From contig NZ_AP018725.1 in assembly GCF_003967195.1 (NCBI RefSeq), positions 434,001 through 498,000 of the forward strand: a stretch of DNA of 64,000 nucleotides. Reading direction: 5' to 3'. Under the pieces are notes generated by a model. It was not told the origin of the DNA, made no database searches, and saw nothing but the letters and a program-made list of their open reading frames with translations. How positions within the stretch are numbered: the stretch's first letter is position 1; the number at the start of each line of letters is the position of its first letter. The stretch comes from Sulfuriflexus mobilis. Lineage in GTDB: Bacteria; Pseudomonadota; Gammaproteobacteria; AKS1. Positions 1-64,000 of this stretch are shown one piece after another. The position numbers were made by a program, and so were the translations under genes.

Positions 1-330
1 GCTGAGGATGACAATGGAAAGCGCGGTAGACACCACATAGACACAACCAATGATAACCTCACGCGTGGTTTTACCCGGGATGCGGCGCAGGCCGGCAAAG
101 GCCAGCGCGGCGGCAAGTGTGGCGCCGAAGGCATAAAGCTGTGCGCTCAAACCATGCGGTTCTTCTCCCAGTAAAAAGGCGAAACTGACCCCCAGGGCGG
201 CGACCTGGGCCAGTGCCAGGTCAACGAAGATGATACCGCGCGCCAACACATGCAGCCCCAGATAGGTATGGGTCACGATCATCAAGGCACTCATGACAAA
301 TGCCGGCAACAGGATTAACCAGGGCTCCAT
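1..330 (-). CDS. metal ABC transporter permease (partial, C-terminus outside window)
   Basis: The first 110 residues of an inner-membrane permease of the ABC-3 (ZnuB/MntB) family. The start codon is at 330, immediately after the stop of the binding-protein gene (332), so the two are translated together. The visible part reads as hydrophobic helices, beginning MEPWLILLPAFVMSAL and containing the segment GLHVLARGIIFVDLALAQ, which is typical of the family. The rest, and probably the ATPase gene, lies to the left of the window. Zinc is the likeliest substrate by family; manganese or iron cannot be excluded. Confidence 0.8.
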   Translation of the reverse strand, partial: MEPWLILLPAFVMSALMIVTHTYLGLHVLARGIIFVDLALAQVAALGVSFAFLLGEEPHGLSAQLYAFGATLAAALAFAGLRRIPGKTTREVIIGCVYVVSTALSIVILS

Positions 331-331
331 G

Positions 332-1240
332 TTATTTCCTCCCCGCGCTCAGCACGGCGACAATGGCGTCAATCAAATCGAAATAGGTGTGAATACCGGG
401 TTGTGCCCCCACCGACTGGGGTAGTACGGCCACGCGGATACCTGTTTGCTCTGTTAGATAACGCGCTGAGCGCCGTTCGTAATACGGTTCCATTATGAGC
501 CAGTCAATCTCCTCGGTCTTAATGCGTGTCACCAGTGCGCCCAGTGAGGCCGCACTGGGGGCGATGCCAGGCCTGGGTTCTATTTCATCGACGATATGAA
601 AGCCGAAGGCATCGGCTAAATATATAAACGACTTATGATAGGCGATGACCGGCCTGCCTTTGAGTTGTGCCAGTCCGGCGTGCCAGTCGGGCAGTTTATT
701 CTCCAGCCTTTGTGCAAAAGCTCCGAGGCGGCGTTGGTAATCGCCTTTATGTGTAGGGTCCAGTTCAGCCAAACGCGCGGCGATGGCCCGCGCCATGCGT
801 AAGCCGTTGCGTGGGTCCAGCCAGTAATGGGGATTGCCTTTGGCGTGTACGTCACCCATGGCCCGGGATAGTGGGCCGCTGGCTTTATCCAGTAATGGCA
901 CGACCTCGGAGAGGTCCAGGTAACCGGGGTTGCCGGGTTGTACCCTCGCATTACGCGCCGACTGCAGCAGTGGTGGTAGCCAGCCGATCTCCATGTCGGC
1001 ACCAATAACTAACAGCAGATCGGCACGATAAACCTCGCGGATCATGCTGGGTTTGGCGGCAGCAAAATGTGGGTCGCGGGTACCGGGTGTCAGGCTCTGC
1101 ACCGTCACCTGTTCGCCGCCCACGGCCTCGGCGATGGCCGCCAGGTCCTGTGTGGTCGTCACGATGCGTAATGTCGCGTGGCTTGAAAAAGAGATCGCCA
1201 ATAACAGCGAACCCAGCAGGCATATAAATACTTTTTTCAT
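332..1240 (-). CDS. periplasmic metal-binding protein of an ABC transporter (ZnuA/MntA-like)
   Basis: A 302-residue cluster A-I solute-binding protein that captures a divalent metal in the periplasm and delivers it to the adjacent permease. A signal peptide covers about residues 1-22, ending SSHA. Likely metal ligands are H58 in DPHF, H138 in NPHYW, H202 in YHKS and E251 in MEPYY, matching the three-His-plus-acid pattern of ZnuA-type proteins. The His-rich loop of many ZnuA proteins is very short here (only H132 nearby), so manganese specificity is possible. It sits between a porin gene and the permease gene on the same strand. Confidence 0.88.
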   Translation of the reverse strand: MKKVFICLLGSLLLAISFSSHATLRIVTTTQDLAAIAEAVGGEQVTVQSLTPGTRDPHFAAAKPSMIREVYRADLLLVIGADMEIGWLPPLLQSARNARVQPGNPGYLDLSEVVPLLDKASGPLSRAMGDVHAKGNPHYWLDPRNGLRMARAIAARLAELDPTHKGDYQRRLGAFAQRLENKLPDWHAGLAQLKGRPVIAYHKSFIYLADAFGFHIVDEIEPRPGIAPSAASLGALVTRIKTEEIDWLIMEPYYERRSARYLTEQTGIRVAVLPQSVGAQPGIHTYFDLIDAIVAVLSAGRK

Positions 1241-1249
1241 ATGTCCCCC

Positions 1250-2620
1250 TTAAAATACGTGTGCGGCATGGCTACCGAGGTTGAATTCCATCTGTAACCA
1301 GAGCGAGTCAGCGGTCTTATCGGGCAAGTGTTGTGTCCAGTCGCGGTTATATTGCAAGCGGACTTTGCTGTATTCGCTGGGATACCAGGTCAGATTGGGC
1401 GACAAGCGCTTGCGGATATCGCGCAGTGGGTCGGTTGAGGTATTGCCGTCCGCACTCGCGTATTCGGCACGCAGGCCTGCTACCCAGCCAGGTCTGAAGC
1501 CCCAGGTGGCCTGGGTAAACAGTCCCCAATCTTTGAGGGTTTCATGGTTGGGGTCGCCTGCGTCACCCGCCTCATAGCGACGTTTCAATACTTCGCTATG
1601 CCAGGCGACGAAAGGAAAACCACGCTGGCTGTAGATGGGCTGCCACTTCAGATACATATCTGCACCAACGATATTGGTATCCGTCGTCGTGCCGCTGGCG
1701 TTAGGCCCCCATAACCCGGAGACACCGAGGTTCATGCTAAGTGTATCCGACAGATCGAAGCCATTCAGCCAACGCGCGGTATAGAGCAAGTCACCCACGT
1801 CACGTGCATCCCTGTCGATCAGGTTATGGCCGCCGATCGCTTCCCCCGGGGCATTCAGGAAACTGGTGACGGTTTCACCCTTCGGATTCTGGATGCCGAA
1901 ATACAGTTCCGAGTACCAGTCCGTGGGCATCAGCCAGGAGGCACGCAGACCCTGGCTACGTAAACCATCGCCGCCAAAAAAGCGTGATAACACTACGGGT
2001 TGATCAACAAAGTCCCAGGTGTGGGGGTGTTGGGGATTCTGTCGGCCAAACTCGGTAAAGTACTGGCCGCCTTTGACTTGCAGACCCCAGGGTAAGCTGC
2101 GGGTAGTGAAAAAGGCCTCTTCCAGTTCTACCACCGTCTCACCATCGGCGTCGATCTGAAAAATGATATTGGCCTGGGCGTCAAAGTAAGGGCCGACTGT
2201 ACCGCCTAGAGACAATTCGACGTTCTGCACGGTGAAGCCGTTCTGGTTAGGGTCGTGCGCGCCGGCTTGTAAGCCTTCCAGTGCATCGTTATCGACACTG
2301 GAGCCACCGACTGTGAACAGGCCGGTCAGGCCTATCTTGAAGTCACTATTGCTTGCCACTACGGTAGAGGCTGGTGGTATGGCAGGGGATATGGATGTGG
2401 CGGCATTATCTGATTGTGCCTCAAGTCCCTGCAGGCGCTGCTCCAATGCATTGATCTGCTGTTCATAGGTTTGTTGCAGGTGCTGCATTTGTTGCCTGAT
2501 TTCGGCTAATTGCTGGCGCAAGACCTCAGACTCCTCTTCGGCAACGGCAGTGAGTGGATAGAGGGATAGCAGACCCATGACGGCTACCAGTCGTTTTATA
2601 CGAAAGTATGAATAATCCAT
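1250..2620 (-). CDS. outer-membrane porin with N-terminal coiled coil
   Basis: A 456-residue outer-membrane beta-barrel protein. I chose the ATG at 2620 because an AGGT ribosome-binding sequence precedes it and a signal peptide follows (ending AVAEEE); an upstream in-frame extension of 19 residues looks non-coding. Residues about 28-70 form a Gln/Leu-rich coiled coil (repeats such as LRQQLAEIRQQMQHLQQ), as in OprP/OprO-type porins, followed by alternating beta strands up to a C-terminal phenylalanine (HAAHVF). Its place directly upstream of a metal-binding protein gene suggests it lets the chelated or free metal through the outer membrane; that is inference. Confidence 0.75.
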   Translation of the reverse strand: MDYSYFRIKRLVAVMGLLSLYPLTAVAEEESEVLRQQLAEIRQQMQHLQQTYEQQINALEQRLQGLEAQSDNAATSISPAIPPASTVVASNSDFKIGLTGLFTVGGSSVDNDALEGLQAGAHDPNQNGFTVQNVELSLGGTVGPYFDAQANIIFQIDADGETVVELEEAFFTTRSLPWGLQVKGGQYFTEFGRQNPQHPHTWDFVDQPVVLSRFFGGDGLRSQGLRASWLMPTDWYSELYFGIQNPKGETVTSFLNAPGEAIGGHNLIDRDARDVGDLLYTARWLNGFDLSDTLSMNLGVSGLWGPNASGTTTDTNIVGADMYLKWQPIYSQRGFPFVAWHSEVLKRRYEAGDAGDPNHETLKDWGLFTQATWGFRPGWVAGLRAEYASADGNTSTDPLRDIRKRLSPNLTWYPSEYSKVRLQYNRDWTQHLPDKTADSLWLQMEFNLGSHAAHVF

Positions 2621-2720
2621 AGTGGATACCTGTTCTGATTCATCAGTTATACATTGCCGCTGACGACGTGCATGCAAAACAGCATGCGGATTAACAGTCA
2701 GCGGTTAGTTAAGGAATGGA

Positions 2721-3065
2721 TCAGGACAGGGGTGGGGCGCGCGCCCACTGGACAAGGAGAAGGTGCGAGTATTGATATTCTGTATCGGCAACAGGAGGTG
2801 CATACGCCAGGGTCTGCAATGGGGCGAGCAGGCTGGGCGTGGCCAAAGCGGCCACCGGTACATGGTTGAGACGGCAGACCTCGCATTCATCGTGTACATT
2901 CTGGCCATCGCCACTGACGAAGTCATGGAGAGAAACGTGCGCGGCAGCGAAGAGCAGGGTGAACACCAGCACCATCTGGATGAGACGGTTCTGTTCTGTG
3001 CGCTGCTGGAATGCCTTTCTGAACATACGATTATGATCGCATAGATAGTACTTGGAATTCGACAC
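2721..3065 (-). CDS. small membrane-associated Cys/His protein (DUF2946-like)
   Basis: A protein of up to 114 residues with one hydrophobic segment (VLVFTLLFAAAHVSLHDF) followed by a Cys/His patch HDECEVCRLNH, consistent with metal binding in the periplasm. Similar small proteins often lie beside zinc or copper uptake genes. The start is uncertain: a GTG at 3065 or an ATG at 3026. It is the first gene of the same-strand run that continues with the porin, binding protein and permease. No clear Zur or Fur operator was recognised upstream. Confidence 0.55.
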   Translation of the reverse strand: MSNSKYYLCDHNRMFRKAFQQRTEQNRLIQMVLVFTLLFAAAHVSLHDFVSGDGQNVHDECEVCRLNHVPVAALATPSLLAPLQTLAYAPPVADTEYQYSHLLLVQWARAPPLS

Positions 3066-3171
3066 ATTTATTATCTCGAATTACAAATTTCCTCGTTGCA
3101 GACGGGCCGTTGAGAGGAATCACTGCCGCCCGAATGGCATAGGCCACCGGCCAGGCATTTATATCATATTT

Positions 3172-4041
3172 TCAGTTTTTGTGGGTGAATGCGAGGATCC
3201 GCCCCTGGCCCTGTTCTGCCAGTAGCAACCGGCCCTGTGCATCAAAGGCTATACCCTGGGGGTTGTGCAGGTGACTGGCGATAACCGACATTTTGTTATT
3301 GTGATAATTTAGCAGCCGACCCGAGTTGGTACGGTCCTCGGTTATCCACAGGTCATCATTGCTTGCACAGAATACGACCCCCGGTTTGTGCAGGCCTTCG
3401 AGCAAGACCTTCTGTACACCCTTCTCCAGTAACAATATACGGCCACTGGCCTTCTCGGCAATATAGATAAGTCCCGTCTTGCCAATGCATACACCCTCGG
3501 CTTTATTCAAATTATTTAATAGCATATTGACATCGCCGTTCTTCAATACCCGCACCAGCCGCCCCGGGTTGCGGTCTTCAACGACGAGAAAGTTGCCATT
3601 GTTATCTGCACTGATACCTTCCGCTGACTGCAGCCTGGCCAATGTCCTGGAGCGGTGGTTCGATGGGGTAAAGCGAATCAATCGGCCATTACTGCTTTCT
3701 TCCGAAATAATAAAATCATTGCCGTCTGCAATCATGCCATCCGGTTTATCAAGACCATCGAGCACATGCTCACGGACACCATCGTGCAAGCTGAGCAAAT
3801 AGCCCTGTCCTGATTTATCTTCAAGCAGGGCGTAAATATTTCCCTTGGCATCGGTATCAACGGCTGAAATATTCGGCAGGTCACGGGCAACGACCGTATA
3901 TTGCCAGGCCGCCTCGGCAGAGACCGGCATGTAGAGATAGTAAATGACTGTGCTGGCCACCAAGAGAGAGATCAGCCCTGAGGCAAGCAGAAGTTTTTTG
4001 AATGCAGACAGATGGCGATGAAAAAATGCTGTTGTTATCAT
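3172..4041 (-). CDS. membrane-anchored NHL-repeat beta-propeller protein
   Basis: 289 residues. One transmembrane segment near residues 17-37 (LLASGLISLLVASTVIYYLY) anchors a periplasmic domain made of repeated strands with the NHL/SMP-30 pattern (units such as GNIYALLED, GIAFDAQGRLLLAEQG). About six repeats can be seen. Such propellers bind ligands or partner proteins; no catalytic residues are recognisable. The start overlaps the stop of the upstream sulfatase-fold gene by four bases (ATGA), so the two are translationally coupled and probably act together at the inner membrane. Confidence 0.7.
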   Translation of the reverse strand: MITTAFFHRHLSAFKKLLLASGLISLLVASTVIYYLYMPVSAEAAWQYTVVARDLPNISAVDTDAKGNIYALLEDKSGQGYLLSLHDGVREHVLDGLDKPDGMIADGNDFIISEESSNGRLIRFTPSNHRSRTLARLQSAEGISADNNGNFLVVEDRNPGRLVRVLKNGDVNMLLNNLNKAEGVCIGKTGLIYIAEKASGRILLLEKGVQKVLLEGLHKPGVVFCASNDDLWITEDRTNSGRLLNYHNNKMSVIASHLHNPQGIAFDAQGRLLLAEQGQGRILAFTHKN

Positions 4042-5936
4042 TTTCCCTGACCACGCTGAGTGAAGAGTGCAAGCTCGTGCATAATAGAGATAACCCTGTC
4101 CTGTTTCTCAATAAAGAATGCCTTTTCATCATTCACCGGTGCATCATCGGCGGTTGTCACCGCATTGTTAATAAAACCGGCTGATTTCAATGGCAGTACG
4201 GCTTTGTAGTCATTGCCGATATAACCAATATTGTTCCAGTCAGAGACCACGGTATATTGTCGTCTGTAATCACCGAGCAGATCATTGCCGAGCGAATAAT
4301 CAGCGGGTGGGTTCATTACCCCCATGTGTGGCAACAGTGTTGCAGGGATATCAACATGACTGGTCATCCGATCAACAACACTTGCCCCCGTGCCCGGCGC
4401 CGATATAACCAGCGGCACCCTGATCTGTTCTTCAGAAAACTGTGAGCCATGCCCCCAGCGACCTTTCTCCATAAATTCCTCACCGTGGTCGCCGGTAATG
4501 ATAATAAGAGTATTCTCGGCAAGATTTTTTTGCTGCACATACTCGAGCACACGGCCAATCTGACCGTCCAGGTGATGGACTGAATTAATATAGCGGTTCT
4601 TGATGAGCGGCATTCCTTCACGATTGATAGATGTCGCATAATTAAAATCTTCGAGGTAGTCGGTGCGGATAATGCTTTCGGCAGGGAAATAATAGCGCGA
4701 ATGGGGTGATTCAAAAAACATAAAGGTCATAAATGGTCGGCTCGCATCGCGATGTTCAATAAAGTCGATAAGCTTGCCGACATTCACCTGATCACTCTGC
4801 CAGCCCGTTTTTGCCGGGGCTTCATGCAGGTGGCTGGTTGCTATATTTGAAAAAATCGTCTTGTCGAACTCGGGATAGGTGAACACCGCACTGGTATACA
4901 TTTCGTACTGGTAATGCTGTTGCTGAATGATATCCATGAGCACCGGGCTGCGATGCGCATCAAGAAATGAAAACCAATAGGCACCGTGCAGACCATAGAA
5001 CATGGAAAACATGCCCATGCGCGTCATGTTTGCACCACTGTAATGATGGGTGAACCGGTGCGATTCCTCGGCAAAGGCCCAGGTGGCCGGCATTATCTCA
5101 GGGGTCAACATGTCCGCGCGCAAGGATTCGGCAACCAGCCAGATAATATTCAGTGGTTTGTCTTTTTTTTGTACCTTGATCGGTGCTTGCGGGTAAACAA
5201 GTTGTGAGGCCTTTACCTGCATCGTATTCTGATGGCTACGTTCGACATTAAGGCCTAACCTCTTTGCCCAGGATCTGAATGTCATCGGCAGGTAGAAGGG
5301 AAATGCAGTGGATGCTGCCAGTACCGGGGTATGCCCCTGGATAGAACTTATCCCGTAGGTCACTCGCTCACCAAGCGTGGCGATGATAAATATCGCCAGT
5401 ACATAACGGTATAGTCTTATTTGTCGGGTGTTACTATCGGCAGCCCGTTTGCCGTGTAGCTGTAGTAGCAGCCATAAGATTACAGACTGGAGGCTAAAGA
5501 AGCCGGCTACAAACAGGCCATAGGTGAGGCTCGAAGAATCACTGCCCCCCATCGACTCGATACCCCCTGGTGTTGTAATCAGGTTCCAGACAAAACCGTT
5601 CAGGTGGTAGCCGAATATGCTGTAGACAGCATGGTCAGCATAGAGCATAACCAGCGTCAGGCTCGTTACTAACACGGCGATGCCGTAGACCATTTTACGC
5701 AGTAATGCTGCGTTGCCCGGTATCCAGCTATAAAGCTGCACTGCAAGCTTGCTCACAAGCAGGGCCGGCAGTAAATAAATAAATCCGTAGGTCAGAAATA
5801 CCGCCGTGGTGAATAGTCCACTGCGCAGATCGAGAATGTTTATGCCGTGGAGATTTTCTGAAAGCACCGCCAGCACGATGAAATACGTGGCAAAGAAATA
5901 GTGATTAATGAGTCTGGAAAGTGTTTGTGGCGGCAT
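4038..5936 (-). CDS. YejM/PbgA-like inner-membrane protein with sulfatase-fold domain
   Basis: 632 residues. About five transmembrane helices fill residues 10-220 and a periplasmic alkaline-phosphatase/sulfatase-fold domain follows from about 260 (NIIWLVAESLRADML, then TGDHGEEFMEKGRWGHG near 485-500). This architecture matches YejM/PbgA/LapC, which senses LPS and controls LpxC turnover, and the wider group of membrane sulfatases and phosphoethanolamine transferases. The expected nucleophile region reads SGANMTRMGMFS, so I cannot say whether it is catalytic. It is coupled to the beta-propeller gene downstream. Confidence 0.72.
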   Translation of the reverse strand: MPPQTLSRLINHYFFATYFIVLAVLSENLHGINILDLRSGLFTTAVFLTYGFIYLLPALLVSKLAVQLYSWIPGNAALLRKMVYGIAVLVTSLTLVMLYADHAVYSIFGYHLNGFVWNLITTPGGIESMGGSDSSSLTYGLFVAGFFSLQSVILWLLLQLHGKRAADSNTRQIRLYRYVLAIFIIATLGERVTYGISSIQGHTPVLAASTAFPFYLPMTFRSWAKRLGLNVERSHQNTMQVKASQLVYPQAPIKVQKKDKPLNIIWLVAESLRADMLTPEIMPATWAFAEESHRFTHHYSGANMTRMGMFSMFYGLHGAYWFSFLDAHRSPVLMDIIQQQHYQYEMYTSAVFTYPEFDKTIFSNIATSHLHEAPAKTGWQSDQVNVGKLIDFIEHRDASRPFMTFMFFESPHSRYYFPAESIIRTDYLEDFNYATSINREGMPLIKNRYINSVHHLDGQIGRVLEYVQQKNLAENTLIIITGDHGEEFMEKGRWGHGSQFSEEQIRVPLVISAPGTGASVVDRMTSHVDIPATLLPHMGVMNPPADYSLGNDLLGDYRRQYTVVSDWNNIGYIGNDYKAVLPLKSAGFINNAVTTADDAPVNDEKAFFIEKQDRVISIMHELALFTQRGQGK

Positions 5937-6136
5937 AACATGATGTCCAGTAAGTCAGTTTTATTATATTTGGCTCATGTCGGAAATAGATTCAATAATA
6001 GGCTCGATGAGGAAAATGCGTAGCGCCTATTACATGATGCCGACGGGAGTCAATCGACTATGTTATAGGTGCTACCTTAAGACAGGCTTAACGGTTGCCA
6101 GAATCACATCAAGATGTGATGTAACCAGTCTCTGAA

Positions 6137-6964
6137 TTACTTGTGGGGTTTGCGCGCACCGGGGCAGTCGATACTGAAGATGCGGCGGTCTTCGAGGCGC
6201 AGGGCGGTAAGGGCATGCCCCCAGAGGCACCCCGTGTCCAGGCCATAGACATTGTCGTGGTCGATAAAACCGAGACTCGACCAGTGGCCGAAGAGTATTG
6301 TGTGCTCGCGTGTGCGGCGGCCCTTGAGTTCAAACCAGGGTGCATAGCCGGCAGGCTGGCTGCCGGGCGGGCCTTTCTCATCAAGGGCCAGTCGGCCATG
6401 TTCATCGCAATAGCGCAGGCGACTAAAACAATTGGTGATAAAGCGCAGGCGGTCAAGGCCCTCGAGGTTGTCATCCCAGCGGTCGGGGAGATTGCCGTAC
6501 ATGTGCTCAAGAAAATGCACGTAGTCCGGGCCCTGTAATACGGCCTCGACTTCCTTGGCGCAGGCCTGGGCGGTGGCCAGGTCCCACTGGGGCGGCAGGC
6601 CGGCATGGACCATGCTCAGGCCCAGTTGCCCATCGTGATGCATGAGTGGCAGGTGGCGCAGCCAGTAGAGGAGTTCGACGCCGTCCTCGGCCTCGATGAC
6701 GTCATGCAGGTTATCGTGTTTGGCGTATTTCAGGTGGCCCTCGGCCACGGCCAGCAGGTGCAGGTCGTGATTGCCGAGCACGATAGTGGCGCGGTCGCCG
6801 AGGCCCAGGATAAGGCGCAGGACACCAGCAGAATCAGGACCCCGGTTGACCAGATCGCCGACTAACCAGAGTCGGTCTGCGGCGGTGTCGAAATCGATAT
6901 GTTCGAGCAGGCGTTGGAGTTCGTTCAGGCAGCCCTGGATGTCACCGATGGCATAGGTTGCCAT
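6137..6964 (-). CDS. apaH: bis(5'-nucleosyl)-tetraphosphatase, symmetrical
   Basis: A 275-residue metallophosphatase that splits Ap4A into two ADP and removes Np4 caps from RNA. The metal-binding motifs are all present: GDIQGC at 7-12, GDLVNRGPDS at 36-45, GNHD at 64-67 and a later GHWSSLG. Length is normal for ApaH. Its ATG at 6964 overlaps the apaG stop by one base, the usual apaG-apaH coupling. An 8-bp inverted repeat at 6103-6120 lies just downstream but has no clear U tract. Confidence 0.96.
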   Translation of the reverse strand: MATYAIGDIQGCLNELQRLLEHIDFDTAADRLWLVGDLVNRGPDSAGVLRLILGLGDRATIVLGNHDLHLLAVAEGHLKYAKHDNLHDVIEAEDGVELLYWLRHLPLMHHDGQLGLSMVHAGLPPQWDLATAQACAKEVEAVLQGPDYVHFLEHMYGNLPDRWDDNLEGLDRLRFITNCFSRLRYCDEHGRLALDEKGPPGSQPAGYAPWFELKGRRTREHTILFGHWSSLGFIDHDNVYGLDTGCLWGHALTALRLEDRRIFSIDCPGARKPHK

Positions 6965-7350
6965 TAGTGCAGGGTATTGGGCATCGTCAGTGAAAACGCG
7001 GGGATTTCTGCGTCGAATTCGACGCCATCGTCGGCTAACATCCGGTAACTACCATTCATGTCGCCATAAGGGGTTTCAAGGATGGTGCCACTGGTATAAC
7101 GAAACCCCTCACCGGGACGCATATAGGGCTGCTCACCAATCACGCCCTCACCGCGGACCTCCTCGATCTTGCCGTTGGCGTGGTTGATCACCCAGTGTCG
7201 GGTCATCAGGCGCGCCGGGACCTTGCCGTCATTGCGGAGGGTAATCGTGTAGGTGAAGACGAAGCGGTTTGCCTCTGGCTCCGATTGCTCGGGGATATAG
7301 TCGGTCTCTACGTCGATGTGGATATTGTGGTCTGACTCAGAACTCATCAT
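6964..7350 (-). CDS. apaG: Co2+/Mg2+ efflux-associated protein ApaG
   Basis: 128 residues, the normal size for ApaG, a fibronectin-III-like beta-sandwich protein. Conserved stretches include RHWVI near residue 60, the GEGVIGEQP segment and the Gly-rich GSYRM turn near the end. Two successive ATG codons (7350 and 7347) are possible starts. It is directly coupled to apaH. In E. coli apaG follows rsmA; here rsmA is about 5 kb away because four other genes lie between. Confidence 0.95.
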   Translation of the reverse strand: MMSSESDHNIHIDVETDYIPEQSEPEANRFVFTYTITLRNDGKVPARLMTRHWVINHANGKIEEVRGEGVIGEQPYMRPGEGFRYTSGTILETPYGDMNGSYRMLADDGVEFDAEIPAFSLTMPNTLH

Positions 7351-7649
7351 GTTTTACCTGTGTGCCGGCCCATCTGCCCAGCAGTGAATAGGCAAAGGAT
7401 ACATGGCCGGGGCCCGAGATTAAATAGTCCCGAGCCCGCTTCCGGGGGCTATTTCGTGTGTATCCGTTCACAGTTCAGAAAATGAGGACTATAGTTGAAG
7501 GAAACCGGGCCGATATGAATAATATGAAGGTCTTATTCCCGGAATGTGCGCCAGGCCCGCTTTTGCTGTGATGGCAGTCGCGGAAGGTCGTTGGCAAAAC
7601 CGGAGAATAAGGATCAGCTATCTGTCAGCGGGTGGCAAGGAGCCAGAAA
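7351..7649. other. intergenic region between divergent apaG and a secreted-protein gene
   Basis: About 300 bases that must hold the promoters of apaG-apaH and of the plus-strand gene at 7650. A stem-loop can be drawn at 7422-7454 (AAATAG pairs with CTATTT, and CCCG with CGGG inside). No RNA gene or clear sigma-70 promoter was recognised. Confidence 0.4.
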
Positions 7650-8123
7650 ATGTATAAGCGTAAAACTAAACCAGATTTATTGTTCATCCTTACCATATTC
7701 GTCTGTTTGGGCGTGTTGGTGACCGCCACGGTCAATGCGGACGAGTGGGGCATTAACCTGAGCGGTGAGGCGGGTTGTAGCGAGGCCGTTGGCGAGTGGC
7801 AGGGTTGTTCACAGTGGCTGGGTAGCAACCAGGAGGAGCCCGCCCCAAACCGTGCCGCCCTGCGCCTGAGTAGTGACGAGCGCCCGGGTCTGGGGCTGGT
7901 CTGGTACTACACACAAAGCCAGGCCTCTGCGGGGGCCGAACAGCGGGAAAATGCCCTGCTGTCCTCTCCGCTGCTGGAAAATAGCCGTGCCCAGGGTCAA
8001 TTTGGTCTGGCCGTCAAGCAGCAATACCGACACTTTGGCCTGAGCCTGGGTATCGAGGCCGAGCGCCCCGAGGGCCTCACCGACGAACCCTTGCTGTACT
8101 TCGGCCTGAGTAATCGCTGGTAA
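7650..8123 (+). CDS. secreted protein of unknown function
   Basis: 157 residues. ATG at 7650 is preceded by AAGGAG at seven bases; a GTG at 7632 is less likely. An N-terminal signal peptide (LLFILTIFVCLGVLVTATVNA) is followed by a short domain rich in Gly, Ser and aromatic residues with alternating strands (GLGLVWYYTQSQ, HFGLSLGIEAER) that ends in an aromatic residue (GLSNRW), a pattern that can fit a small outer-membrane barrel. No family was recognised. A GC-rich hairpin (GCCACCC pairing with GGGTGGC) follows around 8185-8203. Confidence 0.65.
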   Translation: MYKRKTKPDLLFILTIFVCLGVLVTATVNADEWGINLSGEAGCSEAVGEWQGCSQWLGSNQEEPAPNRAALRLSSDERPGLGLVWYYTQSQASAGAEQRENALLSSPLLENSRAQGQFGLAVKQQYRHFGLSLGIEAERPEGLTDEPLLYFGLSNRW

Positions 8124-8258
8124 GCATTTACCTGTCTCCCCGACGGGCACAAATCCCCGAGCAGTGCTAAAATGGCCCACTTGAGCCACCCGACGGGGGT
8201 GGCCGGGCGCTTCAGACCTCGCCCTGAAGACGGTTGAGTTAAGTTAGAGCACTTTTTC

Positions 8259-9206
8259 ATGACAACACCTATCCGAGTCGGCGTAGTGGGCGTCGGTTAC
8301 CTGGGCAATATCCACGCAAAAATCTATTCGAATATGGGCCACGTTGAGCTGGTCGGTGTTGTCGATAACGACGCCTCAACGGTTGAGAAAGTGGCCGCCG
8401 AATATGGTTGTGCCGCATATACCGATCCGGGTGAACTCATCGGCAAGGTCGATGCGATCAGCATCGTCGTGCCGACCTCTCTGCATTTGGAGATGGCCAA
8501 GCCCTTCCTCGATGCCGGTATTCACATGCTCATGGAAAAGCCACTGGCTCCGAGTTATGAAGAATCCCTGGCGCTGGTTGAGCACGCCGAAAAATCCGGT
8601 GTGGTGTTTCAGGTCGGCCATCTTGAACGCTTTAATGGCGGTGTTATGGCACTGGCCGAACGCATCAAGAATCCACGTTTTCTTGAAGTCACCCGCATCG
8701 GTCCCTTTGTTGCCCGTGCCACGGATGTCGACGTGGTAACTGATCTCATGATCCACGATATCGATATCGTTATGTCGCTGGTCAATTCACCGATTAAAAG
8801 CATTGCCGCGAACGGCACACCAGTGATCACGGATCACATCGACATCGCCAATGTGCGCCTCGAATTTGAAAGTGGCGCCGTGGCCAATGTTACCGCCAGT
8901 CGTGTCTCGACCAAGCAACAACGTCGTATTCGTATATTTGAACAGCAACATTACTATGGTCTCGATTACACCAATCAGCAGATCACCATGGCCACTACCG
9001 AACCACCGGCTGACGGTGAGCAGTGGCCAAAGATTATTAGTGAAGAACTCGATATCGAAACGCGCCTGCCGCTGAATGCCGAGCTCGATGCCTTTATTGA
9101 AACCGTACAGAACAACGGCACACCGCTGGTCACCGGGCGTATTGCCCTTGAGGCCGTGCGTGTGGCACATATCATCAAGGAGAAAATGACTGCATGTCTG
9201 GCGTAA
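8259..9206 (+). CDS. Gfo/Idh/MocA-family sugar-nucleotide dehydrogenase (possible GnnA)
   Basis: 315 residues. The N-terminal Rossmann fold has the NAD-binding motif VGVVGVGYLGNIHA at about 7-20, and the family signature MEKPL follows at about 92-96. The C-terminal half is the substrate-binding alpha/beta domain. The stop overlaps the start of a DegT-type aminotransferase by 13 bases. Such a pair is known for GnnA/GnnB, which convert UDP-GlcNAc to the 3-amino sugar used in amide-rich lipid A, and for WlbA/WlbE-like O-antigen pathways. The GnnA reading is inference from pairing and from the neighbouring outer-membrane genes. Confidence 0.8.
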   Translation: MTTPIRVGVVGVGYLGNIHAKIYSNMGHVELVGVVDNDASTVEKVAAEYGCAAYTDPGELIGKVDAISIVVPTSLHLEMAKPFLDAGIHMLMEKPLAPSYEESLALVEHAEKSGVVFQVGHLERFNGGVMALAERIKNPRFLEVTRIGPFVARATDVDVVTDLMIHDIDIVMSLVNSPIKSIAANGTPVITDHIDIANVRLEFESGAVANVTASRVSTKQQRRIRIFEQQHYYGLDYTNQQITMATTEPPADGEQWPKIISEELDIETRLPLNAELDAFIETVQNNGTPLVTGRIALEAVRVAHIIKEKMTACLA

Positions 9207-10309
9207 ACGATCCTATCCCGTTTCTGGACCTGTCCGGAGAATACCACGCAGTGGAAGCAGAATGGTTTGCCGCCATTCATGAAACCGGCCAGAGTGGCCG
9301 TTACATCCTCGGCCCGAACGAGCAGGCCTTTGAGGAAGAACTGGCCGCGCATGTCGGCACGAAGTTTTCCCTTGGTGTTGCAAACGGTACCGATGCCTTG
9401 CTGCTGTCTCTGCGTGCCCTCGACATCGGCCCGGGCGACGAGGTCATCACCACGCCTTACACCTTTTATGCCACGGCCGAGGTCATCAGCCTGGTCGGTG
9501 CAACACCGGTGTTTGCCGATATCCTCGAAGATTGTTTTACCCTCGACCCGGCCAGTGTCAAGACCAAGATCACCGACAAGACCCGGGCCATTATGCCAGT
9601 GCACATCTTTGGTCACCCGGCACGCATGGATGAACTCAATGCAATAGCCAGGGAACATGACCTCGCCGTCATCGAAGATGCCGCCCAGGCCTACGGTGCC
9701 GATGTCGGTGGCAAGCGCGTCGGCAGTCTTGGTAACGCCGGGGGTTTCAGTTTCTATCCGACCAAGGTGCTGGGCTGCTATGGTGATGGCGGCATGATCA
9801 CCACCGATGATGAAGCTATGCTTGAAAGGCTCAAGAAACTGCGTAACCACGGTGCCAGTGCGCCGTTCATGCACGACACGGTCGGCTACAATAGCCGTCT
9901 CGATGAGATCCAGGCCGCGCTGTTGCGCATCAAGTTGCGCAAGCTCGATGATGATGTCGCCAAGCGTCGTGCTGTGGCCGCACGCTACACCGAGTTGTTC
10001 GCCGGCTCTGTCGTCAAGGCGCCAACACTACCGGCTAACGGCGGTCATGCCTTTAACCTTTATACCATCCGTATGCCGGAACGGGACCGCGTGCGCGGGG
10101 TCATGAACGACAACGGCATCCCGAGTTCGCAATGTTACCCGCTGGGGCTGCACCTGCAAGAGGTTTATGAACACCTTGGTTACAAGGTCGGAGACCTGCC
10201 GGTCTGTGACCAGGCCAGTACCGAGGCGCTTTCGTTGCCGGTGTATCCGGCCATGAAGATGGAGCACGTCGAGCGCATCGCCGACACGATAATAAAAGCA
10301 CTTGGCTAA
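9194..10309 (+). CDS. DegT/DnrJ/EryC1-family sugar aminotransferase (possible GnnB)
   Basis: 371 residues, normal for PLP-dependent sugar aminotransferases. The Schiff-base lysine is K191 within GFSFYPTKVLGCYGDGG; other family motifs are VANGTDAL near 62-69 and EDAAQAYGA near 161-169. It would transaminate the keto sugar made by the preceding dehydrogenase, whose gene it overlaps. If the pair is GnnA/GnnB the product is UDP-2-acetamido-3-amino-2,3-dideoxyglucose, entering lipid A through LpxA. Confidence 0.85.
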   Translation: MSGVNDPIPFLDLSGEYHAVEAEWFAAIHETGQSGRYILGPNEQAFEEELAAHVGTKFSLGVANGTDALLLSLRALDIGPGDEVITTPYTFYATAEVISLVGATPVFADILEDCFTLDPASVKTKITDKTRAIMPVHIFGHPARMDELNAIAREHDLAVIEDAAQAYGADVGGKRVGSLGNAGGFSFYPTKVLGCYGDGGMITTDDEAMLERLKKLRNHGASAPFMHDTVGYNSRLDEIQAALLRIKLRKLDDDVAKRRAVAARYTELFAGSVVKAPTLPANGGHAFNLYTIRMPERDRVRGVMNDNGIPSSQCYPLGLHLQEVYEHLGYKVGDLPVCDQASTEALSLPVYPAMKMEHVERIADTIIKALG

Positions 10310-10353
10310 ATTCAACAGTTAAGCATACTTATGTCGTTCCAGCTGACTTATGT

Positions 10354-10562
10354 GTTATTAACGCAGAGGGCGCAAAGGCGCAAAGGCGCAAAGTTCGTTG
10401 AGAAATAATGAAAGCGACAAGGTAACAAAACAGCGTCAATTGTAAACGATCTAATCGATGGATCCGGGTATGGGCATATTCGAGGCTATAGTAATAGCTT
10501 TTTTGCTTGTTATAAGTAATTCTTTGTGTTCTCTGCGCCTTTGCGAGCTTTGCGTTAAAGTT
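10354..10562. repeat. inverted pair of GC-rich intergenic repeats
   Basis: The gap between the aminotransferase and purK holds two copies, in opposite orientation, of a repeat of the type ttaacgcagagggcgcaaag. The left copy (about 10358-10396) contains three tandem GGCGCAAA units; the right copy (about 10520-10560) is its inverse with small changes. Between them is about 120 bp of AT-richer sequence. The pair could fold into one long hairpin or mark a small mobile repeat. Similar 'acgcagagg...gcgcaaag' sequences are common between genes in many proteobacteria. Confidence 0.6.
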
Positions 10563-10580
10563 CGGAAATAAATATTATTA

Positions 10581-11654
10581 TTAAACTTCGCCAATCGCCC
10601 GGATTGTTTTGCTGACGGCGGCTTCATCCTTGGCACACACAGTAATGTGACCGATCTTGCGACCGGGGCGTTCATCCTTGCCGTAGAGGTGCAGGTGGGC
10701 ATGCGGCTGGGCAAGGACCTTTCTGTTATCAGGGAGTTTGCCGATCAGGTTCAGCATCACGCTATGCCCGAGCAGGGCCGTGGAACCGAGTGGCCAGTCG
10801 AGGATGGCACGTATGTGGTTTTCAAACTGACTGGTCTCGGCACCCTCAATGGTCCAGTGGCCGGAGTTGTGCACACGCGGGGCCATCTCGTTAACCAGTA
10901 ATGCATCACCGACCTGAAAAAACTCGATGGCGAGCACGCCGACATAGTCGAGGTGCTCGAGTAAGCGCTCGGCATAAGATTCGGCAAGTTTCTGCATCGG
11001 GTCATTAGCCAGTGCCGTGGACTTGCGCAGGATACCCTCGCGGTGTTCGTTCTCGGTCAGCGGGTAGAAGGCCATCTTGCCGGAGACACTGCGCGCGGCG
11101 ATGATCGAGACCTCGCGGTCAAAGGGTACAAAGGCCTCGATAATGGCCGGGACACCGTGCAGGGCCTCCCAGGCCGCGGCCAGTTCTGATGCATCACGGA
11201 TAAATTGCTGACCCTTGCCATCATAGCCCTCGGTGCGGGTTTTGATGATCGCCGGCAGGCCGATCGTCGCCACCGCCTGTTGCAGGTCTTCGAGGCTGGT
11301 CAGGTTGACGAACCCGGCGGTCTTGACCCCGAGTTCATTAAACAGGGTTTTTTCATGCAGGCGGTCACGCGCCGTGGCCAGTGCCTGGGGAGGCGGGTAG
11401 ACGGGCAACTGGCGGTTGAGATACTCGACGGACTCGGCGGGCACACTCTCGAATTCATAGGTGACAAGGTCAACCTGCGCGGCGAGTTGCTCGAGGGCCT
11501 GTTTATCATCGAAGCGGGCGTGCAGGTGCTCACCGACGGTCGCGGCACAGGCGTCATGGGCCTGGCAGAGAAACACAAAGTCCACACCGAGCGGGGTACC
11601 GGCCAGAGACAACATACGGGCCAGTTGCCCACCGCCGAGGATGCCTACCTTCAT
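10581..11654 (-). CDS. purK: N5-carboxyaminoimidazole ribonucleotide synthase
   Basis: 357 residues, ATP-grasp enzyme of purine synthesis that carboxylates AIR with ATP and bicarbonate. It begins with the characteristic [12 protein letters not shown] and contains [11 protein letters not shown] (about 139-149) and [14 protein letters not shown] (about 258-271), which are diagnostic of PurK. The start overlaps the purE stop by four bases, giving a purE-purK operon. Confidence 0.97.
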
Positions 11655-12145
11655 GCGCCGTTCTTCGGGTTCGGGTTGTCGAGCACACGTTCGGTCTGCG
11701 CCGCACGATAGGCCTTGAGTGCCTCACGGATCTCCGGATATTTATTGCCGAGCATGGCGGCAGCGAGCAGGGCGGCATTGGTGGCGCCGGCATTGCCGAT
11801 GGCGAGTGTGCCGACGGGGATACCCGCCGGCATCTGGGCGATGGAGAGCAGTGAGTCCATACCATTGAGGGCCTTGGACTGTACGGGCACGCCGAGCACA
11901 GGCAGGGCAGTCTTGGCCGCCGTCATGCCAGGCAGGTGCGCGGCACCGCCGGCACCGGCAATGATGACCTCGATGCCACGGCCTTCGGCGGCCTCGGCAT
12001 AGGCAAAGAGTTTGTCCGGGGTACGATGGGCCGAGACAACCTCGGCCTCATAGGCGATGCCCAGTGCCTCAAGTGCCTCGGTGGTGTGTTTCATGGTTTC
12101 CCAGTCAGAGGTGGAACCCATGATGATGCCCACTAATGGCTGCAT
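11651..12145 (-). CDS. purE: 5-(carboxyamino)imidazole ribonucleotide mutase
   Basis: 164 residues from the ATG at 12145 (upstream in-frame codons are not PurE-like). PurE converts N5-CAIR to CAIR. The class I signature is clear: [14 protein letters not shown] at the N-terminus, [10 protein letters not shown], and [17 protein letters not shown]. The length is typical of the bacterial single-domain form. It precedes purK in a coupled pair. Confidence 0.97.
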
Positions 12146-12207
12146 TGCGCTGTCTCCGGTTTGTGCATGGTCGTGTGTCGTGCCGCCACGCAAATGGGTA
12201 AACCGCA

Positions 12208-12236
12208 ATTATAGCGTAAAACTACCCCTTTACGCC
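12208..12236 (-). promoter_or_regulatory. possible purE-purK promoter
   Basis: On the minus strand a perfect -10 hexamer TATAAT lies at 12213-12208, about 63 bases before the purE start. The -35 region about 17 bases upstream (12236-12231) is weak. An inverted repeat (GCGTAAA at 12214-12220, TTTACGC at 12229-12235) overlaps the spacer and could be an operator or the end of rsmA transcription. Supported only by the -10 match and position. Confidence 0.4.
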
Positions 12237-12264
12237 CTATAAAGTCGGGATACGAATAGCGGGG

Positions 12265-13071
12265 TTAGGCCGGGCCGGGGCAGTTTTCAACCGGGATATT
12301 GGCCAGGCCGACAAACTCGGCAATGCTGAGGGTTTCGGGGCGGCGCATCGGGTCGATGCCGATGGCCTCCATCTGCGCAGCGGGAATGAAGGACTTCAGT
12401 GATTTGCGCAGAGTCTTACGTCGCTGCGTAAAGGCGTGATTGACGAGCTGGGCAAAATATTTCTCATCACGGGCCGGGTGGGGCAGTTCGGCATGCGGAG
12501 TCAGACGCACGATCGCCGAGTCGATTTTGGGCTGTGGCGAAAAGGCGGTGGGCGGGACGACAAACAGATTATCGACCTGGCAACGGTACTGCACCATAAT
12601 GCTGAGCCGACCGTAATCGCCACCGCCGGGAAGGGCTGCCATGCGTTCGACCACCTCCTTTTGCAACATGAAGTACATATCTTTAATGATGTCGGCCTGT
12701 TCGAGCAGGTGAAACAGCAGGGGGGTAGAGATATTATACGGCAGGTTACCGACCACGCGCAGCTTTTTATCTGCAGCTTTCTGTAATTGACGGAAATCAA
12801 ACTTCAGCGCGTCGGCACTGTGTATATGCAGGCCGGGATATTGCTCACGTAAGGGTTCGAGCCTTGCGACCAGGTCACGGTCGATCTCGATAACATCGAG
12901 TGCATCAAGCTGTTCCAGCAATTTTCGGGTCAGGGCGGCCTGACCCGGACCGATCTCGACCATGTTGTCGTCGCTCTGCGGGTTAATCGCATCAACGATT
13001 CGCGCGATGATGCTGGCATCACTGAGAAAATTCTGGCCGAAACGTTTACGCGCCTTGTGCCCACCACTCAC
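12265..13071 (-). CDS. rsmA: 16S rRNA (adenine1518-N6/adenine1519-N6)-dimethyltransferase
   Basis: 268 residues, normal for RsmA/KsgA, which dimethylates two adenines near the 3' end of 16S rRNA. It begins HKARKRFGQNFLSDASII, the SAM site is VEIGPGQAALTRKLLE and the catalytic motif GNLPYNISTPLLF is intact. Its start overlaps the pdxA stop by four bases, as in the E. coli surA-pdxA-rsmA arrangement. Confidence 0.97.
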   Translation of the reverse strand: MSGGHKARKRFGQNFLSDASIIARIVDAINPQSDDNMVEIGPGQAALTRKLLEQLDALDVIEIDRDLVARLEPLREQYPGLHIHSADALKFDFRQLQKAADKKLRVVGNLPYNISTPLLFHLLEQADIIKDMYFMLQKEVVERMAALPGGGDYGRLSIMVQYRCQVDNLFVVPPTAFSPQPKIDSAIVRLTPHAELPHPARDEKYFAQLVNHAFTQRRKTLRKSLKSFIPAAQMEAIGIDPMRRPETLSIAEFVGLANIPVENCPGPA

Positions 13072-14045
13072 GATGCGGACACCATATCGAGCGCAGTGTT
13101 AATGGCGATGGTCATGCTACCGGCATCGGCACGGCCCGTGCCGGCGAGCTCGAGGGCCGTACCGTGATCCACCGAGGTACGGATGATCGGCAGGCCGAGG
13201 GTAATGTTTACTGCGCGACCAAACCCCATGTGTTTGAGTACCGGCAGACCCTGATCATGATACATGGCCAGCACCGCATCGGCCCGTTGCAGGTAAGGCG
13301 GCGTAAACAGGGTATCGGCCGGTAGCGGGCCTTGTAACTGCAGGCCCTCGCTACGCAATGCCTCAAGTGCCGGCTCAATCACCTCGATCTCTTCACGGCC
13401 GAGGTGGCCACCCTCACCGGCATGTGGGTTCAGCCCGCAGACGAGGATGTTTGGCCGTTTAATGGCAAAGTGGCGGCGCAGTTCACTGTTGAGAATGCGC
13501 AGGATAGTCGTCAGGGACTCGCGCGTAATATTCCTGCTGACCTCGGCAAGGGGCAGGTGGGTAGTGGCCAGTGCCACGCGCAGGCCTTCGGTGGCCAGCA
13601 TCATCACCGGCGGGGTATCGATGTGGCACAGCCCGGCGAGGTACTCGGTGTGACCGCTGAAGCGGGCGCCGGCCTCGTTGATAATACCCTTATGGACGGG
13701 GGCGGTGACGAGGGCGGAAAATTCCTCATTCAGGCAGCCCATGGTGGCCTGGCGTATCAGTTCGAGCACGTAATCGGCATTGGCCGTATTCAGTTGCCCG
13801 GCCTCGCAGGTCGCCTCAAGGGGAATGTGCAGGAGGCTGATCTGCCCGGGGCGGGGGCTGTCGGCAGCATACTCGGGCCAGTCGAATGGCATACCGAGCT
13901 GAAGCGCGCGTTGTTCGAACAGTGGACGATCGCCGAGTACCACGAGCTCGGCAGACGCAGGCGCCTTGAGTTGTAGGCACAGGTCGGGGCCGATACCGGC
14001 GGGTTCACCCGAGGTGATCGCAAGTCGTGGGGTCACGTTGTTCAT
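13068..14045 (-). CDS. pdxA: 4-hydroxythreonine-4-phosphate dehydrogenase
   Basis: 325 residues from ATG at 14045, matching the family length; longer in-frame codons upstream are not PdxA-like. The enzyme oxidises 4-phosphohydroxy-threonine in pyridoxal phosphate synthesis. Visible motifs are TSGEPAGIGPDL near the start, the metal-binding histidines in SGHTEYL and MYHDQGLPVLKHMGFG, and TSVDHGTALELAGTG near the C-terminus. It lies between surA and rsmA. Confidence 0.96.
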   Translation of the reverse strand: MNNVTPRLAITSGEPAGIGPDLCLQLKAPASAELVVLGDRPLFEQRALQLGMPFDWPEYAADSPRPGQISLLHIPLEATCEAGQLNTANADYVLELIRQATMGCLNEEFSALVTAPVHKGIINEAGARFSGHTEYLAGLCHIDTPPVMMLATEGLRVALATTHLPLAEVSRNITRESLTTILRILNSELRRHFAIKRPNILVCGLNPHAGEGGHLGREEIEVIEPALEALRSEGLQLQGPLPADTLFTPPYLQRADAVLAMYHDQGLPVLKHMGFGRAVNITLGLPIIRTSVDHGTALELAGTGRADAGSMTIAINTALDMVSAS

Positions 14046-14091
14046 GACGGGAGTGTATCGCCTGACGGCGAACTCTGCAGTGGCAAATTTA

Positions 14092-15378
14092 TTAGAAGTT
14101 GTCTTCGAGACGGTACTCAACATAGGCCTCGTCACGCAGACGGCGCAGCCAGGTCTCGGTCTCTTCCTCGGTCTTGCGCTCGGTGAGGAATTCACGGGCC
14201 TTGTTCTTGAGGAACTGCTCAGTATCGTCATGGGTGCGGCGGTCGATCAGTTGTACGATATGCCAGCCAAACGGTGAACGGAACGGCTGGCTGATTTGTC
14301 CTGGCGCAAGATTGTTCATCTCTGCCTCAAACTGCGGCACCAGGGCTCCGGGGCTGGTCCAGCCCAGATCACCGCCGTTAGCGGCCGAACCACGGTCATC
14401 GGAGTGGGCGCGGGCGAGGGTGGCAAAGTCTTCACCGCCTTCAAGACGTATCAGTAACTGATTAAGACGGCTACGGGCGTCATCATCTGAGGTCAATTCG
14501 TTAGTACGGATGAGAATATGTCGGGACAGACTCTGCTTGGTGACATGGCGTTGGTCCTGACCACGCACATCGGTGAGCTGCACGATGTGAAAGCCGCTCG
14601 GGCTACGGATCGGGTCACTGATATCACCTTTACCCATGCTCGTAACGACATCGCTAAACAGGCTGGGCAACTGGGCGGCCTTACGCCAGCCAAGGTCACC
14701 GCCCTCAAAGGCCTGCTGACCGGCGGAACTCGCGGCAGCGACCTGACCGAAGTCGGCACCGCTACGCAATTTGGCGACAGTGGCATTGGCCGTGCGCTGC
14801 GCGGCATCGACTTGCTCGGCGCTGGCGGCCTCGGGCAGCTGGATCAAAATGTGTGACAGGCGGAATTCATTGGCGCCGCTGGCCTGATTCTTATTGGTGG
14901 CGAGGAAGTTGCTGACTTCCTGATCGGTGACGTTGATGCGTTGCTTGACCGCACGTTGCAGCAGCTGGCTGATGGTCATCTCGCGGCGGATATCTTCACG
15001 GAATACGTTAAAGTCAAAACCGTCGCGCTCGAGGGTGTTGCGGAACTGGGCAATGGTCATTTTGTTCTGGGTGGCAATGCGCGCAATGGCGGCATTCAGT
15101 TGCTGCTCACTGACGCGGACGCCGGTTCGCTCGGCGGCTTGCAGTTGCAGACGCGAGAGTATGAGACGTTCGAGCACCTGCTTGCGCAGGATGTCTTCGG
15201 GTGGCAACGCGGTCTTGCGCTGTTCAAGTTGTCCCTTGATGGTTCGCAGGCGCGTCGCCAGCTCACTTTCCATGATGACATCATCATTGACCACGGCAAT
15301 AATACGATCGACGGGCAGGACAGCGGCTTGCACCGACAGGGCAGCCAGCAATGTGCTTAACAGGATTAAACTACGCAT
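14092..15378 (-). CDS. surA: periplasmic peptidyl-prolyl isomerase/chaperone SurA
   Basis: 428 residues. A signal peptide (about 1-18) is followed by the SurA N-terminal chaperone domain (residues 20-165) and two parvulin domains (about 171-275, beginning EFRLSHILIQLP, and about 282-385, beginning SRHILIRTNEL), then a short C-terminal helix. It escorts outer-membrane proteins, including LptD, through the periplasm. It follows lptD directly, the conserved gammaproteobacterial order. Confidence 0.96.
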   Translation of the reverse strand: MRSLILLSTLLAALSVQAAVLPVDRIIAVVNDDVIMESELATRLRTIKGQLEQRKTALPPEDILRKQVLERLILSRLQLQAAERTGVRVSEQQLNAAIARIATQNKMTIAQFRNTLERDGFDFNVFREDIRREMTISQLLQRAVKQRINVTDQEVSNFLATNKNQASGANEFRLSHILIQLPEAASAEQVDAAQRTANATVAKLRSGADFGQVAAASSAGQQAFEGGDLGWRKAAQLPSLFSDVVTSMGKGDISDPIRSPSGFHIVQLTDVRGQDQRHVTKQSLSRHILIRTNELTSDDDARSRLNQLLIRLEGGEDFATLARAHSDDRGSAANGGDLGWTSPGALVPQFEAEMNNLAPGQISQPFRSPFGWHIVQLIDRRTHDDTEQFLKNKAREFLTERKTEEETETWLRRLRDEAYVEYRLEDNF

Positions 15379-15396
15379 GATATTTTCTCTACAGAC

Positions 15397-18060
15397 TTAA
15401 AACTCACCGTCGAGGGGCTCCCGGCCATAGCCGAGTATACCATCACCGATGATCTTGGTGACCTTGTCGCCAAAGCTGGTCAGACCCTTTAGCTCAAGCT
15501 GGAAGAGAATGGCAAAGTTTTCGTCTTCCTGATCCAGGTCGTTAATGTATTGGCGTGCGACGACGCGACCAATCCAGCAACAGCTTTCATACTCGAGGCC
15601 GGCAAAGGCATCGATGACTCGTGTGCGGTCGATGGCATAATTCCAGCGACCAACGGCGTTCCAACGGTCACTCAGTGGCCAGCTGATCGAGGTATCGACT
15701 TGTTCGAGCAGACCGCGGCGACGGCGGTAGGCCAGGTTAAAGACGCGATCAGCATCCGGCTGGTAACGGGTCGAGAATACATTTTTCTCAGTGACATCAT
15801 CATGCACATCCCATTGCGCACCGGCACGGACACTCCAGGCGCGACTCAACCGGGCACTGACCTCGGCGACCACGTCAGAGCTGTCGTCGGTTTGATCCAC
15901 CTGCCCCGGCAGGTTGACCTCGCGGTCTTCAAAATAATGAATCTGGCCGATGCTGGCCGAGAGGCGTTCGAGACCACTCTGCTGATCGATGATACGCGTT
16001 GTCAGGGCGGCGGTCAGCTGGTTGGCATCGCCAACCCGGTCGGCACCGCTGAAGCGGTTCTCGCGGAACAGTTGGGAAAAGCTGAAATCAAACAGACCCG
16101 TGTCGAAGACCTGGTCTCGCCCGGCTTCGTTGACGATCAGGCCATCCTGGTTGCGGTGTGCGACGTTCAGGTAATACAGGCGCGGCTCCAGGGTCTGGAT
16201 CATGTTGCGCCCGGCCCAGGTCATGTCGCGGTCGAAGAACAGACCGCTGTCGATACTGAAGATCGGCACGGTGCGGTCCGGACTGTCATCAATGTTGGCG
16301 GCCACGTCATCGAGGTTGTAGCGGGTATGGCGCAGGGCGAACTTCGGCGTGACATAGCCGTAACTGTTCTGCAGCGGCAGGCTCACACTGGGTTCGATAT
16401 CGATACGCGTGCCGGTGGCATTGGTATCGTGCGCAAATTGTACCGCCTCGGCACGCAGCCCGTAGTCGAGACCAAAGTGCTGGTCCGGCAGGTTCATGTT
16501 GAAGGTGATCTGGGGCAGGCGTTCGTAGGGTCTTCCGGCATTGCCGACGGTTTCATAGCCCTGCAACAGACCCGCGACATTCCAGAAATCGCCTGCATAA
16601 TTAAGATTCACGTAACGGTTCAGGTGGGTCTGGCTGGTCAGGGAGATGTCGGTGCCGAGGTCTTCAAAATATTCGTCATCCGAGACGTAGTTGAGGTCGG
16701 CACTGGCGCTCAGACGCGGTGTAAAACGGACCTGGTTCTTGTAGGCAAACAGGTAACGGTCATCGTTATACAGGTCATCGCTCGGCAATATTTCGGCGTT
16801 GAACTGGCCCTCGTTGTCGACGTTGAGGAAGCGGTATTCACCGGCCAGTTGCAGGCCACGTTTGCCCATGTAGCGCGGGGTCAACGTGGCATCGCGGTTC
16901 GGCGCGATGTTCCAGTAATAAGGGGCGATGATCTCAAAGCCATCATCGTCGGAGCTGCCGAAACTCGGGGTCAGGAAACCGGTCTTGCGACGGTTATCGA
17001 TCGGGAAGGTCATCCACGGCGTATAGAAGAATGGGATCCCCTTGAAGGCGACCGAGACATCCCGCGCGGTACCGACCCCCTCTTTGTGGTCGAGGTCGAT
17101 CTTGTCAGCATTCAGCTGCCAGTCACGATTGCCACTCGGGCAGGTCGTGTAGGTAGCGGCAGTGAGTTTACTCTGATTCGCGGCGCCGTCACGATGGATC
17201 TGGTCGGCCGTACCACGACCATGGCGATCGTAGAGCAGAAAATCGGCCTGTTCCACCGTGCCCTGATCGGTGTTCAGGTCAAACCTGATGGTTTCGCCGT
17301 CAATGCGCATCTGATTATCCTGCAGACTGGCGTTGCCCTTGGCGGTCATGAGCTCCTTGTCGCGGTCATAATCAACGGCATCGGCACTCAGGCGCTGGTC
17401 GGCACGACGGATATCGACATTACCGCGGAAATGAGAGATCCCTTCTTTGGCGACATCGGCCTCATCAGCGGTCAGTTGCACTTCCGCACCGGCACGGCCC
17501 GTGGGGGGTACCGGGACCTTGGCCGGGCGCGGCTCGCTGGGGCACAGCCCCCAGGTGTCGTCTTTGGTGGTGTCCTTCGCTAGTGCAGTCGGCTGGGGTG
17601 TGTCGGGTGTTTGCGGCGCGGTGCGCGGCTCGGCGGTGGAAACGGCCGGTCGTGTCTCCTGCTCACGCGGGGGCTGCGGGGCGGGTGCAGCCACGCGCCG
17701 GGGTTCCGGGCTCGGTTGTTCCGGTGCCGGGGCTGCCTCCGCGGCGGCAGGGGCCGGTTCCGGTTCAGATACCGCGTCTTCTGTTGGTCTGACCGGCAGG
17801 CTTGCCGCCGGGGGCGTGATCGGGCCCTGGGCCTCGACCGGTGCCGGGATCGGAGCAGGTTCAGCGGCAGGCAGCTCACCGGCACGGCATTGCCACAGGC
17901 CGCTCGGAGACTGTTTACAGTCCCAGCCGCTTGCCGAGGCCGCGTGCACCGCCGGTATATGCCAGATTGTCAGCCCTGCACCGAGCAAGGCACTAAAGAG
18001 TTTTGGAGTATTTTTCACAGAGTGATGTCTAAAATCGTGTTTTATTATTCCCACCCCCAT
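15397..18060 (-). CDS. lptD: LPS-assembly protein LptD with Pro/Ala-rich N-terminal linker
   Basis: About 887 residues from ATG at 18060; a GTG at 18018, directly before the signal peptide, is an alternative, and neither has a clear ribosome site. LptD inserts LPS into the outer leaflet. After the signal peptide come a short Cys-containing segment (WDCKQSPSGLWQC), then about 100 residues dominated by Pro, Ala and Glu, then the periplasmic OstA/jellyroll domain (starting near GAEVQLTADEADV) and the large barrel. The cysteine pair ESCCWIG near the C-terminus and TYTTCPSG upstream match the disulfide positions of E. coli LptD. The Pro-rich linker makes the protein longer than usual. Confidence 0.93.
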   Translation of the reverse strand: MGVGIIKHDFRHHSVKNTPKLFSALLGAGLTIWHIPAVHAASASGWDCKQSPSGLWQCRAGELPAAEPAPIPAPVEAQGPITPPAASLPVRPTEDAVSEPEPAPAAAEAAPAPEQPSPEPRRVAAPAPQPPREQETRPAVSTAEPRTAPQTPDTPQPTALAKDTTKDDTWGLCPSEPRPAKVPVPPTGRAGAEVQLTADEADVAKEGISHFRGNVDIRRADQRLSADAVDYDRDKELMTAKGNASLQDNQMRIDGETIRFDLNTDQGTVEQADFLLYDRHGRGTADQIHRDGAANQSKLTAATYTTCPSGNRDWQLNADKIDLDHKEGVGTARDVSVAFKGIPFFYTPWMTFPIDNRRKTGFLTPSFGSSDDDGFEIIAPYYWNIAPNRDATLTPRYMGKRGLQLAGEYRFLNVDNEGQFNAEILPSDDLYNDDRYLFAYKNQVRFTPRLSASADLNYVSDDEYFEDLGTDISLTSQTHLNRYVNLNYAGDFWNVAGLLQGYETVGNAGRPYERLPQITFNMNLPDQHFGLDYGLRAEAVQFAHDTNATGTRIDIEPSVSLPLQNSYGYVTPKFALRHTRYNLDDVAANIDDSPDRTVPIFSIDSGLFFDRDMTWAGRNMIQTLEPRLYYLNVAHRNQDGLIVNEAGRDQVFDTGLFDFSFSQLFRENRFSGADRVGDANQLTAALTTRIIDQQSGLERLSASIGQIHYFEDREVNLPGQVDQTDDSSDVVAEVSARLSRAWSVRAGAQWDVHDDVTEKNVFSTRYQPDADRVFNLAYRRRRGLLEQVDTSISWPLSDRWNAVGRWNYAIDRTRVIDAFAGLEYESCCWIGRVVARQYINDLDQEDENFAILFQLELKGLTSFGDKVTKIIGDGILGYGREPLDGEF

Positions 18061-18129
18061 CGTGGGGTCGACTAAAATCGCATAGAATGGCGGCTGCTTC
18101 AAATTTATTATCAGGGATAGCTGGAAATC

Positions 18130-19311
18130 GTGATAGAAAAATCAATAAAAAGCCTACCCAGGCAATTACGCATCGCAGTGGTCATTATTGGTACGACTTT
18201 CCTTATTATAGTACTCCTGCTACTGACCCGGCCAGATAAAACTTCCGAGCCGGAGCCATTGGCGGCGGTATCGGTGCGAGGCTTCGTGGTCAAGGCCGTG
18301 GATTTACGGCCCGAGGTCGAGGTCACTGGACGACTACAACCGGCCAACCGCGCCCTGCTGCGCTTTGAGGTCAGCGGTCAGCTGGCCAGGCGTCATGTTG
18401 AGCCTGGGCAGGTCGTCGAGAAAGAGGCACTGTTGCTGAGCCTGGAAGAGGGCGATGCGCGAGATGCCCTGGCCGAGGCGCAGGCAAATATGGACATGGA
18501 GCGGGCCGCTATCAAGCGCGATCGCCGACTCCTTAAAATATCCATTAAAGACAGGAAGTTGCAGGAAAACGAGGTGGCCAGGATGGTGAAGCTTGGCGCC
18601 AAATCACTGGCCTCGGCCTCGCTGCTGGACCAGTCCCGCCAGCGCCTGTTGCAACTGGAGTCTGCCGAGGCGCAACTGCAATACAGCGTTGAGACGGCCA
18701 CGGCACGACTGAGTGCGCTTCAGGCGGCCCTGGCACGGGCGCAACGTAATCTGGCCCGAACCGAGCTGCGCGCGCCCTTTGCCGGTACGGTGAACACGGT
18801 CGAGGTCGAAGCGGGTGACTACGTCACCCCGGCGAGCATGGCCATGGAGTTGGTGGACCTGGCGCAGATAGATTTTTATACCGAGGTCACAGGTTCCACG
18901 GCGGCCGCCCTGCACCTGCAACAGCCGGTAAACATCCGTGTGGCGGGACGCGAGATTGAAGGACAGGTCATTGCCCTGCGCAGCGACCCCGACCCAAGCA
19001 CCTTTACCCATGCCCTACGCATTCGTCTGCCGGGTGAGGGCCTGTTGCCGGGTGGGCTGGCCACTACGCGCCTGCCGCTGACCCGCCTCGAGTCGGTGCT
19101 GGCCGTGCCGATAGCAGGTGTCCTGCAAGAGGAAGGGCGTGCCTATGCCTTCGTCATCCGTGACGGTCAGCTCGAACGTCGCGAGGTGGGCAGTGGTTTG
19201 CGGCATGCGGAACAACTGGTCATCACGCGCGGCCTGCGCGCGGGTGACATCATCGTTGCCAATGACGTCGCTGCCCTGAGTCACGGCCAGTCCGTGCGCC
19301 TCAGCCAGTAA
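18130..19311 (+). CDS. RND efflux membrane fusion (periplasmic adaptor) protein
   Basis: 393 residues from GTG at 18130. One N-terminal membrane segment (IAVVIIGTTFLIIVLLLL) anchors an HlyD-type adaptor: a split lipoyl domain, an alpha-helical hairpin at about 110-190 (repeats of Arg, Leu, Ala, Gln) and beta-barrel domains. It links the inner-membrane pump to an outer-membrane channel. The pump gene follows five bases after the stop. It is divergent from lptD, with only about 70 bases between starts. Confidence 0.88.
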   Translation: MIEKSIKSLPRQLRIAVVIIGTTFLIIVLLLLTRPDKTSEPEPLAAVSVRGFVVKAVDLRPEVEVTGRLQPANRALLRFEVSGQLARRHVEPGQVVEKEALLLSLEEGDARDALAEAQANMDMERAAIKRDRRLLKISIKDRKLQENEVARMVKLGAKSLASASLLDQSRQRLLQLESAEAQLQYSVETATARLSALQAALARAQRNLARTELRAPFAGTVNTVEVEAGDYVTPASMAMELVDLAQIDFYTEVTGSTAAALHLQQPVNIRVAGREIEGQVIALRSDPDPSTFTHALRIRLPGEGLLPGGLATTRLPLTRLESVLAVPIAGVLQEEGRAYAFVIRDGQLERREVGSGLRHAEQLVITRGLRAGDIIVANDVAALSHGQSVRLSQ

Positions 19312-19316
19312 AATCT

Positions 19317-22300
19317 ATGTTCCTGATCCGCTTTAGTATCAATAACCCGCTACTGACCAACATGCTGTTGGTCATCGTCCTGATCATGGGCGTGCTGTCG
19401 TGGAATGCCATGCCACAGGAAATGTTCCCCTCGGTCGAGCTCGACAAGGTGCGCATTACTACCGAGTTTGAGGGCGCAACCCCCGAAGAGGTGGATAGAC
19501 AGGTGACCTTGCCCATCGAGGAAGAGTTTGATGGCGTGTCTGACATCGACATCATCACCTCGGTGAGTCAGGAAGGCGTATCGACGGTTTTGATCGAGGT
19601 AAAGCCGGGCACCAACGTCGATGAGTTTCTCAACGATACCCGGGATCGTGTCGGTCGTATTACTGATTTGCCTGACCTGGCCGAAGACCCGGAAGTGGTA
19701 CGCCTCGAGGCCCGCTTTCCGGTGATCAGTGTCGCCCTGTACGGTGAGGTTGCGCGTGGCGAGTTGTACGAACAGGCCGAGCGGGTAAAGCGCAAGTTGT
19801 TACAGCTGCCTGGTGTCGCCGGTGTTGGCGTGGCCGGTGACCGGGAGTGGGAATTGTGGGCGATAGTGGACCCGGAACAGCTGGCGACGCGAAAGATCCC
19901 GCTGGCAAGCGTGATTGATGCCTTGCGTAATAACCTCAACGATACACCCGGTGGTTCAATCAAATCGGTAGAGGGCGATATCCTTTTGCGCGGCAAGGGC
20001 GCGAGCCCGGATGTTGAGGGTCTTTCCGCTATCCCTCTGCGCAGTAATGCCCGTGGTGGGCAGTTATTACTGGGTGACATTGCGCATATCGAGTTGCGGC
20101 TCGAGGAGGCAAAAACCCTCGGGCGTTTTAACGGCAAGCCCTCGGTTAACCTGACCATCACCAAGACTGCCGAGGCCTCGACGATTGAAGTGGCAAATCG
20201 TGTGCGGGTATTGGCGGCACAACTTGAAGGTGAACTGCCGGCGAGTCTGCACGTCGGCCTGTTCAGTGACCTGTCGGTTTACGTCAGAACCCGTTTGAAC
20301 ACGGTGAAATCCTCGGGGCTGGTCGGTTTGGTGCTGGTATTGTTGTCGCTGTATTTATTTCTGAATTTCCGCGTTGCTTTTATTACCGCACTCGGCATCC
20401 CGGTATCGTTCCTGTTTGCGATCGTGCTGATCCAGTATTTTGGCTACACCATCAACATGGTTTCGTTGTTTGCGTTCCTGATCGCGCTCGGCATGATTGT
20501 CGATGATGCGATCATCGTCACCGAAAATATTTACCGGCACATGGAAGAGGGCATGCCGCATTACAAGGCGGCCACGGTAGGTGCACGTGAGGTCTTCTGG
20601 CCGGTGATCGCCTCGACCACCACAACCATTGCCGCCTTTCTGCCGATGTTCTCCATCGGTGGCACGCTCGGTGCCTTTATCGCCGTGATCCCGGCGGTGG
20701 TCAGCTTCGCCCTGATGGGTTCTCTGCTCGAGGCCTTTGGTGTATTGCCTTCGCATGCGGCTGAAATCCTGCGCGTGAAGAAGAGTAACCACTCGCGTTT
20801 TGTCGACTGGGCAAAATGGTTGCAGGAATACCTGAAGGTATTACGCCGTGCCCTGCACAACCGTTACCTGGTTACGCTGGGTACAGTCGGTGTGTTGTTA
20901 GTCCTGATGGTGTTCGCGCAAACCCGTCTGCCGTTCCAGTTGTTTGGCAATGTCGATATCGGCCAGTTCTTTGTCAATATCGAGGCACCGAGTACTTACA
21001 GCATTGATGACTCGCAACGCCTCGCTGCTGAAGTGGAAAGTGCGATTGAAGGTGTGATGGAAGATGGCGAGCTAAAGACCATGTTGACCAATGTCGGCGT
21101 GACGATTATCGACTTTAATCGTTTTCGTTTTGGCAGCCACTATATCCAGCTCGTTGTCGATCTGGAAAAGCAGGTGCCGAAGGGCTTTATCGAGCGATGG
21201 GTAACACCACTGGTGAATCTGCGTTTTCAACATGAAGGCTCACGACAGCGCGAGGCCGGCGAGATTATCGATGCCGTACGTGAGCGGATGGCGCAGATTA
21301 ATGGCGTGCAACGACTCTCCATACTGCGACCACAGGGCGGACCGGCCGGTGCCGACATCGAGGTGGGCGTGCGTGGCCAGGATGTATCGGTATTGCAGCG
21401 TGAGGCGATCACGATCCGTGATTATCTGCGCGGTCTGCCCGGCGTCCACGATGCGCGCCAGGACCTGGAGAGTGGCAAACTCGAATACCAGTACAGCCTC
21501 AATGACCGCGGCCGCCAACTGGGTCTGACACAACGCGACCTCGCCGATGCCGTGCGCAGTGGTTTTCTTGGTCTTGAGGTCACACACGTCACCTGGGGTG
21601 ACAAGCGTATCCCGGTGCGTGTGATCTATCCTGAGGACTGGCGGCATACCTCGGCACAGCTGAAGAAACTGCGCATCACCCTGCCAACGGGTAACTCGGT
21701 CTACCTCGGCGAAGTCGCCGACATCCGTATTGATCGTGGCCTTAACGCGGTGAACCGTCGTGATGGCCGCCGCCTGGCCACGGTCACCGCCGAGGTGGAT
21801 AGTAAAATCATCACTCCACTGGAAGCCGCCGAATTGATCCGCAAAAAGTTTGATGGTTTGTCTGAACGCCTGCCGGGTTACGATTTGATCTTTCTCGGTG
21901 AAAAGAAAGAGGCGTCGGATTCCATTGCCGATATGATCCGGGCCACCATCCTGGCACTAGCGATCATTTATTTTATTCTCGTCGCCCTGTTTCGTTCCCT
22001 GCTTGACCCGTTGGTGGTCATGTTTGCGATCCCCTTCGGCATCATCGGGGTTATCGTTGGTCACGTGTTGTTCGGTTATCACCTGCAGTTCCTGTCACTG
22101 GTGGGTTTCCTCGCGCTGTCGGGTATCGTAGTGAACGATTCCCTGATCCTGGTCGACTTTGCCAAGCGCTTGCGCAGCCAGGGCTGGCACCGTGTCGAGG
22201 CCGTGATCGAGGCGGGTCGCGTACGTATTCGGCCGATTCTGCTCACCAGCATCACGACCTTCCTTGGCATCTCGCCATTGATCTTCTTTGCTACCGGGCA

Positions 22301-22523
22301 GACCGCCTTCCTCTCACCGATGGCGGTGAGTCTCGGTTTTGGTTTGCTATTCGCCACGGTGCTGATCCTGATTGTGTTACCCTGTTTTTATCTCATCGCC
22401 GATGACATGCGCCTTTATACCTGCCGCTGGCTGCGCCGGCGACTCGGTCAGGCCGAGCCGGTCGATGAGACTGCACCGATTTGTTTAGTGAGTGAACATC
22501 CCGTTGAAAATGACAGAACGTGA
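19317..22523 (+). CDS. RND-family efflux transporter (HAE1-type)
   Basis: 1068 residues, full length for an AcrB-like proton-driven exporter. Twelve membrane helices can be placed, the first at about 13-30. The two large periplasmic loops are present. The proton-relay motif IALGMIVDDAIIVTENIYRH, with its aspartate pair, is in helix 4. The substrate cannot be read from sequence. No outer-membrane channel gene is adjacent, so a TolC-like partner would be supplied from elsewhere. Confidence 0.92.
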   Translation: MFLIRFSINNPLLTNMLLVIVLIMGVLSWNAMPQEMFPSVELDKVRITTEFEGATPEEVDRQVTLPIEEEFDGVSDIDIITSVSQEGVSTVLIEVKPGTNVDEFLNDTRDRVGRITDLPDLAEDPEVVRLEARFPVISVALYGEVARGELYEQAERVKRKLLQLPGVAGVGVAGDREWELWAIVDPEQLATRKIPLASVIDALRNNLNDTPGGSIKSVEGDILLRGKGASPDVEGLSAIPLRSNARGGQLLLGDIAHIELRLEEAKTLGRFNGKPSVNLTITKTAEASTIEVANRVRVLAAQLEGELPASLHVGLFSDLSVYVRTRLNTVKSSGLVGLVLVLLSLYLFLNFRVAFITALGIPVSFLFAIVLIQYFGYTINMVSLFAFLIALGMIVDDAIIVTENIYRHMEEGMPHYKAATVGAREVFWPVIASTTTTIAAFLPMFSIGGTLGAFIAVIPAVVSFALMGSLLEAFGVLPSHAAEILRVKKSNHSRFVDWAKWLQEYLKVLRRALHNRYLVTLGTVGVLLVLMVFAQTRLPFQLFGNVDIGQFFVNIEAPSTYSIDDSQRLAAEVESAIEGVMEDGELKTMLTNVGVTIIDFNRFRFGSHYIQLVVDLEKQVPKGFIERWVTPLVNLRFQHEGSRQREAGEIIDAVRERMAQINGVQRLSILRPQGGPAGADIEVGVRGQDVSVLQREAITIRDYLRGLPGVHDARQDLESGKLEYQYSLNDRGRQLGLTQRDLADAVRSGFLGLEVTHVTWGDKRIPVRVIYPEDWRHTSAQLKKLRITLPTGNSVYLGEVADIRIDRGLNAVNRRDGRRLATVTAEVDSKIITPLEAAELIRKKFDGLSERLPGYDLIFLGEKKEASDSIADMIRATILALAIIYFILVALFRSLLDPLVVMFAIPFGIIGVIVGHVLFGYHLQFLSLVGFLALSGIVVNDSLILVDFAKRLRSQGWHRVEAVIEAGRVRIRPILLTSITTFLGISPLIFFATGQTAFLSPMAVSLGFGLLFATVLILIVLPCFYLIADDMRLYTCRWLRRRLGQAEPVDETAPICLVSEHPVENDRT

Positions 22524-23490
22524 AGAAAACCTGCTGGCCTGGCTGCACGCTCGGACCGGCGAGAGCCATGAACTGGTACCGGCCTCGAGCGATGCCAGTT
22601 TCCGTCGTTATTTTCGTATCCATACCGACGGTACCACGCGCATCGTCATGGATGCGCCACCGCCACAGGAAGACTGCCGACCCTTTGTGCACATCGCCAA
22701 CCTGTTGCATATCGCCGGCATGAATGCGCCGAGGGTGATAGAAAGCGATCTCGAAGAGGGTTTTTTGATCCTCAGCGACCTCGGCAGCACGACCTACCTC
22801 GATGTGCTGAAGGCAGACAATGTTGATCGTCTCTACGGCGATGCTCTCGGCGCACTGGCGCAGCTACAGGCCTGCATCGAACCCACCTCAGCCGGTCTGC
22901 CGGCCTATGATGCCGAGTTATTGAACTTTGAACTGTCCCTGTTCAAAGACTGGTACCTGCAACAACACCTGGGCATGACTCTCGATGCCGGGCAGGAGAA
23001 AGTTCTGGCGGAAACCAACAAACTGCTGGTCGAGAGTGCACTGGCACAAACCCAGGTCTGCGTACACCGTGATTACCACTCACGCAACCTCATGTTCACG
23101 GACAGGCACAACCCCGGCGTACTCGACTTTCAGGATGCCGTCACCGGCCCGATCACCTATGACCTGGTGTCTCTGCTGCGTGATTGTTACATCGCCTGGC
23201 CACGCGAGCGCGTCGAAGCGTGGGTACAGAACTATTATCAAATCGCTGTCGAGTCCGGCATTGTCAACCAGGACCATGTTAGTGAGTCGCAGTTCCTGCG
23301 CGACTTCGATCTCATGGGCGTACAGCGTCACCTCAAGGCCATTGGCATCTTCGCGCGCCTGTTACACCGTGATGGTAAGGATGGTTATATCGATGATATT
23401 CCGCGCACCCTTGGTTATGTGAAAGACGTGGCCGGGTCTTATCCTGAGCTGGGCGAGTTTGCGGCTTTTCTTGCCGAGCTTAAAGATTAA
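22510..23490 (+). CDS. amgK: N-acetylmuramate/N-acetylglucosamine kinase
   Basis: 326 residues from ATG at 22510, overlapping the pump gene by 14 bases. It has the aminoglycoside-phosphotransferase fold with the Brenner-type catalytic motif CVHRDYHSRNLMF and the metal-binding LDFQDAVTGP. AmgK phosphorylates MurNAc at C1 in cell-wall recycling. In pseudomonads amgK lies next to murU, divergent from lptD. Here murU is present but 13.6 kb downstream, and the efflux genes sit between lptD and amgK. Confidence 0.85.
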   Translation: MTEREENLLAWLHARTGESHELVPASSDASFRRYFRIHTDGTTRIVMDAPPPQEDCRPFVHIANLLHIAGMNAPRVIESDLEEGFLILSDLGSTTYLDVLKADNVDRLYGDALGALAQLQACIEPTSAGLPAYDAELLNFELSLFKDWYLQQHLGMTLDAGQEKVLAETNKLLVESALAQTQVCVHRDYHSRNLMFTDRHNPGVLDFQDAVTGPITYDLVSLLRDCYIAWPRERVEAWVQNYYQIAVESGIVNQDHVSESQFLRDFDLMGVQRHLKAIGIFARLLHRDGKDGYIDDIPRTLGYVKDVAGSYPELGEFAAFLAELKD

Positions 23491-23510
23491 AATCTAAAGT
23501 AATAAATGGA

Positions 23511-23535
23511 CAGGCTTAAAGAAGAAGCCTGTTTT
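23511..23535 (+). terminator. intrinsic terminator after amgK
   Basis: CAGGCTT at 23511-23517 pairs with AAGCCTG at 23525-23531 around a 7-base loop and is followed by TTTT. Twenty bases after the amgK stop. It closes the efflux-amgK unit and shows that murU is no longer in the same transcript. Confidence 0.75.
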
Positions 23536-23630
23536 GGAAGTGGATGCCTCCAAGGAAAGAAGATCATTCGACCGATTTACGGGCACTTGATCGGTAACGA
23601 TATGTAAAACAAAGAAATATTCAGATGAGG

Positions 23631-23662
23631 ACGGCAGGCTTCCGAGCTTGTCGTTTTTTTTT
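23631..23662 (+). terminator. strong intrinsic terminator, no gene upstream
   Basis: ACGGCAGGCT (23631-23640) pairs with AGCTTGTCGT (23645-23654), with two G-U pairs, around the tetraloop TCCG, followed by an uninterrupted run of T residues. It stands about 95 bases after the amgK terminator with no open frame between, so it may end a small RNA or be left from a lost gene. Confidence 0.65.
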
Positions 23663-24603
23663 CGCAGGCGAAAGTTTCTAAAGGTCGATTTGATTAATAG
23701 GCTGACATATCAGCCCGCTCTCCTGCTTGTTTATCTCTGCCTTTAACATGACTAAATATTATGTGTGGCATTTGACACAGACAAGCTGGTTAATTTCCTT
23801 TTTTATAGAAATGCTGAAAATTACTCATCAATGAAATAGACATTGATTAACGGTGAAGCTTTGTGGAAAAGGATCTCATTCCTCCTCTACGCGGGCAATA
23901 GGAATTTTTCGTCCCAGTATCGATAGCTACTCGCACAGATGGGACCAGGGTTTGTCGCGAATATATTCAAGGAGGAATTTACATGATCGAAACTTTTTAT
24001 GTTTTTTACCTCAGGTTCCCAGAAAATAGTATCAAGCGGAGCATATCGTCATGATCCGCATCTCCATTCTAGTGCCATTTGCACTGGGACGTATGTTATC
24101 AGGTCTGGCTATTACTTTGAGCATTCATACTTTGTGTGTACGTAAGGCTTGAAATGGTGCGCTTGGTCTTCGGCGTCTACTATCTTATATAACGAATATC
24201 GGTAAAAGTCGGTCTAAACTGTTATATCCAGAAGTAAACTTCACTGCCGGAATAATGGGGGCCCCGCCAGGCCCAAGTCAATACTTGCTTTCTATGCAGG
24301 TCAGGTTCACCTGCCTGAACCCGTTCGATAATACCCTCAGTGGCCAGAACACCCAGGCCAACCCTATTTTTTCACAGATTGCATACCTCTTGCGTCCTTC
24401 AATCGGGGATGAATGGACACAGAAGGGTAGGAAGGGAAGCCAGACCACGGATCAGATCTAGTCTGATTCGTGCATACGCCAGATATTTTCTGGTAGCCCC
24501 CCCTTGAACATCCAAAGCAGCCGACCCTATTGGGCCAGCTCTGAGAGTGCGTTGACCCATTCCCGAAGAATACACATAGAACCTCAACGAATGGGAGAAT
24601 AAC

Positions 24604-25299
24604 GTGGAAAGAAATTCTGTTAGCAGACGTACGTCGGCCCGCCAAAACAAGCTTTTTCAATCTGACCATGGTGCCGATTCCGAGCAGCGACTGCTGGATG
24701 ACCTGGCCTTTGGTAAACATGGTGCTATGCAGAGGCTGGTGCTGAACTATCAGAGTTTTCTACGTTGGCGATGTTACATGCTGGTGCATGGCAATAGCGA
24801 TGAGGCCAATGACTTATTCAGTCAGGTGATTTTCAAAGTCTATACTGAACGCCCAGAACGTTTGCGCGAAATCCGCCATATTGGTGGTTGGTTGAGCCGG
24901 GTTGCACACAATCAGCACATCGACTCTCTACGGGTGCGGCAAGCCCGAGAGCGATGCGAAGGCAACCTTGCATATCTGTACGAAACCATTGGTTACCAGG
25001 CACCCTCTCCCGAGCAGGAGCTGTTGAACAGTGAATTGGAGCAGAATATCCGTCAAGCCTTCGAATCCCTGCCACAACGGTTGCGCCAGGCCGCACATAT
25101 GCGCTTTTTCGAGGGTGCACCTTATGAAGAGATCGCGGCAGGCTTGGCAATCAGCCAGGCCAATGCACGCAAGCGTATCCAGGAGGCAAGAAAGATTCTG
25201 TCGACCTGCCTGCGTGCCTATCTCGAAGGCAGTTCCAAGTCGCGTTACGGTTGCGTTCCTCTCTCACCGGAACCCTGCACGCAGTCGGATGAAGAATAA
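24604..25299 (+). CDS. ECF-type RNA polymerase sigma factor
   Basis: 231 residues from GTG at 24604, with GGGAGAA nine bases upstream. Region sigma-2 is at about 40-105 (ANDLFSQVIFKVYTE, then GGWLSRVAHNQHIDSLR) and region sigma-4 helix-turn-helix at about 145-200 (EEIAAGLAISQANARKRIQEA). A Ser-rich tail of about 25 residues follows. No anti-sigma gene is adjacent. It heads a same-strand run of about ten genes and very likely drives their transcription; that is inference. Confidence 0.85.
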   Translation: MERNSVSRRTSARQNKLFQSDHGADSEQRLLDDLAFGKHGAMQRLVLNYQSFLRWRCYMLVHGNSDEANDLFSQVIFKVYTERPERLREIRHIGGWLSRVAHNQHIDSLRVRQARERCEGNLAYLYETIGYQAPSPEQELLNSELEQNIRQAFESLPQRLRQAAHMRFFEGAPYEEIAAGLAISQANARKRIQEARKILSTCLRAYLEGSSKSRYGCVPLSPEPCTQSDEE

Positions 25300-25337
25300 C
25301 GGTGTAATCCAGTCATTATGCACGTGGAGAAACAAGG

Positions 25338-28300
25338 ATGAATGATTCGTCTGATGAATATCAGGAAGGCTCTCAGGAACTTGGTAACCTCTTCATTACG
25401 TGGAGCGCCCAGCGGTCGCCACCGTCAGGATGGCACGTCACCTGCACGCTGCAGCTGGGCACCGCCAACGCTGTTTTGGCGCTATCAGAAACAACGCCCA
25501 GCCAGAGCTTCGATCTGCATGATGCTACTGAAAGTGCATGGGGTACCGTCGAGCTGACCCCAGGTGCAAGCAGCAATACCATTCTCACCATTGATTACCA
25601 TATCGGTAACCGCGTCGAACAGCGTAAAACACTTTGCACTTGGCGTGTCTGCCGTGCCTGCGATCATGTACCACCGGCACATGGCAGTAACTTCCTCGGT
25701 GATGACAATTGGCTCAGGGTAGGCTGGACGATCACCGGATCGGAAGACGCCTGTCAAAAGATCATCGTGGACCTCGAGGCGGCCGATGGTACAGGGGCAG
25801 GCCCTCACCCACTAACCCCACAACAACCTGAGTGGAACCACGTCATTCAACACGCCGGCGGTTACGCCGAGTTGCAATTCTTTGAACGTTTTCGCGGCGA
25901 TGGTCGAATACTGCTCGATGCCCGATTGCGTCACAGCCAGTCGCCTACCCAGCATGTAAGGTTGGCCAATCTACCCGGTGATACACCAGCGCCCGGCCCA
26001 TGCCCAGAACCAGGCCCGGATGTCCGGCCCGGCGATGGCCTGGTGCTCGGCGCTCCACGCACCTTCGCTTCGTTCACCTATCCGCGTGCGTTGCAACCGC
26101 CCAGCCCTGATCAGCAGGCGCGGCGCTTTTTTGAAGTATCCAACAATGGCAGCTTCCAAACTCAATTGGCCACTCTCCGAACCAAAGCGGATCGCGCCGG
26201 TATGGTGGAACAGGCGCAGGACTTCGTTGCGCCGAACTCCACAGGCTATCCAGGCCGGTTCGTCGCCCGGATAAGTAGCCTGCAAGGGGCAATGGGTCAG
26301 CTGCATGGCCCGGCTGTTCATGCCTTCCTGGCCATGCGTCCCGCCACGGCCGGTGAGTTGAATGTGGCGTTTGAGGCCTTACTCGGCGAATCAGTTGCGA
26401 CCTTCCTGCAAGACCCGGACTACGCCGGCGATTTGGCGAGAATTCAAGACAGCCTCGTCGCCCTACTGGTACTGGGCACGCGACTTGGCCGTCACGAAGC
26501 GGACTTGATCCGCGTCATGATGGTGTGTCACGTCGCCACCTGGTTCAACGCCCAAACACAGGTTTCGCCGGGGACCCAAGCGCCTGCACCGACACCCTTG
26601 CCGATACCTATGCTAACGCCGGAGCATATACGCGAGGCACTGCAGGCGAATACCTTACTACCGGGTAATATCTACCCGTTACCGCAGCCGCCTGCTACCA
26701 GCACCGTCAGCCCACTCGGCTATGCCGACATCAAGGTCATCCGGCAGCGACTGAAGCGCTATCGTCTGGGTGAGCTGGCCCACGTGGAAAACGTCATGCG
26801 CGGCGAAACCAAGGAAGAGGCGCAACAACACAGCCGGCAAACCGAGTCACAACAAACAGACACACAGTTCAGCCACGACAGCGACCAGCGCAAACTTGAT
26901 TACGATGGCCGTTCGGGCCATTCCGAGCACGCCACCAACAGTCCGATCAACGACCTCAAGCGTGAGTTCGATAGCCTGCAAAAGACATACGGTAATGACG
27001 GTTTGTCGGTGACGGTCAGCGGTGGCTGGACCGACACCCTTGACGGTCCGGCGACGCAGGACGAGCACGCCACCCTTTATGCCCGCAACTTGCTCGATCG
27101 TGCCGCCAGCCAAATGGCCCGCCGCATCAGCAGTACGCGCCGGCAACGTACGCTGGAAGAGTTCAGCGTACAAAAAAGTCGCCGTTTCCAGAATGAGAAG
27201 GGCAACGGCAACTTGATTGGCCTCTATCACTGGATAGACGAGATACACATCGCGCATATCGACCATGGCGGTAGCCGACTCATCCTGGAATGCAACCTGA
27301 GTACTCCGGCGGCGGATTTCCTGCAACGCAGCAATGCCTTGCACGGCATCAATCTTAGCGTGCCGGTGCCACCGTGGGAGGCAGCCAGCGGTGCCATCAC
27401 CTCGGCTAACGACATCACCCGCACCAACTACCTGGACCTGGCCGGACTTTACGGCGCGGATGTGAAGCCACCGCCGCCGCAACAACGTATCGTTAACGCC
27501 AGCCTCAGCGCAGACCCGCCACACCCGATCGCATTACTAAGGATACCGGAGGGCTATCTCGCGGCCAGCGCCAGCGTCGCCTATGCCTGGGCTATGCCCG
27601 CCACCACGCCGAGCCAGGCTGGGGCAGGACAGGGCGGCACACCACCAACCCCAAGCTTCGATGTGTTGATCGGTGACGCCGCGCTGAATATCGATCCGAG
27701 CAGCGACCCTAACCCTGGCAATAAGCCTATAGCCTCCCTACAAGCCACCGATGACGCGATGCCAGTCAGCATTGTTGCCTCCGGTTTGCGCTATGCCGTG
27801 AACGTCGCGCTGGTCTGCCAATGCCAGGACGACTCGCCCTTGTTCCGCCAATGGCAAATCGACACCTATGCCGAAATCATGGCGGCCTATCAGCAACGCA
27901 AAGAAGAGACCAACCTTGTTATGGGCCGGCTTGCCGAAGAGTTTCTCCGGCCAGGCAGTGAAGGCCGTCGCGAGACTGAGCGCGAGGAATTGCGCCAGGG
28001 TGCCATCCAGGCCTTGATCGCCCCTTTCCTGGCACGGGATACCAGTGTAACGCCACCGCCGCTGACCCCCGACCAAGTCGAGTTCGATCTGATCCCCTTT
28101 TTCCGCCAGGCTGTGGAGTGGTCGGAGATGAGTTTCAACTACTTTGGTCGCTATCCCACCGGCGCGACGTCGGACTGGCTGAACATGGTGCAGATGGTCG
28201 GCCAGGACAATGGCTTCCACGAATTTCTGCAAGCCGGCTCAGCAAAATTGCTTCTGCCGGTTAACCCGGGCTACATCCTGCCCATGTTGTTCTACCTGGC

Positions 28301-28538
28301 CTCCAACGGTTTCTTCTGGTTCGATGAGCCCGACCTCTGTCCGGTATTCGAGGGCGACCTCTGGCTGGCCAACGAATGGAAATCGCTCAAGCACAAACCG
28401 ATCCCTCTCTGTCCGCGAGAGAGTTGGGAGATCGAAGTTGCCACATCCATGCTGATGCTGCGTCAGGACGACGCTGTGTCGATCATCGGCGCAGGGCAGG
28501 GCGACGCGGCCGCGGAGGGCGGTGAAGATGTTGCCTGA
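25338..28538 (+). CDS. large protein of unknown function, core of the accessory block
   Basis: 1066 residues, no signal peptide and no membrane segment. Regions: an N-terminal beta-rich part (1-210) with C100, C105 and C108; a Pro-rich linker (213-235); a helical part (255-405); a second Pro-rich linker (410-455); a charged Gln/Thr/Ser segment (470-530) starting GELAHVENVMRGETKEE; a helical section (575-620) leading to LIGLYHWIDEIHIAHIDHGG (626-645); Pro/Gly-rich joins (708-720, 755-775); and a C-terminal part (835-1045) rich in aromatic residues (FFRQAVEWSEMSFNYFGRYP). I recall the 'AHVENV' segment in other large uncharacterised proteins but cannot name a family. The next gene, encoding a tail-collar protein, overlaps it. 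Confidence 0.85.
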   Translation: MNDSSDEYQEGSQELGNLFITWSAQRSPPSGWHVTCTLQLGTANAVLALSETTPSQSFDLHDATESAWGTVELTPGASSNTILTIDYHIGNRVEQRKTLCTWRVCRACDHVPPAHGSNFLGDDNWLRVGWTITGSEDACQKIIVDLEAADGTGAGPHPLTPQQPEWNHVIQHAGGYAELQFFERFRGDGRILLDARLRHSQSPTQHVRLANLPGDTPAPGPCPEPGPDVRPGDGLVLGAPRTFASFTYPRALQPPSPDQQARRFFEVSNNGSFQTQLATLRTKADRAGMVEQAQDFVAPNSTGYPGRFVARISSLQGAMGQLHGPAVHAFLAMRPATAGELNVAFEALLGESVATFLQDPDYAGDLARIQDSLVALLVLGTRLGRHEADLIRVMMVCHVATWFNAQTQVSPGTQAPAPTPLPIPMLTPEHIREALQANTLLPGNIYPLPQPPATSTVSPLGYADIKVIRQRLKRYRLGELAHVENVMRGETKEEAQQHSRQTESQQTDTQFSHDSDQRKLDYDGRSGHSEHATNSPINDLKREFDSLQKTYGNDGLSVTVSGGWTDTLDGPATQDEHATLYARNLLDRAASQMARRISSTRRQRTLEEFSVQKSRRFQNEKGNGNLIGLYHWIDEIHIAHIDHGGSRLILECNLSTPAADFLQRSNALHGINLSVPVPPWEAASGAITSANDITRTNYLDLAGLYGADVKPPPPQQRIVNASLSADPPHPIALLRIPEGYLAASASVAYAWAMPATTPSQAGAGQGGTPPTPSFDVLIGDAALNIDPSSDPNPGNKPIASLQATDDAMPVSIVASGLRYAVNVALVCQCQDDSPLFRQWQIDTYAEIMAAYQQRKEETNLVMGRLAEEFLRPGSEGRRETEREELRQGAIQALIAPFLARDTSVTPPPLTPDQVEFDLIPFFRQAVEWSEMSFNYFGRYPTGATSDWLNMVQMVGQDNGFHEFLQAGSAKLLLPVNPGYILPMLFYLASNGFFWFDEPDLCPVFEGDLWLANEWKSLKHKPIPLCPRESWEIEVATSMLMLRQDDAVSIIGAGQGDAAAEGGEDVA

Positions 28539-29199
28539 CGCCCTGCCGGTCGGCTCGATAATCCCCTATGCGGGGCCGATCAATAACCCAAACAATCCCA
28601 ATGGTGGCAGCAACTACCCGGACTACGGCTCGAAGGCCTACAACTTATATCTGCAACAGCATGGCTGGCTGGTCTGCGACGGCAGCACCGTACTGGTGGC
28701 GAAATACCCAGAGCTATTTCGCTTCATCGGCTTCATCTACGGCCAGGCCGGCCCAGGGAAATTCATGCTGCCCGACTACCGGGGCCGTTTTCTGCGCGGC
28801 GTCAATCTTGACGCGTCAGGACCCGACAACCTGCCTCGCGACCCGCAGGAGGGGCAGCGCACTGCCTCCAGCAGCGGCGGTTGGTCCGGTAATCAGGTTG
28901 GTTCAGTGCAGGAGGATGCCTTCCAGGCACACGACCATCTCTATGAAAAAGCCACCTCACAGACCGCGCTTGGATACGCGGGGAAAGGTGCCTTTGACAG
29001 TTACACGATACCTGAGGCGCAAACGGATGGCGCCGTCGTGCCAACCGGTTACACACCCACCATCAGCATTCGCCAAGCGCCGGAGACCCGGGTCAAGAAC
29101 GCCTACGTCAACTTCATTATCAAGTGCAGCCGACGTCCACGGCCCTTCGGTTCGTTGCTGGAGGGCATGCTCGACCAGCTCGACAACGTCGGCTTCTGA
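28528..29199 (+). CDS. phage tail-collar-domain protein
   Basis: 223 residues; ATG at 28528 is preceded by GGAGGG at the right distance and lies inside the end of the large upstream gene. The N-terminal half has the tail-collar signature: PVGSIIPYAGP at 6-16, GWLVCDGSTV at about 47-56, and FMLPDYRGRFLRGVN at about 78-92. Tail-collar domains occur at the tips of phage tail fibres and in cellular proteins such as the microcystin-dependent Mdp group. No other phage gene is present, so it probably belongs to a cell-encoded surface or secreted structure. Confidence 0.85.
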   Translation: MLPDALPVGSIIPYAGPINNPNNPNGGSNYPDYGSKAYNLYLQQHGWLVCDGSTVLVAKYPELFRFIGFIYGQAGPGKFMLPDYRGRFLRGVNLDASGPDNLPRDPQEGQRTASSSGGWSGNQVGSVQEDAFQAHDHLYEKATSQTALGYAGKGAFDSYTIPEAQTDGAVVPTGYTPTISIRQAPETRVKNAYVNFIIKCSRRPRPFGSLLEGMLDQLDNVGF

Positions 29200-29317
29200 A
29201 ATTACAGCGGATAAATTTCACGCCCAGGCGACCATTCTCGTCTTACTAACATATGCAAACAGACATTGAGCACAAACACAGGTGCTCACCATAGAGTAGA
29301 CAAGAAAGGAAATAACA

Positions 29318-30028
29318 ATGGGGATGAACTACACGCTGGTAAACATCAATGCGAACACAGCAAGCGCCGTGTTGGTGAAAAACCTGCTAGACAGCAAGCC
29401 AACTAGCCCCTGTACTACATCTGCGACGACGCCTGAACCAACATCTGAACCGGCGCCGACGGCCGTGCCTAACTTCGTCTACACCCCGTGGCAACTTTTG
29501 AATCCATCGTTCGGTGCCGAGGAGATGTTCACCTACAACGACGTGCTATCCGTTGTGATCAAAAAATCCTCGTCGAGCGGGACCATCCAGAGTAAACATA
29601 CTCAAGTTTATCCCGGCAGCAGTTATATGGTGGTGATTGGTGAGAATGATATCCAGGTTGTAAATGATCGTCCAAACGGAACTGGCTATGTCGAAGTCAC
29701 CACGCCGACCCCGTCAGTCGATCCCTACAGCCTGGACATCGAGTGGTATCTGAGCAGCTTAAACGTGGCCGATGGCTCGAAGATCGGTATCACCCGGAAT
29801 ATCGGTGCCGACACCAGCGCCTTTTTCCAGCTCGACAACGGCACGCTACTTTTTATGCCGGTCTCGGACAATAAGCAAACACAGACCTATGCGCCAGACA
29901 AAGTCTCCGCAGCGACGGCCTATCAGCCACCGAGCTATGCCACCGGCATCAAGGTAACGCTTCAGGCCGACGAGGCCGGCAAATTCAATTACACCTTCGA
30001 TCAGCCAAATGCCCTCGAGCCAGGCTAG
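29318..30028 (+). CDS. unknown protein, distant member of the HAWQV paralogue family
   Basis: 236 residues, no signal peptide. After a Thr/Pro-rich stretch (about 33-50) the pattern YTPWQLLNPSFGAEEMFTYND (broken here as a guide: WQ, then FGAEE, then F-Y) parallels IHAWQVLTGSAGSTESFSYE of the next gene, and HTQVYPGSSYMVV parallels the IQPGQLLSAV segment. I read it as a diverged relative. A 7-bp stem-loop (29267-29288) precedes it. The ribosome site AGGAAA is upstream of ATG 29318. Confidence 0.65.
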   Translation: MGMNYTLVNINANTASAVLVKNLLDSKPTSPCTTSATTPEPTSEPAPTAVPNFVYTPWQLLNPSFGAEEMFTYNDVLSVVIKKSSSSGTIQSKHTQVYPGSSYMVVIGENDIQVVNDRPNGTGYVEVTTPTPSVDPYSLDIEWYLSSLNVADGSKIGITRNIGADTSAFFQLDNGTLLFMPVSDNKQTQTYAPDKVSAATAYQPPSYATGIKVTLQADEAGKFNYTFDQPNALEPG

Positions 30029-30128
30029 CCGACGAATCACTTCATCTGGCGTCGGGAGAGATACCGGACTCGGCTTCCTGCGCCGTTTTTATCTAGAGAG
30101 TCCATACCACACAACCAAGGAGTAAGAA

Positions 30129-30752
30129 ATGGCTACCAAATTTAACGTCAACATGGACGTGGAAGACATGCAGGGCAAGACCGTCCTGGTCTTCCTCAAG
30201 CCTCAGAACCCCCAACGCAACTTCATGATCCATGCCTGGCAGGTGCTCACCGGATCGGCCGGCTCGACCGAGTCCTTCTCGTACGAAGCGATCATGTCCA
30301 CTGACGTCAGCAGCATCGGCGTCAACAACAACACCATCATCTCCGGTCGGCAAACCATTCAACCGGGCCAACTGTTGTCGGCGGTCAGCCCCAACAGCCT
30401 GTCGCCGATGTTGCAAGAGGCCCCCACCTCGCTGGCCCAGGCCAAGTTGACCCCACAGCAATGCGGTGTGATCAACCAGACCAACCCGTTCATCCAGTTC
30501 AACAGCAACTGGTATGTGAACGACAAACCGGTGGTGACCATGCCCTACGTCGATGCCAACATGACGGTGAGCTTCGAATACATGCCGAACTTCTACTTCA
30601 TGGTGGCTTCGCCGCCCCTGATCGGTCAGACCTACATCGTCCAGAACTTCTCGGACATGACCCAGTACGTGATGCCGATCACCGCCACAGAGGTCGACGT
30701 CAGCCTGACTCGTAACCAGGGTCTCTGGTCCTTCGACTTCGCCGCGACATAA
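30129..30752 (+). CDS. unknown protein, HAWQV paralogue A
   Basis: 207 residues preceded by a strong AAGGAG site. No signal peptide or membrane segment. It shares with the following gene the ordered motifs DMQGK, VLVFL-PQ, HAWQVL, PGQL, DSLSP/NSLSP, the segment YMPNFYFMVASPPL and, near the C-terminus, the FSDMTQY stretch. The composition (Asn, Ser, Thr, aromatic, few charges) suggests a beta-sandwich. Function unknown. It could be a structural subunit or effector of the block. Confidence 0.75.
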   Translation: MATKFNVNMDVEDMQGKTVLVFLKPQNPQRNFMIHAWQVLTGSAGSTESFSYEAIMSTDVSSIGVNNNTIISGRQTIQPGQLLSAVSPNSLSPMLQEAPTSLAQAKLTPQQCGVINQTNPFIQFNSNWYVNDKPVVTMPYVDANMTVSFEYMPNFYFMVASPPLIGQTYIVQNFSDMTQYVMPITATEVDVSLTRNQGLWSFDFAAT

Positions 30753-30760
30753 GCGCCGCG

Positions 30761-30792
30761 CCGGATGGCCTGTCCATGGACAGGCCATCCGG
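30761..30792. repeat. perfect 32-bp palindrome between two paralogues
   Basis: Sixteen-base arms without a loop, left arm CCGGATGGCCTGTCCA. It lies 9 bases after the stop of paralogue A and 33 bases before the start of paralogue B. There is no U tract, so it is more likely an RNA processing or partial-termination hairpin, or a dimeric protein-binding site, than a simple terminator. Confidence 0.85.
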
Positions 30793-30824
30793 CAATTCTG
30801 GTTACCCGAATACAGGCAAACACC

Positions 30825-31460
30825 ATGATCGAATGCAGGGTTCATTCCAACGTCACCGACATGCAAGGCAAGCGAGTGCTGGTTTTTCTTCGGCCGCAAC
30901 GGCCGATAACCAGTTGTCATATTCATGCCTGGCAGGTCCTGGACATCTCGTCGGGCGCAACGGCCAGTTTTGATTTTGATCCCAAAGTTAGTGCATGTCT
31001 GCTTACGCAGGGAAAGGGTAGGGATAATCCCACCCGGTCCGCCGCGCAAATTATCCACCCCGGTCAACTCTTCCTGGCCACACGTCCTGACAGCCTGTCG
31101 CCGACCCTGGAACCGGCCCCGACAGGCATGGCTATCGCACGGCTGACCCCGTATCAATCCGGCGTTTACAACCAGACCTACCCCTACACCAGCGTCGATT
31201 GTGTCTGGCACGTCAGCGGCAGCCCCGTGGTCACTATTCCTAATCTGGATTGGGGCATGACGAGTGCCTTTGAGTATGTGCCGATGTTCTATTTCATGAT
31301 CGATGCCCCGCTCATTGCCGGGGAGAACTTCACCGTTCAGGCCTTTACCGATATGACACCGTATCGGGTGAGCATGGAGACGTCATCGCTTGATGTTTAT
31401 ATCACGCGCGACAAGGGGCGCTGGATGTTCAATTTCACTACTGACCTGGATGACGAGTGA
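30825..31460 (+). CDS. unknown protein, HAWQV paralogue B
   Basis: 211 residues from ATG at 30825; longer in-frame reading passes through the palindrome and is rejected. Clear relative of the preceding protein: TDMQGKRVLVFLRPQRP, IHAWQVLD, HPGQLFLA, PDSLSPTLE, YVPMFYFMIDAPLI and FTDMTPY align in order. It has extra Cys residues (at the start, and in ACLLTQG and VDCVWH) absent from paralogue A. No signal peptide. Function unknown. Confidence 0.75.
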   Translation: MIECRVHSNVTDMQGKRVLVFLRPQRPITSCHIHAWQVLDISSGATASFDFDPKVSACLLTQGKGRDNPTRSAAQIIHPGQLFLATRPDSLSPTLEPAPTGMAIARLTPYQSGVYNQTYPYTSVDCVWHVSGSPVVTIPNLDWGMTSAFEYVPMFYFMIDAPLIAGENFTVQAFTDMTPYRVSMETSSLDVYITRDKGRWMFNFTTDLDDE

Positions 31461-31584
31461 GGCAAAGCCTCAGTTCACATTATCAACGGCCCGAACGTCA
31501 TACGACTGCCAGGCATGAGCTGGATAGACCGCAGATGCATACCACGGCATGCATCATTCGAACCACGATAGCAGGAGTAATATC

Positions 31585-32169
31585 ATGAACAAACCATTCC
31601 GCATTATCACCGGCATCGACATCTGCTTGAAACCGATGAGCCACACCTGGAAAACCAGTCTTGGCTCATCCATGATGGCTGCCCTCGCACTCTATATATT
31701 GATCGCGGTACTGCTGGCGACAAATGCCCAGGCGGACATTTACCGCGGTATGCGAATCAACGACGCAGACCAACCACAAGTCGCCAACACGGCGCTGGGT
31801 CTGGGTGTACGGGATGCCGATGTCGTGCTCCAGGATGACATCGTCCTGCCTAACAACCCCGATACCGACGCGCCTCAAGGCACCTCGGTGGTCACGGCCA
31901 ATCCCTGTGAGCTTCCTGGTTTCACGCGCCCCGCCGGTAACAACTGGAACGGCACCGGCAGCGCCACTGTCAGGGTCTGGGTCATGGATGAGGTGGCCCA
32001 CCTGCCGGGCACCGCGCAGGTGCAAGCGGCAGCCATAGAGGACAGTCCGAATCACGCCGTGATCAGCACCGCTGGCGTCGGCCAGACCTTGGCCAACTTC
32101 CGTGTAATTGTCGGCAGCACCCAGGCACACTGGGCGGTTGTGCCACCGCCTGACGAGGCTTGCCCATAA
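31585..32169 (+). CDS. secreted protein of unknown function
   Basis: 194 residues from ATG 31585, preceded by CAGGAG. A long n-region is followed by a signal sequence (MAALALYILIAVLLATNAQA) and a secreted domain rich in Val, Asp, Pro and Thr, with two Cys (NPCELPG, and EACP at the C-terminus) that could form a disulfide. The strand pattern suggests a beta-sandwich. It follows paralogue B in the same orientation; a short hairpin (31458-31472) lies in the gap. Confidence 0.65.
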   Translation: MNKPFRIITGIDICLKPMSHTWKTSLGSSMMAALALYILIAVLLATNAQADIYRGMRINDADQPQVANTALGLGVRDADVVLQDDIVLPNNPDTDAPQGTSVVTANPCELPGFTRPAGNNWNGTGSATVRVWVMDEVAHLPGTAQVQAAAIEDSPNHAVISTAGVGQTLANFRVIVGSTQAHWAVVPPPDEACP

Positions 32170-32239
32170 AAATTACAGCCAGGGAAAACGTTGCTCCTCG
32201 CTTCGGGTGAACCGCGAAGACAAGGTAGCAAGGTGGGGC

Positions 32240-32509
32240 ATGGTGAGTAAAGGGAGACACGTCTTGGTGGGCTATTGTGAGAACTGCCTGACTAGCGGCG
32301 TTTTCACTTTCGCCGAACTCCTGTCCTGCATCCTTGACAGCAACGCTGCCGGACTCAGTAAGGCCGAGATCGTCGCCATTCTCAATGGTGTGCTGCAAAT
32401 CCTGGAGGCGCAGGGACGCGATGCGGAGTTCGAGATCGTCGCCGAACTTGTTCAGCGCATCAGCGGTTTTTTTTCACCCCATGGCGTTATCCATCTAAAG
32501 GATACCTAA
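32240..32509 (+). CDS. small helical protein of unknown function
   Basis: 89 residues from ATG 32240 (GTG at 32243 also possible). Mostly helical: FTFAELLSCILDSN, then SKAEIVAILNGVLQILEAQ, then EFEIVAELVQRIS. One N-terminal Cys pair (GYCENCLTSG) could bind metal. No signal peptide. An upstream extension to 32108 overlaps the preceding gene and is not favoured. Confidence 0.5.
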   Translation: MVSKGRHVLVGYCENCLTSGVFTFAELLSCILDSNAAGLSKAEIVAILNGVLQILEAQGRDAEFEIVAELVQRISGFFSPHGVIHLKDT

Positions 32510-32558
32510 TAACAGCAAAGCCAGGGCCTTAATGTATTTCGATAACAAATAATTAAGA

Positions 32559-32825
32559 GTGATACGGTTCTGCATGGCGACAGTAATCGCCTCCAGAACA
32601 AGATGTCCGCCATGGGAGACCCTGTCGTCGCGGATTTCCTGTTCACGGACATCTGATAAGAGCTATCCCGTGGCAATAACGCGCTGGGCTACATCGAAAA
32701 CCTGTTTGATGACCGTGCCGCCTTCAGCGGATATCGACCTCGACGAACTGTTTACTGCGCCAAATTTGCAAGAACCCTCTTACGTAACCTCTGCGTCCTG
32801 CCTGGTTTCACAGACCCGCGCATAG
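32559..32825 (+). pseudogene. possible frameshifted gene remnant
   Basis: Three overlapping frames each read like protein over part of this stretch: GDPVVADFLFTDI in one, NNALGYIENLFDDRAAF in the next, and DIDLDELFTAPNLQEPSYVT in the third, in left-to-right order. That pattern fits one small gene broken by two frameshifts. A single 88-residue frame also spans the region but its first half is poor. No family was recognised. Sequencing error cannot be excluded. Confidence 0.35.
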
Positions 32826-32874
32826 AAACGTCCTAATGGTGCCGACATGACCGGTATTTTCAGGGAGTACTCAC

Positions 32875-33540
32875 ATGCAAAAATCATCTTTATTCATTGT
32901 TCTGGCCACAACCTGGCTATTCATTTTCTCCGACGCCAGCCTGGCCGCCCGCGGCTATGAAGGTTATTACGACACCGTTGGCGGTACACCCTGGTTTGAC
33001 GGGGCAAAGTCCACCATTGACTATCAGAACACAATTGTTGGCTCGATCGCGATTGCCGTCTGGAGTGGCATAGATAATGGCGGTACTGGTGGCATGAAAT
33101 GGTTTCAGGGTGGCTGGGCCAAATGGCACAATGGTAATCCTCGGATCTATTGGGAGTTCACGGACAAGAATGGGAATTACCAGCGCGGCTATGACGTAGC
33201 CCCGGCCGCCTCGGAAACCTATGAGCAAAGCCGCAATGGGGCCAACGTCGAATGGAAACACGGTGTCACAGTTTACAAGACTGTGGCCTGGAACAAGTTC
33301 GACACCATTGAGTTTCGCAAGGTGCAGTACGGCGCGGAGATGCTCGATTCACCGAACGATCACACACCAGGTAGCGCCACCAGCAAAAACAACTGTGCCG
33401 CCTCCACCGCGCGCCGTGCCGGCGCGGCCTTCGCCTTTACCGGCCTGGCCAATCAACTCAACAGCGCGACCAACGGCCATGTCGAGACCTACCTGCCTGT
33501 GGGCAGTGGCAATTTCCGTACCTGGGACGATCGCGACTGA
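32875..33540 (+). CDS. secreted Trp/Gly-rich protein of unknown function
   Basis: 221 residues with a clear signal peptide (ending SDASLAARG). The mature part has repeated aromatic and Gly motifs (GGTPWFDGA, GGMKWFQGGWAKWHNGNP, IYWEFTDKNGNY), as in carbohydrate-binding or beta-sandwich surface proteins. One Cys near KNNCAAS. No catalytic motif is evident. It lies in the same-strand accessory run, preceded by CAGGGAG. Confidence 0.7.
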   Translation: MQKSSLFIVLATTWLFIFSDASLAARGYEGYYDTVGGTPWFDGAKSTIDYQNTIVGSIAIAVWSGIDNGGTGGMKWFQGGWAKWHNGNPRIYWEFTDKNGNYQRGYDVAPAASETYEQSRNGANVEWKHGVTVYKTVAWNKFDTIEFRKVQYGAEMLDSPNDHTPGSATSKNNCAASTARRAGAAFAFTGLANQLNSATNGHVETYLPVGSGNFRTWDDRD

Positions 33541-33579
33541 CCCGCCCTACAACTCATCAGACCTTAAAAGGATAGTCCT

Positions 33580-34419
33580 ATGCACAACCAACGTTGCACT
33601 ACCTGGTATCTCCTGATTCTGTTGCTGGTTCTGGCCCCACTCAGCCACGCTGACAAAGTGACGCAAAACAGGGTCGGCACACTGAGTTGGGAAAGTACGC
33701 GTGTGCCGCCCACCATTTCGCTCAACGAGGCCAACCGAGCCGCCGCCAAGTATCTTGGTCTGACCGCCACATCCGATCGTAGCGCTTTCGTGCAAATCAC
33801 CGATTCTACCCGCTATGGCAACGTGGCGCAGACCGTCTTCCCCGGCTGGCAACTGCATTACACCGGCATACCTGTTGCCAATAAAAACACCGGTGCATCA
33901 AGCTTGGTTAACTTGACCGTGTTGATCGACGGCAGCACCGGCCCCGATGGTCGTCCGACCAAGGCCCTGGTTGCGGCCATAACCGACATCAACCAGGCGA
34001 CCTGGCTGCCGCCAATACTGCCCAAGCGGGACTATACCCAGGCCATGCAAGATGATGGCTGGCAGGTCGATCGCCTGCCGTCCACCCCGCTCAACTCGAA
34101 TGCGACACAGTTGTTTGCCGCACTGTGGGCCAACAACGGCATTGATCCCGCTCAGGCCGGTCAGATATTGCTACGGCCCATGCAGGTCACTCTGGCCCTG
34201 CCGGCTAAGCGTGATAGCAGTGGTCGTTTGCAGCCCTTGCAGCCGAGCGGCATCTACTGGATCGCGCTTGTTACCGGTACCAAAACCCACATCATTACTC
34301 CCCCCGACTCGATTGTACCGAGCCCGGCAACCACCCGCGACGAGCGTTACATGACGGGCCTGGTCGCCTTGTTCAGCGACATTGGCCAGCAATCGGTGCG
34401 GGGTGTCTACCTGCCCTAG
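33580..34419 (+). CDS. secreted protein of unknown function, last gene of the block
   Basis: 279 residues with a signal peptide (LLILLLVLAPLSHA). The mature part has alternating strands and helices, e.g. SLNEANRAAAKYLGL and ATQLFAALWANNGIDPAQAG, and ends GVYLP. No Cys in the mature part, no known catalytic motif. Starts 40 bases after the previous stop and is followed by a strong terminator, so it closes the transcript begun by the sigma factor region. Confidence 0.7.
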   Translation: MHNQRCTTWYLLILLLVLAPLSHADKVTQNRVGTLSWESTRVPPTISLNEANRAAAKYLGLTATSDRSAFVQITDSTRYGNVAQTVFPGWQLHYTGIPVANKNTGASSLVNLTVLIDGSTGPDGRPTKALVAAITDINQATWLPPILPKRDYTQAMQDDGWQVDRLPSTPLNSNATQLFAALWANNGIDPAQAGQILLRPMQVTLALPAKRDSSGRLQPLQPSGIYWIALVTGTKTHIITPPDSIVPSPATTRDERYMTGLVALFSDIGQQSVRGVYLP

Positions 34420-34472
34420 GCTGGACGCTTCAAAACATATCGCACCCCCCTAACCTGCGATGTGTCCTGTCT

Positions 34473-34500
34473 CCCGGGCTGCAAGGCCCGGGTTTTTTTT
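34473..34500 (+). terminator. strong intrinsic terminator of the accessory block
   Basis: CCCGGGC (34473-34479) pairs perfectly with GCCCGGG (34486-34492) around TGCAAG and is followed by eight T residues. Located 54 bases after the last secreted-protein gene. Confidence 0.9.
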
Positions 34501-34566
34501 GCTCATCCGCAGGAGCACAACTATCTGGTTCATGCCTGGCAGGTAGTCACTTTCTATATATCTGTA
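34492..34566 (+). pseudogene. remnant of a fourth HAWQV paralogue
   Basis: Directly after the terminator, the frame containing VFFAHPQEHNYLVHAWQVVT matches paralogues A and B around NFMIHAWQVLT: N, H, A, W, Q, V and T are identical and the residues between are conservative. The DNA also shares the 14-mer catgcctggcaggt with both intact genes (30229-30242 and 30925-30938). No start, and the similarity stops after about 25 codons, so this is a leftover fragment of a lost copy. Confidence 0.6.
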
Positions 34567-34644
34567 CGTGGCTACCAAAAATGGTCATCTTGTTTACATG
34601 GGGATTCCACTTCGTGCATTTTCTCCCCATTCAATTCTGAGAGA

Positions 34645-34860
34645 TCACTCGCGCATTACTGCACGGGTGATCAGGCTGGCTAGGGGTCTAAGTACTAACA
34701 ATGCGATAAATGCCATCGGCAAAGCAATATAAAAAGCATGCATCCAACGCTGAATGAATCCTGCATCTATACTGGTATTAACAAGTGTGATGACACCAGA
34801 CATGAACAGGCTCATTAGCGCCGCCATAATCAACGAATGTATTATCTGCTCACGTGTCAT
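34645..34860 (-). CDS. small DUF2798-like membrane protein
   Basis: 71 residues with two transmembrane helices (SLIMAALMSLFMSGVITLV, then AFYIALPMAFIALLVLRPLA), the pattern of DUF2798 proteins. The start overlaps the stop of the carboxymuconolactone-decarboxylase-like gene by four bases. Function unknown; family members are often next to LysR or TetR regulators. Confidence 0.7.
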   Translation of the reverse strand: MTREQIIHSLIMAALMSLFMSGVITLVNTSIDAGFIQRWMHAFYIALPMAFIALLVLRPLASLITRAVMRE

Positions 34861-35390
34861 GGTGCCGAGTGTTCTATAAAGCCCTGAAAGGATGCAACAT
34901 AGCCTCCCTTGTTGACCGTATCCTTGCCGATTTCGGTAAAGGCGGCGTCTGGCAGGCCCTTGAAACCTAATCCCGTGGCAATGGTGTTGTATAGCTTCTG
35001 GATCGCGACCAGCGCCACGACATCCTCCACTGTCTGTTCACTCCAGCCAGCCGCAAGAACAGTTTGGATATCGTCTGGTTCGATCGAGGTGGCATCCTGA
35101 TTCACCTTGAGTGCGAATACGGTTACCGGCGCGAGCATCTTGCTTCGAAGTTTGCCTGACTCAGCCCTGAGTGCACCGGTCATCCCCCTTCGAATGCCAC
35201 TACAGAACTCGGAATGGTTCGCCTTACTGATTGCGGCGGCAATGGACTCGGCCTCTAACCACGTGAGTCCAGACAACCCCCGGCTCACATTGTCGAAAAA
35301 CTCCACAATGGGCATGTAGCGTTTGTGATCACGCAGCAGAAGCAACAATAAATTTTGGTTGAGATCTTTGGTGTAGCTTAGATAGGACAT
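34857..35390 (-). CDS. carboxymuconolactone decarboxylase/AhpD-like protein
   Basis: 177 residues, all helical, resembling the AhpD/CMD fold: LTWLEAESIAAAISKANHSEFCSGI matches in pattern the helix carrying the AhpD Cys pair (quoted here by its key residues H, F, C), but only one Cys (C about 68) remains, so the CxxC peroxidase chemistry is doubtful. A second helical repeat holds VEDVVALVAIQKLYNTIA. It is divergent from a LysR gene that probably controls it. Confidence 0.65.
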   Translation of the reverse strand: MSYLSYTKDLNQNLLLLLLRDHKRYMPIVEFFDNVSRGLSGLTWLEAESIAAAISKANHSEFCSGIRRGMTGALRAESGKLRSKMLAPVTVFALKVNQDATSIEPDDIQTVLAAGWSEQTVEDVVALVAIQKLYNTIATGLGFKGLPDAAFTEIGKDTVNKGGYVASFQGFIEHSAP

Positions 35391-35445
35391 AGTAATCCCC
35401 CCTTATGGGTCAAAATCCTGTTATTTACTCGATAAATCATGCTAA

Positions 35446-35459
35446 CTTATGCGAATAAG
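35446..35459. promoter_or_regulatory. possible LysR operator
   Basis: CTTAT-gcga-ATAAG, a dyad containing the T-N11-A pattern used by LysR regulators, in the 104-base gap between the divergent CMD-like and LysR genes and 36 bases before the LysR start. Confidence 0.45.
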
Positions 35460-35494
35460 CAAATAAATTAGGCAATAATGAAAGGTTTGCTTGC

Positions 35495-36385
35495 ATGAAT
35501 GCACAGGTATTGGAATGGAACGATCTACGTTTTGTCCTGGCCGTATGTCGCCAAGGCACACTGTCTGGGGCGGCCCGGGAGCTGGGCGTCAACCATTCGA
35601 CGGTATTTCGACGTATCGGCGCCATCGAGGAAAAGGTCGCGATGCGCTTGTTTGAGCGGCTGCCAACCGGCTACGTCATGACGGAGGCCAGTGAGGCCAT
35701 GCTGAAATCCGCCGAGATTATTGAGGCGGAAATGTTCAATCTCTCGCGCAAACTCGTCGGGGGTGACACCCGCCTGAGCGGGGCTTTACACGTCACGGCA
35801 CCCGACGCGCTCGCCATAGAAATTTTGCTGCCTCATATCGTCAGCTTTTGCCGCACTTATCCTGGGATCGAACTTAACCTCTCGGTCGAAAACAGCTTTC
35901 TGGACCTCTCGCTACGGGAGGCGGATGTGGCGATTCGCTCGACCACAACACCACCAGAAACCGCGGTGGGTCGTCGCCTGTGTAACCTGGGCGCGACTAT
36001 CTATGGGGCATCTCAGTATCTTGATGATCACAGCGGCGCCACGCTTGAAGAATATGCCTGGCTGATGCCGCAAAAAAACCAGGGCTGGTTCTCAGCCAAT
36101 CAGTGGTTAGCACAACATCATCCTGAGGCCTCGGTCGTATTTCGCAGTAATACATTATTGGCATTGTTTGAGGCGGTAAAACAAGGTCTTGGCGTTGCAC
36201 CGCTGCCATTTTTTCTCGCCGACCCAGAGGTTGGGCTCAAACGCGTTTTAGCGCCGCCGAAAGAATTTACCTCTGAACTGTGGTTGCTTACCCACCCCGA
36301 CCTCAGGCGCACCGCCCGCGTTCGGGCCTTCGTAGAGTTCTTAAGAGAGGCGATTGGGCATGTACAGAACCGCATTGAGGGGTAA
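35495..36385 (+). CDS. LysR-family transcriptional regulator
   Basis: 296 residues, typical LysR length. The N-terminal winged helix-turn-helix covers about 5-65 (FVLAVCRQGTLSGAARELG, then STVFRRIGAIEEKVAMRLFER), followed by a periplasmic-binding-protein-like effector domain. It is divergent from the CMD-like/DUF2798 pair, the usual arrangement for control of the neighbour. The effector is unknown. Confidence 0.9.
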   Translation: MNAQVLEWNDLRFVLAVCRQGTLSGAARELGVNHSTVFRRIGAIEEKVAMRLFERLPTGYVMTEASEAMLKSAEIIEAEMFNLSRKLVGGDTRLSGALHVTAPDALAIEILLPHIVSFCRTYPGIELNLSVENSFLDLSLREADVAIRSTTTPPETAVGRRLCNLGATIYGASQYLDDHSGATLEEYAWLMPQKNQGWFSANQWLAQHHPEASVVFRSNTLLALFEAVKQGLGVAPLPFFLADPEVGLKRVLAPPKEFTSELWLLTHPDLRRTARVRAFVEFLREAIGHVQNRIEG

Positions 36386-36404
36386 GCGGGCACGCATTCA
36401 CAAA

Positions 36405-36947
36405 CTACCAGGTCAGGTCATCGGGGATTTGATAGTCGGCATAGGGGTCGTCTTCATCAATGGCCTGTTCCGCATTACTGAACAGGATAATGCGCGCCGC
36501 ATCGCGTTGCTGGATTTTTTTGGCAATGGCTTTGGGTACCAGTTCATATCGACTATCGATGCGGGCGATGCCTAATGTGCCCTGTGTAATGTGTTTCTTC
36601 ATTTCCGCAGTGATATAAATGCGTTCAATTTTTTTCATATGCTCGAAGTTGTAGACAAGCTCGCAGTCATCACCCCGTTCTATACGGTTGGTGGTGATGA
36701 GTTGATCAATCTCTGCAGAGAGGGCCTTTTTTCGGGCTTGCTGTTCTTTTTTCTTGTTTAATTCACGATCGAGCGCGGCTTTTTCTTTTGCCGCCTGCGC
36801 GGCCTTGAGTTTGGTTTCATCGATCTCTACAGCCTTCTTTGAGCCCTGTTGTTTTTTCTTTTTATGCGCGGCATTTTTGACCTTGTTAACTTGCTGCTTG
36901 CTGACTAGGCCGGCTTTAAGTAATTGGTCCTGGAACGGGTTGCCCAT
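36405..36947 (-). CDS. DUF2058-family protein (YaiL-like)
   Basis: 180 residues. It begins GNPFQDQLLKAGLVSKQQV, followed by a long Lys/Ala/Glu-rich helix (about 25-75) and a C-terminal domain with NRIERGDDCELVYNFEH, all typical of DUF2058 proteins, which have been described as nucleic-acid-associated. Convergent with the LysR gene. Confidence 0.85.
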   Translation of the reverse strand: MGNPFQDQLLKAGLVSKQQVNKVKNAAHKKKKQQGSKKAVEIDETKLKAAQAAKEKAALDRELNKKKEQQARKKALSAEIDQLITTNRIERGDDCELVYNFEHMKKIERIYITAEMKKHITQGTLGIARIDSRYELVPKAIAKKIQQRDAARIILFSNAEQAIDEDDPYADYQIPDDLTW

Positions 36948-37143
36948 GCTGTTTATCTCGTTGTTTCGGGTGTAGGTAGCCTGATAGGGGAGACCTTATC
37001 GTATTCTGACTGCCGAGCCAAATTCGCGCATGAGTACTTCTGGCTGCAGGCAGACGGTAGCACCTGCGGCGAGCTCAACGGGGCACCGCAATGGTTCAAT
37101 GAAATCCTGTGCAAGGCTTTTCAGGCTTGATACTCTTTAAAGC

Positions 37144-37818
37144 ATGAAAGCCATGATCCTTGCCGCCGGTCGCGGAGAACGCATGCGACCCCTCACCAAT
37201 ACCACACCCAAATCCCTGTTGCAGGTCGGCGGACAGGCCCTGATTGTGTATCACATCCTGGCCCTGCGTGAGGCCGGAATTGACGAGATCGTTATCAACC
37301 ACGCCTGGCTGGGTGAACTGATCACCGACTATCTGGGCGATGGCGACCAGTATGGCGTGCAGATCCATTACTCCGATGAAAGTGGCGGGGCGCTGGAGAC
37401 CGCAGGCGGCATCGTCAAGGCCTTGCCCCTGCTCGGCGAGGCGCCGTTTGTGGTGGTCAACGCGGATATCTTTACCGATTACGCCTATCAAAACCTGCCG
37501 CAACGGCCCGATGGCCTGGCCCATCTGGTCATGGTCGATAACCCGCCGCAGCACCCGGACGGTGATTTTGTCCTCAGCGCGGGTCGTCTGCGGGCCGAGG
37601 CGGGGCCGCGCCTGACCTTTAGCGGCATCGGCCTGTATGAGCCGAAACTGTTCGCGGACTGTCAGCCGGGGCCCTTACCGCTGGCGCCGATCCTGCGTGC
37701 GGCCATGGCCCGTAACGAGGTCAGCGGCGAACACTATCGTGGCCAGTGGCAGGACATCGGTACGCCCGCGCGGCTGGCCGAACTCAATGCGAGTTTAGGG
37801 GCCAACGACGATGGGTGA
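37144..37818 (+). CDS. murU: N-acetylmuramate 1-phosphate uridylyltransferase
   Basis: 224 residues. A sugar-phosphate nucleotidyltransferase with the signature LAAGRGERMRPLTNTTPK at 6-23 and NADIFTDY near 112-119. MurU makes UDP-MurNAc from MurNAc-1-phosphate, the step after AmgK in the recycling route that bypasses fosfomycin-sensitive synthesis. The short length and the presence of amgK upstream fit MurU rather than a glucose or mannose enzyme. The following gene overlaps it by eight bases. Confidence 0.85.
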   Translation: MKAMILAAGRGERMRPLTNTTPKSLLQVGGQALIVYHILALREAGIDEIVINHAWLGELITDYLGDGDQYGVQIHYSDESGGALETAGGIVKALPLLGEAPFVVVNADIFTDYAYQNLPQRPDGLAHLVMVDNPPQHPDGDFVLSAGRLRAEAGPRLTFSGIGLYEPKLFADCQPGPLPLAPILRAAMARNEVSGEHYRGQWQDIGTPARLAELNASLGANDDG

Positions 37819-39241
37819 AGAGATTCAACGCCGTCACTTTAGCGAGGACGATTTCGCGCGTTTCAACGCCGCACTCGAAAAGGAAACGGCCCTTTTACGT
37901 TCGTGGTTCGCCCATGGCGAGCTCTCTTCACGCGAGGCCACCGGCGGCTTTGAACTCGAGGCCTGGCTGCTCGACGACCAGACCCGGCCGGCCGCCAACA
38001 ACGTCGCCTATCTCGAGGCCCTGAATAACCCACTCGTGGTCCCCGAACTGGCGCGCTTTAATGTCGAACTCAACGGTACCCCGCAGGCCCTCTACGGAGA
38101 CGGGCTGCGCAAGATGCAGGACGAGTTGCAGGCCACCTGGGAGGCCTGCACGGCGACGGCCCGCCAGCTCGATAACGACCTGCTCATGATCGGTGTTCTG
38201 CCGACCGTCAGGGATACCGACCTGAGCCTGGAAAACATGTCACACATGACGCGTTACGAGGCCCTCAACGAGCAGGTCATGCGGCAGCGCCAGGGTCGGC
38301 CATTGCAGCTTGATATCAATGGCCACGAACACTTACTCAGCACGCACCATGACGTGATGCTGGAGGCCGCGGCGACCTCGTTCCAGATTCACACGCAGGT
38401 CCCCATCGATGCCGCCGCCCGTTATTACAATGCCGCCATCATCGCCTCGGCACCGCTGGTCGCGGTCAGTGCCAATTCACCGTTCCTGTTCGGCCGAGAC
38501 CTGTGGGCCGAGACCCGCATCCCGTTGTTTGAACAGGCCGTGGAAATCGGTGGCCTGGGTGGCGCCAGTTTTGGGCCGATAAAGCGGGTCAGTTTTGGCA
38601 GCGGTTATGTGCACGAATCGATCATGGAGTGTTTTACCGAGAACCAGCAACATTTCCCGATTCTCTTGCCCGTCGATTACGACGGTGCCGATACCGAGCT
38701 CAAGCACCTACGCCTGCACAATGGCACCATCTGGCGCTGGAACCGTCCGCTGGTCGGTTTTGATGCCGATGGCACGCCGCATATCCGTATTGAACACCGC
38801 GTGATCCCGGCCGGGCCAACCATCACCGATGCCTTCGCCAATGCGGCCTTTTATTTCGGCCTGCAACAGGCCTTCACTGAGCGTAGTGTCGGCATGGAAC
38901 ATGAACTCGAGTTTGCCCAGGCGCGGGATAACTTTTATGCCGCCGCCAAACAGGGCCTGCAGGCGCGACTGCACTGGGCGGGGAAACATGTACCGGTACA
39001 AACCCTGTTGCTCGAGGTATTGCTGCCGATGGCGCACAATGGCCTCGAATCCCTGAGCATCGACCGTGATGATATCAATGATTACCTGGGTATCATCGAG
39101 GCACGTATCCGCACAGGCCAGACAGGCAGTGCCTGGCAACGCCAACAGGCCCAACAACGCCATGGCGACCTGCGCGCCATGACCGCCGATTACCTATACT
39201 GGCAGCAACGCGGCCTGCCGGTTCACGAATGGGGACACTAA
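37811..39241 (+). CDS. GCS2-family glutamate-cysteine ligase-like protein
   Basis: 476 residues of the glutamate--cysteine ligase 2 (carboxylate-amine ligase) superfamily: FELEAWLLDD near 36-45 holds the metal-binding glutamates, ARFNVELNGTP at about 80-90, and IEHRVIPAGPTITDA near 325-340. It probably forms an amide or peptide bond with glutamate at the expense of ATP; the amine partner is unknown. It overlaps murU and the following peptidase gene, so the three form one tight operon. Confidence 0.8.
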   Translation: MGEEIQRRHFSEDDFARFNAALEKETALLRSWFAHGELSSREATGGFELEAWLLDDQTRPAANNVAYLEALNNPLVVPELARFNVELNGTPQALYGDGLRKMQDELQATWEACTATARQLDNDLLMIGVLPTVRDTDLSLENMSHMTRYEALNEQVMRQRQGRPLQLDINGHEHLLSTHHDVMLEAAATSFQIHTQVPIDAAARYYNAAIIASAPLVAVSANSPFLFGRDLWAETRIPLFEQAVEIGGLGGASFGPIKRVSFGSGYVHESIMECFTENQQHFPILLPVDYDGADTELKHLRLHNGTIWRWNRPLVGFDADGTPHIRIEHRVIPAGPTITDAFANAAFYFGLQQAFTERSVGMEHELEFAQARDNFYAAAKQGLQARLHWAGKHVPVQTLLLEVLLPMAHNGLESLSIDRDDINDYLGIIEARIRTGQTGSAWQRQQAQQRHGDLRAMTADYLYWQQRGLPVHEWGH

Positions 39242-40257
39242 TGCCAGATCAGTTGTTACATACACGCGAAGACCTGCCCGCGGGCCTGCTCGATTGCCCG
39301 GTGGAAGACCTGCATACGCTATTAAAGGGACCGACCCTGATCCACCTGCCGGGCCGGCGGCCGGAACCGTTGTTTGTCTCGGTGCTGTTGCACGGCAATG
39401 AGCCGGTCGGCATGCAGGCCATGCAACAGGTACTGAAACGCTACCAGGGGCAGGAGCTGCCACGGGCCCTGTCACTGTTTATCGGCAATGTCTCGGCGGC
39501 GGCAAGGCAACAACGTCGCCTCGACGGACAACCCGATTACAATCGCATCTGGGCAGAAGGGCAGACGCCCGAGCACGCCATGGCGGCCGAGGTCGTGGCG
39601 CAGATGCGGCAACGTGAGGTCTTCGCCAGTATCGATGTGCACAACAACACCGGCCTGAACCCGCATTACGGTTGCGTCAACCGTCTCGACCACCGCTTCC
39701 TGCGCCTGGCGACCAACTTTTCGCGTACCGTGGTCTATTTCACCAAACCCGAAGGCGTGCAGACCAGTGCCTTTGCCGACTTTTGCCCGGCGGTGACGCT
39801 CGAGTGTGGCCAGCCCGAACAGGCCTATGGTGTCAAACATGCCGCCGAATTTCTCGACACGGTACTGAACATGGCGCGCCTCTCAGACAGACAAGTGCCC
39901 GAGCACGATATCGACCTGTTCCATACCGTGGCCCTGGTTAAGGTGCCCACCGAGGTCTCGTTTGGTTTTGATGAGGCCGCGGGGGTAGACCTGTGTTTCG
40001 AGGCCGACCTCGATCACATGAACTTTCGTGAACTGACAGTGGGCACGGTGTTCGGCCAGGTTAAAGCGGGTGCCGCAGTGCGACTCGAGGCGATGGATGA
40101 GCAGGGTGAAGACCGCGGTGCACATTACTTCTCGGTAGAGGATGGTGTCCTGAAAATTAACCAGGCCGTAATGCCCTCCATGCTGACCCTGAACGAGAAG
40201 GTCATCCGCCAGGACTGCCTGTGTTACCTCATGGAGAGGCTGGCCTTGCCCGTGTAA
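39241..40257 (+). CDS. AstE/AspA-like zinc carboxypeptidase-fold protein (M14 family)
   Basis: 338 residues from ATG at 39241, which shares its A with the preceding stop. Zinc-site motifs of the succinylglutamate desuccinylase/aspartoacylase group are visible: LLHGNEPVG near 46-54, SIDVHNNTGLNPHYG near 131-145, and the catalytic-glutamate stretch VTLECGQPEQ near 183-192. It probably hydrolyses an amide bond. Coupled to a ligase that forms such bonds, it may edit or recycle the product; that is inference. Confidence 0.8.
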   Translation: MPDQLLHTREDLPAGLLDCPVEDLHTLLKGPTLIHLPGRRPEPLFVSVLLHGNEPVGMQAMQQVLKRYQGQELPRALSLFIGNVSAAARQQRRLDGQPDYNRIWAEGQTPEHAMAAEVVAQMRQREVFASIDVHNNTGLNPHYGCVNRLDHRFLRLATNFSRTVVYFTKPEGVQTSAFADFCPAVTLECGQPEQAYGVKHAAEFLDTVLNMARLSDRQVPEHDIDLFHTVALVKVPTEVSFGFDEAAGVDLCFEADLDHMNFRELTVGTVFGQVKAGAAVRLEAMDEQGEDRGAHYFSVEDGVLKINQAVMPSMLTLNEKVIRQDCLCYLMERLALPV

Positions 40258-40260
40258 CGG

Positions 40261-40777
40261 TTTATATATAACCGCTGACATTCGGACTGATTCTATGTCG
40301 AATTTCAGTGGTAAAGCGAACAAGCAGGTTACGGTGGAAAGCACGAATCTGGTTCATGGGCTCTTCACCGCGACGTTGTTTAATATAGCTCAACTCTTCA
40401 GGTGTCAGTTGGCGAGCAGTAGTCGGATGAGTCATATCAAGCTGCCGGGCTGAGTCTTGCTAGAAATGCCAGTCAACCTCCTGACAGGCCGGTCATATTA
40501 GAAGATTACAATATAGAATCCGTATAGCATCGATACACTGATGAAATTGCCAGCCTGTAAGTCGATTTTGGCGACCTATTGCTTCAAAATATTGGGTAAC
40601 GTCATTTCCCGAAAGGGTCTTGATCTGACGACCTTTTTGAGACTTAATGAAATCCTCTACACGCTTCATATACCAGCGCCCTTGCTTCTCCGATATAGAA
40701 GCTTTTTGCAGGCAGGACAGATAATTATAAAAGAAACGCGAAGTGGCGGCAGAGCTATTAATCGGGGAGTCAGACAT
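40261..40777 (-). pseudogene. intI: integron integrase IntI, truncated and interrupted
   Basis: Read from ATG 40777 (AAGGAAAG upstream). The first about 94 codons encode the SAM-like N-terminal domain (SEKQGRWYMKRVEDFI, TGWQFHQCIDAIRILYC). The same frame continues through TGA at 40493 and TAG at 40460 into DSARQLDMTHPTTARQLTPE and RAFHRNLLVRFTTEIRH, which are typical of long integron integrases, then ends at 40261. The whole catalytic domain with the Arg-His-Arg-Tyr residues is missing. It is divergent from the cassette array, as intI genes are, and cannot encode an active recombinase. Confidence 0.8.
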
Positions 40778-40867
40778 ATGAACTTTCCTTGTTATAAATG
40801 CGGGCATTTTGCCCTGAAATGTAACTGCTGCGTTAATACTAGGCCGAACAGGTCAATAGCTCAATAA

Positions 40868-40921
40868 GCCGCGTCGGCCTATTACTCAATAGTAACGACG
40901 CGGCCTAACAGTATATTAGGC
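40868..40921. other. attI-like or attC-like recombination site next to intI
   Basis: A hairpin with arms GCCGCGTCG (40868-40876) and CGACGCGGC (40896-40904) and inner pairing TTACT/AGTAA is followed by GCCTAAC (40903-40909) and, five bases later, ATTAGGC (40915-40921), close to the GTTRRRY core. The first cassette gene starts 20 bases beyond. Its place between intI and cassette 1 fits attI; the folded shape resembles attC. Confidence 0.5.
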
Positions 40922-40940
40922 ATACAAAGAGAAACGAACA

Positions 40941-41345
40941 ATGACAATATCTGGCTCATGCTTTTGTGGCGCAGTCACATACAAGATAGAAGGGAAATTG
41001 CGTGATGCACGTTCTTGCCATTGTTCTATGTGCAGAAAGGCATTTAGCGCTCAAGCCTCCGCGTATGCGCTAGTTGAACAAAGCGAATTTAGGTGGCTTT
41101 CTGGCGAAAAGCTTTTAACCAATTACGAGTCTAAACATGGCGCAGGTTTACAGTTCTGTAGTAAGTGTGGATCAACACTTTGTGGCACATACAAAGGTAT
41201 GATTCATGGGGTTACCTTAGGGTGCGTAGATGGTAATCCGGACATAGCACTAGATAGGCATATTTTTGTTGGTTCAAAAGCGCTCTGGGAAACCGTTCCA
41301 GAGGGAGTCCCACAATATGAAGAGTTGCCGCCAGAAAATGCCTAA
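40941..41345 (+). CDS. GFA/CENP-V-family zinc protein (cassette 1)
   Basis: 134 residues of the glutathione-dependent formaldehyde-activating enzyme-like fold. Zinc-binding cysteines are in GSCFCGAVTY (8-10), SCHCSMCRKAF (about 26-33) and FCSKCGSTLCG (about 72-82). Substrate unknown; many members act on small electrophiles with glutathione. Its stop lies inside the attC that follows, typical of an integron cassette. Confidence 0.88.
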   Translation: MTISGSCFCGAVTYKIEGKLRDARSCHCSMCRKAFSAQASAYALVEQSEFRWLSGEKLLTNYESKHGAGLQFCSKCGSTLCGTYKGMIHGVTLGCVDGNPDIALDRHIFVGSKALWETVPEGVPQYEELPPENA

Positions 41346-41428
41346 CAACACATTCAAAACCGCAGGGCATAAACCTGCCCTGCTCGGGCGCCGCAAAATA
41401 CGCGGCGCCGTTTAATTCATCGTTAGGT
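41340..41428 (+). other. attC site of cassette 1
   Basis: Starts GCCTAAC (41340-41346) and ends with the core GTTAGGT (41422-41428), 89 bp. The interior has two stems: GCAGGGC with GCCCTGC, and GGCGCCG with CGGCGCC. These are the features of an attC recombination site. Confidence 0.8.
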
Positions 41429-41449
41429 GCAAAATAAACTGAGGGTTTT

Positions 41450-41818
41450 ATGAAATTTAATGGTCCAGTACCAATATTGCGTAGTTTTGACGAAGTTAAA
41501 GCCAAAGAGTTTTATGTGAAATTTCTCGGGTTCAATATAGACTGGGAGCATCGCTTTGAAAATAACACCCCTCTATATATGCAACTTTCAAAAGACGATT
41601 GCATTATTCACCTTTCTGAGCACCACGGTGATTCAAGTCCTGGGGCATCTTTAAGAATATTAACTTCAAATATAGATTCTTATCAGAAAGAGTTATTAGA
41701 AAAAAAATATAAGAATGCGAGACCAGACATTAGAGATATGCCTTGGGGTACTCGTGATATGGTTATTTCAGATCCATTTGGCAATAAGCTAATATTTAAT
41801 GAAGAACAGAGCACCTAA
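41450..41818 (+). CDS. glyoxalase/bleomycin-resistance-fold protein (cassette 2)
   Basis: 122 residues with the vicinal-oxygen-chelate fold: VPILRSFDEVKAKEFYVKFLGF at the start (key Phe, Tyr and Gly-Phe), HLSEHHGDSSPG in the middle, and ISDPFGNKLIF at the end. Such small members resemble Sh-ble-type drug-binding or resistance proteins, a common cassette cargo. No evidence for the specific ligand. It follows the attC core by 21 bases. Confidence 0.82.
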   Translation: MKFNGPVPILRSFDEVKAKEFYVKFLGFNIDWEHRFENNTPLYMQLSKDDCIIHLSEHHGDSSPGASLRILTSNIDSYQKELLEKKYKNARPDIRDMPWGTRDMVISDPFGNKLIFNEEQST

Positions 41819-41902
41819 CAATCGCGTCAACTCGGGCGGCACAAATCGTCGCTCGCTATCGCTCACGCCACTTCATGCCGCCGGTTACGCGAAGCGTTAT
41901 GC
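41813..41902 (+). other. attC site of cassette 2
   Basis: Starts ACCTAAC (41813-41819) over the gene's stop codon and ends GTTATGC (41896-41902), 90 bp. GGGCGGC near the left pairs with GCCGCC on the right, and an inner stem is made by GCGA/TCGC repeats. Confidence 0.78.
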
Positions 41903-41959
41903 GTCAATAATATATAGGCAATATACAGACTGAATTATTCTAATGTGAGGAACAATATC

Positions 41960-42967
41960 ATGTTTAATTATGGATCAGGAAATAAATACATATGTTGTAA
42001 ATATTATAATTCTATGTCATTTCTTATCTTCGTAACATTTAGTTTAGCCTTTTTACAACCAGTTATGGCGGATGTTGGAAGGATTGAGCTTTATCCGATC
42101 CAGTCTATGACGTTGACTGATCAGGAATTCCTGAGGGGAAATAAAAACGGTAAACCAGTAACAATTTCAGGCGAGTTGCGATATCCGCGAAAGAAAATGA
42201 AAAAATATCCAGTTATTGTACTGGTTCATGGGTCTGGCGGGGTATCTGGTTATGTCGATGACTGGGCTCAGTTTATCAATAAAATGGGTGTGGCAGTATT
42301 TATTCTAGATAGTTTCACAGGCCGAGGTCTATATAAGGTTAATAATGATCAAAGTAAGCTTGGTAGACTAGCTATGGTAGTCGATGCTTACCGCGCATTA
42401 GATTTACTGTCAGAGCATAAACGTATTGATCCTCAGAGAATAGCGGTAATGGGTTTTTCGCGGGGTGGTCAAGTGACTTTATATTCTAGTATGAAGCGTT
42501 TTCATCGCTTGCATGGTTCTAATCATGAGTTTTCAGGATACATTGCATTTTATCCGTCATGTATAACTCATTACAAAGAAGATCAAAATATTGTTGATAA
42601 ACCTGTACGAATATTTCATGGAAGTGCGGATAATTACAATCCGGTTGTTACCTGTCGAACGTTTGCTAACAGGCTAAAGAGTCTTGGAAAAGATGTTGTA
42701 TTACACGAATATCCTAATGCACACCATGTGTTCGATTATAAAAAGCTGGTTAAGCCAATTGTTCTTAAGAAGGCTCAGACTACTCGATCTTGCAGACTAA
42801 AAGAAGTGGATAAGGGTGTTATTGTAAATGCCAAGAGTGGTAAAAGGTTTACTTATAAAGATCCATGCGTAGAGCTTGGGCCAACAATAGCATTTAATCA
42901 CGTTGCTTATGATAAAACAAAAAATGAACTGGGTAATTTTATTAGTACATTATTTCAGCTTCAATAG
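41960..42967 (+). CDS. secreted alpha/beta hydrolase, dienelactone-hydrolase-like (cassette 3)
   Basis: 335 residues from ATG 41960 (GAGGAA upstream). A signal peptide (FLIFVTFSLAFLQPVMA) is followed by an alpha/beta hydrolase domain: VIVLVHGSGGVSGY (oxyanion region), the nucleophile elbow MGFSRGGQ (Ser), a candidate acid in GSADNYNP and the catalytic His in NAHHVFDY. It resembles dienelactone hydrolases, but the nucleophile is Ser rather than Cys. AT-rich compared with the backbone, as expected for a mobile cassette. Confidence 0.82.
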   Translation: MFNYGSGNKYICCKYYNSMSFLIFVTFSLAFLQPVMADVGRIELYPIQSMTLTDQEFLRGNKNGKPVTISGELRYPRKKMKKYPVIVLVHGSGGVSGYVDDWAQFINKMGVAVFILDSFTGRGLYKVNNDQSKLGRLAMVVDAYRALDLLSEHKRIDPQRIAVMGFSRGGQVTLYSSMKRFHRLHGSNHEFSGYIAFYPSCITHYKEDQNIVDKPVRIFHGSADNYNPVVTCRTFANRLKSLGKDVVLHEYPNAHHVFDYKKLVKPIVLKKAQTTRSCRLKEVDKGVIVNAKSGKRFTYKDPCVELGPTIAFNHVAYDKTKNELGNFISTLFQLQ

Positions 42968-43048
42968 AAATATTTTCTTATGATTTATTGGAGTCTTAAG
43001 AGTTAGTTTATTTGTGAAACGCATAACAAAACGTCTATGGACGCCTCC

Positions 43049-43307
43049 GTCAAGTAGTGAAGTAACCTTTTTATTGTCACCACGAAGATAAAGATTGCGT
43101 TCGTCTATCCGGCCTCTTAGTGGTCTTCTTATTGAGACCGGGCCAACATGAAAAATACGCCGACGAAGGGCCATACGCTCAAGAGACTTCAAGAGCCAGA
43201 TTTGTTATCGGCCTTCCTTCGTCGTGATCTTATCGGTGGTGTCATGTGTGTCACTTCACTGCGCAAACCCTGATAGGCGTAAACTGTTGTCGATGCTTTA
43301 AGGTCTG
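43049..43307 (-). ncRNA. probable guide (bridge/seek) RNA region of the IS1111-type element
   Basis: 259 bases with no open frame between the transposase stop and the subterminal repeat. In IS1111-group elements the noncoding end on the 3' side of the transposase encodes the guide RNA that recognises target and donor. Position and length fit. I did not fold it or identify the guide loops, so the RNA limits are unknown. Confidence 0.5.
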
Positions 43308-44345
43308 TTACTGAACCGTGTAATTCGCATCGAATTCCCGCTGATGCATCCAGGTGGCCCAGAGGATACGCACGAGTTTATTGGCCAGGGCGACGGTGGC
43401 CTTGTTATGACCGACGCGTTGTTCCAGCTGAGCGGCCCAAAGCTGTAGCGCCGAGAGCGGTCTGTTGTCGTGTTGTAATCGCTTGATGCGTGCCATGACC
43501 GAGCGTGCCCCATGGATCAATAAGGTTCGCAGGTATTTATCGCCGCGCTTGGAGATCCGACCGAGATAGCGATGGTCGCCGGAGCTGAATTCGCGGGGGG
43601 TGATACCGAGCCAGGCACTGAGCTGCCGGCCGTTTTTGAATTGTGCGGGGGATTGCACACTGGCGCGCATGGCGGTGGCACAGAGCAGACCAATCCCCTG
43701 GATGTGCATAAACTGCTGAATGACGACATCGTCCCTGGCCGCCTGTTTGAGTTGTTTCTCCAATTCACGGATACGTGTCTCGATGTCGGACAGCTCCTCC
43801 AATACCACCTGTACGCTCGACTGTAACAGGGCAGGCAAGGACGGCAGCACCTCGCCGGCCGTGCTGATCGCCGCGCGTGGCCCCATCGGCACGAGCACGC
43901 CGAATTCCCGCAGGATGCCGCGCAGGGCATTGATCCGCGCCACCCGTGTGGCCTTCCATTGTTCACGGAGCCGATGCAGGCTTTGTAGGGATTGCTGGTA
44001 CTCGGTTTTGACCGGCACCGGCTTGATCTCCGGGTTACGGGCGGCTTCGACGATGGCCATGGCATCACTGCGATCGGTTTTATTACGCCGCACGTAGGGA
44101 CGGACATGTTGCGCAGGTAACAACGTGACCTGGTGGCCCATCGCCTTGAGGGTACGCGCCCAATAATGCGCGGTACCACAAGACTCCATCACCACCTGTA
44201 CCGGTGGATGATTGACAAAAAAGCGGTAGAACTGGGTCCGATTTAAACGTTTTGAGCGGGTAACGTGATAGTGTTTATTAGCCAATGCTAATTGAAAGAC
44301 ATTTTTTGCTAAGTCGACACCAATTATTTTGCTAGACTTATCCAT
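43308..44345 (-). CDS. IS110/IS1111-family transposase
   Basis: 345 residues. The N-terminal DEDD RuvC-like domain begins KIIGVDLAKNVFQLALA (catalytic Asp in GVDLAK) and contains NKTDRSDAMAI (two further acidic residues). A coiled-coil linker follows (about 180-210), then the Transposase_20 domain with IQGIGLLCATAMRA, FSSGDHRYLGRISKRGD and the Ser-bearing LIHGARSVM. The frame is intact. Enzymes of this group use an element-encoded guide RNA to choose target DNA. Confidence 0.92.
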   Translation of the reverse strand: MDKSSKIIGVDLAKNVFQLALANKHYHVTRSKRLNRTQFYRFFVNHPPVQVVMESCGTAHYWARTLKAMGHQVTLLPAQHVRPYVRRNKTDRSDAMAIVEAARNPEIKPVPVKTEYQQSLQSLHRLREQWKATRVARINALRGILREFGVLVPMGPRAAISTAGEVLPSLPALLQSSVQVVLEELSDIETRIRELEKQLKQAARDDVVIQQFMHIQGIGLLCATAMRASVQSPAQFKNGRQLSAWLGITPREFSSGDHRYLGRISKRGDKYLRTLLIHGARSVMARIKRLQHDNRPLSALQLWAAQLEQRVGHNKATVALANKLVRILWATWMHQREFDANYTVQ

Positions 44346-44439
44346 GGACGTCTCCTTTTATGTATTGTTACGTAATGGTCACATATACGTATGGCACATT
44401 GATGCCGATTAAAAAAGGGAGGCGTCCATTTCATCATTC

Positions 44440-44522
44440 AAGTTGACACCTTTAATTTTGTGTTCTTTTTGTGAGATAAAGCGAGCCGTACAAAAAGAAC
44501 ACAAAATTAAAGGTGTCAACTT
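44440..44522. repeat. 33-bp perfect inverted repeat with 17-base loop
   Basis: Arms at 44440-44472 and 44490-44522 are exact complements; the left arm begins AAGTTGACACC and ends CTTTTTGT. The loop is 44473-44489. It lies immediately before the attC core GTTATGT and is best read as the stem of the cassette 3 attC. A mismatch-free stem of this length is unusual for attC. Confidence 0.85.
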
Positions 44523-44552
44523 AACTCCAGCGTTATGTGTAAAAAATAAAAT

Positions 44553-44891
44553 ATGAAACCCATCAATATCATAGGTTCAATAGTCGGTATAGCTCTAACT
44601 ATATTATCTATCAATAGTCTAAAACCATCTTCTGATTTAGCTTTTGCAGTCTTTGCTGTGTGGTCATGCTCCCCATTCATTTTAACTTTTGTTTTAAGCA
44701 TTACTCATAAAAACATAATTGGTGTCACAGTCGCAATTTACCTATCTTTATTAGTAGGCTTACTTTTGTTTCTTGAAATAACCTATTGGCATCAAGACCC
44801 ACAAGGCGGCATAGCTATTCTTATGTTGCCTTTTGTCCTTTTTGCAGTAATTATGGGTTCAACAAGCTTAATTAAGGAAAAGAACACATAA
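44553..44891 (+). CDS. small membrane protein (cassette 4)
   Basis: 112 residues, nearly all hydrophobic, with four predicted membrane helices (IIGSIVGIALTILSI, FAVWSCSPFILTFVL, IIGVTVAIYLSLLVGLLLF, IAILMLPFVLFAVIMG). No family recognised. It starts 14 bases after one attC core and ends inside the next attC. AT-rich. Confidence 0.7.
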   Translation: MKPINIIGSIVGIALTILSINSLKPSSDLAFAVFAVWSCSPFILTFVLSITHKNIIGVTVAIYLSLLVGLLLFLEITYWHQDPQGGIAILMLPFVLFAVIMGSTSLIKEKNT

Positions 44892-44987
44892 CAAGGCAGT
44901 CAAGAACGTTCGCTATCGCTCCCTGGGGCTTCCAAAAAGAGGCGCTACGCTTCTCTTTTTGAGAGCCCCTTACTTTAACCGTTATGC
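44886..44987 (+). other. attC site of cassette 4
   Basis: Starts ACATAAC (44886-44892) over the stop codon and ends GTTATGC (44981-44987). Interior pairing includes GGGGCT with AGCCCC and AAAAAGAG with CTCTTTTT. Confidence 0.78.
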
Positions 44988-45000
44988 GTAAAAGGTAAGC

Positions 45001-45129
45001 ATGAATTTTACACGCGAGAACATTCTGGATATTGCCTTGATCTTTGAAGAGGCCAATGGCAACACCATAGATGACAATGATTCACTTTTGGTTAAGAACT
45101 CAGGTCTATCTGAATTATCACCGAATTAA
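45001..45129 (+). pseudogene. truncated cassette 5 gene
   Basis: A 42-codon frame with a good ribosome site (AAAGGTAAG) starts 13 bases after an attC core: MNFTRENILDIALIFEEANG and on. Its stop lies at the junction with an IS110-family transposase remnant, so the gene was probably longer and was cut by that element. No family recognised. Confidence 0.5.
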
Positions 45130-45724
45130 ATAGAACAAATGCTGATGTAGGTGATGCTCGGGTCTTCAAGAACGGTCGGCAGTTTGCCGCCTGGTTAGGT
45201 CTGACGCCACGGCAGTACTCATCGGGTGGTAAAAGCCGGTTAGGCTCTATTACAAAGCGTGGTGATGTGTATATCAGAACCCTCCTGATACATGGGACAC
45301 GCTCGGTGCTACTTCATACCTCAAAACGTACGGACAGAAAGAGCCTATAGGTAGAAACGCTGAAGGCACGGCGGCACAGTAATGTGGCGGCGGTTGCCCT
45401 GGCGGCCAAACAGGCCCGGATTATGTGGGCGATGTTAACCCGCGAGGAAGATTATCGATTAGTGGCCTGAGTATTCAGGCTATAGTATAAACAAATGGAG
45501 TAAACCACAGCTTGCGTAGAATAGAGCGTGATGTGAACAGGTAGGACCAACACCCATTAAACCTGATAACGGTTGAGGCCAGAAGAGGCCGTTTAGCTTT
45601 TGTGGGATGGGTGTGCGGATTGCCATCAGGGCCAGAGAAGTGATTCTCATAAACAGGCCGGATATATTTTTGCAATCTTATTCTTGCGCAAGATCAACTC
45701 TGTTCTTGCAAACAGGGAGTCCAT
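45126..45724 (+). mobile_element. remnant of a second IS1111-attC element
   Basis: From about 45126 to 45470 one frame encodes the C-terminal part of an IS110-family transposase (RQFAAWLGLTPRQYSSGG, SITKRGDVYIRTLLIHGTRS, AAVALAAKQARIMWAML), broken by one TAG near 45350. The noncoding 3' end follows (45471-45714), ending in GGGAGTCCAT (45715-45724), which resembles the subterminal repeat of the complete element. The 5' two-thirds are lost. The sequence differs from the complete copy, so it is a different element. Confidence 0.8.
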
Positions 45725-45740
45725 ATATTAACCGTTAGAC
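45725..45740 (+). other. right half of an attC site beside the IS remnant
   Basis: ATATTAACC (45725-45733) then the core GTTAGAC (45734-45740). The core is 9 bases from the IS subterminal repeat, exactly as on the other element. The left half of this attC has been lost with the 5' part of the element. Confidence 0.65.
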
Positions 45741-45790
45741 GAATAAAACGTATTCATGATTTGGACCGATAATGTGACAAAGAGGATGAC

Positions 45791-45845
45791 AAAGGGGACA
45801 GATTTATTTAAATATATGACTTATCCAAATAAATCTGTCCCCTTT
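45791..45845. repeat. REP-like 19-bp inverted repeat
   Basis: AAAGGGGACAGATTTATTT (45791-45809) and its exact complement (45827-45845) with a 17-base loop. Sequences of the 'ggggacagatttattt' kind are widespread intergenic repeats in proteobacteria, often tied to RAYT/IS200-like transposases. The right arm runs into the 3' end of the minus-strand frame at 45821. Confidence 0.8.
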
Positions 45846-46024
45846 AGTTCATCACCCTTAAGCTGGACTTTGACTTGACCAGACGGTTCCACCACCGTAG
45901 TTGTGATGTGATACCCCGATACTACACCAAAACGTATTACTTCTTGTGCCGTCTTAATGACTAGATTCAGCGAAAGCGGGTCACTATTTTCAATCGATTG
46001 TGCATAACCCTGAATTGACAACAA
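45821..46024 (-). CDS. small secreted protein, possibly decayed at both ends
   Basis: From TTG 46024 the frame gives 67 residues, but the same frame is open upstream and reads RKYLRILITLLILLSIQGYAQ, a complete-looking signal peptide, without an ATG, GTG or usable start before it. The last codons (KGTDLFG) are encoded by the REP-like repeat, so the natural C-terminus has probably been replaced. Middle part: KTAQEVIRFGVVSGYHITTT. Likely a pseudogene or a gene with an unusual start. Confidence 0.4.
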   Translation of the reverse strand: MLSIQGYAQSIENSDPLSLNLVIKTAQEVIRFGVVSGYHITTTVVEPSGQVKVQLKGDELKGTDLFG

Positions 46025-46091
46025 TATTAGTAATGTAATTAATATACGTAAATATTTTCTATGGTTATGTCCTTTTATTAATAATCAGTAT

Positions 46092-46490
46092 TTAAGACTG
46101 TGGTCTCTGAACTAACTCAATTTGATAACCATCAGGATCAACAACAAAGGCAATAGTTTCGTTACTTCCAAGTAGTGGTGTTGCCTCGAAAATGACCTTA
46201 CCCCCTTTAGCCTTTATGTCGGCACAGGCGGCATAGCAATCATCAACGCTTATTGCGATATGCCCATAGGCATTGCCCATCTCATATTCCGATTTACCGT
46301 AGTTATAAGTCAACTCAAGAACGCAGGTGTCAGACTCTTCACCAAATCCAAGAAAGGTAAGTCTGTAGTTTTCTTTTGGTTGATCAAATTTACGTAATAC
46401 ACGCATGCCAATAACCTGAGTGTAAAAATCTATCGATCGTTGCATATCGCCAACACGTAACATCGTATGTAACATTCTTTGCTTACTCAT
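46092..46490 (-). CDS. gloA: lactoylglutathione lyase (glyoxalase I)
   Basis: 132 residues, standard GloA length. Converts the methylglyoxal-glutathione hemithioacetal to lactoylglutathione. Visible: MLHTMLRVGDMQRSIDFYT with the metal-binding His, VLELTYNYG (Glu), GNAYGHIAISVDD (His) and VDPDGYQIELVQ (Glu). It lies on the minus strand inside the integron region, opposite to the cassettes, and is less AT-rich. Confidence 0.9.
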   Translation of the reverse strand: MSKQRMLHTMLRVGDMQRSIDFYTQVIGMRVLRKFDQPKENYRLTFLGFGEESDTCVLELTYNYGKSEYEMGNAYGHIAISVDDCYAACADIKAKGGKVIFEATPLLGSNETIAFVVDPDGYQIELVQRPQS

Positions 46491-46586
46491 CGCCTATCTA
46501 AAAGTAATTGATTTAAAAGTGATGGGCTTACCTCTAATCAACGAGGCAGGCCCATCTTCTAAGGGAGCTCTTTGCTTACAAATTAC

Positions 46587-47390
46587 TTAGGCATAAAACG
46601 GAGAGTCCATTTCTCGACTAGCCGCTTCAGTTGCAACGCCATCAAACACACGCGTATAGAAAGCAGCGTTTAGCGATTTGGCCTCTGTAGGGAAATAATC
46701 GACAGCAAACTTAGTCGCGTTTTCTATCGTGTCGAAAGCATACAATCCACCTGGGGTGCCAGAGTGTAGTCCGCTTAACCATGTTTTAGCCAAAAGCCCA
46801 GGTTGTTCTTTTAGAACCGGGTTGAGTTCACGCCAGGGCGCTGTGGTATCGAAAGGCACAGCGTGCAATTGAACTTCTGTGTAAACAAATGCACCTGGTT
46901 TGCGATCAATTTTTCCATCGTAATGCATTGAATTCATATCACGGCTGGCTGTCTCGGTAGCATCAGCATCGAATACCCGTGTTGTTTGCGCAACGCCAAA
47001 TCCTCTTGCCTCTTCAGGGAAGTATCCCGTCACAAATTTTTGTGCATTTTCAATGCTGTCAAACGCATACATACCACCACCGGAGTGGTTTCCAACACCA
47101 TACAGCCAGGTCTTGTTGATAAAGCCAGGTTGTTTTTTGATATTCATATTGATTTTGTGCCACGGAATATCATCGAATTTTGGGACAGTTATTTGAAGTT
47201 CGGTATAAACAAACGCTTTCTGTGTCATGATTTTTTCCTTTCGAGTTGGGGTTAATTTTGACGCTGCCTCAATAACTCCCGTAATGGGTGTTACTATTGC
47301 CGCGCCAGCGGACGTTACGGCAAGTTTCAAGACTTTTCGGCGGTGTATGGACTTGCCTGTGGTTTTACTGATGTCCTTTTCTTTACTCAC
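46587..47390 (-). CDS. tandem YdhR-like monooxygenase-fold protein with possible Tat signal
   Basis: 267 residues from GTG 47390 (GGGAG upstream); ATG 47417 and an internal ATG at 47228 with a strong AAGGA site are alternatives. The leader HRRKVLKLAVTSAGAAIVTP looks like a twin-arginine signal. Two homologous domains follow, each starting AFVYTELQ(I/L)... and containing QPGFINKTWLYG or QPGLLAKTWLSG, GG-YAFD-IENA-KF and a final TRVFD. Each resembles YdhR, a small ferredoxin-like-fold putative monooxygenase. The internal start would yield a cytosolic form. Divergent from a TetR gene. Confidence 0.72.
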   Translation of the reverse strand: MSKEKDISKTTGKSIHRRKVLKLAVTSAGAAIVTPITGVIEAASKLTPTRKEKIMTQKAFVYTELQITVPKFDDIPWHKINMNIKKQPGFINKTWLYGVGNHSGGGMYAFDSIENAQKFVTGYFPEEARGFGVAQTTRVFDADATETASRDMNSMHYDGKIDRKPGAFVYTEVQLHAVPFDTTAPWRELNPVLKEQPGLLAKTWLSGLHSGTPGGLYAFDTIENATKFAVDYFPTEAKSLNAAFYTRVFDGVATEAASREMDSPFYA

Positions 47391-47427
47391 GTCGTATCTC
47401 CCTTGATTTAAAGGCATATTTAATATA

Positions 47428-47499
47428 TAACGATCACTATATTGTTATAGTATTAAATAACGATCGCTATTTGTCAATATCTAAACAGCGATCGTTACA
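47428..47499. promoter_or_regulatory. three TetR-type operator half/whole sites
   Basis: TAACGATCACTA (47428-47439), TAACGATCGCTATT (47458-47471) and, inverted, AACAGCGATCGTTA (47484-47497) share the core TAACGATCRCT. They fill the gap between the divergent YdhR-like and TetR genes, where a regulator of both would bind. Confidence 0.75.
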
Positions 47500-47515
47500 T
47501 AAAAGGTGATGTTTT

Positions 47516-48115
47516 GTGAGACATAAAGGTATCAATAAGGAAGAGACACGGCGGAAGATGCTCGACGCAGTGGGTCAGGGCTTTCGAGAACATGGCTATG
47601 CTGGTATTGGTGTTGATGGGCTTGCCAAGGCGGCGGGCGTCACGTCAGGTGCATTTTATTCACATTTCGGGTCAAAAGATGGGGCTTTCGAAGTTGCACT
47701 GGTAGCGGGGCTCAATGAGGTCATTGAGGGAATCCCAAAATATCAGAGTGAATATGGGGCCGATTGGGTTAGGGCTTTTGCAGAATACTATCTCGGTAAG
47801 CCTCACCGGCGAGATCTGGCTCGTGGTTGTGCGATGGCAACACTAACTTCAGAAGTTGTCCGATCAGGCGCCGAGGTACACGCTGAATATGAGAAAAAAA
47901 TGACAATGATTGCAGGGCTTGTCGCACGTGGTTTGGCAGGCGGTTCGGATGAGGATCGGCTTGCCAGGGCCTGGTCCATGCTTGGAGTATTGATTGGGGG
48001 GATAAATGTATCACGAGCAATGAAGGGTGCAAAAGTATCCGAAGAGGTTGCTGAGGCGATTAAATCTGCTGCGATTAAGTCTGCTGGTCGAGTGCGCTCT
48101 ACAGTGAAAAAATAA
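47516..48115 (+). CDS. TetR-family transcriptional regulator
   Basis: 199 residues from GTG 47516 with AAAGGTGATG upstream. The helix-turn-helix lies at about 9-55: ETRRKMLDAVGQGFREHGYAGIGVDGLAKAAG (quoted by its ends: ETRRKML, AKAAGVTSGAFYSHFGSK). The C-terminal half is a ligand-binding helical bundle with one Cys (RGCAMATL). It very likely represses itself and the divergent YdhR-like gene through the operators between them. Confidence 0.9.
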   Translation: MRHKGINKEETRRKMLDAVGQGFREHGYAGIGVDGLAKAAGVTSGAFYSHFGSKDGAFEVALVAGLNEVIEGIPKYQSEYGADWVRAFAEYYLGKPHRRDLARGCAMATLTSEVVRSGAEVHAEYEKKMTMIAGLVARGLAGGSDEDRLARAWSMLGVLIGGINVSRAMKGAKVSEEVAEAIKSAAIKSAGRVRSTVKK

Positions 48116-48317
48116 GCTGTAGTGATCGTACGGACCAAGGGTATGCCAGCTTTACCTAACAATAAGTTAGAGGTAGCAGGTCAGACCTGAACAATCTTGA
48201 TAACCAATTGATAAATAAAAATTAAAAAAACAGTCATAGTGATAATTAGCCCTTAGAGTGCCCTTTTTGTATAAAAAATTGCTAGTCTAAGGATAACGGG
48301 TTCTAAATAAGCACCCC
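48116..48317. other. gene-free stretch after the TetR gene
   Basis: Two hundred AT-rich bases with no supported gene. A short symmetric motif, ACCTAAC (48154-48160) followed by AATAA and GTTAGAG (48166-48172), looks like an attC reduced to its outer cores. Confidence 0.4.
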
Positions 48318-48416
48318 GTCTAACATGGTGCTCCAGCGGACAAAAAATGAAGTCACGAATTTTGCAAAGCAAAAATACGCGTCTTCATTATTCGCCGCAG
48401 AGCTTGGACGTTATGG
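48318..48416 (+). other. attC site before the 48413 gene
   Basis: Starts GTCTAAC (48318-48324), then TGCTCCAGCGGAC, and ends GCAGAGCTTGGAC-GTTATGG (core 48410-48416), 99 bp. GAAG/CTTC and GCGG/CCGC pair across the centre. The last core base is G instead of a pyrimidine. Confidence 0.72.
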
Positions 48417-48904
48417 TTCATAGTTATTATAAATCTTGCATTACCGTACTAGCGATATTGTTTGCTTTATGTGCTGATGCTGATGAATATATGATGCCAA
48501 ACCAAATACCTTGGTTATCTACTTCATTGATTACAGAGCTAAAGGAAGAAGGCTGTAAAATACCCAGAAATATAGATAGCTACTTTACAACAGGGGTTGT
48601 AGTTGGGCAGTTCGTGGCAAGAGGCCAAATAGATATAGCCATTCTTTGTGTAACTGACAGTAAAAAAGTTATCAAGATAATTTGGGGTGGAAATAAATCG
48701 TGCCCATCTGAGTTAGATAGTATTGGACAAAGTATTACCGTAGTAGACGGGGATTATATTTGGGAGCGATATGATGCTTATGGCGGGAATAAGCCACCTG
48801 GTGACATAATACACGAGGCAATCAATGATCATTATTTGGGGAAGGCATCAACTGTGTATTACTGCCACAATGGTAAATGGATTGAATTAACAGGCGCAGA
48901 TTAA
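48413..48904 (+). CDS. small secreted protein (integron cassette)
   Basis: 163 residues from ATG 48413, which lies within the attC core; a longer frame to 48347 would run through the attC and is rejected. A signal peptide (CITVLAILFALCADA) is followed by a mature part with about five Cys (EEGCKIP, AILCVTD, KSCPSE, YYCHNGKW), suggesting disulfides. Unknown function. AT-rich. Confidence 0.6.
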   Translation: MVHSYYKSCITVLAILFALCADADEYMMPNQIPWLSTSLITELKEEGCKIPRNIDSYFTTGVVVGQFVARGQIDIAILCVTDSKKVIKIIWGGNKSCPSELDSIGQSITVVDGDYIWERYDAYGGNKPPGDIIHEAINDHYLGKASTVYYCHNGKWIELTGAD

Positions 48905-48976
48905 ATATGCTCATATAATTCACTCTAGCCGATCACTATTGCACCGGCTGAGTTTATTGTTATCGTGATGTTAGAT
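48897..48976 (+). other. attC site, degenerate
   Basis: Right core GTTAGAT (48970-48976). The centre forms a stem AGCCG/CGGCT extended by ACTC/GAGT and AATT/AATA with single unpaired bases on one strand, as in attC. The left core (AGATTAA near 48898) is degraded. Confidence 0.6.
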
Positions 48977-48981
48977 CAAAT

Positions 48982-49431
48982 ATGAAAAAAACATTAAAAC
49001 GAATATCAGCCATATTAATAATGTTATGTTTTTTCTTACCGTTATCCCAGTGCCGATTATATCAGGCACCAGATAGCGAGCCCACTCCTGAGCAAATGCA
49101 AATGCAGAAAGAAAATGCAGCAACAAACCAATATGTTATTTTTAAAATGTCAGACGCATTCGATAAAATGGAATATAAAAGCTGGCTGGTGTTGTCGTTG
49201 TTTTTGTGGCCATTGGCATTTGTTACCATACAAGAGCTCATGGGGAAGAATAAGGTGAAATGGCTTATTCTCATCGCGCCGGTACTTGGTGCGGTGACAA
49301 TATATGGTATAACTCAATTATTTCTGTTCACCAAGATATTATACGGCGGTTATATTTGGATAGTGGCCATGAGCATATATACAATTATTATTTGTTTAGA
49401 GTTTGTGCAATTGTTTAAGAAGAAAGCCTAA
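48982..49431 (+). CDS. membrane protein of unknown function (integron cassette)
   Basis: 149 residues. A possible lipoprotein-type leader (ILIMLCFFLPLSQC) or first membrane helix, a polar Gln/Met-rich stretch (TPEQMQMQKENAATNQ), then three membrane helices (LVLSLFLWPLAFVTIQ, WLILIAPVLGAVTIYGI, IWIVAMSIYTIIICLEFV). No family recognised. It starts six bases after one attC core. Confidence 0.62.
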   Translation: MKKTLKRISAILIMLCFFLPLSQCRLYQAPDSEPTPEQMQMQKENAATNQYVIFKMSDAFDKMEYKSWLVLSLFLWPLAFVTIQELMGKNKVKWLILIAPVLGAVTIYGITQLFLFTKILYGGYIWIVAMSIYTIIICLEFVQLFKKKA

Positions 49432-49498
49432 CAGGAAAATCAAGCCGTTGGCCCCCGCTCTCCTGGGCGACCCAAACTTGAGATGTCAGAGTTAATGC
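49427..49498 (+). other. attC site, degenerate right core
   Basis: Starts GCCTAAC (49427-49433) over the stop codon; TCAAG pairs with CTTGA and CCCCGC with GGGCG in the centre; the right end GTTAATGC (49491-49498) departs from the GTTRRRY consensus. Confidence 0.6.
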
Positions 49499-49540
49499 AG
49501 ATGCCGGTCTAAAACTAAACATGACTTATTGGGGGATGCG

Positions 49541-49966
49541 ATGAACGATAAGACCGTTGTTGATGTTCACTGGAGTTTCTGGGTAATCGGTGCTGTCGCG
49601 CTGATCTGGAATGTTATGGGTATCATAAATTTCTTCGTACAGATGAATCCAGACGTGCTCACTGCCTATCGTGAGTCCGAGCGCGCGATAATAGAAGGTC
49701 GGCCTCTGTGGGCGACCGGAGGATTCGCGATAGCGGTTTTCGGCGGCGCACTGGGCTGCCTTCTGCTTCTGTTCAGGAAGTCGGCGGCGTACTATGTGTT
49801 TATCGCATCTCTACTGGGCGTGATGGTGACAATGGCCCATACCCTTGGCGTTGGTATCGACTTCGGCCTCGGTGAGATAGTGGGGATCATCCTCATGCCG
49901 CTGGCGGTGGCAGTATTTTTAATCTGGTATTCGAAGCGGGCCGAGCGCAAGGGCTGGATCAGCTAG
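49541..49966 (+). CDS. four-helix membrane protein (probable integron cassette)
   Basis: 141 residues from ATG 49541, preceded by GGGGGA. Four membrane helices (WVIGAVALIWNVMGIINFF, GFAIAVFGGALGCLLLLF, AAYYVFIASLLGVMVTMAH, IVGIILMPLAVAVFLIWY) and a basic C-terminus. Resembles small integral membrane proteins often annotated as 'sugar transporter-like' but no function can be given. Less AT-rich than its neighbours. Confidence 0.68.
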   Translation: MNDKTVVDVHWSFWVIGAVALIWNVMGIINFFVQMNPDVLTAYRESERAIIEGRPLWATGGFAIAVFGGALGCLLLLFRKSAAYYVFIASLLGVMVTMAHTLGVGIDFGLGEIVGIILMPLAVAVFLIWYSKRAERKGWIS

Positions 49967-50064
49967 AATCACAGGAGGGCTTGCTGTCGAGCCAGCAATC
50001 TATCATAGAGATGTAATATGCGTTAAAAGTGCTGTATCTCATTAATTTTGACAAGGAGAATATC

Positions 50065-50856
50065 ATGATATTTTTCAATAAATTGTCGTTAATGCGTGTA
50101 GCTTTAATCATCGCCACCATAAACCTGAGTGGATGCCTGTCAGAAGAAACATTTACATTACGCCCAATTCGAACGGCAACCATTTTAGAGTCAAATTTCA
50201 AAAATTTTGGTATCTGTAATGCAGGTGTCTTCACCTTTGTGGACAGACGCCCGCCAAGTGCCTTCATCGAGGGGGCGTTCATACGAGAGCGTGAGTCATC
50301 GCGGTTCTCCGAAGCGGCGCATCTGACCGGTTACGAAGTACTGGTCCAACGGGGTGAGAGCTGTCACTTAATAACGGCCAATAAGTTTCAGACGGCTGTG
50401 GCGTTCGATCTTTCCAGTCTGCCCTCCACTGCAGTGGTTGCAGCCGAGTTAAGAATCAATGATTCGGTATATGGTGGCACCGACGCGCCAGTGGGTTTCG
50501 GTACGAGAGAACAATGTTCGGTTCTTGTCGTGGGGCAGGCAACGGAAACGTGGGCATCCGGGATTTTTCTGCGAGGGGGCCTTCCGGAAGAAAGGGTGGG
50601 AGACGGTCCGCGTGCGTTTATTACATGGAGGCCGGCCCGTCCTGAGCCTGGCCCATACTACAGAATTCCCCCTATAGACATCACCACGACGGTAAGTGAG
50701 TGGGCGCGCGGCACCCAGCCGAATCATGGCTTTGTCATTACCCCAGATAGTGATGCCGTCAGTCGTGTTGCCGCGGGTATAAGAGAGGGGGGCGTCATGT
50801 GTCCCGTGTGGCTGGATCGTTTTGAATTGGTCGTTACGGTCGCCGTATCAGGTTGA
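50065..50856 (+). CDS. lipoprotein of unknown function
   Basis: 263 residues from ATG 50065 with AAGGAG eight bases upstream. The lipobox is LSGC after a hydrophobic leader (MRVALIIATINLSGC). The mature part has the pattern of DNRLRE-like beta-sandwich modules: AVAFDLSSLPSTAVVAAEL and later DITTTVSEWARGTQPNHGFV. Probably an outer-membrane or periplasmic lipoprotein. No attC is seen between it and the next two genes. Confidence 0.68.
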   Translation: MIFFNKLSLMRVALIIATINLSGCLSEETFTLRPIRTATILESNFKNFGICNAGVFTFVDRRPPSAFIEGAFIRERESSRFSEAAHLTGYEVLVQRGESCHLITANKFQTAVAFDLSSLPSTAVVAAELRINDSVYGGTDAPVGFGTREQCSVLVVGQATETWASGIFLRGGLPEERVGDGPRAFITWRPARPEPGPYYRIPPIDITTTVSEWARGTQPNHGFVITPDSDAVSRVAAGIREGGVMCPVWLDRFELVVTVAVSG

Positions 50857-50882
50857 TATGCCTACGTAAGAGGTGAGTTCAA

Positions 50883-51287
50883 TTGAAGAGACCGTTATCA
50901 ATAACCCTGATTGCCTGGTTTTTTATTGTCTATGCCGTTTTGTCACTTATTCCGAAGTTGATATTGTTCATAAGCCCGGAAGCCTATGACATGGCTAAAG
51001 ACTATAGTGCCTTACACAAAAGCAATGAAATACTGTCCATTCCCTTTTGGGCTCAGATACTACATGCCTGTTTGGGTTCGGTGGTCTTGGCGATTTCAGG
51101 GCTGTTCATGCTGAAGGGCAAGGCATGGGCGAGAACGACTTTAGTGGTATGGATATTAAGTGTGGTTATTATTACCTTTCTGGTGGCCGGGCTCACGCTT
51201 CAGCTCTATACAAAATCTGTTGTTGCTATAATTATATTCCTGATGCTTTATTGGCCAGGGGCCAATAAATATTTTAAAGTGAATTGA
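50883..51287 (+). CDS. small integral membrane protein
   Basis: 134 residues from TTG 50883 with AGGTGAG upstream. Four membrane helices: ITLIAWFFIVYAVLSLIP, WAQILHACLGSVVLAISGLF, TLVVWILSVVIITFLVAGL and VVAIIIFLMLYWPG. No known family or polar active-site residues. Confidence 0.62.
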   Translation: MKRPLSITLIAWFFIVYAVLSLIPKLILFISPEAYDMAKDYSALHKSNEILSIPFWAQILHACLGSVVLAISGLFMLKGKAWARTTLVVWILSVVIITFLVAGLTLQLYTKSVVAIIIFLMLYWPGANKYFKVN

Positions 51288-51335
51288 GCGCAAGGAACCG
51301 CGTGGCGCTTTATTTAATCGTCTGGCAGAAAAGAC

Positions 51336-51797
51336 ATGATCACATTACTAGGCACATTATTCACTGTCGCATTACTGATAGTGGCAATCATCTGGCTGAA
51401 AATCCGGCTGGTCTTTTCGGTGCTTGCATTTATCGCGGCGGCGCTTGCTGCAGCGCTTTTGTCGACGATGATCCTCACTGACATCCCCACGTCTGAACTG
51501 TTAGTGTTTTCTGAGTGGAGCACAAAGATTGCAGTGCCTGTTGCGACTTTTGTGTCGCTATTGGGGCGGCTCAGTTTAAGGCTGCCGCGTTTCGTGGCAT
51601 TCATGCTGTTTGTTTTTGCGGGGGTTTTTGCCGGCTACCTTTGCAGTGTCATCGTCTGGAAATTTTATCTCGGCCCCTGGTTTATGCTCCCCGTGGTTTA
51701 CGCCTGGACACTAGGTGCGTTGGGGGCCTTTCTTGCGGCGACAAAAATGTGGCCAATCTTTAACAAGCCGGAGCAAGCCGTTATCTCAACTTCCTGA
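51336..51797 (+). CDS. integral membrane protein of unknown function
   Basis: 153 residues with about five membrane helices (ITLLGTLFTVALLIVAIIWL, LVFSVLAFIAAALAAALL, FVAFMLFVFAGVFAGYLC and FMLPVVYAWTLGALGAFLA are clearest). The last codons lie within the putative final attC. No family recognised. Confidence 0.62.
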   Translation: MITLLGTLFTVALLIVAIIWLKIRLVFSVLAFIAAALAAALLSTMILTDIPTSELLVFSEWSTKIAVPVATFVSLLGRLSLRLPRFVAFMLFVFAGVFAGYLCSVIVWKFYLGPWFMLPVVYAWTLGALGAFLAATKMWPIFNKPEQAVISTS

Positions 51798-51846
51798 CAG
51801 CGGCGCGTTCCGCGCTTGTCTTTAGCTAGTGATGTTGACGTTAAGC
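51782..51846 (+). other. putative last attC site of the array
   Basis: Begins TCTCAAC (51782-51788), holds a GC-rich stem (GACAGCGGCG with CGCGCTTGTC) and ends in a good core, GTTAAGC (51840-51846). Beyond it the sequence returns to GC-rich backbone genes. Confidence 0.5.
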
Positions 51847-51915
51847 AATAACGACTGCTGAGGCCGACATCGGGCAGACCTGCATGTGCCGGTGCGAGGG
51901 CGCGCAGGGAAATTA

Positions 51916-52344
51916 TCAGGCAGACTTGCGGGATAACTTGCCGAGCAGGCCGCCCTTGTCACCCTGGGGATTATTCGCGATCAGCTTGCCGCTGATGCGG
52001 GCACCGCTGCGGATCTCGATCTTGCCGTAATAGACGTTACCGGTGACGTGTGACTGCGGGTGCAGGGTCACGGTGCCCGAGGCATGTACATCGCCAACAA
52101 TGGTACCGTTGATCTCGGCCTCACCGACGCTGATGTTGCCCGTGATCGTGCCTTCGCGGCTCAGGGTCAGGCGACTACGTTCTTTATGGCCTTCCAGGTT
52201 ACCGGTAATGTTGCCATCAACGTGCAGGCCGCCACTGAAGTCCATGTCACCGCGCAGGCTTACACCCTTGCCGATCATGCAGTGGACGACATCGGCAGCG
52301 GTTATGTCGTCCGTCTTGGCCGGTTGTTCTGTATTGTCCGTCAT
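51916..52344 (-). CDS. bactofilin (polymer-forming cytoskeletal protein)
   Basis: 142 residues from ATG 52344. The central bactofilin domain is a beta-helix of short repeats visible as VSLRGDMDFSGGLHVDGNI, GTITGNISVGEAEING and IVGDVHASGTVTLHPQSHV (each under 20 residues), with a disordered N-terminus and a basic C-terminus (GKLSRKSA). Bactofilins self-assemble into filaments that place envelope enzymes. It lies just outside the integron. Confidence 0.88.
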   Translation of the reverse strand: MTDNTEQPAKTDDITAADVVHCMIGKGVSLRGDMDFSGGLHVDGNITGNLEGHKERSRLTLSREGTITGNISVGEAEINGTIVGDVHASGTVTLHPQSHVTGNVYYGKIEIRSGARISGKLIANNPQGDKGGLLGKLSRKSA

Positions 52345-52404
52345 GTTGTTTCTCCCATGCCCATCCACTTGCGGTGGGCTGTTTAGCATACCAGAAAGGC
52401 CGCC

Positions 52405-53364
52405 TCAGGAAATCTTTTCGCCACTGGCCTGCAGGTCGGCGTGGTAAGAGGAACGCACCATGGGCCCGCTGGCGACATTATCAAAACCCAGGTCCCGCGC
52501 CAGTTCGCCGAGGGCATCAAACTCCTCGGGCGGCACGTAGCGTGCCACCGGCAGGTGGTAACGGCTCGGCTGCAGGTACTGGCCGAGGGTCAGCATGTTG
52601 ACGTCGTGTGCACGCAGGTCACGCATGACCTGCTCAACTTCGCTGATCTCTTCACCAAGGCCGAGCATGATGCCGGACTTGGTCGGCACCTCGGGGTAGG
52701 CTTGTTTGAAGCGTTGCAGCAGTTGCAGTGACCAGGCGTAATCGGAACCGGGGCGGGCCTGTTTATACAGGCGCGGCACGGTCTCGAGGTTATGGTTAAA
52801 CACGTCGGGCGGCGCCTGTTCGAGCAGGGCCAGTGCCACGTCCATGCGGCCGCGGAAATCGGGGACGAGGATTTCTATTTTGGTGTTTGCTGACTGCGTG
52901 CGAATGGCGTCAATACAACGGGTGAAGTGTTCGGCACCACCGTCGCGCAGGTCGTCGCGGTCCACTGAGGTGACGACAACATATTTTAGGCCCATGCGGG
53001 CGACGGTCTCGCCGAGCTTTTGCGGCTCGTCTTCATCGAGTGGCTTGGGGCGGCCGTGGGCGACATCGCAGAACGGGCAACGGCGGGTGCAGATATCGCC
53101 CATGATCATGAAGGTCGCCGTGCCGTGGGCGAAACACTCGCCGAGGTTCGGGCAGGCCGCCTCTTCACAGACCGTATGCAGTTGCTGCTCGCGCAGCATC
53201 GTTTTCAGGCGCTGCACCTCGGGGGCATTGTGCGAGCGACCACGGATCCACTTTGGCTTGCGCAGCGGGGTCACGGTCGGTTCGATCTTGATCGGGATGC
53301 GCGCGGTCTTTGATTCGCCCTTCAGGGGGTTACGCGTGCGGCTGGATTTTGGTTGTTCGCTCAT
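52405..53364 (-). CDS. lipA: lipoyl synthase
   Basis: 319 residues from ATG 53364. Radical-SAM enzyme that inserts two sulfur atoms into octanoyl groups on lipoyl domains. Both iron-sulfur sites are present: the auxiliary cluster [12 protein letters not shown] and the SAM cluster [10 protein letters not shown]; the C-terminal RSSYHADLQ supplies the conserved serine ligand. The start overlaps the lipB stop (ATGA). Confidence 0.97.
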
Positions 53365-54014
53365 AGCGGGCTTTGGTCGCAAAACTGGCGGGCATTGTAC
53401 CCCAGATCGGCGGCGAGCAGATCGCAGAGTCGATCTGCAATCTCGGCCTGCGGGGTCTGTACGCCCAGTTCACGCAGCATGGTCACCTCCATCCCCTTGT
53501 AACCACAGGGGTTAATGCGGGAGAAGGGCTCCAGCGCCATGTCGACGTTCAGACTCAGGCCGTGGTAACTGCGGCCGCGCTTCACACGCAGGCCGAGGGC
53601 GGCGATCTTTGCCCCCGCCACGTAGACGCCGGGGGCATCCGGTCGGGCGCTGGCCTCGATAGCATGTTCGGCGAGCAGGGCGATGACACTGCGTTCGAGG
53701 GCACCGACCAGGTCGCGCACACCAAGACCGGCGCGCGGCAGGTCGATGAGGGTATAGAGCACCAGCTGGCCGGGGCCGTGGTAGGTCACCTGGCCGCCGC
53801 GGTCGATATCGACCACCGGGATCTCGCCGGGGGCGAGCAGGTGGGCCGGGTCGCTATTGCGGCCCTGGGTAAACACCGGTGGGTGCTCCACCCGCCAGAA
53901 CTCGTCGGCACTGTGGGCGTCGCGCGCGGCGCTAAAACGGCTCATGGCCTCGTACACAGGCAGGTAGTCCTGTGTGCCGAGGTCGCGCACGATTATGGAG
54001 GCGGGCCGGGGCAT
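53361..54014 (-). CDS. lipB: octanoyl-[acyl-carrier-protein]:protein N-octanoyltransferase
   Basis: 217 residues. Transfers octanoate from ACP to lipoyl domains. Motifs: [14 protein letters not shown] near 73-86, [19 protein letters not shown] with the catalytic Lys near 130-148 and [13 protein letters not shown] with the catalytic Cys near 165-178. Coupled to lipA downstream and four bases after the DUF493 gene. Confidence 0.96.
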
Positions 54015-54018
54015 GGGA

Positions 54019-54291
54019 TCAGAGCAACATCAGTACCAGTTCGTGGGCGTGCAGCTCCTGGTAGAGGGCATCGAGCTGATCTTTGCTATGCGCCTCGAAG
54101 GTCACGGTCAGCGAGGTGAACTTGCCCTTGCCACTGTCGCGCGAACGCACCGCACCCTCGCCGAGGTTGTCGACGTGCCGGCGGACGATGGTGATCACGG
54201 CGGCCTCGAACTCGTCGCAGCGCCGGCCCATGACTTTGAGCGGGAACTGGCAGGGGAACTCAAACAGGGTTTCTTCAGTGTCAGTCGTCAT
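54019..54291 (-). CDS. DUF493-family protein (YbeD-like)
   Basis: 90 residues from ATG 54291. A small ferredoxin-like-fold protein with the family pattern EFPCQFPLKVMGRRCDEFE at the start, VTFEAHSKDQLDALYQEL near the end. In E. coli ybeD precedes lipB, as here. Proposed to have a regulatory ACT-like role; the precise function is unknown. Confidence 0.9.
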   Translation of the reverse strand: MTTDTEETLFEFPCQFPLKVMGRRCDEFEAAVITIVRRHVDNLGEGAVRSRDSGKGKFTSLTVTFEAHSKDQLDALYQELHAHELVLMLL

Positions 54292-54622
54292 AATGGGTAT
54301 TTTACTGGGGTTTGAAGGCAATGTGGGGATGAATTGGGCCGATTCAAAGGCCAAATCGACAGGATTTACTGGATGAAGAGGATAAATAAGGGTTTTCGCC
54401 GGTGCTAGAGCATGGTGCCAAGTATTTGCGGGCCGTATTGCAAGGAGTACTATCAGGACCAATGGCCATTGGGGAGCGCTGAATTCAGGGCAGCTGAAAA
54501 CAACCGGGATTCCTGTAGACAGCCGCTTGTTTGTCCATGCACAAATACAAAAACGGTTTTGTTATAAGGTTTTATGTTTCGTCTGCGCAGGCCTCTGACT
54601 TAGATATGTACGGGTTATTAAT
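54292..54622. other. intergenic region between lip genes and the channel-like gene
   Basis: About 330 bases between divergent genes. Around 54358-54390 it carries a 'acaggatttactggatgaag' stretch of a kind often repeated between genes in gammaproteobacteria. No gene, RNA or clear promoter was recognised. Confidence 0.4.
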
Positions 54623-55114
54623 ATGAAAAAACTATCCAGGCAAAACACAAGGTTTAAGCGCTTTCTTAAGGATGTTTTCACCTATACGCCGTTTGCAAAA
54701 ATGCTGTTTTTATTAGTGGTGCTCTGGTTGCTGTTTTCTGCCGGTTTATATGTTGCTGAATATAACACTGAAGGGACCAGCATAACGACCTTTGGCGAGG
54801 CGTTGTACTGGGGGGTGGCGGCATTCTCGACAGCAGGCATCGCCGATACCCCCCAATCCGGTATTGCGCAACTGCTTGGTGGGATCTGGATTGTAGTCGG
54901 TTCGGTACTTTTCTTTGGCACCATCGTCGCGACCATTACCACCTATTTTATGCGACCGATGCAACGGCCGCATAAAAGGATTATTGACACCATAGAATAC
55001 AATCTTGAACAAATGGATGATTTGACTGTAGATGAACTTGATCTATTGAAGAAAACTATCGATACGCTGATTGCGCATGTCGAGCACCTCAAGGAAAAAC
55101 ACATCGGAAAGTAG
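54623..55114 (+). CDS. two-helix ion-channel-like protein with non-canonical filter
   Basis: 163 residues. Helix 1 at about 24-45, a pore helix and filter loop at about 58-75, helix 2 at about 84-108, then a charged C-terminal helix (LEQMDDLTVDELDLLKKTID). The layout is that of the Ion_trans_2 potassium channels, but the filter reads TAGIAD (70-75) instead of TVGYGD, so potassium selectivity is doubtful. It may conduct other ions or act as a sensor. No RCK domain. Confidence 0.72.
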   Translation: MKKLSRQNTRFKRFLKDVFTYTPFAKMLFLLVVLWLLFSAGLYVAEYNTEGTSITTFGEALYWGVAAFSTAGIADTPQSGIAQLLGGIWIVVGSVLFFGTIVATITTYFMRPMQRPHKRIIDTIEYNLEQMDDLTVDELDLLKKTIDTLIAHVEHLKEKHIGK

Positions 55115-55331
55115 ATCGCAGCAGCCATCGTATCTACGCTGGAAATAGCCACGATTACGGCGCCAGCAACAGGTTAAGCCCTTCTGTCATATCATGCTGC
55201 GCAGCCTGTTTATTCTGATGTAATCTGCATGGGTATCAGGCCCGTACTTTTGCATACGCGCGCTTGTAGTTGTTCTATAGTTGCGTGTATAGACCTGTAT
55301 AGCCAGCCAGTGACCCTGGCAGGAGGTGCGC

Positions 55332-55664
55332 ATGCAAACCCCATCTGATATCCGGCCGGTCCCGACACTTGATGAATACGGACTATTACGTAACCCTGAC
55401 ACCTGGGATGAATCGGTGGCATGGGGTATAGCCGCGCAACTCGGTATCCACGCATTGACCGATTCACACTGGAAGGTGATCTACGCCCTGCGTGAACACT
55501 ACGCCGAGTTTGGCGTGGCGCCGCCGATGAAAAATATTTGCCGTGCCGAAGGTAAACCGTGGTCATGGGTGCATGAGTTGTTTGATAGCTGCCTGAATGC
55601 CTGGCGTGTTGCCGGCCTGCCCAATCCAGGCGAGGAGGCAAAGTCCTACCTGAGCGATATGTAA
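55332..55664 (+). CDS. DsrC/TusE-family protein without the redox cysteines
   Basis: 110 residues from ATG 55332, with AGGAGG upstream. DsrC-fold features: DEYGLLRNPDTWDE, IHALTDSHWKVIYALREHY and the C-terminal RVAGLPNPGEE. In DsrC two cysteines flank the last segment (one before K-I-A-G-L-P, one at the C-terminus); here those places hold W and E, and the tail is extended to SYLSDM. It therefore cannot form the DsrC trisulfide and resembles the RspA type, proposed to be regulatory. Two other Cys (NICRAE, DSCLNA) are at different positions. Confidence 0.8.
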   Translation: MQTPSDIRPVPTLDEYGLLRNPDTWDESVAWGIAAQLGIHALTDSHWKVIYALREHYAEFGVAPPMKNICRAEGKPWSWVHELFDSCLNAWRVAGLPNPGEEAKSYLSDM

Positions 55665-55848
55665 CAGCATTGTGTTTTTCCATTCATACACAAGCCAGTC
55701 GTATTGGCCGGAGAGGAATCATCATGCGACGACTTTATATCCAGGTTGTCGGGAGTTGAGAACTGATTCACATTAATCCGCTGGGCCAAAAGTCAGAATA
55801 GTGCTAGTTTGCAAACAGCCCGTCTTAGTAGCGCGTCCCGGAGAAGTG

Positions 55849-56415
55849 ATGAAACAGTTAATACGTAGCCTGGTAATTCTATTCCTGTCCGCCGTCATGG
55901 CGGCGTGCGCCACCAGCGGTGGCCAGAGCACTGCGCAAAAACGTCAGGAGGTCCTGAACATGAAGAGTCAGGTACTGACTGACCTTTACAAGGTCAAGCC
56001 CTATGCGCGCACGATTGTCGCGAATGCCCCGGGTTACGCCGTGTTCAGTAATGCCAATGTCAACCTGATCTTTGCCAGTTTCAGCGGTGGCTACGGTGTG
56101 GTCAAGAACAACAAGAGTGGCAAGCATACCTATATGAAGATGGGCGAGGTCGGCCTGGGTTTTGGTCTCGGGGTCAAGGACTTCCGCGCCGTGTTCGTCT
56201 TCCACGACAAGGCCACTATGGATAAATTTATTCATTCCGGCTGGCAATTTGGCGGTCACGCCGATGCCGCGGCCAAGGCCAAGGACAAGGGTGGCGCCGT
56301 CGGTGGTGAGGTCGTGGTCGACAACATTACCATCTTTCAGCTGACCGAGGCGGGCCTGGCCCTGCAAGCAACGGTAAAGGGCACCAAGTACTGGAAGGAT
56401 GCGGAATTGAACTGA
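55849..56415 (+). CDS. YSC84-type lipoprotein
   Basis: 188 residues from ATG 55849 (GGAG upstream). Leader LVILFLSAVMAACAT with a lipobox cysteine. The mature domain has the Ysc84/LAS17-binding-like pattern of bacterial lipoproteins: ANAPGYAVFSNANVN, SGGYGVVKNN, GLGFGLGVKDFRAVFVF, and a Gly-rich region ending GTKYWKDAELN. Probably a periplasmic-facing membrane protein; in bacteria its role is unclear. Confidence 0.82.
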   Translation: MKQLIRSLVILFLSAVMAACATSGGQSTAQKRQEVLNMKSQVLTDLYKVKPYARTIVANAPGYAVFSNANVNLIFASFSGGYGVVKNNKSGKHTYMKMGEVGLGFGLGVKDFRAVFVFHDKATMDKFIHSGWQFGGHADAAAKAKDKGGAVGGEVVVDNITIFQLTEAGLALQATVKGTKYWKDAELN

Positions 56416-56454
56416 CTGCCCGGGCACGGCCAGCAATCGTTTAAAGAGAAAAAA

Positions 56455-56529
56455 TGGTGGGCGATACTGGGATTGAACCAGTGACCCCTGCCGTGTGAAG
56501 GCAGTGCTCTCCCGCTGAGCTAATCGCCC
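56455..56529 (-). tRNA. tRNA-Val (CAC)
   Basis: Minus strand. Acceptor GGGCGAT pairs with ATCGCCC, D arm TAGCTCAGCGGGAGAGCA, anticodon stem CTGCC/GGCAG around TTCACAC (anticodon CAC), T arm with GGTTCAATCCC, and an encoded CCA at 56457-56455. Reads valine GUG codons. Confidence 0.95.
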
Positions 56530-56763
56530 TTCTTTCAAGGGGCGCTGAGCTTACTTCAGGCCAATACAGGCTGTCAAACAGCTCCCGGGATGTATTTTTC
56601 AGCCGATACGGGGCAGCGGCGACAGATGAACAGTTCATGTCTGTCGCGAAGCCCCCGCATCACCGAGTTGCCCTTATCAAATGAACTGTCCTGCAACAGG
56701 AACGGGCACACCTCGCGTTTGCTTGCGAGGCCAGTGGCGAAGTGATACAAGTAATGCATCGGT

Positions 56764-57879
56764 ATGAAACAGGATCAGACATACCTTGCCCGCGACGACC
56801 TACAGTCGCTGCTTGATGCCCTGAAGGCGGGTGGCTTTCAATGCGTCGGACCACAGGTACGGGACGGCGTTATCCGCTATGCAGGCCTGGAGCAGGCCGC
56901 ACAATTGCCGTGGGGTGTCACGCAGAGTCAGGCACCGGGCGAATACCGTCTGCATGAGACGGATGACACTGACCGCTGTTTTGCCTGGGCCAATGGGCCA
57001 CAGGCCCTCAAACCCATCGTCTTTGCACCCCGTGAAACCCTCTGGCAAGCCACACAGTCCGCGGACGGTAGCCTGGGCTTTAGCGATGACGTGCCGGACG
57101 TTGCGCCGCTGGCCGTTATCGGCGTGCGTCCCTGCGATATCGCCGCCTTGTATATCCATGACCAGCATTTCCTGCAACAGGACTACCGTGACCCTTATTA
57201 CCTGCAACGGCGCCAGGACCTGTTGCTGGTCGCGGTGAACTGCACGCATCCGGCAGCGACCTGTTTTTGCGCCTCGACGGGTGATGGTCCGCGGGCCAGT
57301 TACGGCTACGACATTGCTTTGACGGAACTCGAGGCGGGTTACCTCGTTGAGGTCCACAGTGAACAGGGCCGGGCGATTTGCGCGCAGCTGCCGCTGCAGC
57401 CGGCAAGCCATGCCTACACACAGGCCGTCGAGGCGGCCATGCAGCAGGCCGCAGACAGTCAGCAGCGCCGGCTGCCGGCAGGTAACCTGAAGGGGCCCTT
57501 GTTCGCGAATCTCGAGCATCCGCACTGGGAAGAAGTCGCCGCTCGTTGCCTGAGTTGCGGTAACTGCACGGCTGTGTGCCCGACCTGTTTTTGTCACAGC
57601 GAGGCTGATGAGGTCCGCCTCGACGGCCAGCACACTGAGCATTACCGGCAGTGGGATTCGTGTTTTACCCAGGGCCACAGTTATATCCATGGCCTCACCG
57701 TGCGGCCGCAGACGACACAACGTTACCGGCAGTGGCTGACCCACAAGCTCGGCAGCTGGCATGATCAATATGGTCGTTCCGGTTGCACCGGCTGCGGGCG
57801 CTGCATCACCTGGTGCCCGGTCGGTATCGACCTCACCGAGGAGGCCGCAGTCATTTGCGGCGATTCGCCAGCGTCATGA
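56764..57879 (+). CDS. hydB: [NiFe] hydrogenase/sulfhydrogenase beta subunit (iron-sulfur protein)
   Basis: 371 residues. HydB-type electron-transfer subunit of group 3b hydrogenases. Two 4Fe-4S motifs lie near the C-terminus: CLSCGNCTAVCPTCFC (about 263-278) and CTGCGRCITWCPVG (about 340-353). The N-terminal two-thirds match the HydB family (PRETLWQ, VRPCDIAALYIHDQ). It passes electrons between the small subunit and the flavin subunit. First gene of a four-gene overlapping operon. Confidence 0.9.
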   Translation: MKQDQTYLARDDLQSLLDALKAGGFQCVGPQVRDGVIRYAGLEQAAQLPWGVTQSQAPGEYRLHETDDTDRCFAWANGPQALKPIVFAPRETLWQATQSADGSLGFSDDVPDVAPLAVIGVRPCDIAALYIHDQHFLQQDYRDPYYLQRRQDLLLVAVNCTHPAATCFCASTGDGPRASYGYDIALTELEAGYLVEVHSEQGRAICAQLPLQPASHAYTQAVEAAMQQAADSQQRRLPAGNLKGPLFANLEHPHWEEVAARCLSCGNCTAVCPTCFCHSEADEVRLDGQHTEHYRQWDSCFTQGHSYIHGLTVRPQTTQRYRQWLTHKLGSWHDQYGRSGCTGCGRCITWCPVGIDLTEEAAVICGDSPAS

Positions 57880-58709
57880 GCAATCCCTACCTGCCATGGG
57901 AGGCGGAAATTCTGGAGACCATCCAGGAATCGCCGAGCCTGTTTACCCTGCGTCTGCAACTCACCGATGCCGAGGCACAACAACGCTACAGTTTTGAGCC
58001 GGGGCAGTTCAACATGCTCTACCTGCATGGCGTCGGCGAGGTGCCGATCTCGATCGTCTCCGACCCGCGGGATGAAAGCGTTATCGATCACACCATCCGT
58101 GCCGTTGGCCGTGTCACCCGGGGACTGGCCCAACTCAAGGCCGGTGCGCGCATCGGCCTGCGTGGTCCTTATGGGCGTGGCTGGCCCATGCATGCAGCCG
58201 AAAAACGCGACGTCGTGGTGATCACGGGTGGCCTGGGTTGTGCGCCGGTGGTGTCGGTGATCAATTATGTCTCGCGCCGGCGCGAGCGCTTTGGTCATCT
58301 GAATATAGTCCAGGGCGTGAAACACTCGAGTGACTTTATCTGGCGTGAACGTTACGACGCGTGGCGCGCCTTGCCGGATACAAATGTGTTACTCGCCGCT
58401 GATGCCGGCGAGGCACTGTGGCCGTGGCACGTCGGGCATGTTACAGACCTGTTCGACCAGTTGCGCTTTGACCCGGCGCGGGTCTCGGTCATGATGTGTG
58501 GCCCGGAGGGCATGATGCACGTGGTGATCAAACATATGCTGGGTGCCGGGGTCGGCAAGTGCGATATGTGGCTGAGTATGGAGCGCAACATGCAGTGTGC
58601 CCTCGGTCACTGTGGCCACTGCCAGTACGGCGAAAAGTTCATCTGCCGCGATGGCCCGGTATTCTGTTATGAACAGATCGAAGAACTTTTCGAGGTCAGG
58701 GGGTTCTAG
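57876..58709 (+). CDS. hydG: hydrogenase gamma subunit (FAD/NAD(P)H and 2Fe-2S)
   Basis: 277 residues from ATG 57876, overlapping the hydB stop (ATGA). Ferredoxin-NADP-reductase fold: FAD site FEPGQFNMLYL, phosphate-binding GRVTRGLAQL, nucleotide site VVITGGLGCAPVVSVI and a C-terminal 2Fe-2S motif CALGHCGHCQYGEKFIC. It reduces NADP+ or NAD+ with electrons from hydrogen, or reverses this; sulfur reduction is also known for this group. Confidence 0.9.
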   Translation: MSNPYLPWEAEILETIQESPSLFTLRLQLTDAEAQQRYSFEPGQFNMLYLHGVGEVPISIVSDPRDESVIDHTIRAVGRVTRGLAQLKAGARIGLRGPYGRGWPMHAAEKRDVVVITGGLGCAPVVSVINYVSRRRERFGHLNIVQGVKHSSDFIWRERYDAWRALPDTNVLLAADAGEALWPWHVGHVTDLFDQLRFDPARVSVMMCGPEGMMHVVIKHMLGAGVGKCDMWLSMERNMQCALGHCGHCQYGEKFICRDGPVFCYEQIEELFEVRGF

Positions 58710-58711
58710 CC

Positions 58712-59500
58712 ATGGCGACGAAGCCGACAGTCTCCGTGCACAAGTTCAGTTCCTGCGACGGTTGCCAGCTGGCCTTCCTCAACATGGGTGAGTCACTGCT
58801 GGCCCTGACCGAGCTCGTTGACCTGAGCCACTTTCTCGAGGCGGGGCTGGATAATGAAGACGCCCGCGTCGATATCGCCTTTATCGAGGGCAGTGTCTCG
58901 ACACCCGATGACCAGGCACGCCTGGAATGTATTCGCGCCAACAGCGGTTACCTGGTCACTATTGGCGCCTGTGCCACCGCGGGGGGCATTCAGGCGTTGC
59001 GCAACATGGCCGATGCCAGTGCCTGGACGCAGGCCATTTATGCCAGCCCCGAATATATAAGGAGTCTTGATACGGCAACGCCGATCCGTGAACACGTCAA
59101 GGTGGACCTGGAGTTGTGGGGGTGCCCGGTGAACAGCCGTCAGTTGCTGGCGGCCATACGCGCGTTGCTGTTCGGTGTGGCTCCGGTGGAGGAGAACGAC
59201 AAGGTCTGTCTGGAATGCAAACGCCGCGATAATGTCTGCGTGCTGGTGGCGCATGGTACGCCCTGCATGGGGCCGGTGACACGCACCGGCTGTGGCGCCT
59301 TGTGCCCGGCCTTTGGTCGCGACTGCTATGCCTGCTACGGACCGGCGGAAAACAGTAACACCGAATCACTGGCGCGACGCTTCATCGGGCTTGGCCTGGC
59401 CGCAGACCAGGTGGCGCGACGCTTCCTCTCCATCAACAGTGCCGCGCCCGAATTCAATGCGACCGGCCGCCGTTGGCAGGAGGGCGAGCCGAATGACTGA
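58712..59500 (+). CDS. hydD: [NiFe] hydrogenase small (delta) subunit
   Basis: 262 residues, no Tat signal, hence cytoplasmic. The proximal cluster ligands are in FSSCDGCQLAF and GACATAGG, with GCPVN further on. The C-terminal part has many cysteines (CLECKRRDNVC, GTPCMGP, GCGALCPAFGRDCYACYGP), as in the HydD/HoxY-like subunits of group 3 enzymes that carry extra clusters. Two bases separate it from hydG. Confidence 0.92.
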   Translation: MATKPTVSVHKFSSCDGCQLAFLNMGESLLALTELVDLSHFLEAGLDNEDARVDIAFIEGSVSTPDDQARLECIRANSGYLVTIGACATAGGIQALRNMADASAWTQAIYASPEYIRSLDTATPIREHVKVDLELWGCPVNSRQLLAAIRALLFGVAPVEENDKVCLECKRRDNVCVLVAHGTPCMGPVTRTGCGALCPAFGRDCYACYGPAENSNTESLARRFIGLGLAADQVARRFLSINSAAPEFNATGRRWQEGEPND

Positions 59501-61295
59501 GCGTAAGGAGATCCGCATCAATGTGCCGGCACTGGCACGCGTCGAGGGCGAGGGCGCACTCGGGCTGGTGATCCGTGATGGCGCCATCCAGGACCTGCAA
59601 CTGCGTATCTACGAGCCGCCGCGTTACTTCGAAAAGTTTCTTGAGGGACGTGACTACACCGAGGTCTGCGATATCGTCGCGCGCATCTGCGGCATCTGCC
59701 CGGTCGCCTACCAGATGAGCGCGGTGCAGGCGCTGGAGGACATCGTCGGCTTCGAGGCACCGGCCTGGTTATCGGCACTACGCCGCGTGATGTACTGCGG
59801 CGAATGGATCCAGAGCCACAGCCTGCACATCCATATGTTGGCAGCGCCGGATTTCCTCGGTTTCAACAGCATCATCGAGATGGGCAAAACGTATCCTGAC
59901 GAGGTGCGCCGTGGTTTGATGTTACAGGGGCTGGGCAATGACCTCATCAGCCTGCTCGGCGCCCGTTCCGTGCACCCGATCGGTATTAAAGTCGGTGGCC
60001 TGCATCACCTGCCCAGTGCGCAGGCGCGGCAGGTGATGCGGGAAAGGCTCATCGCCGCCTTGCCGGAGGCCGAGGCGCTGTTGCGCTGGACGGCGAGCCT
60101 GGCGCTGCCCGACGATGAGCAGGACTTTGTCAGTGTCGCCCTGCGGCATGCGACAGACTACCCGATAGACGGTGGTCGATTGGTCTCCAGCGACGGCCTG
60201 GATATCCCTATCGAGGAATTTGAACAACATGTCGAGGAACAACACGTCCCGCACTCCACCGCCCTGCATGCCCTGTTGCACGGCCAGCCTTATCTCGTCG
60301 GCCCCCTGGCGCGGCTTAACCTGAACAGGGATCGGCTGCCGCCGATGTTGCGCGAACTCCTCGATGAGACGGGCATCTCGTTTCCGAGTCGCAACATGTT
60401 TCACAGCATTGTCGCCCGCGCCGCCGAGATATGGCTGGCCATCTTTGAGGCCGCACGCCTGCTCGAGGTGGAGTTCGATACGCAGCAGGCCTGTCCAACA
60501 CCTGCGCCGCGGGCCGGTACGGGTTTTGGTTGCACCGAGGCACCACGCGGTATCCTCTGGCATCGTTATGCCATGAATGCACGCGGGCAGGTCGGCGCCG
60601 CGCGTATCGTACCGCCGACCAGCCAGAACCAGTCGCGTATCGAGCAGGACCTGCACAATGCACTCAACCGCTTCGGCCTGGACAAGGCCGAAGAGGCCAT
60701 TCGCCTGCACGCTGAGATGGTGATCCGCAATTACGACCCGTGCATCTCCTGCGCAACACACTTTCTTAAACTGGATATGCAACGGGACAGTATCCAGGAA
60801 ACCTCAGCACCGCAGACAAGCTGGCAGCGAGTGGTGGTGCTGGGTATTGGCACGGCGCAGACGGCCGATGATGTCGGCCTGCGCCTGCTGGAGCAATTAC
60901 AACAGGATACTGTGCTGGCCCCCTATCTGGCTGACAGGTTGGCACTGTATACCACTGGCCAGCCCGCGCTGGACTGGCAGCGTTACATACGCTCGGGTGA
61001 CAGGGTCTTTGTTATCGATGCGTTGCTCGCCGATGTAATGCCTGACCGCTTGGTGGTGTTTGATGGTGCTGCGCTGGCGCCTGCGACCGGCACGTTATCC
61101 AGTCACGCCATCGGTTTGCGCGATGCCTTGCTGTTGTCGCCGTTGTGGGGGCAGGAGACCAATGCCGTCACCGTGCTGGGTATTCGTGTCGGCGTGGAGG
61201 GTGAACAGCCGCCTGATACCGACGAATTACAGCAGCTGGCCGAACAGGTTCGAGAGAGAGTGCTTACCGACCTCCTGCCCATGATAAAGGGGTAA
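59493..61295 (+). CDS. hydA: [NiFe] hydrogenase large (alpha) subunit fused to a maturation-protease-like domain
   Basis: 600 residues from ATG 59493, overlapping hydD. Nickel-iron site motifs: RICGIC at 64-69 and DPCISCATH at 415-423. A large subunit normally ends within a short peptide after this histidine, removed by a dedicated protease. Here about 177 residues follow. Residues 446-600 look like that M52-type protease: VVVLGIGTAQTADDVGL at the start (Asp 459/460), FVIDALLADV (Asp 509), SSHAIGLRDALLLS (His 538), VTVLGIRVG. This is an apparent fusion, in one intact frame. Confidence 0.9.
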   Translation: MTERKEIRINVPALARVEGEGALGLVIRDGAIQDLQLRIYEPPRYFEKFLEGRDYTEVCDIVARICGICPVAYQMSAVQALEDIVGFEAPAWLSALRRVMYCGEWIQSHSLHIHMLAAPDFLGFNSIIEMGKTYPDEVRRGLMLQGLGNDLISLLGARSVHPIGIKVGGLHHLPSAQARQVMRERLIAALPEAEALLRWTASLALPDDEQDFVSVALRHATDYPIDGGRLVSSDGLDIPIEEFEQHVEEQHVPHSTALHALLHGQPYLVGPLARLNLNRDRLPPMLRELLDETGISFPSRNMFHSIVARAAEIWLAIFEAARLLEVEFDTQQACPTPAPRAGTGFGCTEAPRGILWHRYAMNARGQVGAARIVPPTSQNQSRIEQDLHNALNRFGLDKAEEAIRLHAEMVIRNYDPCISCATHFLKLDMQRDSIQETSAPQTSWQRVVVLGIGTAQTADDVGLRLLEQLQQDTVLAPYLADRLALYTTGQPALDWQRYIRSGDRVFVIDALLADVMPDRLVVFDGAALAPATGTLSSHAIGLRDALLLSPLWGQETNAVTVLGIRVGVEGEQPPDTDELQQLAEQVRERVLTDLLPMIKG

Positions 61296-61428
61296 GCAAG
61301 GCCGGGACAGGTCGTCACGACTGCAGTCTGCTACCGCAGCTGATCGACATCAAGCCAAAGTAGTACAATGTTAAAACCTGATGTTAACTATCATTAATAG
61401 ACCTTAGGATTTTATCTTGCTGACAGTC

Positions 61429-64000
61429 ATGCGGTGCATTTTATTCGTTCTGGTCATCGGCCTTTCGATGACAGGGCAGGCGGGTGATAAGCCGACAAAC
61501 CAGACGAATAAAGAATTCTCCCGCTGGGTCGAGGCCTTCAAACTGTCAGCAAAAGGGCCTTTTAATCAGATCCGCTGGTATTGCAAGGACGGCACCGTGT
61601 TACCGCCACAGGCCGGGGCTTGCGCCAAACATGGCGGCGGTATCCAGCATGGTCAATGGAATGAGCAAACACGAAAACTCAGGGCGTCCGGTTATTACAT
61701 AGGCAATGTCCTTGCCGCCGTGGAGACGGATGCCGTCATAGGTACGGCCGGACAGAGGCAAGCCCTCAAGCAAATCCTCCTCGAGCGCTACTTGATGGCG
61801 GCCGATGATGGCTGGATATTTCGTGGCGCACGTTATTACCGTGGCGCTATGCAGATTGAGGATGAGGTCGTCGGCGCCCGGCGTTTGCTCATTGCCCTCA
61901 GTCAGGCACAACAAAACCGCCCCCGGGATTTTTTGTTATTGCGGGTCGCGGCGCGACTGCTGCCGCATGGCGAGGAGAGCACGGATGTGGCCCGGGTGCG
62001 GCAGTTATCCACGCAGCTCGGTGAGCGGGATGCGGGCTTCGAGAAGTTGCGTAACAAGATCCATTCCCAGCCCGATATCGGCGATGCCGCCCGTGTGCGT
62101 GACTATGCGGCCGAGCACGTGGCCAGGAATCTGGCGCAAGACTACCTGCAGCTCGCCGATGCCATTGACGCCGTGTATCGGCCCGGGCAGGTGGATAGCA
62201 CGTTGGCCGCGTTGGTACGCAGTCTGCCGCGGCGGCTGATCGCCGATAAGTTCCGTCGTGGCCGCCATGCGTTCAAGCAGGACCCGGCCCCGGCAGAACG
62301 ACTGCACCTGGCCGCACGCCTGCTGGCCGTGTTGCGGGATGAATTTCCCTACCTGACGAGCCCGGTGCAATGGCTGGATACACTGGATGTCAGCCTGGCC
62401 CTGGAACGTGAAGTCTTTACCGCCGGTGCCGCCCTGCGTGAGGGGCTTGGCAAACAAAGTCGCCGCCAGCGTATCGTCTTGCTCAAGGATGTGGCGATGG
62501 CACTGTACGGCAGTGGTGAAATCAGTTCACGGCAGTGGCAGAGTGTGTCAGACGTTCTCGAGCAGTTATTGCGCGACAATATCAGCCTGTCCGAATACCG
62601 CCAGCATTTGCGTTACCTGTCACGTCTGCCGGGTTGGATCGACCGCGCTTACCAGTTCCACTTTGCCGAGACGGTTGCGCACCTCGCTGCCATCGAGGCG
62701 AAGACCTCGCGTTTCATCCCGGATCAGCTGCGCGGCGGTGCGGCATTGTTTGGCTCTGCGCTGCTCGATGGCCTGAGTATCGATGCCGATCGCCTGGCAC
62801 AGGTCAGTCATAGTCTGTTTGGCAAGCCGGTGGGTAGCGGCCTGCGCATGCTGAACCCCGGCCTGGCCCGTGGCACCCTGCATACGGATACAGATGCCAA
62901 TAGCCAAACATTACAGGCTGACGGCATATACGTGCTGCCGGAGACGATGCCGGAGTTGCCGCCGGTAACGGGCATCCTCACGCTTGGCGAGGGCAATATG
63001 CTTTCCCATATTCAGCTCCTGGCCCGCAATCTCGGCATCCCCAATGTTGTCATTGATGATCGCGTTCACAGCGTGTTGCGACACGATGATGGCAGCAAGG
63101 TGGTCATGGCCGTGAGTCCGGGGGGGCGGGTACTGCTCGAGCGGGACGGGCCAAAATGGGAACGCATCTTTGGCAGTGCCGGTCCCCTGGCCCATGAACG
63201 TATCGATGCGAACGTGCAGAAACTCGACCTACAGGTTCGCGACTTGTTTGGCCTCGGGCAGTTGCGCGCCACTGATGCCGGGCGCATTGCCGGGCCGAAG
63301 GCCGCCAACCTTGGTGAGCTGCGGTATCAATTTCCCGGCAACGTCCCGTCGGGTGTCGTGATCCCCTTTGGTGTATTTTACGCCCTGCTGCAACAACCTG
63401 GGAAGGAAACGGGACAGACCCTGTTCGAGTGGATGCAGGCAGAGTACCGGCGCATGGATAGCCTCGTGGGTGAGCCACAGCAGCAGGCCCGGCACAGGTT
63501 TCTCAAGACACTGCGTGAGCGGATCCTGCACAGTGACCCGGGAGTAGAATTTCGTACGCAACTGCGTGAGGCCCTGCACCGACATCTCGGTGAAGAGGAT
63601 AATTACACACTGTTTGTGCGCAGTGATACCAACATGGAAGACCTTCCCGGTTTCACCGGGGCGGGCCTGAACCTGACCGTGCCGAATGTGAAAGGCTTCG
63701 ATGCACTGCTTGATGCCATCAGGCAGGTGTGGGCCTCACCGTTTACTGAACGCGCCTTCAATTGGCGACAACGGCGCATGCAACAACCCGAGCATGTGTA
63801 TGTTTCTGTATTGCTCATGCCCAGTGTTGCGGTAGACAAATCGGGTGTCATGGTCACGGCCGATGTTGCCGCGGATAAACCGGGTTGGATCACGGTGGCC
63901 ATGAATGAAGGTGTCGGTGGCGCGGTGCAGGGACAGGCCGCCGAAGAGCTGCGTATTAACGTAGCGAGCGGCCAGGTGCAGTTGCTGGCCGAGGCCAGCA
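61429..64000 (+). CDS. secreted PEP/pyruvate-binding-domain protein (partial)
   Basis: 857 residues visible; the 3' end is outside the window. Start at ATG 61429 or TTG 61417 (AGGA upstream fits the TTG). An N-terminal signal peptide (MRCILFVLVIGLSMTGQA) is followed by a helical region of about 480 residues, a swivelling phosphohistidine-like domain (ILTLGEGNMLSHIQLLARNL, near 518-540, with the His after Ser), and the ATP-grasp domain of PEP synthase/PPDK enzymes (GPKAANLGELRY near 620; SDTNMEDLPGF near 732). Export of such a kinase-type protein would be unusual. Confidence 0.75.
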   Translation, partial: MRCILFVLVIGLSMTGQAGDKPTNQTNKEFSRWVEAFKLSAKGPFNQIRWYCKDGTVLPPQAGACAKHGGGIQHGQWNEQTRKLRASGYYIGNVLAAVETDAVIGTAGQRQALKQILLERYLMAADDGWIFRGARYYRGAMQIEDEVVGARRLLIALSQAQQNRPRDFLLLRVAARLLPHGEESTDVARVRQLSTQLGERDAGFEKLRNKIHSQPDIGDAARVRDYAAEHVARNLAQDYLQLADAIDAVYRPGQVDSTLAALVRSLPRRLIADKFRRGRHAFKQDPAPAERLHLAARLLAVLRDEFPYLTSPVQWLDTLDVSLALEREVFTAGAALREGLGKQSRRQRIVLLKDVAMALYGSGEISSRQWQSVSDVLEQLLRDNISLSEYRQHLRYLSRLPGWIDRAYQFHFAETVAHLAAIEAKTSRFIPDQLRGGAALFGSALLDGLSIDADRLAQVSHSLFGKPVGSGLRMLNPGLARGTLHTDTDANSQTLQADGIYVLPETMPELPPVTGILTLGEGNMLSHIQLLARNLGIPNVVIDDRVHSVLRHDDGSKVVMAVSPGGRVLLERDGPKWERIFGSAGPLAHERIDANVQKLDLQVRDLFGLGQLRATDAGRIAGPKAANLGELRYQFPGNVPSGVVIPFGVFYALLQQPGKETGQTLFEWMQAEYRRMDSLVGEPQQQARHRFLKTLRERILHSDPGVEFRTQLREALHRHLGEEDNYTLFVRSDTNMEDLPGFTGAGLNLTVPNVKGFDALLDAIRQVWASPFTERAFNWRQRRMQQPEHVYVSVLLMPSVAVDKSGVMVTADVAADKPGWITVAMNEGVGGAVQGQAAEELRINVASGQVQLLAEAS

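What the first reader, a model, noticed from the sequence alone, without database searches (positions are those of the whole stretch)
43021..45740. Two different IS1111-attC elements inserted at exactly the same distance from attC cores
In both, the 3' noncoding end faces a GTTRRRY core with nine bases between the subterminal repeat (CCAT end) and the core: GTTATGC for the complete element, GTTAGAC for the remnant. Their repeats differ (GGAGGCGTCCAT against GGGAGTCCAT), so two related elements share one target rule.
Basis: partly seen in the sequence, partly recalled or inferred. Interest (0 to 1): 0.65.

Follow-up and report, generated by a model that had tools for sequence, protein, structure and literature searches.

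The report
Jumping genes aimed at cassette ends
Two RNA-guided jumping genes (one intact, one a decayed remnant) sit in the joints of a bacterial gene-cassette array; their guide sequences suggest that each was aimed at a different end of the joint, a small twist on a known group of elements.

Summary
In detail: both elements end nine bases (CCAT to GTT) from an attC-type core. The complete element is exactly 1403 bp (window 43034-44436); a second, identical copy elsewhere in the genome fixes its ends and also lies in an attC site, nine bases from the core. It is an ordinary new member of the published IS1111-attC group: six plasmid-borne relatives read here in integrons have the same spacing and orientation. 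The complete element faces the left core (TTGTTA), the remnant the right core (CCGTTA); in this genome TT versus C before GTT separates 11 left from 11 right ends without exception. The noncoding regions explain this: the predicted guide reads TAACAAATC in the complete element (fits left ends, runs of 6-9) and TAACGGTTGA in the remnant (fits its own target and right ends, up to 11). The remnant also belongs to another IS1111 lineage. So the shared 'rule' is the family's guide-to-junction geometry anchored on GTTA, not one target. Right-end targeting rests on one decayed copy; the founding papers were not held, so its novelty is unsettled.

The parts
43034..44436 (-). complete IS1111-type element, 1403 bp
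   Evidence: identity with second genomic copy breaks exactly at these bases
43308..44345 (-). DEDD (RuvC-type) transposase, 345 aa
   Evidence: PF01548 and PF02371; NF033542 IS110 family RNA-guided transposase, 312.6 bits against cutoff 140
43037..43048 (-). right subterminal repeat GGAGGCGTCCAT (3-bp extension AGA at 43034-43036)
   Evidence: 12-bp perfect inverted repeat
44418..44429 (-). left subterminal repeat ATGGACGCCTCC (7-bp extension TGATGAA at 44430-44436)
43034..43307 (-). 3' noncoding region of the complete element holding the predicted seekRNA
   Evidence: aligned with 16 other IS1111 noncoding regions
43199..43207 (-). predicted top-strand guide TAACAAATC (slot T)
   Evidence: complement of GATTTGTTA of copy 2, 9 of 9; run of 8 (ATAACAAA) with copy 1
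43097..43114 (-). predicted bottom-strand guide GGCCGGATAGACGAACGC (slot B), repeats element end AGA plus flank CG
43021..43033 (-). left end (R''/1L) of the interrupted attC: CGTTTT-GTTATGC
   Evidence: joined flanks fold as an attC with paired outer boxes
44437..44540 (+). rest of the interrupted attC, ending CCAGC-GTTATGT
45138..45727 (+). IS1111 remnant, 5' part missing
   Evidence: transposase match 45138-45452 with one internal TAG; right end GGGAGTCCAT-ATA
45567..45576 (+). predicted top-strand guide TAACGGTTGA of the remnant
   Evidence: 8-base exact complement of its own target AACCGTTA; 11-base run with the attC right end at L004:6547
45656..45671 (+). predicted bottom-strand guide GGCCGGATATATTTTT of the remnant, repeats element end ATA plus flank TT
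45715..45724 (+). right subterminal repeat of the remnant, GGGAGTCCAT
45728..45740 (+). target of the remnant: TTAACC-GTTAGAC, right (R'/1R) end type
   Evidence: C before GTT as in 11 of 11 right ends and 0 of 11 left ends of this genome; shares TTAACCGTTA with the neighbouring attC right end
44886..44996 (+). uninterrupted neighbour attC (right end TTTAACC-GTTATGC), comparison site
40493..40807 (-). N-terminal remnant of an integron integrase at the head of the array
   Evidence: TIGR02249 integrase_gron, weak (E 0.00049) and Phage_int_SAM_4 just under cutoff

Best explanation
Both are IS1111-family insertion sequences whose target is chosen by a short RNA (seekRNA) made from the noncoding region behind the transposase gene. 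One guide segment pairs with one strand of the target next to the right element end, the other copies the element end plus the first flank bases. In both, the conserved part TAAC of the guide meets the GTTA of an attC core, and the guide-to-junction geometry puts the element end six bases before the core (nine bases after CCAT). The bases following TAAC decide which end of attC is read: AAATC reads left ends (TTGTTA), GGTTGA reads right ends (CCGTTA). The complete element is a normal IS1111-attC member that entered two left ends by transposition, probably through a circle. The remnant comes from another IS1111 lineage that acquired a guide for right ends, inserted there, and later lost its 5' half. 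Shown: ends, copies, target sites, guide-target complementarity. Inferred: that the RNA is made and used, the circle stage, the time order.
For: Exact ends from two identical copies, both in attC left ends. Left/right discrimination TT against C before GTT, 11 of 11 each. Guide slot T against own flank over 17 elements with different targets: summed longest runs 112 against a mean of 66.9 for shuffled pairings, 0 of 5000 reach it. Slot B: last three element bases equal in 29 of 29 rows; first two flank bases matched 26 of 34 in the 17 elements, shuffled mean 15.7, 0 of 20000 reach it. Complete guide: runs 6-9 with 11 left ends, 4-5 with 11 right ends; remnant guide: 4-5 with left ends, 4-11 with right ends. 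With the bases after TAAC randomised, 34 of 20000 guides reach the remnant's best run of 11. The seekRNA alignment puts both guides in the same slot, the remnant with the AACCTG scaffold, the complete with the GGCCGATAACAA scaffold. Published experiments show seekRNA targeting for IS1111 members including attC-targeting ISKpn4 and ISPst6 (PMC11187229). Joining the right and left ends makes TTGACG-17-TGAAAT, a promoter-like junction, as reported for ISEc11.
Against: The remnant is a single, truncated copy; its left flank is gone, so its attC cannot be folded, and the right-end call rests on 13 bases of flank plus the guide. Against most right ends of this genome its guide matches only 4-6 bases. 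Guide rules are imperfect: L012, L044 and L046 have runs of only 3-4 with their own flank, and a copy annotated ISPa21 (L005) sits outside an integron at CGAATT-GCTTCTC without the core. No empty site was found in relatives.
Confidence: 0.82

Rival explanations
1. Both elements recognise the folded attC hairpin (structure, not sequence), so that left and right ends are equivalent by the dyad of the site and the equal spacing follows from the symmetry.
For: attC is a quasi-palindrome and both elements sit at mirror positions.
Against: The guides differ just where left and right ends differ: the complete guide matches left ends with 6-9 bases and right ends with 4-5; the remnant guide shows the opposite bias. 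A structure reader would not need this. The same guide slot also matches targets of elements outside integrons (L016, L031, L048-L050, L069).
Confidence: 0.07
2. The remnant was not aimed at attC: it is an ordinary IS1111 element whose target happened to contain TTAACCGTTA, and the resemblance to a right end is chance or created by rearrangement.
For: Single truncated copy; transposase and scaffold closest to IS1111 elements outside integrons; the one other GATAACG-guided IS1111 seen (L013) lies at a non-attC left flank.
Against: It lies in a cassette array after a cassette start, its flank shares TTAACCGTTA with the neighbour attC right end, and its guide fits a right end in the genome's second array with 11 bases, a fit reached by 34 of 20000 randomised guides.
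Confidence: 0.18
3. The remnant sits in the left end of a cassette lying in reverse, so that both elements do share one target end.
For: GTTAGAC reversed is GTCTAAC, a good left core (sequence); the first genes downstream of 45740 run on the minus strand.
Against: All 11 left ends of this genome have TT before GTT, the remnant has CC; its guide (GG after TAAC) does not fit left ends.
Confidence: 0.06

Closest known systems
IS1111-attC group (ISPa62, ISPpu24, ISPa21 and unnamed relatives in class 1 integrons; ISKpn4, ISPst6, ISPa25 in print)
   Same: Complete element: transposase 51-52% identical to ISPa62/ISPpu24, downstream noncoding region, sTIR with 7/3-bp extensions, nine bases to the left core, transposase antiparallel to the cassettes, guide GGCCGATAACAA
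   Different: Complete element: element end AGA instead of ATA with slot B changed accordingly. Remnant: other scaffold, other transposase lineage, guide TAACGG, right end of attC
ISKpn4 and ISPa25 pair (PMC11187229, passages read)
   Same: Two diverged transposases (46% identical) aimed at attC, in print
   Different: There both carry the same target matches in the seekRNA; here the matches differ and fit opposite ends
ISEc11 and ISXne4 pair (PMC11187229)
   Same: Natural redirection of related IS1111 elements by changed guide bases in a conserved scaffold
   Different: There the new target is largely unrelated (3 of 13 bp the same); here both guides keep TAAC and differ only beyond it

Membership tests
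IS1111 family (complete element) | DEDD transposase of 330-350 aa with PF01548 and PF02371 | tested here: met
   345 aa, both domains above cutoff
IS1111 family (complete element) | subterminal inverted repeats with 7-bp left and 3-bp right extensions | tested here: met
   12-bp perfect sTIR, ends fixed by the second copy
IS1111 family (complete element) | longer noncoding region downstream of the transposase gene | tested here: met
   274 bp downstream, 91 bp upstream
IS1111-attC group (complete element) | insertion at a fixed place in attC | tested here: met
   2 of 2 genomic copies at attC left ends, six bases before the core
IS1111-attC group (complete element) | seekRNA with two target matches bound by the transposase | tested here: inconclusive
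   matches present in the expected order; RNA and binding not testable here
IS1111-attC group (remnant) | insertion at the attC end used by the group members read here | tested here: not met
   right-end flank CCGTTAGAC; 6 of 6 plasmid integron copies read here face the left end
IS1111 family (remnant) | both sTIR, full transposase | tested here: not met
   5' part absent, internal TAG; right sTIR and noncoding region present
integron cassette array | attC sites between cassettes | tested here: met
   11 attC sites with left and right cores in the two arrays, picked by eye and located by script

The most novel reading that the evidence does not exclude
A separate IS1111 lineage has reprogrammed its seekRNA to the right end of attC, the end that carries the integrase crossover, so that two unrelated guides exploit the two halves of the same palindromic site in one array.
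Probability: 0.55. Interest if true: 0.5.

Novelty: new variant of a known kind. Interest (0 to 1): 0.4.

Why it matters
It gives a natural pair in one genome suggesting that IS1111 elements tell the two near-symmetric ends of attC apart by a few guide bases beyond a shared TAAC-GTTA anchor. That makes a simple prediction for reprogramming seekRNAs, and for where such elements can block cassette movement: by position, an insert at either end parts the outer core from the rest of attC (inference).

Tried and rejected
Empty sites in relatives: DNA around the remnant (20 genomes) and the hydrolase cassette (56 genomes) gave no uninterrupted site; the three other genus members held showed neither element at the limits used. 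Close relatives in genome contigs: one scan, 2 loci at 76-77% identity, both of left-end type.

Element end plus nine bases plus GTTRRRY in 303 genomes: 8 matches, reversed-pattern control 0; two (L217, L218) lie in unrelated coding genes, five are left-end type, one is the remnant. This pattern cannot see AGA-ending elements such as the complete one.

Blastn of either noncoding region in plasmids: none useful. An automatic attC finder missed most sites, so the 11 attC sites were picked by eye. In one search the remnant junction was printed one base too far right; searches have it right. In one search the 99% row for 'complete' is the remnant matching itself in the same locus and is disregarded; the true figure is 49%. 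The first slot B test used a set that I had picked by hand; one search repeats it with the 17 elements. L013 was left out (only two flank bases); L005 and L009 were but left out (L005 is outside attC; L009 lacks the first guide region).

Full report
What is there. The window lies at 434001-498000 of a 3.11-Mb single-contig genome (class Gammaproteobacteria inferred from gene content and relatives). Around 40.5-45.7 kb is a chromosomal cassette array headed by an N-terminal piece of an integron integrase. Its cassettes carry a GFA-family protein, a glyoxalase-like protein, a hydrolase and an orphan ORF. The complete element lies in the attC of the hydrolase cassette, the remnant in the last recognisable site.

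Observation. The nine-base spacing is real for both elements. A strict match (CCAT, nine bases, GTTRRRY) occurs once among 566 CCAT sites of the window, at the remnant; the complete element's core is GTTATGC, which is not strictly GTTRRRY.

Complete element. A transposase search of the genome found three places: this copy, an identical copy near 2.153 Mb and the remnant. The identity of the two copies breaks exactly at 1403 bp. The second copy lies in an attC of another array, in a cassette with a PIN/VapC-like gene (weak match), again facing the left core. Flank joining gives CTTGAA|CGTTTT-GTTATGC and ATGGAG|TGATTT-GTTAGCA; both joined sites fold with the outer boxes paired. Six plasmid-borne relatives read in annotated integrons (ISPa62, ISPpu24, four unnamed) have nine bases from CCAT to the core, with transposase antiparallel to the cassettes and right end facing the 3' end of the upstream cassette gene. 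This element is therefore a new member of a known group.

Which end. For 11 attC sites of the two arrays, picked by eye, the bases before GTT are TT at all 11 left ends and C at all 11 right ends; the remnant has CC.

Guides. The published seekRNAs of IS1111 members carry a top-strand match followed by a bottom-strand match (PMC11187229; results section parts 1-2 and passages read). Taking the segment 76-103 bases before GGCCGGA as slot T, the longest complementary run with the element's own right flank summed over 17 elements is 112; shuffled pairings average 66.9 and none of 5000 reach 112. Slot B repeats the last three element bases in 29 of 29 rows and matches 26 of 34 first flank bases in the same 17 elements, against a shuffled mean of 15.7, 0 of 20000 reaching it. 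Misfits are L012, L044 and L046 (runs 3-4). The complete guide fits its two targets with runs of 8 and 9; the remnant guide fits its own with 8; swapped pairings give 4-5. Against all ends of the genome the complete guide prefers left ends (6-9 against 4-5); the remnant guide prefers right ends (4-11 against 4-5), its best being 11 and 9 at two of 11 right ends, the others 4-6.

Lineage. In the alignment of 17 noncoding regions the remnant shares the AACCTG scaffold of elements outside integrons, the complete element the GGCCGATAACAA scaffold of the attC group. The remnant's transposase piece is 60-62% identical to L069, L031, L014, L013, L022 and L025, and 42-51% to most attC-group members; L009 shows 61% over only 57 residues. 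It is 49% identical to the complete element. Diverged elements aimed at attC are already in print (ISKpn4 and ISPa25, 46%), but with the same matches.

Frequency. In 303 class genomes, six IS1111 right ends lie nine bases from GTTRRRY: five of left-end type and the remnant. No other right-end element was found.

Literature. Searches (open-licence PubMed Central only) showed no text on right-end insertion; of the hits I read passages of PMC11187229, PMC11616780, PMC11089894, PMC12444791, PMC9229058 and PMC3589745. The two founding papers were seen only in reference lists; one was asked for and is not held. Novelty of right-end targeting is therefore open. The labels 1L/1R and R''/R' and the attC consensus are recalled.

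Verdict. Observation confirmed, interpretation partly supported: same geometry and anchor, different guides, opposite ends.

Noticed in passing
window 44441-44525: The attC interrupted by the complete element has an unusually long near-perfect stem (about 35 paired bases, AAGTTGACACCTTTAATTTTGTG...), more like a palindromic repeat captured as an attC arm.
   Followed up: partly
window 45786-45850: Inverted repeat with arms AAAGGGGACAGATTTATTT, just after the remnant; looks like a small palindromic mobile or REP-like unit.
   Followed up: no
window 40493-40807: Only the N-terminal part of the integron integrase remains at the head of the array, so the array may be static.
   Followed up: partly
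L004:4583-11700 (G000:C1 about 2.1526-2.1597 Mb): A second cassette array with at least seven attC sites, starting with a PIN/VapC-like cassette that carries the second copy of the element.
   Followed up: partly
L005 (NZ_OL468819.1): A copy annotated ISPa21 lies beside dndB, outside an integron, at CGAATT-GCTTCTC: an off-target keeping only the bases nearest the junction.
   Followed up: no
L044, L046-L050 (G128): An IS1111 element with 10 copies in one genome; in the six copies read, the right end faces a CATG (CGCCATG or similar), apparently start codons, with guide TATGGCGGTA.
   Followed up: partly
L073 (IMG/VR contig IMGVR_UViG_3300011578_000015): A left-end type IS1111-attC right end (CCAT, nine bases, GTTAGGG) on a contig filed as viral.
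   Followed up: no

Follow-up and report, generated by a model that had tools for sequence, protein, structure and literature searches.

A [NiFe]-hydrogenase large subunit predicted to carry its own maturation protease domain in Sulfuriflexus mobilis and other Gammaproteobacteria

M52 maturation proteases are as a rule separate polypeptides from the hydrogenase large subunits that they cut. In a 64,000-nucleotide stretch of the Sulfuriflexus mobilis genome (referred to here as the window), substrate and protease domain are encoded by a single gene. Is the protease-like extension a genuine M52 domain, how widespread is the arrangement, and how would such a chain mature?

Layout of the fused gene and its operon

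The gene is an open frame of 600 codons at 59493-61295 on the plus strand, and its translation contains no internal stop. The initial annotation, made from the sequence alone, had proposed that a hydA frame runs past its DPCISCATH motif into an M52-type domain with the protease motifs in order. This proposal holds: the 600-residue frame is intact, and its residues 448-592 match the NCBIfam family TIGR00072, 'hydrogenase maturation protease', at 6e-12. The open frame, the family matches to hydrogenase and protease, and the recurrence of the fusion confirm that the product joins the alpha subunit of a group-3b [NiFe]-hydrogenase, of the sulfhydrogenase type, to an M52 protease domain with putative activity. 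The hydrogenase itself is predicted to be cytosolic and NAD(P)-linked.

Residues 1-423 (59493-60761) would constitute the mature large subunit, with a predicted C-terminus at H423, the last residue of DPCISCATH (codon 60759-60761). The archaeal NCBIfam models ShyA (3.9e-74) and HydA (1.5e-73) span residues 7-427, although the sulfhydrogenase alpha score of 250 bits falls far short of the 700-880 bits that these archaeal models require for an equivalog. The nickel-binding cysteine pairs, R64-I-C66-G-I-C69 and D415-P-C417-I-S-C420-A-T-H423, are invariant in ten aligned fused proteins. Furthermore, the best PDB structural matches of the large-subunit model are the alpha chains of Pyrococcus furiosus SHI.

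H423 is followed by residues 424-432 (FLKLDMQRD, 60762-60788), a putative canonical cleavable peptide that resembles the 8-12 residue tails of unfused relatives. Next come a tether of low model confidence and poor conservation (residues 433-445, 60789-60827) and the M52-type domain, which starts at approximately residue 446 and extends to residue 600 (60828-61292). In other words, about 22 residues, consisting of an ordinary cleavable peptide and a poorly conserved stretch, separate H423 from the first protease strand. All ten fused forms in the alignment of this region retain the cleavage site and the old tail (H423-F-L-x-L), with F424, L425 and L427 unchanged. Identity in the stretch from H423 to the protease is 29-72% in close pairs.

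The fused hydA closes a hydB-hydG-hydD-hydA set on the plus strand. It is preceded by genes for a hydB-like iron-sulfur beta subunit (56764-57879; NCBIfam sulfhyd_HydB 2.2e-45, AsrA 2.9e-34), a hydG-like FAD/NAD(P)-binding gamma subunit with an approximate start (57870-58709; cytochrome-c3 hydrogenase subunit gamma 5e-60, ShyC 4.5e-50, HydG 4.4e-49) and a hydD-like delta, or small, subunit (58712-59500; sulfhyd_HydD 1.2e-49). The hydD and hydA frames overlap by 8 bases. The hydrogenase part thus has the large-subunit fold, the RxCGxC and DPCxxC motifs, the cleavage-site histidine, the short tail and the hydB-G-D-A gene order of P. furiosus HydA and ShyA and Thermococcus kodakarensis HyhL. Those archaeal alpha subunits stop after a tail of 8-12 residues, whereas the S. 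mobilis chain runs on for ~170 residues into the protease.

The protease domain and its candidate metal ligands

The protease domain is divergent at the sequence level. Its match to the Pfam HycI family is weak (17-20 bits, with the cut-off at 23), and Pfam alone would therefore overlook it. TIGR00072 scores 45.8 bits in the whole protein, which is 1.6 short of its cut-off of 47.45, and 49.3 bits in the genome search. In a phmmer search against PDB sequences, HybD was the only match (1cfz/2kml, 5.8e-06).

An AlphaFold model of the domain, built on an alignment of 103 homologues (20 fused and 83 free-standing), has a pLDDT of 88.4. Comparison of the predicted structure with HybD and HycI, which the initial annotation had suggested as a check, finds the protease fold: the nine best PDB matches are all HybD/HycI-type chains, with Escherichia coli HybD (1cfz) at the top at 4.7e-08. 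The matches include HybD (1cfz/2kml), T. kodakarensis HybD (5ija) and HycI (5zby/2e85). Foldseek TM-scores of the domain against HybD are moderate, at 0.65-0.69.

The metal ligands of HybD are Glu16, Asp62 and His93 (PMC2670836). The motifs of the fused domain, GIGTAQTADD (residues 451-460), FVIDALL (506-512) and SSHAIGLRD (536-544), provide a candidate for each of them. D509 (61017-61019) and H538 (61104-61106) are the obvious counterparts of Asp62 and His93 in the alignment, being Asp and His, respectively, in 100% of the 103 proteases. The counterpart of Glu16 is most likely D459 (60867-60869) rather than D460, a judgement made on a loop that has a one-residue gap relative to HybD. D459 is the likely ligand because this position is Asp in all 20 fused and all 83 free-standing proteases, while residue 460 varies: fused forms have D, Q, K, S, T, E or Y there, and free-standing ones mostly have R, Q or A. 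G453, D459, D509 and H538 are the sole invariant positions among the 103 rows. As a separate observation, the column of residue 460 (60870-60872) in 3b-linked proteases departs from the D-[DE]-G-x-G loop of the classical HybD/HycI enzymes.

The domain therefore shares with HybD, HycI and HupD (1cfz, 2kml, 2e85, 5ija) the fold, the three metal-ligand positions and the order of the motifs. It differs from them in being part of the same polypeptide as its substrate, and from HybD and HycI in having a loop of a GIGSPxxxDxxGW-like subtype with a variable residue 460.

Recurrence of the fusion and its unfused relatives

The initial annotation had called for a survey of other hydA genes for the extension, and the extension recurs. 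A search of 143 relatives and then of 369 Gammaproteobacteria found the fusion in ten genomes (S. mobilis, G000, together with G084, G311, G060, G139, G134, G080, G206, G308 and G360). A second search scanned one genome per GTDB species, and the 80 best named loci were examined. It added twelve fused, named metagenome-assembled genomes, all of them Gammaproteobacteria (L076-L084, L089, L090 and L091/L105, the last two being contigs of one assembly). The total is 22 gammaproteobacterial assemblies, and 'roughly 20 species' is a fair, inexact description because the two genome sets could partly coincide. Outside Gammaproteobacteria, neither the 399 Pseudomonadota genomes that were drawn nor the 80 best named loci yielded a fusion.

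In the remaining named loci, the large subunit ends with a tail of 8-12 residues past the motif, usually FLxLxVxR. In nearly all of these unfused loci, hydA is followed immediately by a protease frame, and the two often overlap by a few bases; the free-standing protease belongs to the same family as the fused domain. The fused domain is thus like the free-standing hydA-adjacent proteases of Gammaproteobacteria and Nitrospirota in family and in position; theirs is a separate gene with its own start, and its substrate carries a short tail. Four loci (L064, L066, L071 and L088) have hydA and the protease in one frame with a single in-frame stop between them and are one-mutation neighbours of the fusion. 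Since they differ from it by that one stop, fusion would need little beyond the loss of a stop codon.

Alignments with one or two stops were also seen in G114, G128, G152 and G263. Selenocysteine or stop read-through was considered for these genes and rejected, as each has an ordinary TGA 9 codons past the motif followed by the protease in the same frame; selenocysteine in the DPCxxC motif is not the cause of these alignments either.

How often did the fusion arise? The trees give a mixed answer. In HydA trees, the fused proteins fall into 2-3 groups, and both the quick and the careful tree need 3 changes. None of the bootstrap trees needs a single change. A tree constrained to a single fused clade is not rejected (AU p 0.81) and has a better score than the quick tree. 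The fusion may have arisen between one and three times.

A search of the open-licence literature found no description of a natural hydrogenase-protease fusion. Both components, the group-3b alpha subunit and the M52 protease, are of already known kinds, and the natural fusion appears to be the new element.

Predicted processing and its alternatives

The initial annotation had held that a separate, specific protease, if present and required, would speak against its reading. The S. mobilis genome, a single contig of 3.11 Mb rated 100% complete, contains no second M52 protease in a family search limited to M52 at E up to 1. A profile search finds one [NiFe] large subunit in the genome; the other match scores 14.8 bits, below the cut-off, and belongs to a 423-aa frame that we take to be NuoD. 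There is one complete hyp set, hypC-A-B-D-F-E, named from translations, with no protease gene beside it. Across the ten fused genomes of the first search, there are as many free-standing M52 proteases as there are non-3b hydrogenases that would be expected to depend on one. Five of them (S. mobilis and four others) have the fused hydrogenase only and no other M52 protease, and the other five have one extra M52 protease and one group-1 hydrogenase each. In four of these five, the extra protease shares a contig with the group-1 large subunit, and in G134 the two are on different contigs. In two genomes (contigs G206:C17 and G308:C5), the group-1 large subunit and two more divergent large-subunit-like matches, presumably HupV/HupK-like by our guess, lie near one free-standing protease.

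Pairwise dN/dS values of 0.12-0.52 show purifying selection on the fused domain. The ratio of dN in the protease to dN in HydA is 3.3 for fused and 2.7 for free-standing pairs; because the pairs are non-independent, this comparison is taken only as showing no clear sign of decay.

It is probable that the gene encodes its own nickel-gated protease, predicted to cut after H423 and probably in cis. While the precursor is still open, it would receive Fe(CN)2CO and Ni from HypCDEF and HypAB, whose genes lie elsewhere in the genome. The protease on its tether would then sense nickel through D459, D509 and H538 and cut after H423, most likely within its own chain. The new C-terminus would fold in and close the active site, and a fragment of ~177 residues comprising the old tail, the tether and the protease would be released, leaving a mature subunit of 423 residues. 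We infer the cleavage after H423, its nickel gating, its occurrence in cis rather than in trans, and the release of the fragment. Nickel gating is drawn from HybD and HycI, for which nickel is established as the recognition signal of the protease (PMC2670836). The initial annotation had offered self-processing and release of the protease upon nickel loading as two options; the best-supported reading is that they would be one event viewed from its two products.

Could the domain reach its own cleavage site? The connection of ~22 residues is in principle long enough to bring the site to the domain's own ligands. A full-length AlphaFold model, built from 10 rows, has a pLDDT of 72 that falls under 50 over residues 415-442, and the two domains are not docked confidently. 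Because this model leaves residues 415-442 undefined, cleavage in cis is something we infer rather than read from the structure. In Salmonella Hyd-5, the protease and the large subunit form a stable complex that depends on the cofactor pathway and does not need the C-terminal tail (PMC5299533), which fits the fused arrangement. The Hyd-5 HydB-HyaD complex likewise joins subunit and protease and needs the cofactor pathway (PMC5299533), but it is made of two gene products, whereas S. mobilis has a natural fusion.

The same binding can be read differently. An active fused protease could work in trans, with the domain of one precursor, or the freed fragment, cutting other precursors as in a two-gene system. 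Homologues made from their own gene necessarily act in trans, the fragment set free would amount to a whole HybD-like protein, and HyaD/HydD hold the Salmonella HydB large subunit stably given the cofactor pathway and irrespective of the C-terminal tail (PMC5299533). However, the tether would give a very high local concentration in cis, and the initial cut would still fall to an uncleaved precursor. We regard cleavage in trans as rather unlikely.

The domain could instead be a retained chaperone or lid that is no longer a protease, with the subunit left uncut or cut by another enzyme. Its divergence and its score below the Pfam cut-off are compatible with this, as are the weak or absent matches of the fused domains in L037 and L084. 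However, the metal-binding triad is 100% conserved in 20 fused rows, the cleavage site and tail are conserved, five genomes are without another M52 protease, and substitution rates are near those of free-standing proteases. These results make a retired protease highly improbable.

About as improbable is the production of two proteins, in which an internal start in the tether would give a free protease besides the fused chain. In the S. mobilis gene, codon 429 is an in-frame ATG, and three GTG codons occur where the domain starts. Candidate starts with ribosome-site-like energies of -6 kcal/mol or lower are present in three further fused genes. However, no conserved internal start or ribosome-binding site for a separate protease was found among the fused genes: five of them lack any start codon from H423 to the first glycine motif, and the median best ribosome-site energy is 0.0 kcal/mol in fused genes versus -2.75 in unfused ones. 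An assembly or sequencing artefact that erased a stop codon, conceivable since unfused relatives with a single in-frame stop exist, is ruled out for practical purposes by recurrence in 22 assemblies with tethers that differ in length and sequence, one of the genomes being a single contig.

Under the preferred reading, cleavage of the chain by its own nickel-gated protease, a further step may be considered. The fusion may well act as a single-turnover, intramolecular nickel checkpoint, in which each protease cuts only its own chain, proofreading is stoichiometric, cross-reaction with other hydrogenases is avoided, and the arrangement has become fixed in several gammaproteobacterial lineages; we lean slightly towards this model.

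The way in which maturation proteases recognise large subunits loaded with nickel is, to our knowledge, still unresolved. As of 2009, there was no structure of a complex between a protease and a large subunit from any organism (PMC2670836). The natural fusion provides a 1:1 pair of substrate and protease in one chain, and a protease-dead or nickel-starved precursor could yield a trapped recognition complex. We know of no structure of such a complex since 2009. The fused chain also makes the kinetics of cis and trans cleavage measurable. Furthermore, heterologous production of group-3b hydrogenases may become simpler, as there would be no matching protease to supply. For annotation, a protease gene that is seemingly absent from some genomes is not absent.

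The distribution and surroundings of the operon add some minor observations. The operon is patchy within the genus, because none of the three congeneric genomes (G001, G002 and G003) has any match to the hydrogenase. A lipoyl synthase gene, an octanoyltransferase gene and a YbeD-like (DUF493) gene, identified from reading only, lie in their usual order at 52405-54462 on the minus strand of the window. A DsrC/TusE-like gene (Pfam DsrC 5.4e-18) lies at 55326-55664 on the plus strand, about 1.1 kb 5' of the hydrogenase operon. A second DsrC/TusE-like gene (1.3e-29) lies at about 1.619 Mb of the S. mobilis contig (G000:C1; L045:7485-7829, minus strand), and the hyp cluster starts ~1.3 kb away from it. 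The presence of one such gene near the hydrogenase operon and another near the hyp cluster possibly reflects a sulfur-linked theme, or chance.
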